This document shows, piece after piece, positions 1 through 37,666 of a stretch of 37,666 nucleotides of DNA. The notes below the pieces were generated by a model that ran no database searches, was not told the origin of the DNA, and saw only the letters and a program-made list of their open reading frames with translations. Source of the DNA: Flavobacteriaceae bacterium (GTDB lineage: Bacteria; Bacteroidota; Bacteroidia; Flavobacteriales; Flavobacteriaceae); assembly GCA_026988395.1 (NCBI GenBank), contig JALSLI010000172.1, forward strand, positions 1 to 37,666. Reading direction: 5' to 3'. Each line of letters begins with the position of its first letter. The stretch's first letter is position 1. Made by a program: the position numbers and the translations under genes.

Positions 1-653
1 ACATTATAGCATACACAGCATTATCTGATAAAAATAAACAATTTTTAGAAAAAAAAATATCGGAATTGTTTCAAATTATCAGTAGTAAATATGCTGTTTA
101 TTGTAGACTTGTAAAAGGAGATACAATAGAATGCGTTATCGACAAACCGGAAGATGCTTTTGAAATTGCTTTGTTAATTAAAACATTTATTAAAAGTCTA
201 CCAATAAAGGAAACAAACAACAAACGTTTTAAATATTTTAAAACCTTTGGTATTCGAATAGCAATTGCCATAGGCAAACTTAGCAGATACGATAAAAAAA
301 GAGGTATTATAGATGGTGAGGCAATTTATATGGCAGGCAGAAAAATAAACGAAGAAAATACACATCAAAAAAAACGGATTGTTATTAAAAATACCTTATT
401 TTTTGTATCTAAAAATGAAAGTTTAAATCGTCAATTTCAAACAATTTTCTCTTTGGTAGAATTTATATTAAATAAAGCCACAGCTAAACAATGTGAAGTT
501 ATTTTTTATAAAACATTGGGATATAAAGAAACCGAAATAGCAAAAATTATAAATGTTAGTCAGCCTGTAATAAATCAACATTCGGTGAGTGTTGGATGGA
601 ATGCCTTAGAACAAACCATACGTTATTTTAGAGAAACCGTAAAAATCCTTTAA
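1..653 (+). CDS. SatD-like protein with C-terminal HTH (5' truncated)
   Basis: The reading frame is open from position 3, so the N terminus lies outside the window; a TTG at 66 is an internal codon rather than the start. The visible part is about 216 residues. The last 65 or so contain a helix-turn-helix-like stretch (roughly YKETEIAKIINVSQPVINQ) resembling sigma-70 region 4 or LuxR-type recognition helices. The overall pattern and the directly following DUF3307 gene (2 nt gap) fit the SatD/DUF3307 pair often seen in Bacteroidota. SatD was named in a streptococcal acid-tolerance operon, but its molecular role is not established. The family assignment is from memory of the pattern; the HTH is seen directly. 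Confidence 0.6.
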   Translation, partial: IIAYTALSDKNKQFLEKKISELFQIISSKYAVYCRLVKGDTIECVIDKPEDAFEIALLIKTFIKSLPIKETNNKRFKYFKTFGIRIAIAIGKLSRYDKKRGIIDGEAIYMAGRKINEENTHQKKRIVIKNTLFFVSKNESLNRQFQTIFSLVEFILNKATAKQCEVIFYKTLGYKETEIAKIINVSQPVINQHSVSVGWNALEQTIRYFRETVKIL

Positions 654-655
654 AG

Positions 656-1372
656 ATGAATTTTACTACTTTACTCCTACTTCAAATATTAGCCCATTTT
701 TTGGCGGATTACACGTTTCAGAATGATAAAAACGCGAGTGATAAAAATAAAAAAGGATTTAAAAGTAAATTCTTAAAATGGCATATTTTAATTGTTTTTA
801 TGCTTTCTTGGTTGCTTTCTTTTCAGTTAAAATTCGTTTTTGCCTCACTAATAATTGCATTTATTCATTGGCTTATAGATGGATTTAAACCAAAATTAAA
901 CAAAGGAAAATACAGTTTTTTTATCGATCAGTTTTTACATTTAAGCATTTTAACAATAGTAACTTATTTATATGTAGAAAAATTTGGTATCAGCGATTTG
1001 CCATTTGCAATTCCTAAAAAACTGCTTTTTATTATTTTGGCTTTTTATTTAACAGAAAAACCGACGAATATCTTTATACGTGAAATTTTTAGACTTTACA
1101 AAATAAAATTTAACGTTGTAAAAAATGAACTATTAAATGCCGGAAAATTAATTGGAATTATAGAACGATGGCTTATCTTATTATTTGTCTTTTTAAATCA
1201 ATACGAAGCAATTGGTTTTTTAATTGCCGCAAAATCCATTTTACGTTATAATCCAAATAATGACACCGAAAACTTTAATAAAACCGAATATGTTTTAGTT
1301 GGTACCATGCTCAGCTTTTTTATTGCCATTTTTTTAGGAACAATAACAAAATTGTTAATCGAAAAAATCTGA
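656..1372 (+). CDS. DUF3307 domain membrane protein
   Basis: This 238-residue, strongly hydrophobic protein has about five to seven predicted membrane segments. The N-terminal stretch ILAHFLADYTFQND carries the conserved His and Asp typical of DUF3307, and a second His/Asp segment (HWLIDGFK, then FIDQFLH) lies near residues 70-95. The ATG follows the SatD-like stop by 2 nt, which indicates co-transcription and probably translational coupling. The next gene starts 4 nt after this one ends. Function is unknown; the conserved polar residues inside membrane segments could suggest an enzymatic or ion-related role, but that is speculation. Confidence 0.65.
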   Translation: MNFTTLLLLQILAHFLADYTFQNDKNASDKNKKGFKSKFLKWHILIVFMLSWLLSFQLKFVFASLIIAFIHWLIDGFKPKLNKGKYSFFIDQFLHLSILTIVTYLYVEKFGISDLPFAIPKKLLFIILAFYLTEKPTNIFIREIFRLYKIKFNVVKNELLNAGKLIGIIERWLILLFVFLNQYEAIGFLIAAKSILRYNPNNDTENFNKTEYVLVGTMLSFFIAIFLGTITKLLIEKI

Positions 1373-1376
1373 CTTA

Positions 1377-2390
1377 ATGAAATATAACACATTCTATTTT
1401 ATATTTTTAGTTTTATTATTGTTAACAGCTTTTATAGTAAATATTAGTTTTGGATCGGTTTCTATTCCGTTTAAAACGGTGGTAAAAAGTTTTTTTACAG
1501 ATCAAAACATTAAAGAATCTTGGCTGTATATTATTAAAAATTACCGTTTACCAAAAGCAATAACCGCAATCTTGGTTGGTTCCGGTTTATCTATTAGCGG
1601 ATTGTTAATGCAAACACTTTTTAAAAATCCGCTTGCCGGACCTTTTGTTTTGGGTATCAGTTCGGGTTCTAGTTTAGGAGTTGCATTGTTGATTTTAGGA
1701 GGAAATCTCCTTGGTTTTTCAGCAATTGGCAACTCTAATTTAAGTTTGGCAATAGCATCCGGAATCGGTGCTTTTTTAGTGCTACTTGCCGTTGTTCTCG
1801 TTTCCAAAAACGTACGAAATACAGCTTCCATTTTAATTATTGGTTTGATGTTTGGAAGCATAACAAGTGCTACAATTAGCATTTTGGCATATTTTAGCAG
1901 TGCCGAGCAATTACAACAATTTTTATTTTGGACTTTTGGCAGTCTAGGCAATTTAACATGGCAAGAACTCGGTTTGTTTTTTATTATTTACCTTATCGGA
2001 ATGCTACTACTCTTATTTGTATTTAAACCATTAAACACATTACTCTTAGGCGATAATTATGCCAAAAGTTTGGGTGTAAACATTAAAAAAACAAGATTTA
2101 TCATCATTTTAATTACAGCAATCTTAACCGGAATAATTACGGCATTTTCAGGACCAATTGCCTTTATAGGCTTGGCTGTTCCGCATTTAGCGAAAATGCT
2201 TTTAAACACTTCTGACCATAAAATTTTACTTCCTGCTACTTTTTTAATAGGAAGTATTGTTATGTTAATAAGTGATACAATTGCACAATTACCAAACTCT
2301 GCTTACACTTTACCGATAAATGCCATTACAACAATTTTTGGAGCACCGATTGTAATTTGGTTGTTAATTCGTAAAAAACAAATTGTATAG
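1377..2390 (+). CDS. FecCD-family iron-chelate/cobalamin ABC transporter permease
   Basis: This 337-residue polytopic inner-membrane protein has about nine or ten hydrophobic segments. It shows the family landmarks: PLAGPFVLGISSGSSLGVAL near residue 85, and the cytoplasmic coupling loop with GPIAFIGLAVPHLAKML near residue 260. It would form the translocation pore for siderophore, haem or B12-type substrates together with an ATPase and a periplasmic or lipoprotein binding protein. Neither partner is in the window: the next gene is convergent and begins 3 nt after this stop. It is therefore either the last gene of a longer + strand unit or works with components encoded elsewhere. The substrate cannot be told from sequence alone. 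Confidence 0.88.
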   Translation: MKYNTFYFIFLVLLLLTAFIVNISFGSVSIPFKTVVKSFFTDQNIKESWLYIIKNYRLPKAITAILVGSGLSISGLLMQTLFKNPLAGPFVLGISSGSSLGVALLILGGNLLGFSAIGNSNLSLAIASGIGAFLVLLAVVLVSKNVRNTASILIIGLMFGSITSATISILAYFSSAEQLQQFLFWTFGSLGNLTWQELGLFFIIYLIGMLLLLFVFKPLNTLLLGDNYAKSLGVNIKKTRFIIILITAILTGIITAFSGPIAFIGLAVPHLAKMLLNTSDHKILLPATFLIGSIVMLISDTIAQLPNSAYTLPINAITTIFGAPIVIWLLIRKKQIV

Positions 2391-2393
2391 CTA

Positions 2394-3470
2394 TTACTTT
2401 CCGGATATAACGCTTTCTTGAATTTTAATAGATTCTTGATGAATAGCTTTATAAATTTTCTCCATAAACCCTTTTGCCAATCCAATTTTATCTCCTTTTT
2501 CGATACGTTCTTGTAATAGTTCATTCCATCTTTCCGGTTGTAAAATAGCTACATTTTGTGCTTTTTTCTCGATTCCTATTTTTTGAGAAATTGCCATTCT
2601 ATTAGCCAATAATTGAATTAAAGAAGCATCTATTTCATTAATTTCATCACGAAGTACTTCTAATTTTTTTAAAGAATTTTCTTTTTCAAAAGAAGATTTT
2701 CTTACTTTAAGTAAGTCTGTAATTTCGTTTAATCTCACAGGAGTGATTTGTTGTTTGGCATCACTCCAGGCGTTATCCGGATCATGATGTGTTTCAATCA
2801 TTAATCCATCAAATTGTAAATCTAATGCCATTTGCGAAACATCTAAAATATTTTCACGATTTCCGCAAATATGCGAAGGGTCATTAATTAGAGGCACTTC
2901 CGGTAAACGGTTTTTAAAATCAATTGCTATTTGCCAATTCGGATTGTTACGATATTTTGTTTTTTGATAGGTTGAAAATCCGCGATGAATAGCTCCAACA
3001 TTTTTAATATTTGCTTTTTGAATACGTTCAATTGCTCCAATCCACAGTTCTAAATCAGGGTTTATCGGATTTTTAACTAAAACAATTTTATCCGTATTTT
3101 GTAGTGCATCTGCTATTTCTTGCACGGCAAAAGGATTTACGGTTGTTCTGGCACCAATCCATAAAATATCGATATCGTGTTCTAATGCCAATTTAACGTG
3201 ATTGGCATTTGCAACCTCAACAGCAGTTAATAATCCTGTTTGCTCCTTTACTTTTTGTAACCACGGAAGTGCCAAAGCACCAATTCCTTCAAAATTTCCG
3301 GGTCTGGTTCTAGGTTTCCAAACACCTGCTCTAAAAACAGTTGCATCTGTTTTTGCCAAATCGTGTGCAATTTTTAAAACTTGCTCTTCGGTTTCGGCAC
3401 TACACGGACCGGCAATCACCAATGGGTGATCTAAATTCATTTTTTCTAGCCAATTATTTTGTGTCATCAT
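2394..3470 (-). CDS. Bifunctional DAHP synthase / chorismate mutase (type II)
   Basis: This 358-residue cytoplasmic enzyme has two domains. Residues 1 to about 255 are a KDO8P-synthase-like DAHP synthase, which condenses phosphoenolpyruvate with erythrose 4-phosphate. Its landmarks are VIAGPCSAE, WKPRTRPGNFEG, NDPSHICGNRE and MIETHHDPDNAWSDA. Residues from about 268 are an AroQ-type chorismate mutase (LRDEINEIDASLIQLLANRM). The mutase at the C terminus is the arrangement known from Porphyromonas and relatives, where prephenate inhibits the synthase; inhibition here is inferred. It is the promoter-distal gene of the aromatic operon, 30 nt after tyrA. The start could be Met1 or Met2. No clear terminator lies in the 3 nt to the convergent permease. 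Confidence 0.95.
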   Translation of the reverse strand: MMTQNNWLEKMNLDHPLVIAGPCSAETEEQVLKIAHDLAKTDATVFRAGVWKPRTRPGNFEGIGALALPWLQKVKEQTGLLTAVEVANANHVKLALEHDIDILWIGARTTVNPFAVQEIADALQNTDKIVLVKNPINPDLELWIGAIERIQKANIKNVGAIHRGFSTYQKTKYRNNPNWQIAIDFKNRLPEVPLINDPSHICGNRENILDVSQMALDLQFDGLMIETHHDPDNAWSDAKQQITPVRLNEITDLLKVRKSSFEKENSLKKLEVLRDEINEIDASLIQLLANRMAISQKIGIEKKAQNVAILQPERWNELLQERIEKGDKIGLAKGFMEKIYKAIHQESIKIQESVISGK

Positions 3471-3500
3471 CTTTTAATATTTTACAAAAATACTGCTTTT

Positions 3501-4334
3501 TTAGTTTAGTATTTCTTTGATTTTATTTGTTTTCTTTATTGTATTATAAATTTTTTCTTGTTCTTTATTTTCAATATTTCGTTTAAATTCTTGTAAATTC
3601 CGGATGTATTCTTCTAAGGCATTTAAAATGTGTTTTTTATTTTGTATAAAAATTGGTGTCCAAGTAGTTGGTGCACTTTTTGCCAATCTTACAGTAGATT
3701 CAAAACCACTACCTGCCATATTAAAAATAGTCTCTTCTTCTTTTTCTATTTCCAAAACTGTTTTCCCTAACATAAAGGAACTTATATGTGATAAATGCGA
3801 AACATAAGCAATATGTTTGTCGTGTTGAGAAGCATTTTCCATAAAAACAAATCGCATTTGTAAAGGCTTCATTAATTCTTGATACAATTCCAATTTTTCT
3901 TTAGCTGTTTGAGATTGTTCGCAAATAATATTTACTTTATCGGTAAATAAATTTTTAACTGTAGCTTTTGGACCGGAAAATTCAGTACCTGCAATTGGAT
4001 GCGTTGCTAAAAACTGGTTTCTCTTTGGATGATTTTTCACTTTTTTACACACATTTTCTTTTGTTGAACCAACATCAAAAACCAAAATATTTTTGGGGAT
4101 CTTATTTAAAATGGAAAAAACTACATCAGCCGTTTTATCTACAGGAACTGCAACAACAATGACATCCATTAAATCTATTTTATCAAATGAGATGATTTTA
4201 GAAACCAATCTTAAATCCAGAGCTTGCTGTTGGTGTTCTTGATTATTATCAATACCAAAAACGGTGTGATTTTTAGAAAATTCGAGTGCTAATGAGCCTC
4301 CAATTAAACCTAATCCTATAATTGCTATTTTCAT
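3501..4334 (-). CDS. tyrA: Prephenate dehydrogenase
   Basis: This 277-residue enzyme oxidatively decarboxylates prephenate to 4-hydroxyphenylpyruvate, the tyrosine branch. The N terminus is a Rossmann NAD(P)-binding fold (IAIIGLGLIGGSLAL), and the catalytic His segment THPIAGTEFSGP lies near residues 111-122. No regulatory ACT domain follows the catalytic part, so tyrosine feedback through ACT is not expected. The ATG overlaps the stop of the upstream aminotransferase gene by 4 nt, which indicates translational coupling. An arogenate-specific enzyme cannot be excluded from sequence, but the gene order with a general aminotransferase fits the prephenate route. Confidence 0.93.
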   Translation of the reverse strand: MKIAIIGLGLIGGSLALEFSKNHTVFGIDNNQEHQQQALDLRLVSKIISFDKIDLMDVIVVAVPVDKTADVVFSILNKIPKNILVFDVGSTKENVCKKVKNHPKRNQFLATHPIAGTEFSGPKATVKNLFTDKVNIICEQSQTAKEKLELYQELMKPLQMRFVFMENASQHDKHIAYVSHLSHISSFMLGKTVLEIEKEEETIFNMAGSGFESTVRLAKSAPTTWTPIFIQNKKHILNALEEYIRNLQEFKRNIENKEQEKIYNTIKKTNKIKEILN

Positions 4335-5488
4335 TTTTTAAAATTTATACGTTGGTAAACTTCGTTTAATTTATCTTCATTTATACATAAAGAAATTCGG
4401 ATATACTCTTTTCCGTTTGAACCAAAAATAGTTCCCGGAGTAATAAAAATATGTTTATTATAAAGTAATTTTTCGGTTAAACCGAAAGCTGTTTCTCCAT
4501 CAGGAAGCTTAGCCCAAACAAATAAACCAACACTATTTTTATTGTATGTACAGTTTAGCGTATCTAATATTTTCCACACTATTTTTCTTCTTTTTTCATA
4601 AATAGAATTCAGTTTTTTAAACCAACCGTTTCTAGTCTGTAAAGCAACAATTGCTCCTTTTTGAATGCCGTAAAACATACCACTATCCATATTACTTTTT
4701 ACTTGTAAAACGGTTTTTACATAAGAAGCTTTACCTAACAACATACCAACACGCCAACCTGCCATATTAAAAGTTTTACTAAGGGAATTTAGCTCTAATG
4801 CTACATTTTTAGCTCCTTTAACAGACAAAATACTTAAAGGTTTTTGATTTAAAACAAAGCTATATGGATTATCATTTACCAACAAAATTTGATGTTTTTT
4901 GGCAAAAGCAATTATACGTTCATAAAAAGAAATATTTGCTACAGCTCCCGTTGGCATATTAGGGTAATTTAACCACATAATTTTAACTTTAGACAAATCT
5001 GTTTTTTCCAAAGTTTCTATATCAGGTAACCAATTATTTTTTTCAGATAAATCGTAAAAAACGGGATAGGCTCCGGCCATTTTTGTTGCTGAGGTGTACG
5101 TTATATATCCGGGATTTGGCACCAAAACCTCATCGTTCTTGTTTAAAAAAGCCATTGAAATATGCATAATCCCTTCTTTTGAACCCATTAATGGAAGAAT
5201 TTCATCTTTTACATCTAAGGTTACTTGGTAATGATGTTGGTAAAAATCGGCTATTGCTTTTCTAAATTCTAACAGACCGTGATAGCTTTGATATGAGTGA
5301 TTACTATCCTTAGAAACAGCCTCTAAAATCTCTTGAATGACTTTTTTGGGAGGAGCTAAATCCGGTGAACCAATTCCTAAATTTATAATTGGTTTCCCTT
5401 GATTTTGCATCTCTTTTATTTCTTTTAACTTGGTAGAAAAATAATATTCGTCTATATATTGTAATCTATTTGCTCTTTCTATTATCAT
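4331..5488 (-). CDS. PLP-dependent class I/II aminotransferase, probably aromatic
   Basis: This 385-residue fold-type I aminotransferase shows LGIGSPDLAPP near residue 40, NYPNMPTGA near 175, NDNPYSF near 208, the Schiff-base Lys in LNSLSKTFNMAGWRVG near 240, and a late carboxylate-binding Arg in YIRISLCIN. Its place between pheA and tyrA, overlapping pheA by 23 nt and tyrA by 4 nt, makes the natural role amination of phenylpyruvate and 4-hydroxyphenylpyruvate. Related enzymes are annotated as aspartate or LL-diaminopimelate aminotransferases, so specificity is inferred from context. The overlap with pheA means its start codon lies inside the pheA reading frame. Confidence 0.9.
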   Translation of the reverse strand: MIIERANRLQYIDEYYFSTKLKEIKEMQNQGKPIINLGIGSPDLAPPKKVIQEILEAVSKDSNHSYQSYHGLLEFRKAIADFYQHHYQVTLDVKDEILPLMGSKEGIMHISMAFLNKNDEVLVPNPGYITYTSATKMAGAYPVFYDLSEKNNWLPDIETLEKTDLSKVKIMWLNYPNMPTGAVANISFYERIIAFAKKHQILLVNDNPYSFVLNQKPLSILSVKGAKNVALELNSLSKTFNMAGWRVGMLLGKASYVKTVLQVKSNMDSGMFYGIQKGAIVALQTRNGWFKKLNSIYEKRRKIVWKILDTLNCTYNKNSVGLFVWAKLPDGETAFGLTEKLLYNKHIFITPGTIFGSNGKEYIRISLCINEDKLNEVYQRINFKK

Positions 5489-6308
5489 CTGTTTCTTTTT
5501 TCGTATTTGGGTATTTTCCTAAAATTTTAATAGCAATTTCATTTTTAATTAATTCTTGCTTCGCCTTGTAAAACTGTGTAACATCGTTAAAAATAACGTC
5601 TGCAAAAAAAGCGTATTCCCAAGGATCATTTTCTATTGGTAAAGACTGGATTTTTGTTAAATTTAATTTGTTTTTTACAAAAATTTGTAAAACCTCGGAT
5701 AAACTTCCCATTTTATGTTTGGTAATAAATTTTAAAGAAACTTTGTTAAAATTTTCTTTTTTATAATCTTTGTTATCCAATATAAAAAATCGTGTATAAT
5801 TTTTTGGATTGGTGTGTATATTGGATTTAATAATCGGCATTTTATACATTTCGGATGCCTTTACACTAGCTATTGCAGCGACATTATTCAATTTATTTTC
5901 TTTAATTCTCTTAGCGGCTAATGCAGTATCATCGGTTTCTATTAATTTAATTTTAGGATATTTTCGTAAAAAATCTCTACATTGGTTTATTGCCATAGGA
6001 TGCGACCAAATTTCTTTAATATTAGTCATTTTTTGATTTTTGATTGCCATTAATTGATGTGCTATAGGCAAATAATACTCGCCTACAATGTTTAAATTAA
6101 ACTTGTCTATTAATTTATAATTTGCTAAAATAGCTCCGGCAATAGAATTTTCGATGGCCATAATTAAATATTCTACATTTTGTTCTTTTAATAAATGAGG
6201 CATTTCTTCAAATGTTAAACATTCATTTAACACTATATTTTTTCCAAAATAATTGTTTGCCACAATGTGATGAAAAGATCCTTTTATACCTTGAATTGCT
6301 ATTGTCAT
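5466..6308 (-). CDS. pheA: Prephenate dehydratase
   Basis: This 280-residue enzyme converts prephenate to phenylpyruvate, the committed step to phenylalanine. Residues 1-180 are the periplasmic-binding-protein-like catalytic part ending in the conserved T-R-F triad (YTRFF, 171-175). Residues 190-265 are an ACT domain. The two Phe-binding ACT motifs are altered: GALV is GSLS (201-204), and ESRP is QSLP (221-224). There is no fused chorismate mutase; that activity comes from the last gene of the operon. This is the first structural gene of the operon. Its ATG lies 15 nt after the end of the T-tract of the attenuator, so its expression depends on read-through of that terminator. Confidence 0.94.
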   Translation of the reverse strand: MTIAIQGIKGSFHHIVANNYFGKNIVLNECLTFEEMPHLLKEQNVEYLIMAIENSIAGAILANYKLIDKFNLNIVGEYYLPIAHQLMAIKNQKMTNIKEIWSHPMAINQCRDFLRKYPKIKLIETDDTALAAKRIKENKLNNVAAIASVKASEMYKMPIIKSNIHTNPKNYTRFFILDNKDYKKENFNKVSLKFITKHKMGSLSEVLQIFVKNKLNLTKIQSLPIENDPWEYAFFADVIFNDVTQFYKAKQELIKNEIAIKILGKYPNTKKETDDNRKSK

Positions 6309-6323
6309 ATGTTTTTAATGCAT

Positions 6324-6351
6324 AAAAAAGTCTCGTTAAAAACGAGACTTT
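6324..6351 (-). terminator. Intrinsic terminator (attenuator) in the pheA leader
   Basis: On the minus strand an 11-bp perfect stem, AAAGTCTCGTT (6351-6341) with AACGAGACTTT (6337-6327), closes a 3-nt TTT loop and runs directly into a T-tract ending at 6324 (TTTTTT, partly in the stem). The pheA ATG follows 15 nt later. A terminator between a promoter and the first gene of a biosynthetic operon only makes sense as a conditional attenuator. Read on the plus strand, the stem is followed by ATTGTAAAT, which is a poor terminator, and no plus-strand gene feeds into it. Confidence 0.88.
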
Positions 6352-6392
6352 ATTGTAAATTACTTGAGTTATATTTTAATTATACACATACA

Positions 6393-6461
6393 TCATCTCG
6401 ATAGTTTTATTCTAAAATAAAACCAATACAAGAAAGTAAAATATGTGTTTTGTAAATTCAT
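6393..6461 (-). CDS. Aromatic-rich leader peptide of the pheA operon
   Basis: This 22-codon ORF runs from ATG at 6461 to TGA at 6393. Residues 7-16 read YFTFLYWFYF: four Phe, three Tyr and one Trp in ten positions. That is far beyond chance and typical of an attenuation leader peptide that senses aminoacyl-tRNA. The ORF starts about 19 nt after the -7 box, so it is translated from the very 5' end of the transcript. The C terminus, RIKLSR, is basic and contains the nucleotides (CGAGA, 6400-6396) that can pair with the 5' arm of the terminator. No Shine-Dalgarno sequence is visible, as is usual in this phylum. The peptide itself probably has no other role. Confidence 0.87.
   Translation of the reverse strand: MNLQNTYFTFLYWFYFRIKLSR
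6404..6423 (-). promoter_or_regulatory. Hairpin inside the leader-peptide ORF
   Basis: A perfect 8-bp inverted repeat, GTTTTATT and AATAAAAC with a 4-nt loop, covers codons 13-20 of the leader peptide. It overlaps the Trp-Phe-Tyr-Phe codons, so a ribosome stalled there would disrupt it. It sits where classical attenuators carry the 1:2 (pause/protector) hairpin. The stem is AT-rich, so stability is modest. Confidence 0.55.
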
Positions 6462-6479
6462 TACTATTATTTAGTGTGA

Positions 6480-6510
6480 CAAATCTAAACAAAAAATTAA
6501 ACTAAACAAT
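6480..6510 (-). promoter_or_regulatory. Promoter of the leader-pheA operon
   Basis: On the minus strand, ATTG (6510-6507) is followed after exactly 19 nt by TAGATTTG (6487-6480). This matches the Bacteroidota vegetative promoter, a -33 TTG element and a -7 TAnnTTTG box. Transcription should start near 6473-6476, about 12-15 nt before the leader-peptide ATG. It is the best two-part promoter match I found in the window. Confidence 0.8.
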
Positions 6511-6600
6511 ATTTTTTGATTTTTTTTTAAAAAATAAGTAATACCTTAAAAAATTATACTTTTAATTCTTTTATCGTTATTTTTTTGGCAGCTAGCTATT

Positions 6601-6608
6601 TACTTTTG
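6601..6608 (+). promoter_or_regulatory. -7 box (TACTTTTG) of the DUF6787 gene
   Basis: TACTTTTG matches TAnnTTTG and ends 5 nt before the ATG at 6614, so the transcript would be leaderless or nearly so. No properly spaced -33 TTG is evident. The 305 bp between pheA and this gene thus hold two divergent promoters plus the pheA attenuator. Confidence 0.55.
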
Positions 6609-6613
6609 TCTTA

Positions 6614-6922
6614 ATGAAAAAATTAAGAGAACATTGGGAGATAAGCTCTAACCTGCAATTGGCATTAATCATTTTTGTCTTTGCCATTAATGGTTCTTTA
6701 TCTGCTTTTGCCACCAGAAATTTTTTTAGTCTCATTCATCATTCAAGAGAAAACGTTCATCCAATTTTTTATTGGTTGGTTTACTTTATAACCATTAGTG
6801 TTTTTTACTTTTTATTGCTAGCAATAACCAGTAGAATTTTTGGAAAAAACACCTTTCCTTTTTTTAAAAAATTTGCTAAAAAATCTTTAAAACCATTAGG
6901 TCTAAGCAGGTTTATTTTGTAG
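6614..6922 (+). CDS. DUF6787-like small membrane protein
   Basis: This 102-residue protein has two hydrophobic segments, roughly residues 16-34 and 50-72, separated by a His/Arg-rich loop, and a basic C terminus. The N-terminal pattern (KLREHWEISSNLQLALIIF) and the Gly/Ser-rich first membrane segment fit the DUF6787 proteins common in Flavobacteriia. Function is unknown. Its last 11 nt overlap the 3' end of the convergent gene. The -7 box 5 nt before the ATG fixes the start. Confidence 0.6.
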   Translation: MKKLREHWEISSNLQLALIIFVFAINGSLSAFATRNFFSLIHHSRENVHPIFYWLVYFITISVFYFLLLAITSRIFGKNTFPFFKKFAKKSLKPLGLSRFIL

Positions 6923-7184
6923 TATCTTTCTTAAAATAAGTAGTCCAAATCCACATTATGGTAAAGGTAGGAATAAAATCCGTCCAAGGTGCAATTTCCT
7001 CTAAAAACACCGTAGCACTTGCTATTTTTGAAGGCATTCCTTTATACAATTTCAACATTAAATAAGCTGCAATTGGTGCCCAAACAACGTCCGAAAATTC
7101 TCCAATCGTAGGAATGGTAAAAGATATTAATCCGATTAAATCGAGTACAATACTAATAACTAAAAGTGAATATTTGTTTTTCAT
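6912..7184 (-). CDS. Small hypothetical membrane protein
   Basis: This 90-residue protein has an N-terminal hydrophobic segment (residues 6-24), a second at about 33-45 and a third near 70-83 (FTIMWIWTTYF). It has a lysine-rich tail. I do not recognise a named family. It lies 45 nt downstream of folE on the same strand and probably shares its transcript. It converges on the DUF6787 gene with an 11-nt overlap of 3' ends. Reality as a gene rests on membrane-protein composition and good placement. Confidence 0.6.
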   Translation of the reverse strand: MKNKYSLLVISIVLDLIGLISFTIPTIGEFSDVVWAPIAAYLMLKLYKGMPSKIASATVFLEEIAPWTDFIPTFTIMWIWTTYFKKDTTK

Positions 7185-7229
7185 TGTTTTTTATTAATGA
7201 GTACAAAAAACAAGCCAAAAGTTACAATA

Positions 7230-7826
7230 CTAATGTAAATTAGCATCAATTAGTTTTAAAAATTCCAATCTTGTTTCTACATTTTTAAACACACCTCTAA
7301 AAGCCGAAGTGGTTGTAACCGAATTCTGTTTTTGCACACCACGCATCATCATACACATATGTGAGGCTTCAATAACCACAGCGACACCTTGTGGTTTTAA
7401 CACTCTATCGATTACATTTACGATTTGATCGGTTAAACGTTCTTGTACTTGCAAGCGTCTAGCAAAAACATCTACTACTCTTGGTAATTTACTCAAGCCT
7501 ACAATTTTTCCGTTAGGAATATAAGCAATATGAGCTTTACCAAAAAAAGGCAAAATATGATGTTCGCAAAGCGAATACAGTTCGATATCTTTAACGATGA
7601 CCATTTCGGAATAATCTTCAGTAAATAAAGCGGATTTTAAGATTTCTTCGGCATCTAAATCATAACCTTGTGTTAGAAATTGCATTGCTTTTGATGCACG
7701 CTCGGGGGTTTTTAACAAACCTTCTCGTTGTGGATCTTCTCCTATTTCTAAAATTATTGCTTTGTATTTCTCTTTAATATTCTCAGTTGTTTGTATGTTG
7801 TATTCTTCAAATTTATTGTAGCTCAT
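7230..7826 (-). CDS. folE: GTP cyclohydrolase I
   Basis: This 198-residue enzyme converts GTP to 7,8-dihydroneopterin triphosphate, the first step of folate and pterin synthesis, normally as a cytoplasmic decamer. Zinc ligands are visible: Cys87 in [10 protein letters not shown] and Cys158 in [11 protein letters not shown]. The catalytic and substrate region [27 protein letters not shown] spans about residues 107-132. The length is typical. It lies 87 nt downstream of the msrA stop with no clear terminator between them, so a separate promoter is likely but not obvious; no exact TAnnTTTG box was found before the ATG. Confidence 0.96.
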
Positions 7827-7913
7827 AGTAATTTATTTTAGAAATTTAAATGTATAAAAATAAGACTTATTAGAGAATAAATTTCTTAAATGTTAATTAA
7901 TAAAATTGGATTC

Positions 7914-8534
7914 TTACTTTTTCAACTTTTCTTTAAATTTCTTTCTAAATTTTATCAGTTTAGGGTTTATTACCGCATTACAATAACCTTGTGATTTGTT
8001 GTTGTTAAAGTAGTCTTGATGATAATCTTCGGCTTTATAATAATTATTAAAAGGCGTTACTTCGGTAACTATTTTATCATCAAAAACGTTTTCTTTTTCC
8101 AATGCTTTAATAAAATCGAGTGCTTTTTGTTTTTGTGCTTCGTTATGATAAAAAATTACCGAGCGATATTGCGTACCAACATCTGCACCTTGACGGTTTA
8201 ATGTGGTTGGATTATGTGTAGCAAAAAACACATCTAACAACTCTTCGTAACTGATTTCTTTTGGGTTATATGCAATTTGAATCACTTCGGCGTGACCGGT
8301 ATTTCCAGTACATACTTCGCGATAAGACGGATTTTTGGTCGTTCCACCTGCATAACCGGATTCTACGCTTTTTACACCTTTTAATTCCGAAAAAATAGCT
8401 TCGGTACACCAAAAACAGCCACCTCCAAATGTGGCATATTCTATATTGTTTTGTTCTTTCATTGGTACTTTTTTATCAATTAAATTAAATGCCGCTAATG
8501 CGAAAAGCAGTAAAAATAATACTATTTTTTTCAT
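7914..8534 (-). CDS. msrA: Peptide-methionine (S)-S-oxide reductase MsrA, exported or membrane-anchored
   Basis: This 206-residue protein repairs oxidised methionine (S-sulfoxide). The catalytic Cys40 is in GGGCFWCTEAIF, followed by VKSVESGYAGG and the Asp/His-containing core. The N terminus has Lys-Lys then a hydrophobic stretch (residues 4-17), which suggests a signal peptide or anchor, so it may act in the periplasm. It starts 43 nt after the threonine aldolase stop, consistent with an operon. The C terminus is lysine-rich. A distant resolving Cys may be the one in GYCNAVI. Confidence 0.94.
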   Translation of the reverse strand: MKKIVLFLLLFALAAFNLIDKKVPMKEQNNIEYATFGGGCFWCTEAIFSELKGVKSVESGYAGGTTKNPSYREVCTGNTGHAEVIQIAYNPKEISYEELLDVFFATHNPTTLNRQGADVGTQYRSVIFYHNEAQKQKALDFIKALEKENVFDDKIVTEVTPFNNYYKAEDYHQDYFNNNKSQGYCNAVINPKLIKFRKKFKEKLKK

Positions 8535-8577
8535 TTTTATTCTTTTTTAGCTATTTGTCGGAATCACATCGTATTTC

Positions 8578-9609
8578 TTACAGTTTTAACTTCTTTAAAG
8601 TTTCTAAAACCACATACAACATTTCATTTGTAATATCTAAATGTGTTACCATTCGTATTTTCCCTTGTCCCATTTCGGTAATTAAAATATTTTTTTCTTT
8701 CATTTTAGCGATAAATTCTTCCGGTTTAACCGAATCGATTATGTTAAAAATCACAATATTTGTTTCAACAGGTTCCACAGTTTTTACAAATGGAAGTGTT
8801 TTTAAAACTGCTTCAATTTCTTTTGCTTTTTGATGATCTTCTACCAATCTATCTACGTGATGATCAAGAGCATAAATTCCGGCAGCAGCCAAATAACCAA
8901 CCTGACGCATGCCGCCACCCAAACGTTTTCTAACACGTAAAGCTTTACGAATATGTTCTTTGCTACCTATTAAAATCGAGCCAACCGGAGCTCCTAAACC
9001 TTTGGATAAACAAATAGAAATCGTATCAAACAACTTACCGTAAGTATTTGGCTTTTCATTTTTTGCCACTAAAGCATTGAATAATCTTGCTCCGTCTAAG
9101 TGAAAATTAAGGTTGTTTTCTTTACATAAATCACCTATTTTAGATATTTCATTAATATTCCAACATGCACCTCCTCCTTTATTTGTTGTATTCTCAACAG
9201 CAACCAAAGTTGTTTGCGGTAAATGGATATTGTCGTTTAAATGTAAGGATTCTCTAACTTGTTCTGCGGTGAACATACCACGATTTCCATCAATTAAACA
9301 CGAAGTAACTCCGGATGTTGCAGCAGCTCCGCCTCCTTCAAAATTATAAACGTGTGCCCATTTATCGCATATCATTTGTTCGCCGTGATTGGTATGAATA
9401 TTTATTGCTACTTGATTTGCCATCGTTCCGGAAGGAAAAAAAAGAGCATCTTCCATACCAAACATATCGGCAACTTTTTCTTGTAATTTATTCACTGTTG
9501 GGTCTTCTTGAAACACATCGTCGCCAACTTCAGCTTGAAACATAGCTTGTAACATTTCTTTGGTAGGCTTTGTAACCGTATCGCTTAGCAGATTTATCTT
9601 TTCATTCAT
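8578..9609 (-). CDS. ltaE: Low-specificity threonine aldolase (PLP)
   Basis: This 343-residue fold-type I PLP enzyme cleaves L-threonine or allo-threonine to glycine and acetaldehyde. It shows LLSDTVTKPT at residues 7-16, GDDVFQEDPTVN at 29-40, FFPSGTMANQ at 57-66, the PLP-pocket segment HLDGARLFNA at 170-179 and the Schiff-base Lys203 in ICLSKGLGAPVGS. Length and motif order are standard. It is divergent from prfB, with 53 nt between the two start codons. It is probably first in a unit with msrA. Confidence 0.92.
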   Translation of the reverse strand: MNEKINLLSDTVTKPTKEMLQAMFQAEVGDDVFQEDPTVNKLQEKVADMFGMEDALFFPSGTMANQVAINIHTNHGEQMICDKWAHVYNFEGGGAAATSGVTSCLIDGNRGMFTAEQVRESLHLNDNIHLPQTTLVAVENTTNKGGGACWNINEISKIGDLCKENNLNFHLDGARLFNALVAKNEKPNTYGKLFDTISICLSKGLGAPVGSILIGSKEHIRKALRVRKRLGGGMRQVGYLAAAGIYALDHHVDRLVEDHQKAKEIEAVLKTLPFVKTVEPVETNIVIFNIIDSVKPEEFIAKMKEKNILITEMGQGKIRMVTHLDITNEMLYVVLETLKKLKL

Positions 9610-9628
9610 TATATTAAAAGTAAAATTA

Positions 9629-9658
9629 TTTGTTAATTGATTTAAAAGTTTATTTTTG
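9629..9658 (+). promoter_or_regulatory. prfB promoter (TTTG-N18-TATTTTTG)
   Basis: TTTG at 9629-9632 and TATTTTTG at 9651-9658 are 18 nt apart, a near-ideal Bacteroidota -33/-7 pair. The -7 box ends 4 nt before the ATG at 9663. Transcription would begin at or next to the start codon, giving a leaderless mRNA. This rules out the in-frame TTG at 9630 as the translation start. Confidence 0.72.
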
Positions 9659-9662
9659 CTCT

Positions 9663-10763
9663 ATGGTAACATCTAATCAAATAAAAGACATTTTTCAAAG
9701 AGTCGGCAAGTTAAAAACTTACTTGGATATAGACAAGAAGTTAATTGAAATTTCTAATGATGAAGAAAAAGCTTCTAATCCGGATTTTTGGAATGATTCT
9801 AAAAAGGCGGAAGTGTTTATGAAAAAACTTCGTTCCACAAAAAAATGGGTAACCGATTATAATAAATTAAAACAAGAAGCAGAAGATTTACAGGTTTTAT
9901 ACGATTTTTATAAAGAAGACGGAGCTAGTGAGCAAGAAGTTGAAGAACAATTTACCAAAACCATACAATTATTAGAAGATTTAGAGTTTAAAAATATGCT
10001 TTCGGAAGAAGGTGATGAATTATCTGCCATACTCCAAATAACAGCCGGAGCCGGCGGAACAGAAAGTTGTGATTGGGCTCAAATGCTTATGCGAATGTAT
10101 ATAATGTGGGCAGAAAAACAAGGTTTTAAAATTAAAGAACTCAATTTACAACAAGGTGATACTGCAGGAATTAAAACTGTTACCTTAGAAATTGACGGTG
10201 CATATGCCTTTGGATATTTAAAAGGTGAAAACGGTGTACATCGTTTGGTACGGATTTCACCTTTTGACAGCAATGCCAAAAGACATACTTCTTTTGCTTC
10301 GGTTTATGTTTATCCGCTTGTTGACGATTCTATTGAAATTGAAATAAATCCGGCAGATATTACTTGGGATTTTGCTCGTTCGGGAGGTGCCGGCGGACAA
10401 AATGTTAACAAAGTGGAAACCAAAGCTATTTTACGGCATAAACCAACGGGGATTTTAATTGCAAATTCCGAAACTCGCTCGCAATTAGAAAATCGTGAAA
10501 AAGCGATGCAAATGTTAAAATCCCAACTATATGAAATTGAATTACAAAAGCGACGTGAAAAACGAAGTGCAATTGAAGATAATAAAATGAAAATTGACTT
10601 TGGCTCTCAGATTAGAAATTATGTAATGCATCCGTATAAATTAGTAAAAGACGTCCGTACCGGTTATGAAACCGGAAATGTAGATGCTGTAATGAATGGT
10701 AATATTGATGATTTTATTAAAGCTTTTTTAATGCAAAACAGCAATACTGAAAATGATTTGTAA
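9663..10763 (+). CDS. prfB: Peptide chain release factor 2
   Basis: This 366-residue factor recognises UGA and UAA at the ribosome and triggers hydrolysis of peptidyl-tRNA. The stop-codon recognition tripeptide SPF (residues 199-201) identifies RF2 rather than RF1, and the catalytic GGQ is at 244-246 in [14 protein letters not shown]. The start at 9663 is chosen because a promoter ends 4 nt upstream. The region that carries the autoregulatory +1 frameshift in many bacteria (YL-stop-D) reads continuously here as Tyr-Leu-Asp (residues 20-22, TAC TTG GAT), so synthesis needs no frameshift. A strong terminator follows immediately. Confidence 0.96.
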
Positions 10764-10794
10764 AAAAGACTATCTTATTTAGGTGGTCTTTTTT
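10762..10794 (+). terminator. Intrinsic terminator after prfB
   Basis: A 14-bp stem with two G-T pairs (AAAAAAGACTATCT with AGGTGGTCTTTTTT) and a 5-nt loop begins inside the prfB TAA and ends in a T-run, TTTTTT. Because both arms carry A or T runs, it could also act in reverse, although no minus-strand gene enters from the right. Confidence 0.8.
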
Positions 10795-10871
10795 CATTTT
10801 TGTTTTTTATTTAAGAATAAATTTAACAAAATATTATTACTTGATTAGGTATCTCAACATACATATGTTAT

Positions 10872-10879
10872 TAAATTTG
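10872..10879 (+). promoter_or_regulatory. Possible -7 box (TAAATTTG) of the T9SS protein gene
   Basis: TAAATTTG fits TAnnTTTG and lies 21 nt before the ATG at 10901. There is no correctly spaced -33 TTG. It supports the shorter start at 10901 over an upstream TTG at 10841. Confidence 0.45.
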
Positions 10880-10900
10880 TGCAAATCAAAAAATTATATT

Positions 10901-11869
10901 ATGAAAACTCTTTACTTTTTTTTACTTTTATTTTTTATCAACACTGTTTTTTCACAAAGTATGTATCATTTTGAGGCAGATAACAACACCTACCAAGATT
11001 TAACCAATGCAACTGTTTTAGCAACAGGAGACTGGGATGATCCGGGTTTTAACATTCCAATCGGTTTTGATTTTCAATTAGGAACTTTTAATTTTAATAC
11101 CATCTCTATTGCAGATTGGAGTTCCGGAGGAATTGTTTCAACAGTAAACAGTGCAACAGGCACAATACCTATAATGTTAATTATCGGACAAGATATTGTA
11201 AGTTTAAGTAACACCACATCACCAATTTCTTATATTACAACAGGCACAGCAGGAAATAAAATTTTTAAATTGGAATGGAAAAATTTTGGTTTTTTTGATG
11301 ATAGTACTAGCTCCGATTTTATGAATATGCAATTATGGCTTTACGAAGGAAGTAATATTATTGAATACCACTATGGTAATACTTCTATAAATAATCCCGG
11401 AGAATCCTTTGAAGGTGAAACAGGACCATCTATTGCGCTGATAACAGGATATAATATGGATATTGATGAAATAACAAATGAAACCTATATTCTTAGTGGT
11501 AATCCTGTAAATCCAAATGTATTAATTTACCACGCAGGAGATTCCGGTGATTCAACAGCTATAGACGGAGCAATTCCAAGTGGCACTATCTATCGCTTTA
11601 TTCCGCAAAACACAAATTCGATTAGAGATTTTAATAGTTTAAATGTTAGACTTTATCCCAATCCGTCAAAAAAATATATAAATATTGAACTTAAAAACAA
11701 TCTATTAATTAAAAAAATAGAACTATATAACAATTTAGGAAAAATTATTTTATCATTAAAAAACACTAGCAAGTTAATTGATATTTCTTATTTACCAAAT
11801 GGTATTTATTTTATTAAGATTAAAGATAGTAACGATAATTTTATTCTAAAAAGTTTTATTAAGGAATAA
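10901..11869 (+). CDS. Secreted protein with T9SS type A C-terminal sorting domain
   Basis: This 322-residue protein has a Sec signal peptide (residues 1 to about 19: MKTLYFFLLLFFINTVFSQ) and then a beta-rich, Asn/Thr/Gly-rich region with no recognised enzyme motif. It ends in a C-terminal domain of about 70 residues that opens with LYPNPSKKYINIEL and continues with IELYNNLGKII and LPNGIYFIKIK. This is the type A sorting signal that directs proteins across the outer membrane by the type IX secretion system. The ATG at 10901 is chosen because the signal peptide begins there. The cargo function is unknown. It sits alone between two terminators. Confidence 0.88.
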   Translation: MKTLYFFLLLFFINTVFSQSMYHFEADNNTYQDLTNATVLATGDWDDPGFNIPIGFDFQLGTFNFNTISIADWSSGGIVSTVNSATGTIPIMLIIGQDIVSLSNTTSPISYITTGTAGNKIFKLEWKNFGFFDDSTSSDFMNMQLWLYEGSNIIEYHYGNTSINNPGESFEGETGPSIALITGYNMDIDEITNETYILSGNPVNPNVLIYHAGDSGDSTAIDGAIPSGTIYRFIPQNTNSIRDFNSLNVRLYPNPSKKYINIELKNNLLIKKIELYNNLGKIILSLKNTSKLIDISYLPNGIYFIKIKDSNDNFILKSFIKE

Positions 11870-11884
11870 CAAAATTTCAAAAAC

Positions 11885-11919
11885 AAAAAAACCTCCAAAA
11901 CAATAAACTTTGGAGGTTT
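11885..11919 (-). terminator. Terminator between T9SS protein gene and ABC-F gene
   Basis: AAACCTCCAAA (11889-11899) and TTTGGAGGTTT (11909-11919) form an 11-bp perfect stem with a 9-nt loop. On the minus strand it is followed by seven T residues (11891-11885), so it chiefly ends the ABC-F transcript, whose stop is 22 nt upstream. On the plus strand the tail is TTTCCTTCT, so weaker bidirectional use for the T9SS gene is plausible. Confidence 0.85.
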
Positions 11920-11940
11920 CCTTCTAAATTAAATTAATTT

Positions 11941-13617
<1,677 letters not shown>

Positions 13618-13684
13618 TTATAAAGTTTAACCTTAAAAAAATAATGTTTAACATCAATTTAACAAGCTAAACGCCTTTATACAC

Positions 13685-13692
13685 TATTTTTG
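13685..13692 (+). promoter_or_regulatory. -7 box (TATTTTTG) of the thioredoxin-like lipoprotein gene
   Basis: TATTTTTG ends 4 nt before the GTG start at 13697, so a leaderless transcript is likely. No convincing -33 element at the expected distance. Confidence 0.5.
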
Positions 13693-13696
13693 CTTT

Positions 13697-15073
13697 GTGA
13701 ATAAAAATAATTATACATACCTCATCCTTATCTTTTTCGCTTTTTTTATAAGCTGTAAAGACAATAAAATATCTCATGCTTATTTTACCGGACAAATTGC
13801 AAATCCGAAAGAAAAATCAATTCATTTACTAAAAAATAATCACGAGATTTACAACACTACTCTAAACAATAACAATAATTTTTTTATAAAAATAGATAGT
13901 GTTAAGGAAGGTCTTTTTACATTTAAACACGGTAATGAAATCCAATATATCTATTTAGAACCCAAAGACAGTCTGGTAATGCGACTAAATACGTGGGATT
14001 TTGATGAATCTCTTATTTTTAGCGGAAAAGGTGCTGTAAAAAATAATTACTTAATGCATTTATTTTTGGAAAATGAAAAACAAGAAAAACTTTTTTATAA
14101 ATATTATCACTTAAACGAAGAAGATTTTAAACATAAAACGGACTCTTTATTACAAATAAAACTATTATCCTTTAAACAGTTTAAAGAAAATAATATTAAG
14201 ATTTCAAAAAAATTTGAGGAATTAATTTTTTTAGCTATTTATTATCCTATTTACACACAAATGGAAAAATTTGCTGATAAAAAACAAAAAAACGGACAAA
14301 AATTAAGTACTTCATTCTATGCATATAGAAGTAACATTAAAATCAATCAAAAAGACTTTACCGATTTTTATGCCTATCGAAATTATGTAAAAAATTATTT
14401 TATTAATAAAGCCAATAAAATTTCCATTAAAGAAAATAAAAAATCCAATTCTTTAATACTATTAAACCAAATTAACAATGAATTGGAAAAAAGCGATTTT
14501 AAAGATGATTTATTACAAAGTGCGACATTAAGCTGCATTTTAGATGAAAATTGTAACTTTAATGAAAAGCAAAAAGCCATTGATACTTTTTATAACAGTT
14601 GTAAAAACAGAAAAAAAATAAAAGAAATAAAACATATTAATAACAGTATGCAATACATACAAAGTGGAGATAAATTACCAAAATTAATGCTTTTAGATTA
14701 CAATGGTAAATCGTTTATTATTAATAACAACTCTTTTGATAAAAATACCGTAATCTATTTTTGGCCAAAAGAAAGATCTAGAATTCTTTATATGCTAAAA
14801 CGATTAAAATATTTAGAAAATAAATATCCGGACATTAATTTTATAGGAATTGACAGCCAATTAGACAACTATAATTGGAAGTCTTATTTAAAATCCAATC
14901 ACTTAAATATTAAAAATCAATTTAAACTAAACTCAGAAAATGCTGAAAAATGGTTTTGCAACGAACTACCAAGAGCCATTTTAGTTGATAAAAAAGGTTT
15001 TATTAAAAATGATTTTTCGTATCTTGCACAAAGTGATTTTGAAAACCTCTTAAAAAAATTAAGTAAATTTTAA
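13697..15073 (+). CDS. Lipoprotein with TlpA-like thioredoxin fold lacking active-site cysteines
   Basis: This 458-residue protein starts with GTG. The signal peptide ends in a lipobox with Cys20 (FFISC), so it is a lipoprotein. Residues 25-115 look like the beta-rich N-terminal domain found in Bacteroidota TlpA/ResA-like proteins (FTGQIANPKEKSIHLL, LEPKDSLVMRL). A helical middle part follows. Residues 325-458 resemble an AhpC/TSA-thioredoxin domain (GDKLPKLMLLDYNGK, VIYFWPKER, NFIGID, cis-Pro region ELPRAILVDKKG). The usual WCxxC after the beta strand is replaced by WPKERSR (356-362), so the domain should be redox-inactive at that site. The gene is monocistronic. A substrate-binding or structural role is inferred. 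Confidence 0.72.
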   Translation: MNKNNYTYLILIFFAFFISCKDNKISHAYFTGQIANPKEKSIHLLKNNHEIYNTTLNNNNNFFIKIDSVKEGLFTFKHGNEIQYIYLEPKDSLVMRLNTWDFDESLIFSGKGAVKNNYLMHLFLENEKQEKLFYKYYHLNEEDFKHKTDSLLQIKLLSFKQFKENNIKISKKFEELIFLAIYYPIYTQMEKFADKKQKNGQKLSTSFYAYRSNIKINQKDFTDFYAYRNYVKNYFINKANKISIKENKKSNSLILLNQINNELEKSDFKDDLLQSATLSCILDENCNFNEKQKAIDTFYNSCKNRKKIKEIKHINNSMQYIQSGDKLPKLMLLDYNGKSFIINNNSFDKNTVIYFWPKERSRILYMLKRLKYLENKYPDINFIGIDSQLDNYNWKSYLKSNHLNIKNQFKLNSENAEKWFCNELPRAILVDKKGFIKNDFSYLAQSDFENLLKKLSKF

Positions 15074-15096
15074 CATTATATTAAAACTATTTGTTG

Positions 15097-15104
15097 TAGT
15101 TTTG
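15097..15104 (+). promoter_or_regulatory. -7 box (TAGTTTTG) of the DEAD-box helicase gene
   Basis: TAGTTTTG matches TAnnTTTG. It predicts a 5' untranslated region of about 75 nt before the ATG at 15186, which is longer than for neighbouring genes. That leader contains an inverted repeat. Confidence 0.5.
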
Positions 15105-15145
15105 CAAATTCATAAAAATAAACAAATTAAGCATGTGAATAGTCG

Positions 15146-15177
15146 GTTTTTACACTTAACTTGGTTATTGTAAAAAC
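15146..15177 (+). promoter_or_regulatory. Inverted repeat in the helicase 5' leader
   Basis: GTTTTTACA (15146-15154) and TGTAAAAAC (15169-15177) are perfect 9-bp reverse complements with a 14-nt loop, ending 8 nt before the ATG. In RNA this would form a hairpin next to the translation start. As DNA it could be an operator. It is not a terminator, as no T-tract follows. Confidence 0.45.
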
Positions 15178-15185
15178 ATACTATA

Positions 15186-16937
15186 ATGTCAAAATTTAAA
15201 CAATTAGGTCTCTCTAAAGAGATCACAGATGCTCTGGAAAAAATAGGATACGAAAATCCAACAGAGATACAAGAAAAAGCAATACCTGCAATTCTTAACG
15301 GAAAAAATGATATCAAAGCTTTCGCACAAACCGGAACCGGAAAAACTGCTGCTTTTAGTTTGCCTATTATCGAACAAATCGATACCGAATCTAAGCAAAC
15401 TCAAGCAATAATCCTTTCTCCTACACGTGAATTAGCTTTACAAATAGCAAAAAACATTCAAGAATTCTCTAAAAACATAAAAGGCTTAAAAACAGTTTGT
15501 GTTTATGGAGGATCAAGTATTGATAATCAAATGAGAGACCTAAAAAAAGGTGCTCAAATTGTTGTTGGAACTCCGGGAAGAACCGTAGATTTGATTAAAA
15601 GAAGAGCTTTAAAATTAAATAACATTAAATGGGTCGTTTTAGACGAAGCTGATGAAATGTTAAACATGGGTTTTAAAGAAGATTTAGATAAGATTCTAGA
15701 AGTTACACCAAACGAAAAACAGACTTTGTTATTTTCAGCAACCTTCCCAAAAGAAGTAGAAGCTATTGCTAGAAACTATATGAATAATCCTGTAGAACTT
15801 AGTGCAGGAAAAAAGAATATCGGTGCCGATACAGTTGAACATGAATTATACGTAATTCCCGAAAGACAACGATACGCAACTTTAAAACGTATTGTAGATA
15901 TGAATATCGATATGTACGGAATTATCTTTTGTAGAACAAGACGTGAAACACAAGAAATTTCAGATAAATTAATTCAGGATGGTTACACAGTTGACTCCTT
16001 GCATGGTGATTTATCACAAGCACAACGTGATATGGTAATGCGTAAATTTCGTTCTAAAAAAATTCAGATTTTGGTAGCTACCGACGTTGCCGCAAGAGGA
16101 ATTGATGTAAACGAATTAACACACGTTATTAACCACAGATTGCCTGACCAAATAGAGTCTTATACACACCGTAGTGGTCGTACCGGTCGTGCCGGAAGTA
16201 AAGGAATTTCAGTTGTTATTGCTAACGGAAAAGAACAAGGCAAAGTTCGTCAAATTGAACGTATAATTAACAAAAAGTTTGTTGAAAAAGAAGTGCCAAG
16301 TGGTAAAGATATTGTTAATGCAAAACTGGATCAATATGTTGCTAAAATTAAAAATCTTAATGTTGATTCCAGCAAAATGGATGAGCATTTGGAAAATATT
16401 ACCACGCAACTTAAAAAATTAACAAAAGATGAACTTATAAAACGCTTTGTTTATAATGAATTTGAATCTTTGTTAAATTACTATAACAAAGAAGGCGATA
16501 TACAAAGAGATCAAAAAAGAGAACATACGCGTTCCAATAATGAAAACATGCAACGTTTCTTTGTAAATCTAGGACGAATGGATGAACTAAATCCTGCCAG
16601 AATGATTGGTATGATTAACGACACCTTAGATAAAAAAGTAGAAATCGGACAAATAGAAATCTTAAAAAGTTTTTCCTTTTTTGAAGCCGATAAAAACTAT
16701 ACCGATGAAATATTAGCTGCTTTTGAAGGTGTTACTCGTAGAGGACGACGTGTTAGCGTTGAAAAAACCGAACAACAAAAAAGCAAAAGTCGTAACGGTG
16801 ATAGAGGTCGTGATCGTAAAAGAAGCGGTAGAAAAAGAAGTTCAGACGGAAATTACAATTCCGGGAGAGATAACAAAGGAGGTTTTAAACGTAGAACCGA
16901 AAAAAGTACTCGCAAACGCAAAAGAAGAGATTCATAA
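15186..16937 (+). CDS. DEAD-box RNA helicase with DbpA-type RNA-binding domain
   Basis: This 583-residue cytoplasmic RNA-dependent ATPase resembles CsdA/DeaD, which remodel rRNA and mRNA. All helicase motifs are present: Q motif (YENPTEIQ), Walker A AQTGTGKT, PTRELALQ, TPGR, DEAD in VVLDEADEML, SAT, IIFCRTRRE, ATDVAARGID and HRSGRTGRAG. After a linker, residues about 455-530 are a DbpA C-terminal RRM-like domain (RFFVNLGRMDELNPARMIGMIND). The last 45 residues are an Arg/Lys/Gly/Ser-rich basic tail typical of cold-adapted Bacteroidota helicases. A reading frame at 16723-16965 overlapping the tail is a shadow of this low-complexity region. A terminator follows. Confidence 0.95.
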   Translation: MSKFKQLGLSKEITDALEKIGYENPTEIQEKAIPAILNGKNDIKAFAQTGTGKTAAFSLPIIEQIDTESKQTQAIILSPTRELALQIAKNIQEFSKNIKGLKTVCVYGGSSIDNQMRDLKKGAQIVVGTPGRTVDLIKRRALKLNNIKWVVLDEADEMLNMGFKEDLDKILEVTPNEKQTLLFSATFPKEVEAIARNYMNNPVELSAGKKNIGADTVEHELYVIPERQRYATLKRIVDMNIDMYGIIFCRTRRETQEISDKLIQDGYTVDSLHGDLSQAQRDMVMRKFRSKKIQILVATDVAARGIDVNELTHVINHRLPDQIESYTHRSGRTGRAGSKGISVVIANGKEQGKVRQIERIINKKFVEKEVPSGKDIVNAKLDQYVAKIKNLNVDSSKMDEHLENITTQLKKLTKDELIKRFVYNEFESLLNYYNKEGDIQRDQKREHTRSNNENMQRFFVNLGRMDELNPARMIGMINDTLDKKVEIGQIEILKSFSFFEADKNYTDEILAAFEGVTRRGRRVSVEKTEQQKSKSRNGDRGRDRKRSGRKRSSDGNYNSGRDNKGGFKRRTEKSTRKRKRRDS

Positions 16938-16944
16938 ATCTACT

Positions 16945-16977
16945 AAAAGCCATTCAAATAATTGAATGGCTTTTTTT
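16945..16977 (+). terminator. Intrinsic terminator after the helicase gene
   Basis: A 13-bp perfect stem, AAAAGCCATTCAA with TTGAATGGCTTTT, has an ATAA loop and runs into seven T residues. It starts 7 nt after the helicase stop. The convergent TatD gene ends 10 nt further on, and the A-run on the left arm may let the hairpin serve both directions. Confidence 0.88.
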
Positions 16978-16986
16978 ATTTGAACC

Positions 16987-17754
16987 TTAAACTCCAAAAA
17001 CATCTTTTGAATTTTCTGTAGTACGTTCTGCTACTTCTTGAAGCGGAATCTGATAAATATCCGAAACTTTCTCTGCAATATTTAACAAATAACTGCTCTC
17101 ATTTCGCTTGCCACGATATGGTGTTGGTGCCAAATATGGAGCATCTGTTTCCAATACAACATTTTGTAACGGAATTTCATGTAAAAATTTATCAATCTTA
17201 CCGTTTTTAAAAGTTGCCACACCACCAATACCTAATTTCATATTGTACGAAACCGCTTTTCTTGCTTGTTCTAAATTTCCGGTAAAACAATGAAAAATAC
17301 CAAATAGTTTATCGTCTTTTGTATCTTCTAAAACTTCAAAAACCTCATCAAATGCATCTCTGCAATGAATTACGATAGGCAAGTTTTTTTCTTTTGCCCA
17401 AAAAATTTGTTGTTTAAAAGCATCTTGCTGCTGTTGCAAAAAAGTTTTATCCCAATATAAATCGATTCCTATTTCGCCAACTGCATAAAAATTCCGTTTG
17501 TCCAGCCAATTTTTAACATGTTGTAACTCATCCAAATAATTTTCTTTTACGTGTGTAGGATGCAAACCCATCATTAAAAACATATTTTCAGGAAATTGTT
17601 TCTCTAGTGCAAACATACTTTCGGTCGTAGCCGAATCGATTGCCGGTATAAAAAAACGTGTTACACCATTTTTAATAGCTCGTTGCACCACTTCTGCCCT
17701 ATCTTCATTAAATTGCTCTGCATATAAATGTGTGTGTGTATCGGTTAAAATCAT
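16987..17754 (-). CDS. TatD-family metal-dependent hydrolase/DNase
   Basis: This 255-residue TIM-barrel hydrolase has the HxH metal motif at the N terminus (DTHTHLY), GLHPTHV and the Glu of VGEIGIDLYWD near residue 95, plus IVIHCRDAFDEVFEVL, GIFHCFTG and LETDAPYLAPTPYRGKRNE. TatD proteins act as 3'-5' exonucleases on DNA or RNA, or as D-aminoacyl-tRNA-type hydrolases; the substrate here is not known. The ATG at 17754 is chosen. An in-frame TTG at 17772 lies inside the TAGTTTTG -7 box. The gene is convergent with the helicase gene and divergent from the small lipoprotein. Confidence 0.93.
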   Translation of the reverse strand: MILTDTHTHLYAEQFNEDRAEVVQRAIKNGVTRFFIPAIDSATTESMFALEKQFPENMFLMMGLHPTHVKENYLDELQHVKNWLDKRNFYAVGEIGIDLYWDKTFLQQQQDAFKQQIFWAKEKNLPIVIHCRDAFDEVFEVLEDTKDDKLFGIFHCFTGNLEQARKAVSYNMKLGIGGVATFKNGKIDKFLHEIPLQNVVLETDAPYLAPTPYRGKRNESSYLLNIAEKVSDIYQIPLQEVAERTTENSKDVFGV

Positions 17755-17769
17755 CTGTACTTTTTTTTG

Positions 17770-17777
17770 CAAAACTA
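17770..17777 (-). promoter_or_regulatory. -7 box (TAGTTTTG) of the TatD-family gene
   Basis: On the minus strand TAGTTTTG lies 15 nt before the ATG at 17754. It overlaps the alternative TTG start, which it therefore excludes. No properly spaced -33 TTG seen. Confidence 0.55.
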
Positions 17778-17809
17778 CATCAATTTATTATCAGATTAAA
17801 TAATTTTAT

Positions 17810-17817
17810 TATATTTG
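17810..17817 (+). promoter_or_regulatory. -7 box (TATATTTG) of the small lipoprotein gene
   Basis: TATATTTG fits TAnnTTTG and lies 21 nt before the ATG at 17839. It is divergent from the TatD -7 box 32 nt away. Confidence 0.5.
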
Positions 17818-17838
17818 GAATAAAAAACAGCACTTATC

Positions 17839-18345
17839 ATGAAAAAAATTATTCCATTTATTGTAATTATTTCCATTTTGAGTTTCTTTTTACCAAGTTG
17901 TAACGGAAACGATTCCAATCCGGAAACCAATTATTATATGAAAGCCAAAATTAATGATACTATCGATTTTAAATCGGAAGGTTATTTGGCACAAAGTATC
18001 TTTTTACAAGTTGAAAACACAATCAGTTTTACAGGAATGACATCAGATAATCGCAGCATAGCAATACTTATAGATACATCTGATTATTCCGGCGGAGTTG
18101 CAACTTATAACGAACAAAAGGTAACCTTTATGTTTTCTATTGACGAAAATTCAGGAGGTGTTTCTTATTCTTCAATTTTAGGCGGACAAGGTACATTAAC
18201 GATTACCGAAGAAGATGAAAATCACGTAAAAGGAACTTTTAATTTTACGGCAAATTTAGTTGGAGGAAATCCACAAGACTACAATTTAGGACAAACCGTT
18301 ACGATTACCAACGGAACTTTTAACAGCAAAAAAATAAACTACTAA
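17839..18345 (+). CDS. Putative lipoprotein, DUF6252-like
   Basis: This 168-residue protein has a signal peptide ending in a lipobox Cys near residue 21 (FFLPSC). The mature part is beta-rich with a small-domain pattern seen in Flavobacteriia lipoproteins: an early YMKAKINDTIDF strand pair and a late GTFNFTANLV then VTITNGTFN. This pattern recalls DUF6252, but I cannot confirm it. No catalytic motif is seen. The protein probably sits on the periplasmic face of a membrane or on the surface. It is transcribed alone; smpB 54 nt downstream has its own -7 box. Confidence 0.6.
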   Translation: MKKIIPFIVIISILSFFLPSCNGNDSNPETNYYMKAKINDTIDFKSEGYLAQSIFLQVENTISFTGMTSDNRSIAILIDTSDYSGGVATYNEQKVTFMFSIDENSGGVSYSSILGGQGTLTITEEDENHVKGTFNFTANLVGGNPQDYNLGQTVTITNGTFNSKKINY

Positions 18346-18386
18346 AAAATATCCATAAAATAACATCTGCAAAAATAATAAAACCT

Positions 18387-18394
18387 TATTTTTG
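18387..18394 (+). promoter_or_regulatory. -7 box (TATTTTTG) of smpB
   Basis: TATTTTTG followed by CACCA and then the ATG at 18400, a 5-nt gap that predicts a leaderless or near-leaderless transcript. Confidence 0.58.
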
Positions 18395-18399
18395 CACCA

Positions 18400-18858
18400 A
18401 TGCAACCAAAAGTAAACATAAAGAATAAAAAAGCTCGTTTTGAATATGAGATTTTAAAAAAATACGTTGCCGGAATTGTATTAACCGGTACCGAAATAAA
18501 ATCTATTAGACAAAATAAAGCCAGAATAACCGATAGTTTCTGCGAGTTTAATGACCGTGGCGAATTATTTGTTGTAAATATGTATATCGAAGAATATATT
18601 CATGGCTCGCATTACAACCACAAACCAAAAAGTGAACGCAAACTACTTTTAAACAAAAAAGAACTGCAAAAACTGGAACGCGAAGTGAAAAATTCCGGTT
18701 TAACAATTGTTCCTCTTCGTCTTTTTTTAAATGAAAAAGGATTGGCTAAATTGGAAATTGCCTTGGCAAAAGGAAAAAAACTACACGATAAAAGACAAGT
18801 TTTAAAAGAGCGTGATACCAAACGTGATCTGGCAAGAATAAAAAAGGAATATAAATAA
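18400..18858 (+). CDS. smpB: SsrA-binding protein SmpB
   Basis: This 152-residue protein binds tmRNA and delivers it to stalled ribosomes for trans-translation. It shows [10 protein letters not shown], the conserved [11 protein letters not shown], the [23 protein letters not shown] core, and the basic tail with [18 protein letters not shown] that reaches into the ribosomal A site. The length is usual. The start has a -7 box 5 nt upstream. The stop is 1 nt before the UbiA gene, so the two are co-transcribed. The tmRNA gene itself is not in the window. Confidence 0.96.
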
Positions 18859-18859
18859 A

Positions 18860-19729
18860 ATGGCTTTTTTACGATTAATCCGGTTTAAGAATTTAATCTT
18901 GTTATTTTTAGCATTATTCCTTACACATTTTTATTACACCAAATATGAGGACATCTCACTAAATTTTAATATAACTTCTTTTATCTTATTAGTTATATCT
19001 ATACTATTAATTACCTCGGCAGGAAATGTTATAAATGACCTTTTAGATACGGAAACCGATAAAATTAATAAACCCGAAAAAGTTATCATCAACAAATTTA
19101 TATCCTACGAAAAAGGCTTAAAAATATACTTTTTACTAAACCTTACAAGTCTAATTTTTGCAAGTTACCTAAGTTTTAAAATTGGTAATTTAAAACTACT
19201 TTTTATCTTTATCGTTACTATTTTTCTCTTGTATTTATACTCAGAAATCCTCAAAGGAAAACCACTTTTAGGTAATCTTTTAATTGCACTTTTAACACCG
19301 GCACCTATCCTAATTCTTCCCTATTTTGATTTACCGGAATCTCATATAAAAACTACGGTTTTAAATACTGTATGTATTATTTATATCTTTGGTTTTTTAT
19401 TAAATCTAATACGTGAAATTATTAAAGATATTGAGGATTATAAAGGTGACAAACAACAAAAAATCAATACATTTAGTGTTAAATACGGCACAGAAAAATC
19501 CATTTTTTTGGTTCGTGTTCTAATTGTCTTTACAATGATTTTACTTCAAATTTCAATAGTATATTTGTTTAAAATCAATCCTTTTTTAGCTTCCTATTTA
19601 TTTGTTTTTATACAAACACCTTTACTCTATATTTTTTTACAAATCACAGAGAAAAACACTAAAAAAATGAGTTTTATATTAAAAATCATCTTATTATTTG
19701 GTGTCTTTTCCATGTTACTAATCAATTAA
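18860..19729 (+). CDS. UbiA-family prenyltransferase, DGGGP-synthase-like
   Basis: This 289-residue integral membrane protein has about eight hydrophobic helices. The two Asp-rich prenyl-diphosphate/Mg sites are present: NDLLDTETD (59-67, the NDxxDxxxD form) and DIEDYKGD in the second half. Flavobacteriia homologues are annotated as geranylgeranylglycerol-phosphate geranylgeranyltransferase, an enzyme of archaeal-type ether lipids, but menaquinone or haem prenylation cannot be excluded from the sequence. It is translationally close to smpB (1-nt gap), and maf follows 16 nt downstream, so all three probably form one transcript. Confidence 0.82.
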   Translation: MAFLRLIRFKNLILLFLALFLTHFYYTKYEDISLNFNITSFILLVISILLITSAGNVINDLLDTETDKINKPEKVIINKFISYEKGLKIYFLLNLTSLIFASYLSFKIGNLKLLFIFIVTIFLLYLYSEILKGKPLLGNLLIALLTPAPILILPYFDLPESHIKTTVLNTVCIIYIFGFLLNLIREIIKDIEDYKGDKQQKINTFSVKYGTEKSIFLVRVLIVFTMILLQISIVYLFKINPFLASYLFVFIQTPLLYIFLQITEKNTKKMSFILKIILLFGVFSMLLIN

Positions 19730-19745
19730 TTTTATAACTCGGCTT

Positions 19746-20327
19746 ATGCTATTTACAAAAAAACTTCAAAATAAAAACATTATTCTTGCTTCAAAATCAC
19801 CAAGAAGACAGCAATTGTTAAAAGAGTTAAATATTCCGTTTAAAATTGAAACCAAAGAAGTTGCCGAGGAATATTCCAAACTTTTAAAAAAGAAAAAAAT
19901 AACCGAATATCTTGCCAAACTAAAAGCAAAACCTTTTACCAATTTAAAAGAAAGTGATATTTTAGTTACATCAGATACGATAGTTTGGTTTAAAGGAAAA
20001 CCATTAGAAAAACCAAAAAACTTAGAGGATGCCAAAAAGATGCTACAACAACTTTCCGGTAAAAAACATAAAGTAATTACTTCGGTTTGTCTTACATCAA
20101 AAAATAAGCAAATTGTTTTTAGTGATAAAACTTCGGTTTATTTTAAAAAACTAACAGAAGAAGAGATAAAATATTATGTAGAAAATTACAAACCATTAGA
20201 CAAAGCCGGAAGTTATGGCGTACAAGAATGGATTGGATTAATCGGAATAAAAAAAATCAAAGGAAGTTATTACAATATTGTAGGATTTCCTGTTCATAAA
20301 TTTTATAAAGAAATTTTAAAATTTTAA
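19746..20327 (+). CDS. maf: Maf-family nucleoside triphosphate pyrophosphatase
   Basis: This 193-residue enzyme hydrolyses non-canonical or modified NTPs (dTTP/UTP-type) to monophosphates and is named for its effect on septum formation. The N-terminal signature ILASKSPRRQQLLKEL (residues 13-28) and the catalytic segments LVTSDTIVWFKGKPLEKP and YKPLDKAGSYGVQEWIG are present. The length is typical. It is the third gene of the smpB-ubiA-maf unit. The next gene has its own -7 box. Confidence 0.94.
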   Translation: MLFTKKLQNKNIILASKSPRRQQLLKELNIPFKIETKEVAEEYSKLLKKKKITEYLAKLKAKPFTNLKESDILVTSDTIVWFKGKPLEKPKNLEDAKKMLQQLSGKKHKVITSVCLTSKNKQIVFSDKTSVYFKKLTEEEIKYYVENYKPLDKAGSYGVQEWIGLIGIKKIKGSYYNIVGFPVHKFYKEILKF

Positions 20328-20349
20328 ACGGCAAACTCTTTGTTTTACC

Positions 20350-20357
20350 TATTTTTG
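20350..20357 (+). promoter_or_regulatory. -7 box (TATTTTTG) of the transketolase gene
   Basis: TATTTTTG fits TAnnTTTG and lies 27 nt before the ATG at 20385. No -33 element at the right distance. Confidence 0.5.
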
Positions 20358-20384
20358 TAATCAAATAAACGATACCTTATCAAA

Positions 20385-21338
20385 ATGAAAAAATACACTT
20401 ATACCGAAAAAAAGGATACGCGTTCCGGTTTTGGAGATGCATTAACTGAATTAGGAAGAAAAAATAAAAATGTGGTTGCACTATGTGCCGATTTGATTGG
20501 TTCGTTAAAAATGGGTGATTTCAAAAAAGAAAATCCCGAACGTTTTTTTCAAGTTGGTATCGCTGAAGCTAATATGATGGGCATCGCTGCCGGTCTTACT
20601 ATTGGCGGAAAAATTCCGTTTACCGGAACTTTTGCTAATTTTTCAACAGCTAGAGTGTATGATCAAATTAGACAATCTATTGCTTATTCTGAGAAAAATG
20701 TTAAAATATGCGCTTCGCATTCCGGTTTAACCTTAGGCGAAGATGGTGCAACACACCAAACTTTAGAAGACATTGGATTAATGAAAATGCTTCCGGGAAT
20801 GGTGGTTATCAACACTTGCGATTACAACCAAACCTATGCCGCTACTTTAGCGATTGCAGATTATGTTGGACCTGTTTACTTGCGTTTTGGAAGACCAAAA
20901 GTACCAAATTTTACACCAAAAAATCAGAAGTTTGAAATTGGAAAAGCCATTAAATTAACCGAAGGAAAAGATGTTACCATCCTAGCTACAGGTCATTTGG
21001 TTTGGGAAGCTTTACAGGCAGCAGAACAACTTTTTGAAAAAGGAATTGAAGCCGAAGTGATTAATATTCACACCATAAAACCATTAGACACAAAAGCTAT
21101 TTTAGATTCCGTTGCCAAAACAAAATGTGTGGTTACTTGTGAAGAACATAGCTATCTTGGAGGCTTAGGTGAAAGTGTTGCTCGAGTTTTAACCCTAAAC
21201 AATCCATTACCACAAGAATTTATTGCTACAAAAGATACTTTTGGCGAATCCGGTACACCGGAACAATTGTTAGAAAAATACGAACTAAACGATAAAGCAA
21301 TTGTAAAAGCAGTTGAAAAAGTGCTAAAAAGAAAATAA
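20385..21338 (+). CDS. Transketolase, C-terminal subunit
   Basis: This 317-residue protein corresponds to the pyrimidine-binding and C-terminal domains of transketolase. It shows the catalytic Glu in VGIAEANMMGIAAGL, then FATFANFSTARVYDQIRQ-like and HSGLTLGEDGATHQ motifs, YLRFGRPK, and a C-terminal Rossmann-like domain. Split transketolases need a separate N-terminal subunit that binds the diphosphate of thiamine diphosphate. No such gene is adjacent: the upstream gene is maf and the downstream one an outer-membrane barrel. The partner must therefore be encoded outside the window. The complex would act in the pentose phosphate pathway and supply erythrose 4-phosphate for DAHP synthase. Confidence 0.92.
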   Translation: MKKYTYTEKKDTRSGFGDALTELGRKNKNVVALCADLIGSLKMGDFKKENPERFFQVGIAEANMMGIAAGLTIGGKIPFTGTFANFSTARVYDQIRQSIAYSEKNVKICASHSGLTLGEDGATHQTLEDIGLMKMLPGMVVINTCDYNQTYAATLAIADYVGPVYLRFGRPKVPNFTPKNQKFEIGKAIKLTEGKDVTILATGHLVWEALQAAEQLFEKGIEAEVINIHTIKPLDTKAILDSVAKTKCVVTCEEHSYLGGLGESVARVLTLNNPLPQEFIATKDTFGESGTPEQLLEKYELNDKAIVKAVEKVLKRK

Positions 21339-21382
21339 AAAAGGTAATCTACCGTTTTAATACAAACTCTTAAACAAAACAA

Positions 21383-21997
21383 ATGAAAAAAATAATTTTT
21401 ATTCTCACATTAATTAGTTTTACTTTTAGTCAAGCTCAAGATGACAAAATGTTTGATTTTGGTTTAGTCTTAGGTGCTAATTACAGCTCAACAGATAATC
21501 TAAATATTTCCGGCGGTATAACAGGTGTACAAGAAACAATAAAAAGTGCCAAAAAAATGGGTGTTCATGGAGGGCTTTTCTTCCAAATCAATTTTAACGA
21601 AATGTATTTACGTCCGGAAGTACTTTATACCATGACAAAAACAAACTACGAAGACATTGATTTTGACCAAACAAAAATTGATGTTCCTGTTTTATACGGT
21701 TTCAAACTTATTGGTCCTGTTAGTATGTTTGCAGGTCCGTCATTTCAATATCTACTAACTACTAAATTAGAAGATGTTGATTACAAAAATATTGATATAC
21801 AATCCGATTTAGCTGTAAATGCACAAGTTGGTTTAGCCGTTAAATTCGGCAAACAAATTCGTTTGGATGTGCGTTATGAAAAAGGATTATCAGATAATAT
21901 TATTACTATAAAAGATAATGATATTATAGATGCCTTACAATACGACATCAATGTAAAACCGGAACAATTTATGGTGAGTTTATCGCTTCAACTGTAA
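21383..21997 (+). CDS. Outer-membrane beta-barrel protein (PorT/OmpW-like fold class)
   Basis: This 204-residue protein has a signal peptide (residues 1 to about 18, ending SQAQ). Alternating strands follow, such as FGLVLGANYSSTDN, GVHGGLFFQINF, MYLRPEVLYTM, VDVPVLYGFKLIGPVSMFAGPSFQYLL-type segments, and a final MVSLSLQL strand ending in a hydrophobic residue. This is the porin-family/OMP_b-brl_2 pattern widespread in Bacteroidota. Function is unknown. The acid phosphatase gene begins 23 nt downstream and may share the transcript. Confidence 0.8.
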   Translation: MKKIIFILTLISFTFSQAQDDKMFDFGLVLGANYSSTDNLNISGGITGVQETIKSAKKMGVHGGLFFQINFNEMYLRPEVLYTMTKTNYEDIDFDQTKIDVPVLYGFKLIGPVSMFAGPSFQYLLTTKLEDVDYKNIDIQSDLAVNAQVGLAVKFGKQIRLDVRYEKGLSDNIITIKDNDIIDALQYDINVKPEQFMVSLSLQL

Positions 21998-22020
21998 GTT
22001 ATAATTTCTAATTAAAATCC

Positions 22021-22836
22021 ATGAAAAGGTATCTAAAATTAATTCTAATTTTTATTTTATTTTTAAGTTTAGGATGTAAAACAACATCAAAAATTACAAC
22101 CGTAAATCCAGATTCTTCAACCGATAAATATAAAGTTTACGAGCAAGCAGTTTTATGGCAACAAAACGCGGCAGAATATAAAGCTCTCTGTTTTCAGGCT
22201 TACAATACGGCAAAATTAAATTTAGAGAATTACAAAGGAAAACAGTTTTTAAGACCCTTAGCTGTAATTACCGACATTGATGAAACGGTACTGGATAACA
22301 GTCCGTATAACGCAAGAATGATACTTTCCGGAAAAGGCTATACTCGCGAAAGCTGGTTGTCATGGGGAAAAGAATTAAAAGCCAGACCGATTCCGGGAGC
22401 CTTAGATTTTTTTAAGGAAGCATTTAAAATGGGAATTACTATTTTTTATGTTTCCAATAGATTTGATGCTCAAAAACCGGAAACAATTGCCAATTTAAAA
22501 AAAGTTGGATTTCCGGGTGTGGATGAAAATCACGTTTTATTAAGAACAAATACAAGCAGCAAGGAAGCTAGAAGGAAACAAATTGAAGAAAAATACCAAG
22601 TTATTATGTTATTTGGTGATAATTTAACCGATTTCTCTGAGGAATTTGAAAAACAACCAACTGCAAAACGAAATGCTTTAGTAGAGAAAATGAAAACTCA
22701 ATTTGGTAAAAAATACATTGTTTTACCAAATCCGATTTATGGTGATTGGGAAACCAAAGGTATTTTTGAAGGTTCGTATAAATGGACTACTAAACAAAAA
22801 GATTCTATTAGAAAAGCTAAGTTGCGGTTGAATTAG
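22021..22836 (+). CDS. Acid phosphatase / 5'-nucleotidase, lipoprotein e(P4) family
   Basis: This 271-residue lipoprotein has a lipobox Cys near residue 19 (LSLGCKTT). The class C acid phosphatase HAD signature is clear: DIDETVLDNSPYNARM near residue 82-97 (DxDET), then YVSNRFDAQ near 144 and LFGDNLTDFSE near 199. In e(P4) relatives the enzyme dephosphorylates nucleotides such as NMN outside the cytoplasm, aiding nucleoside uptake. Length and motif spacing are normal. It is the last gene before the restriction-modification module. Confidence 0.93.
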   Translation: MKRYLKLILIFILFLSLGCKTTSKITTVNPDSSTDKYKVYEQAVLWQQNAAEYKALCFQAYNTAKLNLENYKGKQFLRPLAVITDIDETVLDNSPYNARMILSGKGYTRESWLSWGKELKARPIPGALDFFKEAFKMGITIFYVSNRFDAQKPETIANLKKVGFPGVDENHVLLRTNTSSKEARRKQIEEKYQVIMLFGDNLTDFSEEFEKQPTAKRNALVEKMKTQFGKKYIVLPNPIYGDWETKGIFEGSYKWTTKQKDSIRKAKLRLN

Positions 22837-22883
22837 TATGAATCTAGTTTATTCAAAAAATATATATTCATATAACTTATTTT

Positions 22884-23252
22884 ATGGATAAATTAACAAA
22901 AGAACAAAGAAAAAAAAATATGAGAGCTGTAAAAAGCAAAGGGTCTAAAATTGAAGTAAGACTTGCAAAAGCTCTTTGGAAAAAAGGTTACAGGTATAGA
23001 AAAAATGATAAAACAGTTTTTGGAAAACCTGATATAACTTTTAAAAATTTAAAAATTGCTATTTTTTGTGATAGCGAATTTTGGCATGGAAAAGATTGGG
23101 ATATAAAAAAACATGAACACAAGTCTAATATAAAATTTTGGCATAAAAAAATTGAACGTAATATCGAAAGAGATAAAGAGGTTAATAAACAATTGTTAAA
23201 AGACGGTTGGAAAGTTTTACGCTTTTGGGGTAAAGAAATCGAAAAAAATTAG
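22884..23252 (+). CDS. vsr: Very-short-patch repair (Vsr-like) endonuclease
   Basis: This 122-residue protein has the Vsr pattern: RKKNMRAVKSKGSKIEVRLAK at the start, the catalytic Asp in GKPDITF (about 47-53), the FWHGKDW segment near 67-73, and a C-terminal NKQLLKDGWKVLRFWGKEI. Vsr nicks 5' of the T in T:G mismatches that arise when 5-methylcytosine deaminates in the methylase target site. The Cys/His zinc ligands of the E. coli enzyme are absent here (DSEFWHGKDW). It lies 24 nt upstream of the C5 methyltransferase, the expected partner. It is the first gene of the module; no exact -7 box was found. Confidence 0.88.
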   Translation: MDKLTKEQRKKNMRAVKSKGSKIEVRLAKALWKKGYRYRKNDKTVFGKPDITFKNLKIAIFCDSEFWHGKDWDIKKHEHKSNIKFWHKKIERNIERDKEVNKQLLKDGWKVLRFWGKEIEKN

Positions 23253-23276
23253 ATTTTTGTGTATTAGAAATAACAA

Positions 23277-24503
23277 ATGAAATTAATAAAAGTAGAAATG
23301 AAAAAATACAGCGAATTAAAAAATAAAATAAACATTGATGTAGTAAAAGAAAAAGCTGAAGGTTTGTCTTATTTAACTCATTTCTTACACCATAATGAGA
23401 ATGGAATATCTCATTATTACAAAAATAAAGCAGAAAACTTCATAAATAATGTAGTTTCTGAACCGTTGTTTCCTGAATATCTGAAATTAAAATTTGATGT
23501 TCCTTTTCCCCCTATTAAAAATCCTAAATTCACATTTATCGATTTATTTGCAGGCATCGGAGGATTTAGAATTGCTATGCAAAATTTAGGAGGTGATTGT
23601 GTTTTCTCATCTGAAATCAACAATTATGCAAAAAAAACTTACGATGCTAATTTTGGAGAAGTTCCTTTTGGTGATATCACAAAAATAGATGAAAATGATG
23701 TGCCTGAACACGATGTGCTATGTGCCGGATTTCCTTGTCAAGCATTTTCAATTGCAGGAAAAAGAAAAGGTTTCAAAGATGAAACTAGAGGTACATTGTT
23801 TTTTGATATTGCAAGAATAATTGAAGCTAAAAAACCAAAAGCATTTTTTCTAGAAAATGTAAAAGGACTCAAAAATCATGATAAAGGTAGAACCTTAAAA
23901 ACTATTTTGAAAGTTTTAAGAGAAGATTTAGATTATTTTGTGCCTGAACCTAAAATAATGAATGCCAAAGATTTTGGTGTGCCGCAAAATAGAGAACGTA
24001 TTTTTATAATTGGTTTTAGAAAAGATTTGAATATAACAAAATTTGAATACCCAAAACCTCTAAAAAGGAAAGTTAAATTTGCTGATGTAAAAGAAAAGGA
24101 TACTGTTTCTGTTAAATATTATTTATCAACAGTATATCAAAATACTTTAAAAAATCATAAACAGAGACATTCAAATAAAGGAAATGGGTTTGGGTTTGAA
24201 ATAATTCCTGATGACCAATGTGCAAATGCTATTGTTGTTGGAGGTATGGGAAGAGAAAGAAATATTGTAGTAGATTGTAGATTAACTGACTTTACGCCAA
24301 TTACAAAGATAAAAGGGGAAGTGAATCGTGATGGATGGCGTAGAATGACACCCAGGGAATGGGCAAGACTACAAGGTTTTCCTGAAAAATTTATTATTCC
24401 GGTTTCCGATGCACAAGCATACAAACAGTTTGGTAATTCAGTTGCAATTCCTGCTATTTCAGCAACAGCAAAACAAATAATCAATAAAATAATAAAGGAA
24501 TGA
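23277..24503 (+). CDS. dcm: DNA (cytosine-5-)-methyltransferase
   Basis: This 408-residue type II C5 methyltransferase has motif I DLFAGIGGF (89-97), motif IV GFPCQAFSIAGKRKGF with catalytic Cys154, motif VI ENVKG (193-197), motif VIII QNRERIFIIGFR, motif IX RMTPREWARLQGFP and motif X QFGNSVAIP. The region between VIII and IX, including KGNGFGFEI and ANAIVVGGMGRERN, would hold the target-recognition segment. The recognition sequence cannot be read from it. An N-terminal extension of about 85 residues precedes motif I. The stop overlaps the start of the next gene by 4 nt (ATGA), which couples it to the presumed endonuclease. Met8 is an alternative start. Proline codons are mostly CCT, unlike the acid phosphatase gene. 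Confidence 0.95.
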   Translation: MKLIKVEMKKYSELKNKINIDVVKEKAEGLSYLTHFLHHNENGISHYYKNKAENFINNVVSEPLFPEYLKLKFDVPFPPIKNPKFTFIDLFAGIGGFRIAMQNLGGDCVFSSEINNYAKKTYDANFGEVPFGDITKIDENDVPEHDVLCAGFPCQAFSIAGKRKGFKDETRGTLFFDIARIIEAKKPKAFFLENVKGLKNHDKGRTLKTILKVLREDLDYFVPEPKIMNAKDFGVPQNRERIFIIGFRKDLNITKFEYPKPLKRKVKFADVKEKDTVSVKYYLSTVYQNTLKNHKQRHSNKGNGFGFEIIPDDQCANAIVVGGMGRERNIVVDCRLTDFTPITKIKGEVNRDGWRRMTPREWARLQGFPEKFIIPVSDAQAYKQFGNSVAIPAISATAKQIINKIIKE

Positions 24504-25123
24504 AATTACAACAACTAGGAATTACTGTTTCTAATAATAAAACAGCTGTTTTATTTGAAAAATTATATCCTGATTTTTTAGATGTTAAATATAATTTACC
24601 ATCACAATATATCTCAATGATGTGGGAAAGATACGAAAAGACAACTAACAGATCCGGAAACCAAAATGGGAGAATTTTTGAATATTTATTAGCAACTCTA
24701 TGTATTAGAGAAAACATCTTGCCTCTTTACATGAGTGCTAAAGTAGCTTTTGTACCAAATGTTATTTTTGATTTAATGTTCTACACAAGAGAACGAGGAC
24801 CTATCTGTTGGAGTGTTAAAACAAGTTTAAGAGAACGATATAAACAAGCCGATCTAGAATCAATTGCTTTAAAATACGTTCATCGCAAATCTTTAAGTTA
24901 TTTAATAACACTCAATAGCACAGAAGCTGAAAGTGTAAGAAATAAAATAAAAACAGGTGACGTTATTGGCTTAGATGATGTTATTGTTGCTACATCTTCT
25001 GATTTTGATGTTCTTGTTGAAAATTTAAAAACATTCGATTTTGAAGAACCTCCAACTGTAAAGGTTATAGAGTCTAACCAAATTGTAACTGTAGAAAAAG
25101 TCAAATCTGTTATCAATAATTAA
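24500..25123 (+). CDS. Probable type II restriction endonuclease (unrecognised family)
   Basis: This 207-residue protein overlaps the methyltransferase stop by 4 nt. That is the classic place for the cognate nuclease. I do not recognise its family. A possible PD-(D/E)XK core is visible: helix with Glu61 (NQNGRIFEYLLATL), Asp91 in VIFDLMFY, then Ser-Val-Lys at 105-107 (CWSVKTSLRERYKQADLE), where Ser replaces the usual acidic residue. The N terminus is helical. The C terminus (about 160-207) looks like a small accessory region. Nuclease function is inferred from neighbours and this pattern; a small accessory or control protein is less likely given the length and the basic R-E-R-Y-K segment. Confidence 0.65.
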   Translation: MKLQQLGITVSNNKTAVLFEKLYPDFLDVKYNLPSQYISMMWERYEKTTNRSGNQNGRIFEYLLATLCIRENILPLYMSAKVAFVPNVIFDLMFYTRERGPICWSVKTSLRERYKQADLESIALKYVHRKSLSYLITLNSTEAESVRNKIKTGDVIGLDDVIVATSSDFDVLVENLKTFDFEEPPTVKVIESNQIVTVEKVKSVINN

Positions 25124-25137
25124 ACAGCTTAATTATT
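25115..25137. terminator. AT-rich hairpin between convergent genes (possible bidirectional terminator)
   Basis: AATAATTAA and TTAATTATT form a 9-bp perfect inverted repeat around a 5-nt loop. It spans the stop codon of the presumed endonuclease and the stop codon of anmK. It has only A/T pairs and short T-runs, so it would be a weak terminator. Confidence 0.4.
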
Positions 25138-26191
25138 TTAATCCCCCAAAAACCACTCCGCTACAATGATCTTGCGAGGCACCGGTAACGCTTTTTAAAC
25201 AGTTAATTTTATTCTCTACTCTGCGTAAACCTAAGAAAGCAAAAATTAATGCTTCTTTAAAATCAATTGTTACCCTATCAGGTAATACAATTTTAGCTTT
25301 TGAATGAAAAGCAATTCTTTCCATTAAAAAAGTATTAAACGCTCCGCCACCTGTTATAAAAAGTGTTTTGTTTTCTTGAATTTTAAAAGAAATCTGAATG
25401 GTAATATGTTCTACATAAGTGCGTAAAATATCTTGTATCGAAAGATTAAATTTATCGATTATCGGAAAAATTAATTTTTGCACAAATTCAAATCCTAAAG
25501 ATTTTGGTTTATCATCTTGATAAAAATTCAACTTATTTAATGCTTTTAGTAGTGGTAGAATTATAGATCCTTTCTTGGCTATTTTACCTTTATCATCATA
25601 TGGAAAACCCAATTTGTTGGTATAATAATTCATTACAATATTAACCGGACAAATATCAAATGCCAATCTTTTACCCTTGTTGTCAAATGAAATATTAGCA
25701 AAACCACCCAAATTTAGACAATAATCATATTGATGAAACAAAATTGTATCGCCAATCGGTACAAGAGGAGCTCCTTGTCCGCCCAACTTTACATCTTGCG
25801 TTCTAAAATCACAAATTGTTTTTATTTTGGTTAAGTTAAAAATAGTTTGTCCGTCACCAATTTGCAAAGTATATCCTTTGTCAGGTTGATGATGAATCGT
25901 ATGCCCGTGCGAAGCTATAAAATCTACTTTTTCAATCTTATTTTTTTGGATGAAATCAGTGATTAATCCACTTAATAAAACGGCGTATTCTTCACTTAAT
26001 AATTCTAATTCATTCTCATTAAAATAAAAAGCTTCTTGTAATTTTTTTTTCCATAAATTGGAATACAGTATCGTTTCGGCACACATTATTTTATACGAAT
26101 AACCTTCCGATACATCGAAACGAACGTACACTAAATCCACACCATCTAAAGATGTGCCACTCATTAATCCGATTACAAAATAGCTTTTCAT
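25133..26191 (-). CDS. anmK: Anhydro-N-acetylmuramic acid kinase
   Basis: This 352-residue enzyme of peptidoglycan recycling phosphorylates and opens 1,6-anhydro-MurNAc to MurNAc 6-phosphate in the cytoplasm. It shows the ATP-binding GLMSGTSLDGVDL at residues 8-20, ASHGHTIHHQPDKGYTLQIGDG near 95-115, LGGFANIS near 145, and the late TGGGAFNTFLMERI. The length is close to the family norm. The 3' end converges on the restriction-modification module with 9 nt between stops. It is divergent from the acyl-CoA dehydrogenase gene. Confidence 0.95.
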   Translation of the reverse strand: MKSYFVIGLMSGTSLDGVDLVYVRFDVSEGYSYKIMCAETILYSNLWKKKLQEAFYFNENELELLSEEYAVLLSGLITDFIQKNKIEKVDFIASHGHTIHHQPDKGYTLQIGDGQTIFNLTKIKTICDFRTQDVKLGGQGAPLVPIGDTILFHQYDYCLNLGGFANISFDNKGKRLAFDICPVNIVMNYYTNKLGFPYDDKGKIAKKGSIILPLLKALNKLNFYQDDKPKSLGFEFVQKLIFPIIDKFNLSIQDILRTYVEHITIQISFKIQENKTLFITGGGAFNTFLMERIAFHSKAKIVLPDRVTIDFKEALIFAFLGLRRVENKINCLKSVTGASQDHCSGVVFGGLK

Positions 26192-26239
26192 TGTTTATAA
26201 ATTGATGTTCGAAAATAATCATAAAAATTAAATATTTAG

Positions 26240-26247
26240 TATATTTG
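26240..26247 (+). promoter_or_regulatory. -7 box (TATATTTG) of the acyl-CoA dehydrogenase gene
   Basis: TATATTTG fits TAnnTTTG and lies 27 nt before the ATG at 26275. No spaced -33 TTG found. Confidence 0.5.
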
Positions 26248-26274
26248 AGCAATCAAAATAAAATAAATAATTAA

Positions 26275-27417
26275 ATGGATTTTTCACTTACAGAAGAACA
26301 AATAATGATACGCGATGCTGCTCGCGATTTTGCACAAACAGAATTACTTCCCGGCGTTATTGAACGTGATGAAAAACAAGAATTTCCTCATGAACAGATA
26401 AAAAAAATGGGGGAAATGGGTTTATTAGGTATGATGGTTGACCCAAAATATGGAGGTGGCGGAATGGATGCTATATCTTACGTTTTGGCAATGGAAGAAA
26501 TATCAAAAGTGGATGCCTCTGCATCGGTAGTAATGAGTGTTAATAACTCGCTTGTTTGTTGGGGTTTAGAAACTTTTGGTACCGAAGAACAAAAACAAAA
26601 ATACCTTGTTCCGCTTGCAAAAGGCGAAATAATTGGTGCTTTTTGCCTAAGTGAACCGGAAGCCGGATCTGATGCCACTTCACAAAGAACAACAGCCGAA
26701 GATAAAGGCGATTATTACTTGTTAAACGGAACAAAAAACTGGATTACAAACGGTGGTAATGCCAGTGTTTATCTGGTAATTGCACAAACGCATCCTGAAA
26801 AAGGACACAAAGGAATTAATGCTTTAATTGTAGAAAAAGGACAAGAAGGTTTTGTTATTGGACCAAAAGAAAATAAAATGGGAATTCGTGGTTCAGACAC
26901 CCATTCTTTAATGTTTACCGATGTAAAAGTGCCAAAAGAAAATCGTATTGGCGAAGATGGTTTCGGATTTAAGTTTGCTATGAAAACCCTTGCAGGCGGA
27001 CGGATAGGTATTGCATCGCAAGCCTTAGGAATTGCATCAGGAGCATATGAATTGGCTTTACAATATTCAAAAGAACGTAAAGCTTTTGGGAAACCAATTT
27101 CACATCATCAAGCAATTGCTTTTAAATTGGCGGATATGGCAACCGAAATTGAGTGTGCAAGACATTTATGTATTAAAGCGGCGTGGGACAAAGATAATGG
27201 TCATGACTACACAACATCCGGAGCAATGGCAAAATTATACGCTGCCGAAATGGCAATGCGTGTTACCACGGAAGCTGTACAAATACACGGTGGTTATGGA
27301 TATGTAAAAGAATATCACGTAGAGCGAATGATGCGTGATGCTAAAATCACACAAATCTATGAAGGTACTTCCGAGATACAAAAAATTGTAATTTCACGTA
27401 GTGTTTTAAAAGACTGA
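26275..27417 (+). CDS. Acyl-CoA dehydrogenase, short/branched-chain type
   Basis: This 380-residue flavoenzyme introduces the alpha-beta double bond of acyl-CoA. It has the N-terminal helical domain (FSLTEEQIMIRDAARDFA), the beta domain with AFCLSEPEAGSD and KNWITNG, and the C-terminal helical domain with KERKAFGKPI and QIHGGYGYVKEYHVERMMRDAK. The catalytic base Glu is in IYEGTSEIQK near residue 362. This position and motif fit the butyryl-CoA/short-chain subgroup, but chain length cannot be fixed from sequence. The gene is monocistronic, with its own -7 box and a terminator after it. Confidence 0.95.
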   Translation: MDFSLTEEQIMIRDAARDFAQTELLPGVIERDEKQEFPHEQIKKMGEMGLLGMMVDPKYGGGGMDAISYVLAMEEISKVDASASVVMSVNNSLVCWGLETFGTEEQKQKYLVPLAKGEIIGAFCLSEPEAGSDATSQRTTAEDKGDYYLLNGTKNWITNGGNASVYLVIAQTHPEKGHKGINALIVEKGQEGFVIGPKENKMGIRGSDTHSLMFTDVKVPKENRIGEDGFGFKFAMKTLAGGRIGIASQALGIASGAYELALQYSKERKAFGKPISHHQAIAFKLADMATEIECARHLCIKAAWDKDNGHDYTTSGAMAKLYAAEMAMRVTTEAVQIHGGYGYVKEYHVERMMRDAKITQIYEGTSEIQKIVISRSVLKD

Positions 27418-27500
27418 TTTTTAAAATGACAAACTGTTTTAAGATTTTTAAATAATTGATGTTAAATTCTAAATTTACCTAAAACATCTTTAATTTTACA

Positions 27501-27533
27501 AAAAAAGAATCCAATTAGTTGGATTCTTTTTTT
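27501..27533. terminator. Bidirectional terminator between acyl-CoA dehydrogenase and yjjG
   Basis: AAAAAAGAATCCAA and TTGGATTCTTTTTT give a 14-bp perfect stem with loop TTAG, followed by another T. The A-run on the left arm makes it work on the minus strand too, where yjjG ends 18 nt upstream. Confidence 0.88.
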
Positions 27534-27550
27534 GACAATCTAATTTAAAT

Positions 27551-28234
27551 TTACAAAATATTTTTAATTTCTTCTAATTTCATAATGGCATTAATACCTG
27601 CAGGAACTTGTTGTTTTTCCGGATTAAAAAACAGTGCTTTCATTCCTACATTTTTTGCTCCATAAATATCGGCTTCCAAATTATCTCCAATCATTAAACT
27701 TTGATATGTTTTGGCTTTTGTAATATCTAATGCATGATGAAATACTTTTGGATTTGGTTTTTTAACACCTACACTTTCGGAGGTAATTACAGTCTTAAAA
27801 AAATGAACAATACCTGATTTTTCTAATTTAGATTGCTGAATTTCTTTAAAGCCATTTGTAATAATATGTAAATCGTATTTTGGCTGTAAATACTGTAAAA
27901 TTTCGGTTGTACCATCGAATAATTGGTTGTAATTTGCTAAATTATCGATATATTCAATGGCCAATTTTTCAATTAAATCATCTTGAATTTTATAATTAAT
28001 TTGATCAAAAGTATCTTTTAATCTACCATAACGCAAATTGTCTTTATTTACTTTTTCCTCACGATATAATTTCCAATAATGGTGGTTTATCGGAATGTAT
28101 TTTTCTAAAAATAAATTGATGTCTATTTCTAAATTGTTTTCTTTAAAAATTTGTTGGTATGTTTTTTTGGAATTAGCTTCAAAATCCCACAAGGTATGAT
28201 CTAAATCGAAAAAAATATGTTGTATATTATTCAT
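27551..28234 (-). CDS. yjjG: YjjG-family noncanonical pyrimidine nucleotidase (HAD)
   Basis: This 227-residue HAD-superfamily hydrolase has motif I FFDLDHTLWDFEANS (nucleophile in DLDHT) and a long helical cap (about residues 20-95). Motif II is IITNGFKEIQ, the motif III Lys is near VGVKKPNPKVF, and motif IV is MIGDNLEADIYGAKN. YjjG relatives dephosphorylate modified pyrimidine nucleotides (dUMP, dTMP analogues), which fits its position next to dut, separated by 108 nt containing a tandem repeat. The functional link to dut is inference from neighbourhood. Confidence 0.92.
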   Translation of the reverse strand: MNNIQHIFFDLDHTLWDFEANSKKTYQQIFKENNLEIDINLFLEKYIPINHHYWKLYREEKVNKDNLRYGRLKDTFDQINYKIQDDLIEKLAIEYIDNLANYNQLFDGTTEILQYLQPKYDLHIITNGFKEIQQSKLEKSGIVHFFKTVITSESVGVKKPNPKVFHHALDITKAKTYQSLMIGDNLEADIYGAKNVGMKALFFNPEKQQVPAGINAIMKLEEIKNIL

Positions 28235-28278
28235 AATTAATTTTACTACCTTCAGCTTATTCGTTTTTTATTTAAATT

Positions 28279-28342
28279 ATCATTCATAACTCATCATTCA
28301 TAACTCATCATTCACAACTCATAATTCATAACTCATCATTCA
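28279..28342. repeat. 14-bp tandem repeat between dut and yjjG
   Basis: Four consecutive 14-nt units of consensus ATCATTCATAACTC fill 28279-28334 with two single-base variants (C in unit 3, A in unit 4). A partial fifth unit starts at 28335 and runs into the dut stop codon. The pattern is of the short minisatellite type found in intergenic DNA. There is no spacer variation, so it is not CRISPR. Confidence 0.9.
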
Positions 28343-28774
28343 TTAAACTCCTGTGCTTCCAAATCCTCCTTCTCCTCTATTTGTTTTATCTAAAATCGCT
28401 ACCTCTATCCATTTGGCTTGTTCGTATTTTGCGATGACCATTTGTGCAATACGATCGCCATCATTGATTACAAAATCTTCATTTGATAAATTAATTAATA
28501 TAACTCCTATCTCGCCACGATAATCGGCATCTATGGTTCCCGGAGCGTTTAAAACCGTAATTCCTTTTTTAATTGCCAATCCGCTTCTTGGTCTTACTTG
28601 TGCTTCGTACCCTTGTGGAAGAGCCATAAACAATCCGGTTTTTACAATACAACGTTCCATTGGTTTTAGCGTAATTGGAGCTGTTAAATTTGCTCTTAAA
28701 TCCATTCCTGCACTTGATTTTGTCTCGTAATGTGGTAAATTATGCTTGGATTTATTGATAATTTCTATTTTCAT
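28343..28774 (-). CDS. dut: dUTP diphosphatase
   Basis: This 143-residue trimeric enzyme hydrolyses dUTP to dUMP. All five motifs are present: [43 protein letters not shown] and the C-terminal P-loop-like arm [10 protein letters not shown]. The length is typical. It starts 1 nt after the flippase stop, so it is probably carried on the same transcript as the polysaccharide genes upstream or the flippase promoter. The tandem repeat begins at its stop codon. Confidence 0.97.
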
Positions 28775-28775
28775 A

Positions 28776-30230
28776 TTAATGTGATTTTTCGTTCATTTCT
28801 TCCGATAAGGGAATTATTTCCTTACGATACACAATTCCCAAAAGGATAATTAACATAAATGTGGAAAAAATATAATTCTGTTGAAATTTATAAAAAGATA
28901 AGAATGCCATAGTTGCCGATAACAAGATATAAAAACTTATTTTAGGGATATTATACTGTATTTTATAGTGATTTCTACTGTATAAATAAGACATTAACAT
29001 CATAGAACCATAGGCAATTAAAGTAATCCAAGCAGAAGCCATATATCCGTAAACGGGAATGAAAATTACATTTAATACAATGGTTATTACTGCTCCGGCA
29101 ATGGAAAAAAACATTCCGTATTTGGTTTTATCGGTTAGTTTATACCAAACAGAAAGATTGTGATAAATCCCTAAAAATAGGTTTGCCAATAAGATGATTG
29201 GTACTATTTGAAGTGCTTGATAATATTCCGGTCTTCCGAGGATTATTTTAGCAAATAACGGTAAATACGCTACAATTACAAATAAAATAATGGCTCCTGT
29301 TATTACAAACCAGTTTAAAATAGCAGCATAATTTTTTTTAGCATCTTTATGTGTTGCATGATTAAAGAAAAACGGCTCTGCTCCTAATCTGAATGCGGTA
29401 ATAAAAAGTGTCATAAACACGCCTAATTTATAGCATGCCGCATAAATTCCCATTGTTTCTTTTCCTTGAAAACGCTCGATTAAAATTTTATCTAAATTCT
29501 CATTGGTAATATAAGCTACTCCGGCAATCATAACCGGAATTCCGTATCGCAACATCTTATTTAAAAGTATTTTATCAAATGAAAAACGGAATTTAAAAAT
29601 AATAGGCAACATAGCAACAAATGTAAATAAAGATGCTATTACACCTGCAAAAAAGACATAGGTTACTTGTGGAGCTTCGCCAAAATAACGGACAAACAAT
29701 TCAGGCAACTGAATATTATATTTAGGAATTATCCACAAAAAAAACACATTTAAAACTGCATAGATTATTACATTACTTATTTTAAAAAAGGCAAATTTAA
29801 TTGGTCTGTTGCTTGCTCTTAAATACGCATAAGGTATCACCACAATGGTATCTAAAATTAATGTATAAACCAATAATTTGTAATAAATTGGTTTTGAGAA
29901 ATTTAAAAAATTACTTATCGGATTTGCAAAAGAAAGTGACAAAATAGAAAATACAAATACAGTACTTAAAACTGCTAGAAAGGAAGTAGAAACAACTCGG
30001 TTTTTTTCTTTTTCTTTTGAAAAAAAACGAAAAAATGCAGTTTCTAATCCAAAAGTTAAAATAACATTTAAATAAGCTGCATAAATATAAAAACTGGTGT
30101 CTTGTGAGTAATTTGAAGCTTCAAAAACACTTGTTTTTAATTTGGTTAATAAAATGGTTATTGCTCTTGGTAAAACCGAGGCAACTCCATAAATAATAGT
30201 GTCTTTAAAAAATTTTTTTAAGGTACTCAA
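28776..30230 (-). CDS. Wzx-type polysaccharide flippase
   Basis: This 484-residue protein has about 14 hydrophobic segments, the layout of the MOP/MATE-like oligosaccharide flippases. It shows the N-terminal amphipathic start ([24 protein letters not shown]) and family-like charged residues in TM segments such as [28 protein letters not shown] near residue 230. It would move lipid-linked sugar repeat units across the inner membrane. It lies 69 nt downstream of the UDP-sugar dehydrogenase and has its own possible -7 box, so it and dut may be partly uncoupled from the upstream genes. Confidence 0.88.
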
Positions 30231-30252
30231 AAAATTAGGTTTCGTTTAGCTA

Positions 30253-30260
30253 CAAAAATA
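30253..30260 (-). promoter_or_regulatory. -7 box (TATTTTTG) upstream of the flippase gene
   Basis: On the minus strand TATTTTTG lies 22 nt before the flippase ATG at 30230. It suggests a separate promoter for flippase-dut inside the polysaccharide locus. No -33 TTG at the right distance. Confidence 0.45.
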
Positions 30261-30299
30261 CAATTTAGAAATGTTTAACGATACTTTTTTACATAAAAC

Positions 30300-31598
30300 T
30301 TATAATCGCATATCTGAATTTTCTTTTGGTAACATTGCTTTAACATCGTAAATAATGTGGTTTTCATTTAAAATATCATCCAAATCAATATCTTTAAAAA
30401 TATCGTGAGCTACAACAATTATCACACCATCATATTTTTTATTTATATCTTTAAAATCGGATATTAAATCTAAATCATACTCATGTTTTACTGCCGAAAC
30501 TGTTGCCCAAGGATCATAAACATCAACATTTACTTTAAAGGATTTTAACTCATTAATCACATCGATAGCTCTGGAATTTCTAATATCCGGACAATTCTCT
30601 TTAAAAGTAATTCCTAACACCAAAACATTTGCATCCTTAACATTAATATCTTTTTTAATCATTAATTTAACTGTTTCTTGAGCTACAAATCCTCCCATAC
30701 TATCATTTAAACGGCGACCTGCTAAGATTATTTCGGGATTATAACCTAATTGGATGGCTTTTTGAGCCAAATAATATGGATCAACGCCAATACAATGTCC
30801 GCCAACCAAACCTGGTTTAAAAGGTAAAAAGTTCCATTTTGTTCCTGCTGCGGCAAGTACTTCGTTGGTATCAATATCCATTAATTTGAATATTTTTGAC
30901 AATTCATTTACAAAGGCAATATTGATATCTCGCTGTGAATTTTCGATAACTTTTGCTGCCTCTGCAACTTTTATACTTGGTGCTAAGTGCGTTCCGGCAG
31001 TAATAATACTTTTATAGACAGCATCGATTTTTTTACCGATTTCGGGTGTAGAGCCTGAGGTTACTTTTAAAATTTTGGTAACTGTTCTTTCTTTATCTCC
31101 GGGATTAATCCTTTCGGGAGAATAGCCAACATAAAAATCTTCGTTAAATTTTAAACCGGAAATTTTTTCTAAAATAGGCACACATTCTTCTTCGGTTGCT
31201 CCCGGAAAAACTGTAGATTCGTACACAACAATATCGCCTTTTTTAAGATATTTTCCAACGGTTTCACTTGCTTTATATAGAGGTGATAAATCCGGTTTAT
31301 TATTTTTATCCACAGGAGTAGGCACAGTAACAATATAAAAATTTGCTTGCTCTAAATCGTTTAAATTTGTAGTAAACCAAAGACCTTTTCCGGTACCTAA
31401 ATCGGTTTTATCATTTACATTTACCGATTTCAATTCGTCAGAAGTAGTTTCTAATGTTACATCTCTATTATTTCTAAGTTGTTCAATTCTATTTTGATTA
31501 ATATCAAATCCGATAGTTGGATATTTTTTTGCAAATTCTACTGCCAGAGGCAAGCCTACATATCCTAAACCGATTATTGCTATTTTAATATTCTCCAT
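30300..31598 (-). CDS. tviB: UDP-HexNAc 6-dehydrogenase, TviB/WbpO-like
   Basis: This 432-residue NAD-dependent dehydrogenase oxidises the C6 hydroxyl of a UDP-N-acetylhexosamine to the uronic acid. It shows the N-terminal Rossmann IAIIGLGYVGLPLAVEF, VTVPTPVDKNNKPDL, YESTVFPGATEEECVP, YSPERINPGDK, the catalytic Cys in GGHCIGVDPYYL near residue 265, and a second NAD-like fold with LGITFKENCPDIRNSR and a DMRL C terminus. The pattern is closest to Vi-antigen TviB and WbpO rather than to UDP-glucose dehydrogenases. UDP-GlcNAc and UDP-GalNAc cannot be told apart. The stop of the oxidoreductase upstream is directly adjacent (0 nt). Confidence 0.92.
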   Translation of the reverse strand: MENIKIAIIGLGYVGLPLAVEFAKKYPTIGFDINQNRIEQLRNNRDVTLETTSDELKSVNVNDKTDLGTGKGLWFTTNLNDLEQANFYIVTVPTPVDKNNKPDLSPLYKASETVGKYLKKGDIVVYESTVFPGATEEECVPILEKISGLKFNEDFYVGYSPERINPGDKERTVTKILKVTSGSTPEIGKKIDAVYKSIITAGTHLAPSIKVAEAAKVIENSQRDINIAFVNELSKIFKLMDIDTNEVLAAAGTKWNFLPFKPGLVGGHCIGVDPYYLAQKAIQLGYNPEIILAGRRLNDSMGGFVAQETVKLMIKKDINVKDANVLVLGITFKENCPDIRNSRAIDVINELKSFKVNVDVYDPWATVSAVKHEYDLDLISDFKDINKKYDGVIIVVAHDIFKDIDLDDILNENHIIYDVKAMLPKENSDMRL

Positions 31599-32615
31599 TT
31601 AGTTGGCACTTTTATAAATTCGTTCTATAATATCTACAATTTTTAAACCTTCCAAAGCATTTGTTTTAATTGGCTTATTTCCTTTTAAAACATCTACCAC
31701 ATTTTCAAAGACATAATGATGATTTTGAGCAGATCCTTTATATGCTCCGTAATCGTTGCCCGGATTTGTAGGTTTTAACACAGGCATTTCATAATTTTTA
31801 ATGTGACAATATTCAACTTCGTTCATGTATTGTCCGCCTATTTTAACCGAACCATTTTCGGCAATAATGGTAATGGAACTTTCCATATTTTTATCAAATA
31901 ATGCGGTGGAGAAATTAAAATTTCCTATTCCTCCGTTTACAAACTCAAAATTTACTACTCCGGCGTCTTCAAAATCAGTTAATTTTTGATGTTTAAAATC
32001 CTTTAAGATTGTATGGATGTTTTTGATATCGCCAAACAACCAATACATAATATCAATAAAGTGAGAAAATTGTGTAAATAGCGTTCCACCATCTAATTTT
32101 TCATCACCATGCCAACTGTCTTTGGTATAATAACGCTCATCTCTGTTCCAAAAACTATTAATATGCACCGAATAAATTTCGCCCAAAGTACCATTGCTCA
32201 CTAACTCTTTTATCCATACAGAAGGTGGCGAATAACGATTTTGCATTACCGTAAATATTTGTTTGGAAACTTCTAATCCTTTAAAAATAATTCTTTCGGC
32301 ATCAGCCTTATTTAAAGCCATTGGCTTTTCTATAACCACGTGTTTTTTAGCTTCCAATGCTTTTATTGCTTGCTCTGCATGCAAACCGTTTGGTGTTGCG
32401 ATTGAAACCACATCAACATCTAGATTGCTATTTAGTAAATCTTCTATATCGGAAAAAAAAGAAGCATTATACGAATCAATATTTAATTCATTTTTTGGTT
32501 TTACATCTACTAGTGCTACCAATTCGCAATTAGGGTTTCTGGATATCATCTCTGCATGACGTTTGCCTATGTGACCACACCCAACGACTGCAAATTTTAT
32601 TTTATCTTCTTTCAT
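31599..32615 (-). CDS. Gfo/Idh/MocA-family sugar oxidoreductase (WbpB/WlbA-like?)
   Basis: This 338-residue NAD(P)-dependent oxidoreductase has an N-terminal Rossmann fold (FAVVGCGHIGKRHAEMI) and the EKP motif in HVVIEKPMALN near residue 95. The C-terminal beta-sheet domain contains DGGTLFTQFSHFIDIMYWLFG, whose His and Asp line the active site. Next to a UDP-HexNAc 6-dehydrogenase, the plausible role is 3-oxidation of the UDP-uronic acid, as in WbpB/WlbA, on the way to a 3-amino sugar. The aminotransferase and acetyltransferase of that pathway are not in the window, so this is inference. It overlaps wzc by 4 nt. Confidence 0.85.
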   Translation of the reverse strand: MKEDKIKFAVVGCGHIGKRHAEMISRNPNCELVALVDVKPKNELNIDSYNASFFSDIEDLLNSNLDVDVVSIATPNGLHAEQAIKALEAKKHVVIEKPMALNKADAERIIFKGLEVSKQIFTVMQNRYSPPSVWIKELVSNGTLGEIYSVHINSFWNRDERYYTKDSWHGDEKLDGGTLFTQFSHFIDIMYWLFGDIKNIHTILKDFKHQKLTDFEDAGVVNFEFVNGGIGNFNFSTALFDKNMESSITIIAENGSVKIGGQYMNEVEYCHIKNYEMPVLKPTNPGNDYGAYKGSAQNHHYVFENVVDVLKGNKPIKTNALEGLKIVDIIERIYKSAN

Positions 32616-35062
32616 TTTCTATTTTTTTTGAAAAGTCTTTTAAAAAAATTAGGTTTTTCTTCATTTTCATGATAACCGTTATTATAATTTCCGTAACCAT
32701 ATCCGTAGCCGTAGCCATAACCGTAACCATATTTATTTTTGGCTTCAAAATCATTTAGCAAAAAGCTAATATTTTTAACCTCTCCATGTTTATATTTTTG
32801 CTCAATTTCTTTTGGCATTCCTTTTAATGTATAACCTTGTCTAATAACGTAAATTATCGCATCTGCATATTTAAACAATTCTTGTGCATCGGCAACTAAT
32901 CCAATCGGTGGTGTATCAATAACGATGTATTCGTAATGTTCTTTAAGATAATCGATTAATTCTTGGGTTCTTTTATTAAGAATTAATTCCGATGGATTTG
33001 GAGGTACCGGCCCCGATAAAATAATATCTAAATTAGGGATTTCTGTTTTTATTATAATCTCATCTATTGTTTTTTGACCGATTAAATAATTGGTCAAGCC
33101 TTCGGAATTATCCATATTAAAATCCAAATGAATTTTTGGTTTTCGCAGATCAAATCCAACTAAAACTGTTTTTTTCCCTGCTGCAGCAAAGACAGATGCG
33201 ATGTTTTCTGCTGTAAAGGTTTTTCCTTCTCCACTAACCGAAGAAGTAACCACAATCGTTTTCGATTTTTTGGTATTGTCTTGAAATAAAAACTGTAAAT
33301 TAGAACGGATTGCCCTAAAACCTTCAGAAATCGTAGATTTTGGTTTTTTAAAGACAATAAGATTTTCATTGGATTGGTTTTTACCGGTTACACCAATTAA
33401 CGGAATCGTATATTTATCTTCAATATCTTCTACCAAATGAATTTTATGATCAAATAATTCTTTAATTATAATGTATAACAATGGCAAAATTACCCCTAAC
33501 ATTAGAGCTACCAAATAATTAAATGCAGGTTTAGGATAGATTGGTGCTTCATCGGTGTCTTTTGCGGTATCTAATATTTTAATGTTTGAAACATTTGCCG
33601 CTATTGCCGCTCCGGCTTCGTATTGTTTTTGTTTTAGATACTCGTAGTTGGCAACGGTAATGTTATAATTTCGTTGAAACTTAATTAAACCTTGTTCTTT
33701 TTTAGGAAGTGATTTTAATTTATATCCTGTTTTTGATAATTGATTATCAATACTTTGTAATTTTACACGCATCGCATTTTCCAAACTATTGATATTTTCT
33801 AAAATAATGGATTTGGTAGAAGCAATATCGTTGTTTATTCGTTTTAATTCGGGAAAATCTGATGTAACGGATTTTTCTAAAATTTCTCTTGCTTTATACA
33901 GACCTATTAATTGTGAAACATTTTTTGCAAGAGAAGGATCTTCAACCGAAATAATTGCAGGTGAAGGAATGGTTTTTAATTTATTTTTATCGTTTATGTA
34001 TTTCTTTAAATTCGTATAATATGCCAAACGATCTTCTACATCTATTTTTTCTTTATCTAAAATAGTTGCTTGTGTATAAATATTTTGCCCTTCGACAGAC
34101 AAATCATAAATACGATTTTGTTCTTTGTAATTACCTAATTTATTTTCGATGTCTTTTAAACTCTTTGAGCTTTCTCTAAATAAGGTATCGATATATTTTT
34201 TGGTACGAACGGCGTACTGTATTTTTTGTTTTTTCTGATCTTCATTTAATATTTTTACGGAGGTATTTAAGTATTTTTCAATTTTATTTTTGTTCGTATC
34301 GATATATTCTAATGAAATAATAGATGTTCCTTTTTTAAGGTTTTTCACTTTAACGGTTTGAAACTTTTTTACTGTTGCATAATAATCATTAAATCGAATG
34401 TAAAAAATTTTTTCTGTGAGTGATTTATTTCCGCGTAAGCGAATGAAAAAATGAAAATAATCACTATCAATTTTTTCGTTTAGACTGTAAATTTTTTCGA
34501 ACTTTTTTGAATTTACGGTTATTTTCTTTTTATCGAGTGTTTTATAATTTTGTAGTGTAACTTTATCTTTATCGTTAAAATCAACACTTACTTTCACTTT
34601 ATTATCGTTTAAAAATGTTAACTCTATCGGCGTATCTAATAACTGATATGCAGAAGTGTCTATTTTAATTACAAAAGGATTTTCACCATAAATATCTTCT
34701 AAACGATATTTTCCTTTTTTTAAATAATCTACAAATAATTGCAGGTTATTCACAACTTTTTCATTGTGTTTTCTAGATTGTAAAGTGGTAATTATTGTTT
34801 CGACTTCATCGCTTGCTCCTCCCCAATTAAAAAGGATATTGGTACTTGAATTAAACAACGGATTTTGTTCTTCTTTTACCGTAATTATCGTGTCTAATTT
34901 ATATTTTTTCGCTTTCCTTTTAGTGATATAGTTTGCAATAAAAAGAGCCAAAGCAATGGATAGCACAAACAATTTCCAGTGCGAGAGTATTTTATAAAAA
35001 TATGCTTTAAAGTCTATTGTGTTCTCATCAAATGAAAAAGGATTGTTATTTTCCGTTTGCAT
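32612..35062 (-). CDS. wzc: Wzc-like polysaccharide co-polymerase / tyrosine autokinase
   Basis: This 816-residue inner-membrane protein has TM1 at about residues 31-47, a long periplasmic region with coiled coil (about 50-505), a second TM at about 510-530 and a cytoplasmic BY-kinase domain. The kinase shows Walker A VSGEGKTF, Walker A' VLVGFDLRKPKIH and Walker B YIVIDTPPIG. The C terminus is a tyrosine cluster of seven YG dipeptides then NYNNGY, the expected autophosphorylation tail, and ends basic. It controls chain length and export of capsule or exopolysaccharide together with the Wza-like protein, whose gene ends 2 nt upstream. It overlaps the oxidoreductase gene by 4 nt. Confidence 0.93.
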   Translation of the reverse strand: MQTENNNPFSFDENTIDFKAYFYKILSHWKLFVLSIALALFIANYITKRKAKKYKLDTIITVKEEQNPLFNSSTNILFNWGGASDEVETIITTLQSRKHNEKVVNNLQLFVDYLKKGKYRLEDIYGENPFVIKIDTSAYQLLDTPIELTFLNDNKVKVSVDFNDKDKVTLQNYKTLDKKKITVNSKKFEKIYSLNEKIDSDYFHFFIRLRGNKSLTEKIFYIRFNDYYATVKKFQTVKVKNLKKGTSIISLEYIDTNKNKIEKYLNTSVKILNEDQKKQKIQYAVRTKKYIDTLFRESSKSLKDIENKLGNYKEQNRIYDLSVEGQNIYTQATILDKEKIDVEDRLAYYTNLKKYINDKNKLKTIPSPAIISVEDPSLAKNVSQLIGLYKAREILEKSVTSDFPELKRINNDIASTKSIILENINSLENAMRVKLQSIDNQLSKTGYKLKSLPKKEQGLIKFQRNYNITVANYEYLKQKQYEAGAAIAANVSNIKILDTAKDTDEAPIYPKPAFNYLVALMLGVILPLLYIIIKELFDHKIHLVEDIEDKYTIPLIGVTGKNQSNENLIVFKKPKSTISEGFRAIRSNLQFLFQDNTKKSKTIVVTSSVSGEGKTFTAENIASVFAAAGKKTVLVGFDLRKPKIHLDFNMDNSEGLTNYLIGQKTIDEIIIKTEIPNLDIILSGPVPPNPSELILNKRTQELIDYLKEHYEYIVIDTPPIGLVADAQELFKYADAIIYVIRQGYTLKGMPKEIEQKYKHGEVKNISFLLNDFEAKNKYGYGYGYGYGYGYGNYNNGYHENEEKPNFFKRLFKKNRK
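32691..32732 (-). repeat. Seven hexanucleotide units encoding (Tyr-Gly)7 in wzc
   Basis: Seven in-frame 6-nt units, each encoding Tyr-Gly, lie back to back in the Wzc C-terminal tail. The units vary only at synonymous positions. Being a multiple of three, gain or loss of a unit would alter the number of tyrosines without shifting the frame. Confidence 0.9.
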
Positions 35063-35064
35063 AT

Positions 35065-35844
35065 TTATAATGTTTTAAATAATAAAATAGTTGTTGTAAC
35101 AACCGATAATGCAGTTACAATTGTAGTAAAAGTTTTGGCTCCTGTATCACCTGTTCCCCAAGATTTTTGTTTTAAAGGTTTTATATAAACAATATCATTT
35201 GGTTGGATGTAAAAACCTTCATTATTAATAAAATCAAATCCTGTTAAATCTAAAGTGTATTTTTTTATGCCGTTGGCATTATTTCTAATAACCACAACAT
35301 TTTTACGATTTCCGGTCATTTGAATATCTCCGGAGCTGGCAATTGCTTCAATAACATTTACTTTATTTTGAAACAATGTATTGGTTCCCGGTTTTGCAAC
35401 TTCACCCAAAACCGTAAATTTAATACCTGCCAATTTTACTTGCACAAAGATGTCGTTCATGTCTTTAAATAAAGTACTTAATTTATCCTCAATTTTTAGA
35501 CGAACTTCTTTTGTTGTGTATCCTAAAACGTTAATTTCACCGAGATACGGAATTCTAATCATACCGTTTTCATCAACCGAATACGAATCAAAATATAATT
35601 TCTCTTTTGTTATTACTGTATTTCCTTCGGCATTAGCAACAGCAAATAAGGTTACCAGTTTTTCATTAGATGCTTTTATACGGATATCAATTATATCGTG
35701 TACTTGTAAACGATAAGGTTTAAATGCTAATTCTCTAATTTTCGCCTCTTTACCGGGATTTCCTTGAAAATAAGTCAAATCTTTTGTAGGAATACATGAT
35801 GTGAAAAGAAAACTCAAAAGACTAATAATAAAAAACTTTTTCAT
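35065..35844 (-). CDS. wza: Wza-like polysaccharide export lipoprotein (SLBB)
   Basis: This 259-residue protein has a signal peptide ending in a lipobox Cys17 (FLFTSC). A Poly_export domain (PYRLQVHDIIDIRIKASNEK, about 42-61, through VRLKIEDKL) follows, then an SLBB domain (FTVLGEVAKPGTNTLFQNKVNVIEAIASSGDI), and a hydrophobic C-terminal helix (about 240-257) that may span the outer membrane, as in Wza. It is shorter than E. coli Wza because it has fewer SLBB repeats, which is common in Bacteroidota. It is the first gene of the - strand locus; a TATATTTG -7 box precedes it. Confidence 0.92.
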   Translation of the reverse strand: MKKFFIISLLSFLFTSCIPTKDLTYFQGNPGKEAKIRELAFKPYRLQVHDIIDIRIKASNEKLVTLFAVANAEGNTVITKEKLYFDSYSVDENGMIRIPYLGEINVLGYTTKEVRLKIEDKLSTLFKDMNDIFVQVKLAGIKFTVLGEVAKPGTNTLFQNKVNVIEAIASSGDIQMTGNRKNVVVIRNNANGIKKYTLDLTGFDFINNEGFYIQPNDIVYIKPLKQKSWGTGDTGAKTFTTIVTALSVVTTTILLFKTL

Positions 35845-35869
35845 CCATTTTTATTTTTTAATAGAAAGG

Positions 35870-35877
35870 CAAATATA
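35870..35877 (-). promoter_or_regulatory. -7 box (TATATTTG) of the wza-wzc locus
   Basis: On the minus strand TATATTTG lies 25 nt before the wza ATG. It is back to back with the + strand -7 box at 35899, so the two transcription units start from overlapping promoter DNA. No -33 TTG at the proper distance. Confidence 0.5.
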
Positions 35878-35898
35878 CTTTTTTAAAATTATTTCACC

Positions 35899-35906
35899 TA
35901 TTTTTG
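35899..35906 (+). promoter_or_regulatory. -7 box (TATTTTTG) of the methyltransferase gene
   Basis: TATTTTTG ends 8 nt before the ATG at 35915. It excludes an upstream in-frame start at 35801, which would lie inside the wza reading frame. Confidence 0.55.
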
Positions 35907-35914
35907 CTCAAAAT

Positions 35915-36694
35915 ATGTTTATGCTTTATTCGGTAAAAAAATATTTACATTTTAGAATACATGCAACCAATAAACATGGCGTGCACTCTCCTTTTGTATA
36001 TGATTTAATTACCAAAGGGTTTAATAAAAAATTAAATCCTAAATTTATGCAACAAATAAAGACCTATAAAAAGGATTTATTTCAAAATAAAGATATTATA
36101 AAAGTAACCGATTTCGGTGCAGGCTCAAAGATTTTTAAATCAACGGAAAGACCTATCAATAAAATTGCAAAAAATGCCGGAATATCTTCCAAAAAAATAA
36201 AACTTTTACTCAAAATTTGCACTTATTTTGATTTTAACTCCATTTTAGAAATCGGCACTTCTTTAGGTATCGGAACATTTACTTTATCAACAGGAAATCC
36301 AAAAGCCAAAATTACAACATTAGAAGGCTGCCCTGAAACCCTTAAAACTGCCAAAAAATATTTATCCAAACACAGTAAATCGAATATAAATTATGTTCAA
36401 GGTGATTTTAAAAACACATTAGATTTGGTTTTAAACCAACCTTATGATTTAATTTATTTTGATGGAAATCACCAAAAAAATACGACCATAGAGTATTTTG
36501 AAAAATGTTTAAAAGTTGCACATAATAATAGTATTTTTATCTTTGACGATATTTATTGGAGTAAAGAAATGACCGAAGCTTGGGAATATATAAAAAAACA
36601 CTCAAAAGTAACTGTAACTATCGATACTTTTTACTTTGGTATTGTTTTTTTTAGAAAAGAACAAGTCAAAGAAAATTTTATAATTAGAACCTAA
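35915..36694 (+). CDS. Class I SAM-dependent methyltransferase
   Basis: This protein of about 259 residues has the SAM-binding motif LEIGTSLGIGTFTL in its middle, the acidic loop TTLEGCPETLKTAKK, and the post-motif YDLIYFDGNHQKNTTIEYF. It resembles O-methyltransferase-type proteins. The N terminus (HATNKHGVHSPFVYDLITKGF) is typical of a Bacteroidota-specific group annotated simply as class I methyltransferase. The substrate is unknown. Start 35915 is chosen from the -7 box; the ATG at 35921 is an equally possible start. kdsC follows 10 nt later, so the two are probably co-transcribed. Confidence 0.85.
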   Translation: MFMLYSVKKYLHFRIHATNKHGVHSPFVYDLITKGFNKKLNPKFMQQIKTYKKDLFQNKDIIKVTDFGAGSKIFKSTERPINKIAKNAGISSKKIKLLLKICTYFDFNSILEIGTSLGIGTFTLSTGNPKAKITTLEGCPETLKTAKKYLSKHSKSNINYVQGDFKNTLDLVLNQPYDLIYFDGNHQKNTTIEYFEKCLKVAHNNSIFIFDDIYWSKEMTEAWEYIKKHSKVTVTIDTFYFGIVFFRKEQVKENFIIRT

Positions 36695-36704
36695 TAATCA
36701 AAAA

Positions 36705-37232
36705 ATGAAAAAAAATTACAAAGAAATATTACCCCAAATCACAACACTAATTTTTGATATTGATGGCGTTTTAACAGATGGAACCGTTACTGTTTTTCCG
36801 GATGGCGAATTGGTTAGAAAAATGAATATTAAAGACGGATACGCCATAAAAACTGCCGTAGATAAAGGATTCAATGTTGCAATTATTTCCGGCGGAAACA
36901 GTAAATCGGTTAAATCAAGATTAGAAAATTTAGGCGTAAAAGATATTTATCTAAGCACACATGATAAGGTTGAAAAATTATACGAATATACCGATATGCA
37001 TCAAATAGATTTAAAAAATGTCTTGTATATGGGTGATGATATTCCGGATTATCCTGTTTTAGAATTGGTAGGATTACCTACTTGTCCGCAAGATGCTGCT
37101 CCCGAAATAAAATCGGTTAGCAACTACATTTCGCATAAAAAAGGTGGAAAAGGAGCTGCCAGAGATGTGATTGAACAAGTGTTAAAAGTCCAAGGAAAAT
37201 GGCATAAAAACTTTGATGCTCAATTTGATTAA
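36705..37232 (+). CDS. kdsC: 3-deoxy-D-manno-octulosonate 8-phosphate phosphatase (KdsC-like HAD)
   Basis: This 175-residue capless HAD phosphatase has motif I LIFDIDGVLTDG with Asp18 and Asp20. It also shows VAIISGGNSKSVKSRLENLGV and motif IV YMGDDIPDYPVL, and ends with the GGKGAARDVIEQVLK tail typical of KdsC, which helps close the active site of the tetramer. It releases phosphate from Kdo 8-phosphate in LPS core synthesis. Catalytic class is certain; some Bacteroidota relatives act on 9-carbon sugar phosphates instead. The next gene begins 9 nt downstream. Confidence 0.92.
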   Translation: MKKNYKEILPQITTLIFDIDGVLTDGTVTVFPDGELVRKMNIKDGYAIKTAVDKGFNVAIISGGNSKSVKSRLENLGVKDIYLSTHDKVEKLYEYTDMHQIDLKNVLYMGDDIPDYPVLELVGLPTCPQDAAPEIKSVSNYISHKKGGKGAARDVIEQVLKVQGKWHKNFDAQFD

Positions 37233-37241
37233 TTCAAAATA

Positions 37242-37666
37242 ATGAAAAGACCTAAAGAAAAACTTCTTAAAATACCAATATTAAAAAACTTGGTTATCCT
37301 GGCTGACAGAATAAAAGTTCCCGGTCTAGAAGGAATGAGTCTTTACAACTTGCTTGAAATGTATATTATTGGCATAGTAAATGGAGCTGTGACCTCACGT
37401 GCAGGAAGTATTGCATTTAGCTTTTTTATGGCATTATTCCCTTTTGTTTTATTCTTATTGAATTTAATTCCGTTTATACCAATTGATCATTTTCAGGAAG
37501 ATTTTATGTATTTAATAGAACAAGCACTTCCTCCAAAAACAGCTGATAATGTAGATATGGTCATCCGAGACATCGCTAATAACGCTCATGGTGGATTGCT
37601 ATCTTCGGTTTTTATTTTATCTGTTTTTTTAATGGCAAACGGCGTAAATGCCTTATTTAGTGCTTT
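37242..37666 (+). CDS. YihY/BrkB-like membrane protein (3' truncated by window)
   Basis: The frame is open from ATG at 37242 to the window end, giving 141 codons. The sequence shows a basic amphipathic N terminus, then GAVTSRAGSIAFSFFMALFPFVLFLLNLIPFIPI, a pattern typical of the first membrane region of YihY/virulence factor BrkB family proteins, and a start of the next hydrophobic segment (SSVFILSVFLMANGVNALFSA). Homologues are inner-membrane proteins of unclear transport function. It follows kdsC by 9 nt and is probably in the same transcript. Confidence 0.85.
   Translation, partial: MKRPKEKLLKIPILKNLVILADRIKVPGLEGMSLYNLLEMYIIGIVNGAVTSRAGSIAFSFFMALFPFVLFLLNLIPFIPIDHFQEDFMYLIEQALPPKTADNVDMVIRDIANNAHGGLLSSVFILSVFLMANGVNALFSA

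Follow-up and report, generated by a model that had tools for sequence, protein, structure and literature searches.

A probable ribosome-mediated attenuator with a Phe/Tyr-rich leader peptide in front of the pheA operon of Flavobacteriaceae and related Bacteroidota

Does the short reading frame crowded with aromatic codons that precedes the pheA operon of a Flavobacteriaceae bacterium control transcription of that operon, or is it an accident of AT-rich DNA ahead of an ordinary terminator? We examined this in a 37,666-nt stretch of DNA (hereafter the window). The operon lies on the minus strand and comprises, in order, pheA (prephenate dehydratase, 5466–6308, assigned by homology), a class I/II aminotransferase gene (4331–5488, with an aromatic specificity suggested by context alone), tyrA (prephenate dehydrogenase, 3501–4334, again by homology) and a gene for a DAHP synthase-chorismate mutase fusion (2394–3470), all overlapping or closely spaced. 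The C-terminus of PheA gives a weak match to the ACT domain (24.7 bits, under the Pfam cut-off of 27). The fusion is the sole full-length DAHP synthase homologue found in the source genome, although the 84% completeness of that genome limits how far it can be called the single one. Each of 19 family genomes searched also has one full-length homologue, as well as an additional 26–31% identical hit of KdsA-like length (presumably KdsA); in G200 there is also a 41-residue fragment at a contig edge, and a class II DAHP synthase was found in none of 31 genomes. Directly in front of the leader is a DUF6787 gene (6614–6922), divergent from the operon, and farther upstream there are minus-strand ORFs at 6912–7184 and 7230–7826. 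The first of these, of 90 residues and without a Pfam match, overlaps the end of the DUF6787 gene.

The initial annotation had placed four elements on the minus strand ahead of pheA (a promoter, a leader ORF, a hairpin within this ORF and a terminator), and all four are found there, with every coordinate correct. The putative promoter (6480–6510) consists of ATTG at 6510–6507, a 19-nt spacer and TAGATTTG at 6487–6480, a combination that fits the Bacteroidota-type consensus. Of 157 leaders (a set defined below), 49 have a strict TAnnTTTG motif in the 60 nt that precede the leader start and 108 lack it, compared with 8.4 of 157 that have it after mononucleotide shuffling; TTG lies upstream of the motif in 41 of those 49. 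The leader peptide ORF (6393–6461) runs over 22 codons from the ATG at 6461 to the TGA at 6395–6393 and encodes MNLQNTYFTFLYWFYFRIKLSR, in which codons 7–16 (6414–6443) read YFTFLYWFYF; 8 of these 10 residues are aromatic, and they are the proposed stall sites. Behind the ORF comes an 11-bp terminator, made of a 5' arm Y, AAAGTCTCGTT (6341–6351), and a 3' arm Z, AACGAGACTTT (6337–6327), which with the T-tract spans 6324–6337; the T-tract reaches 6324 and the structure ends 15 nt upstream of the pheA ATG (6308). Arm Y is common to the terminator and to a candidate antiterminator, whose other arm X, CGAGAU (6395–6400), is formed by the last two leader codons and the first base of the stop codon and can pair with GUCUCG at 6348–6343.

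We suggest that this leader is very probably a ribosome-mediated transcription attenuator of the pheA-aminotransferase-tyrA-DAHP synthase/chorismate mutase operon. The attenuator reading, already put forward in the initial annotation, is supported by its recurrence in relatives, by joint changes of X, Y and Z, by spacing and by codons matched to the pathway, while stalling, termination, read-through and promoter use are what we infer from these features. In such a mechanism, a short RNA would encode the 22-residue peptide, and reading codons 7–16 would draw on charged tRNAs for Phe, Tyr and, at a single codon, Trp. With a good supply, the ribosome would reach the stop codon and cover X, Y:Z would form, and transcription would end ~150 nt from its start. 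With Phe or Tyr short, the ribosome would stall on the aromatic run, cover an upstream segment 1 and halt just before X, so that X:Y could form before Z is made; there would be no terminator and the operon would be transcribed. If the leader is not translated at all, segment 1 might pair with X and the terminator would form, a tentative step that we regard as the least certain of the scheme.

The recurrence of the arrangement was scored in the 420 nt upstream of pheA orthologues in whole genomes (191 regions in total), by a rule that asks for an ORF of 10–50 codons in which some stretch of ten codons includes six or more F/Y/W, and for an intrinsic terminator behind this ORF. A pheA match was present in 178 family genomes, and the 122 genus and family regions examined were taken mainly by order of match score. 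Three regions were excluded before counting, L003 with pheA at a contig edge and L107 and L192 as duplicates of L053 and L017. The rule is satisfied by 6/6 genomes of the genus (window included) and by 114/116 others of the family. Beyond the family it is satisfied by 7/23 genomes in the remainder of the order, by 24/29 belonging to other orders of the same class and by 3/17 elsewhere in the phylum. In this comparison of relatives, the kind of check that the initial annotation had proposed, the ORF, the terminator and the antiterminator pairing all recurred, with coordinated base changes (detailed below).

These counts bear on the simplest competing explanation, in which the terminator is an ordinary one belonging to an upstream transcript, the ORF is a chance Phe/Tyr reading of AT-rich DNA, and there is no control by translation. 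The region is indeed very AT-rich, so that TTT and TAT come cheaply, the minus-strand ORFs at 6912–7184 and 7230–7826 could supply an upstream transcript, and dinucleotide shuffles satisfy the ORF part of the rule alone in 4/120 cases for the genus, 158/2320 for the family, 21/460 for the order, 12/580 for the class and 7/340 for the phylum. Against this stand the retention of ORF and terminator in nearly every family genome and the behaviour at a higher density, since at least 7 aromatic residues in ten are reached by 112/116 family genomes but by only 32/2320 of their shuffles, and by 0/120 shuffles of the genus regions. The window itself has 8 in ten, for which the binomial p is ~1e-7 at the 8.5% F+Y+W content of the operon proteins (uncorrected for the number of frames). 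Moreover, the pheA leaders contain 82 in-frame TGG triplets, but only 14 and 21 in the two alternative frames. Together with the pathway-matched codons and the terminator-specific pairing described below, this makes a chance reading extremely improbable.

A second tally, kept separate and in partial overlap with the genome set above, was made on named loci. A contig scan with the PheA of the window as the only query recovered no relative, and a search with a 14-sequence PheA alignment gave 590 candidates. Among the best 80 of these, 79 have an F/Y/W-rich leader ORF (the terminator was not scored here), including loci of Flavobacterium, Tenacibaculum, Aquimarina, Maribacter and Bizionia.

Two working sets were drawn from the genome survey. 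The 157-leader set consists of the 154 regions passing the rule plus L097, L098 and L100, which have only 5/10 aromatic residues and X:Y helices of 8–9 bp and look genuine though the rule fails them. The 150-leader set, used for foldings, the codon-shuffle control, base-change counts and the spacing mean, omits seven leaders with a weak X (L088, L105, L110, L122, L157, L160 and L175). One of these, L122, passes the rule but is in our view spurious, with an X:Y score of only 9.5. The rule is also failed by L156, yet a terminator is visible there by eye.

Given that Phe and Tyr codons are cheap in AT-rich DNA, other pathways in related genomes provide the best control of codon specificity. Of 31 genomes searched for HisG, 15 gave a match (the window's own genome did not), and in 15 of these 15 loci (L197–L211) a short ORF with a His run lies upstream of hisG, with 3–6 His per ten codons. 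Upstream of trpE, a Trp-run leader is present in 18/20 loci, with WWW in 16 and WW in 2. In the window's own genome (L251), a 21-codon ORF, MQKNTLNTNWWWLQSNLKIVI, carries WWW about 154 nt upstream of a trpE-like gene. The genes concerned gave the top scores with the trpE model, though below its curated cut-off, and their identity as trpE is probable on that basis. Leaders of relatives at hisG and trpE resemble the one at pheA in that a short ORF ahead of the first gene clusters codons of the pathway's own amino acid, and differ in carrying His or Trp runs instead of a Phe/Tyr mix. Judged by these reading frames, leader codons follow the pathway at pheA, hisG and trpE, which counts further against a chance aromatic reading. 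At thrA, 7/16 upstream stretches (L352–L367) reach 5 Thr/Ile in 10, with 4/16 starts misplaced (L355, L357, L359 and L360); several of the short ORFs end in ITPWG-, TITLWG- or TTTPLG-like tails, and the thrA of the window's own genome (L359) has no Thr/Ile leader after its start is re-placed.

The pairing between the end of the leader ORF and the terminator offers a more specific test. It had been proposed that CGAGA (6400–6396), complementary to TCTCG (6347–6343) in the 5' terminator arm, acts as an antiterminator, and this proposal gains considerably from the comparison of species. In the 157 leaders, the best helix of X with its own Y has a mean score of 17.0, compared with 12.2 for the Y of other species and 10.2 for shuffled X. 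In a permutation test, X was sought only within a set distance past the last aromatic codon, and 143 pairs were kept once redundancy had been removed. Real X:Y pairs score 16.98 and pairs with permuted Y 12.56, a difference from which shared ancestry is not removed; 0/5000 permutations reach the real value, and the result also holds when the 106 pairs of the genus and family and the 37 others are tested separately. Y cores vary among the 150 leaders (GTCTCG in 73, GTCCCG in 25, ATCCCG in 13, ATCCTG in 9, GCCTCG and GTCCTG in 6 each, others in 18), and X and Z change together with them. At one position, X:Y is Watson-Crick where Z:Y is a G-U wobble in 32/150 leaders, and therefore X is not merely a copy of Z. 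As X was picked for its complementarity in the base-pair counts, the permutation test is the fair measure. Such a fit of each leader to its own terminator also argues against an ordinary terminator lying by chance behind an unrelated ORF.

The position of X is fixed with respect to the sensing codons rather than the stop codon: it starts 10.1±1.9 nt past the last aromatic codon (n=150), while its distance to the stop is loose (sd 8.0). It falls 7–13 nt past the last aromatic codon in 144/157 leaders, compared with 16% for shuffled X. A ribosome reaches about 12 nt past its A site; with a spacing of ~10 nt, a ribosome stalled on the last aromatic codon should therefore end at X. With the same reach assumed, a ribosome that has arrived at the stop codon would overlap X in 94% of the 157 leaders and take in the whole of X in 70%. 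The notion that a stalled ribosome would leave this arm free and a ribosome at the stop codon would cover it, first worked out for the window alone, is consistent with both figures. Coverage of up to 12 nt downstream is also given in a passage of a published study (PMC4833913).

The passages of that study on leader genes touch on a second competing explanation, namely that the ORF serves translation reinitiation or coupling and not transcription attenuation: in Bacteroidetes, leader genes often lie near start codons, most commonly at 11–14 bp (PMC4833913). In the window, however, the leader stop is 84 nt ahead of pheA, with a terminator and its T-tract in between, and according to the discussion in the same paper attenuation requires the longer distance (PMC4833913). 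We give reinitiation or coupling almost no credence as the function of the ORF.

Returning to attenuation, the X:Y helix of the window is short (6 bp, duplex energy −7.3 kcal/mol) and ranks with the weaker helices of the set. As soon as Z has been made, the terminator has the lowest energy of all folds of the window at every modelled ribosome position, so that antitermination must be kinetic. In foldings with a stalled ribosome X:Y forms in 150/150 leaders, partly by construction, as X had been chosen for complementarity.

In a classical attenuator, alternative pairings follow a 1:2 / 2:3 / 3:4 logic. The same logic would apply here, with segment 1 formed by the sensing codons themselves. In the window, segment 1 is UCUUG (6429–6433, codons 10–11), which in the predicted fold of the ribosome-free leader pairs with CGAGA at 6400–6396. 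The 8-bp hairpin within the ORF (6404–6423), which had been listed as an element of its own, is present as described, but it is only the tip of a larger predicted hairpin of the 1:2 type that spans 6384–6448, with an outer helix joining 6448–6441 to 6391–6384. On its own, the hairpin of the window is weak (z = −1.6; 13/200 shuffles fold at least as well). Across the set, in RNA ending before Y and free of ribosomes, X is in a helix with the upstream ORF in 141/150 leaders (94%, compared with 64% when the order of upstream codons is shuffled), and the real fold is steadier than the shuffle mean in 144/150 (−19.6 vs −14.8 kcal/mol). The upstream partner of X falls within the aromatic run, and the last aromatic codon ends a median of 17.5 nt behind it. 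These models suggest that the larger hairpin can hide X before Y is made. When the RNA is extended to the terminator loop, again ribosome-free, X:Y is the lowest-energy state in 106/150 leaders and in 4/6 of the genus, and is not favoured in the window itself. This result and the weak fold of the window by itself speak against a simple protector, although a protector hairpin may act by forming first.

A terminator by itself would be compatible with control that bypasses the leader peptide, by an RNA-binding protein, a riboswitch or a T-box. A search of the window's 37,666 bases with Rfam families at their curated gathering scores (Phe_leader and other leaders, T-box, riboswitch) gave 0 matches, and what is conserved is a unit of short ORF, pathway-specific codons and a spacing set by the last aromatic codon. 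Leader-independent control at the terminator is consequently very unlikely, and we continue with the leader peptide as the probable sensor.

What would it sense? The initial annotation had claimed that three aromatic tRNAs are read at once, and for two of them the case is good. The 157 leaders hold 811 Phe and 562 Tyr among 3598 codons (start codons excluded), a codon usage by which Phe and Tyr appear well supported as signals. The case for Trp is weak. A Trp codon is present in 82/157 leaders and missing from 75. There is never more than one, and most often it precedes the last aromatic codon by five codons; it occurs in 3/6 leaders of the genus, 70/114 of the family, 1/10 of the order, 8/24 of the class and 0/3 elsewhere in the phylum, and in 32/79 of the named set. 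With trpE having a Trp-run leader of its own, sensing of Trp by the pheA leader seems doubtful. A Trp input would nevertheless be reasonable, given that no DAHP synthase was found other than the one encoded in this operon. A broader proposal, which is tentative and which we think rather unlikely, is that an old attenuator, pre-dating the split of the orders of Bacteroidia, integrates the charging of Phe, Tyr and Trp tRNAs and sets the flux of the whole pathway through its only DAHP synthase, with lineages gaining and losing the single Trp codon to tune the Trp input.

For Proteobacteria and Actinobacteria, attenuation by leader peptides is textbook knowledge. The attenuators of pheA, trp and his in Enterobacteria (Rfam Phe_leader, Trp_leader and His_leader) likewise combine codons for the end product, mutually exclusive pairings and an intrinsic terminator before the first gene. 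The present leader differs from them in belonging to another phylum, in having no Rfam match at gathering score, in apparently reading Phe and Tyr (sometimes Trp) jointly and in placing X within or next to the tail of the ORF. In E. coli, the multivalent attenuators of ilvGMEDA (Ile/Val/Leu) and thr (Thr/Ile) similarly let one leader sense several amino acids of the operon's pathway, while here it is the aromatic family that is concerned, with both terminal branches and the only DAHP synthase found in one operon. The mechanism is classical; the new points are how widely it occurs, the rule that governs the spacing and a lone Trp codon that is optional.

The element had been thought to lack a described example, and this holds only in part. 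A 2021 transcriptome of Flavobacterium psychrophilum reports a structured 5' element at pheA, conserved in other genera and without an Rfam match, and mentions 'strong clues' that operons for amino-acid biosynthesis in general are attenuated through leader peptides (PMC9723704). The element in question is very probably the same as the one considered here, but the section devoted to it does not deal with a leader peptide, its codons, an antiterminator switch or a reach beyond the family (PMC9723704). In Bacteroides thetaiotaomicron, short ORFs in long 5' UTRs are described, in the passage concerned, as reminiscent of attenuation leaders (PMC7366714). Another published passage on the same phylum suggests leader-peptide attenuation, but for a hypothetical gene and not an aromatic operon, and offers no mechanism there. 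As stated in part of a 2010 paper, its own case in Firmicutes was the first leader-peptide system to be shown in bacteria other than Proteobacteria and Actinobacteria (PMC2965389). In the open-licence literature, supplements apart, we found no passage that describes a pheA leader peptide in Bacteroidota; such attenuation in Bacteroidetes may have been predicted earlier.

The leader matters, in our opinion, as a fully formed attenuator that is widespread in one class of Bacteroidota where little of this kind has been described, with similar leader ORFs also at hisG and trpE of relatives. Because of the spacing rule, with X ~10 nt past the last aromatic codon, the model of ribosome positions can be read from the sequence by itself, and the presence or absence of the single Trp codon among natural leaders opens multi-tRNA sensing to a direct test.

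The distribution of the leader has gaps. In the class it is missing from L134, L135, L137 and L138, and in the family from 2/116 genomes. The order accounts for 16 misses: seven are family f5 (all 7 genomes examined, with a divergent pheA, 29–33% identical), four are genomes of 600 kb, three have 5/10 aromatic residues and two are without a leader (L099 and L108). Five 600-kb genomes of the order (L115, L118, L119, L121 and L122) keep pheA with no convincing attenuator, perhaps reflecting relaxed regulation. In the leaderless L134, L094 and L331, pheA follows a same-strand ORF at 8, about 45 and 177 nt, respectively, so that some losses accompany a different upstream context; L331 is Echinicola shivajiensis, and its upstream ORF is aroA-like by eye. 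Repeats are seen by eye upstream of pheA in L015, which also has no leader.

Outside the class, three of the 17 genomes (L175, L176 and L177) have both leader and terminator. Their pheA is 40–44% identical to that of the window, compared with up to 39% in the other 14, and the presence of leaders there hints, as far as sequence comparison goes, at transfer or deeper ancestry. Running counter to this hint, L368 is leaderless at 46% identity, and X:Y is weak in L175. L368 belongs to a genome of the phylum with two pheA copies, and a leader is found at neither of them (the second, L369, is 34% identical).

A last detail concerns codon usage within the leader. Codon 10 of the window's leader (6434–6432) is TTC, a codon that the four genes of the operon use for only 1/53 Phe. 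It lies in segment 1, and the predicted hairpin joins its C to X, so that RNA pairing may explain the choice of this rare codon.
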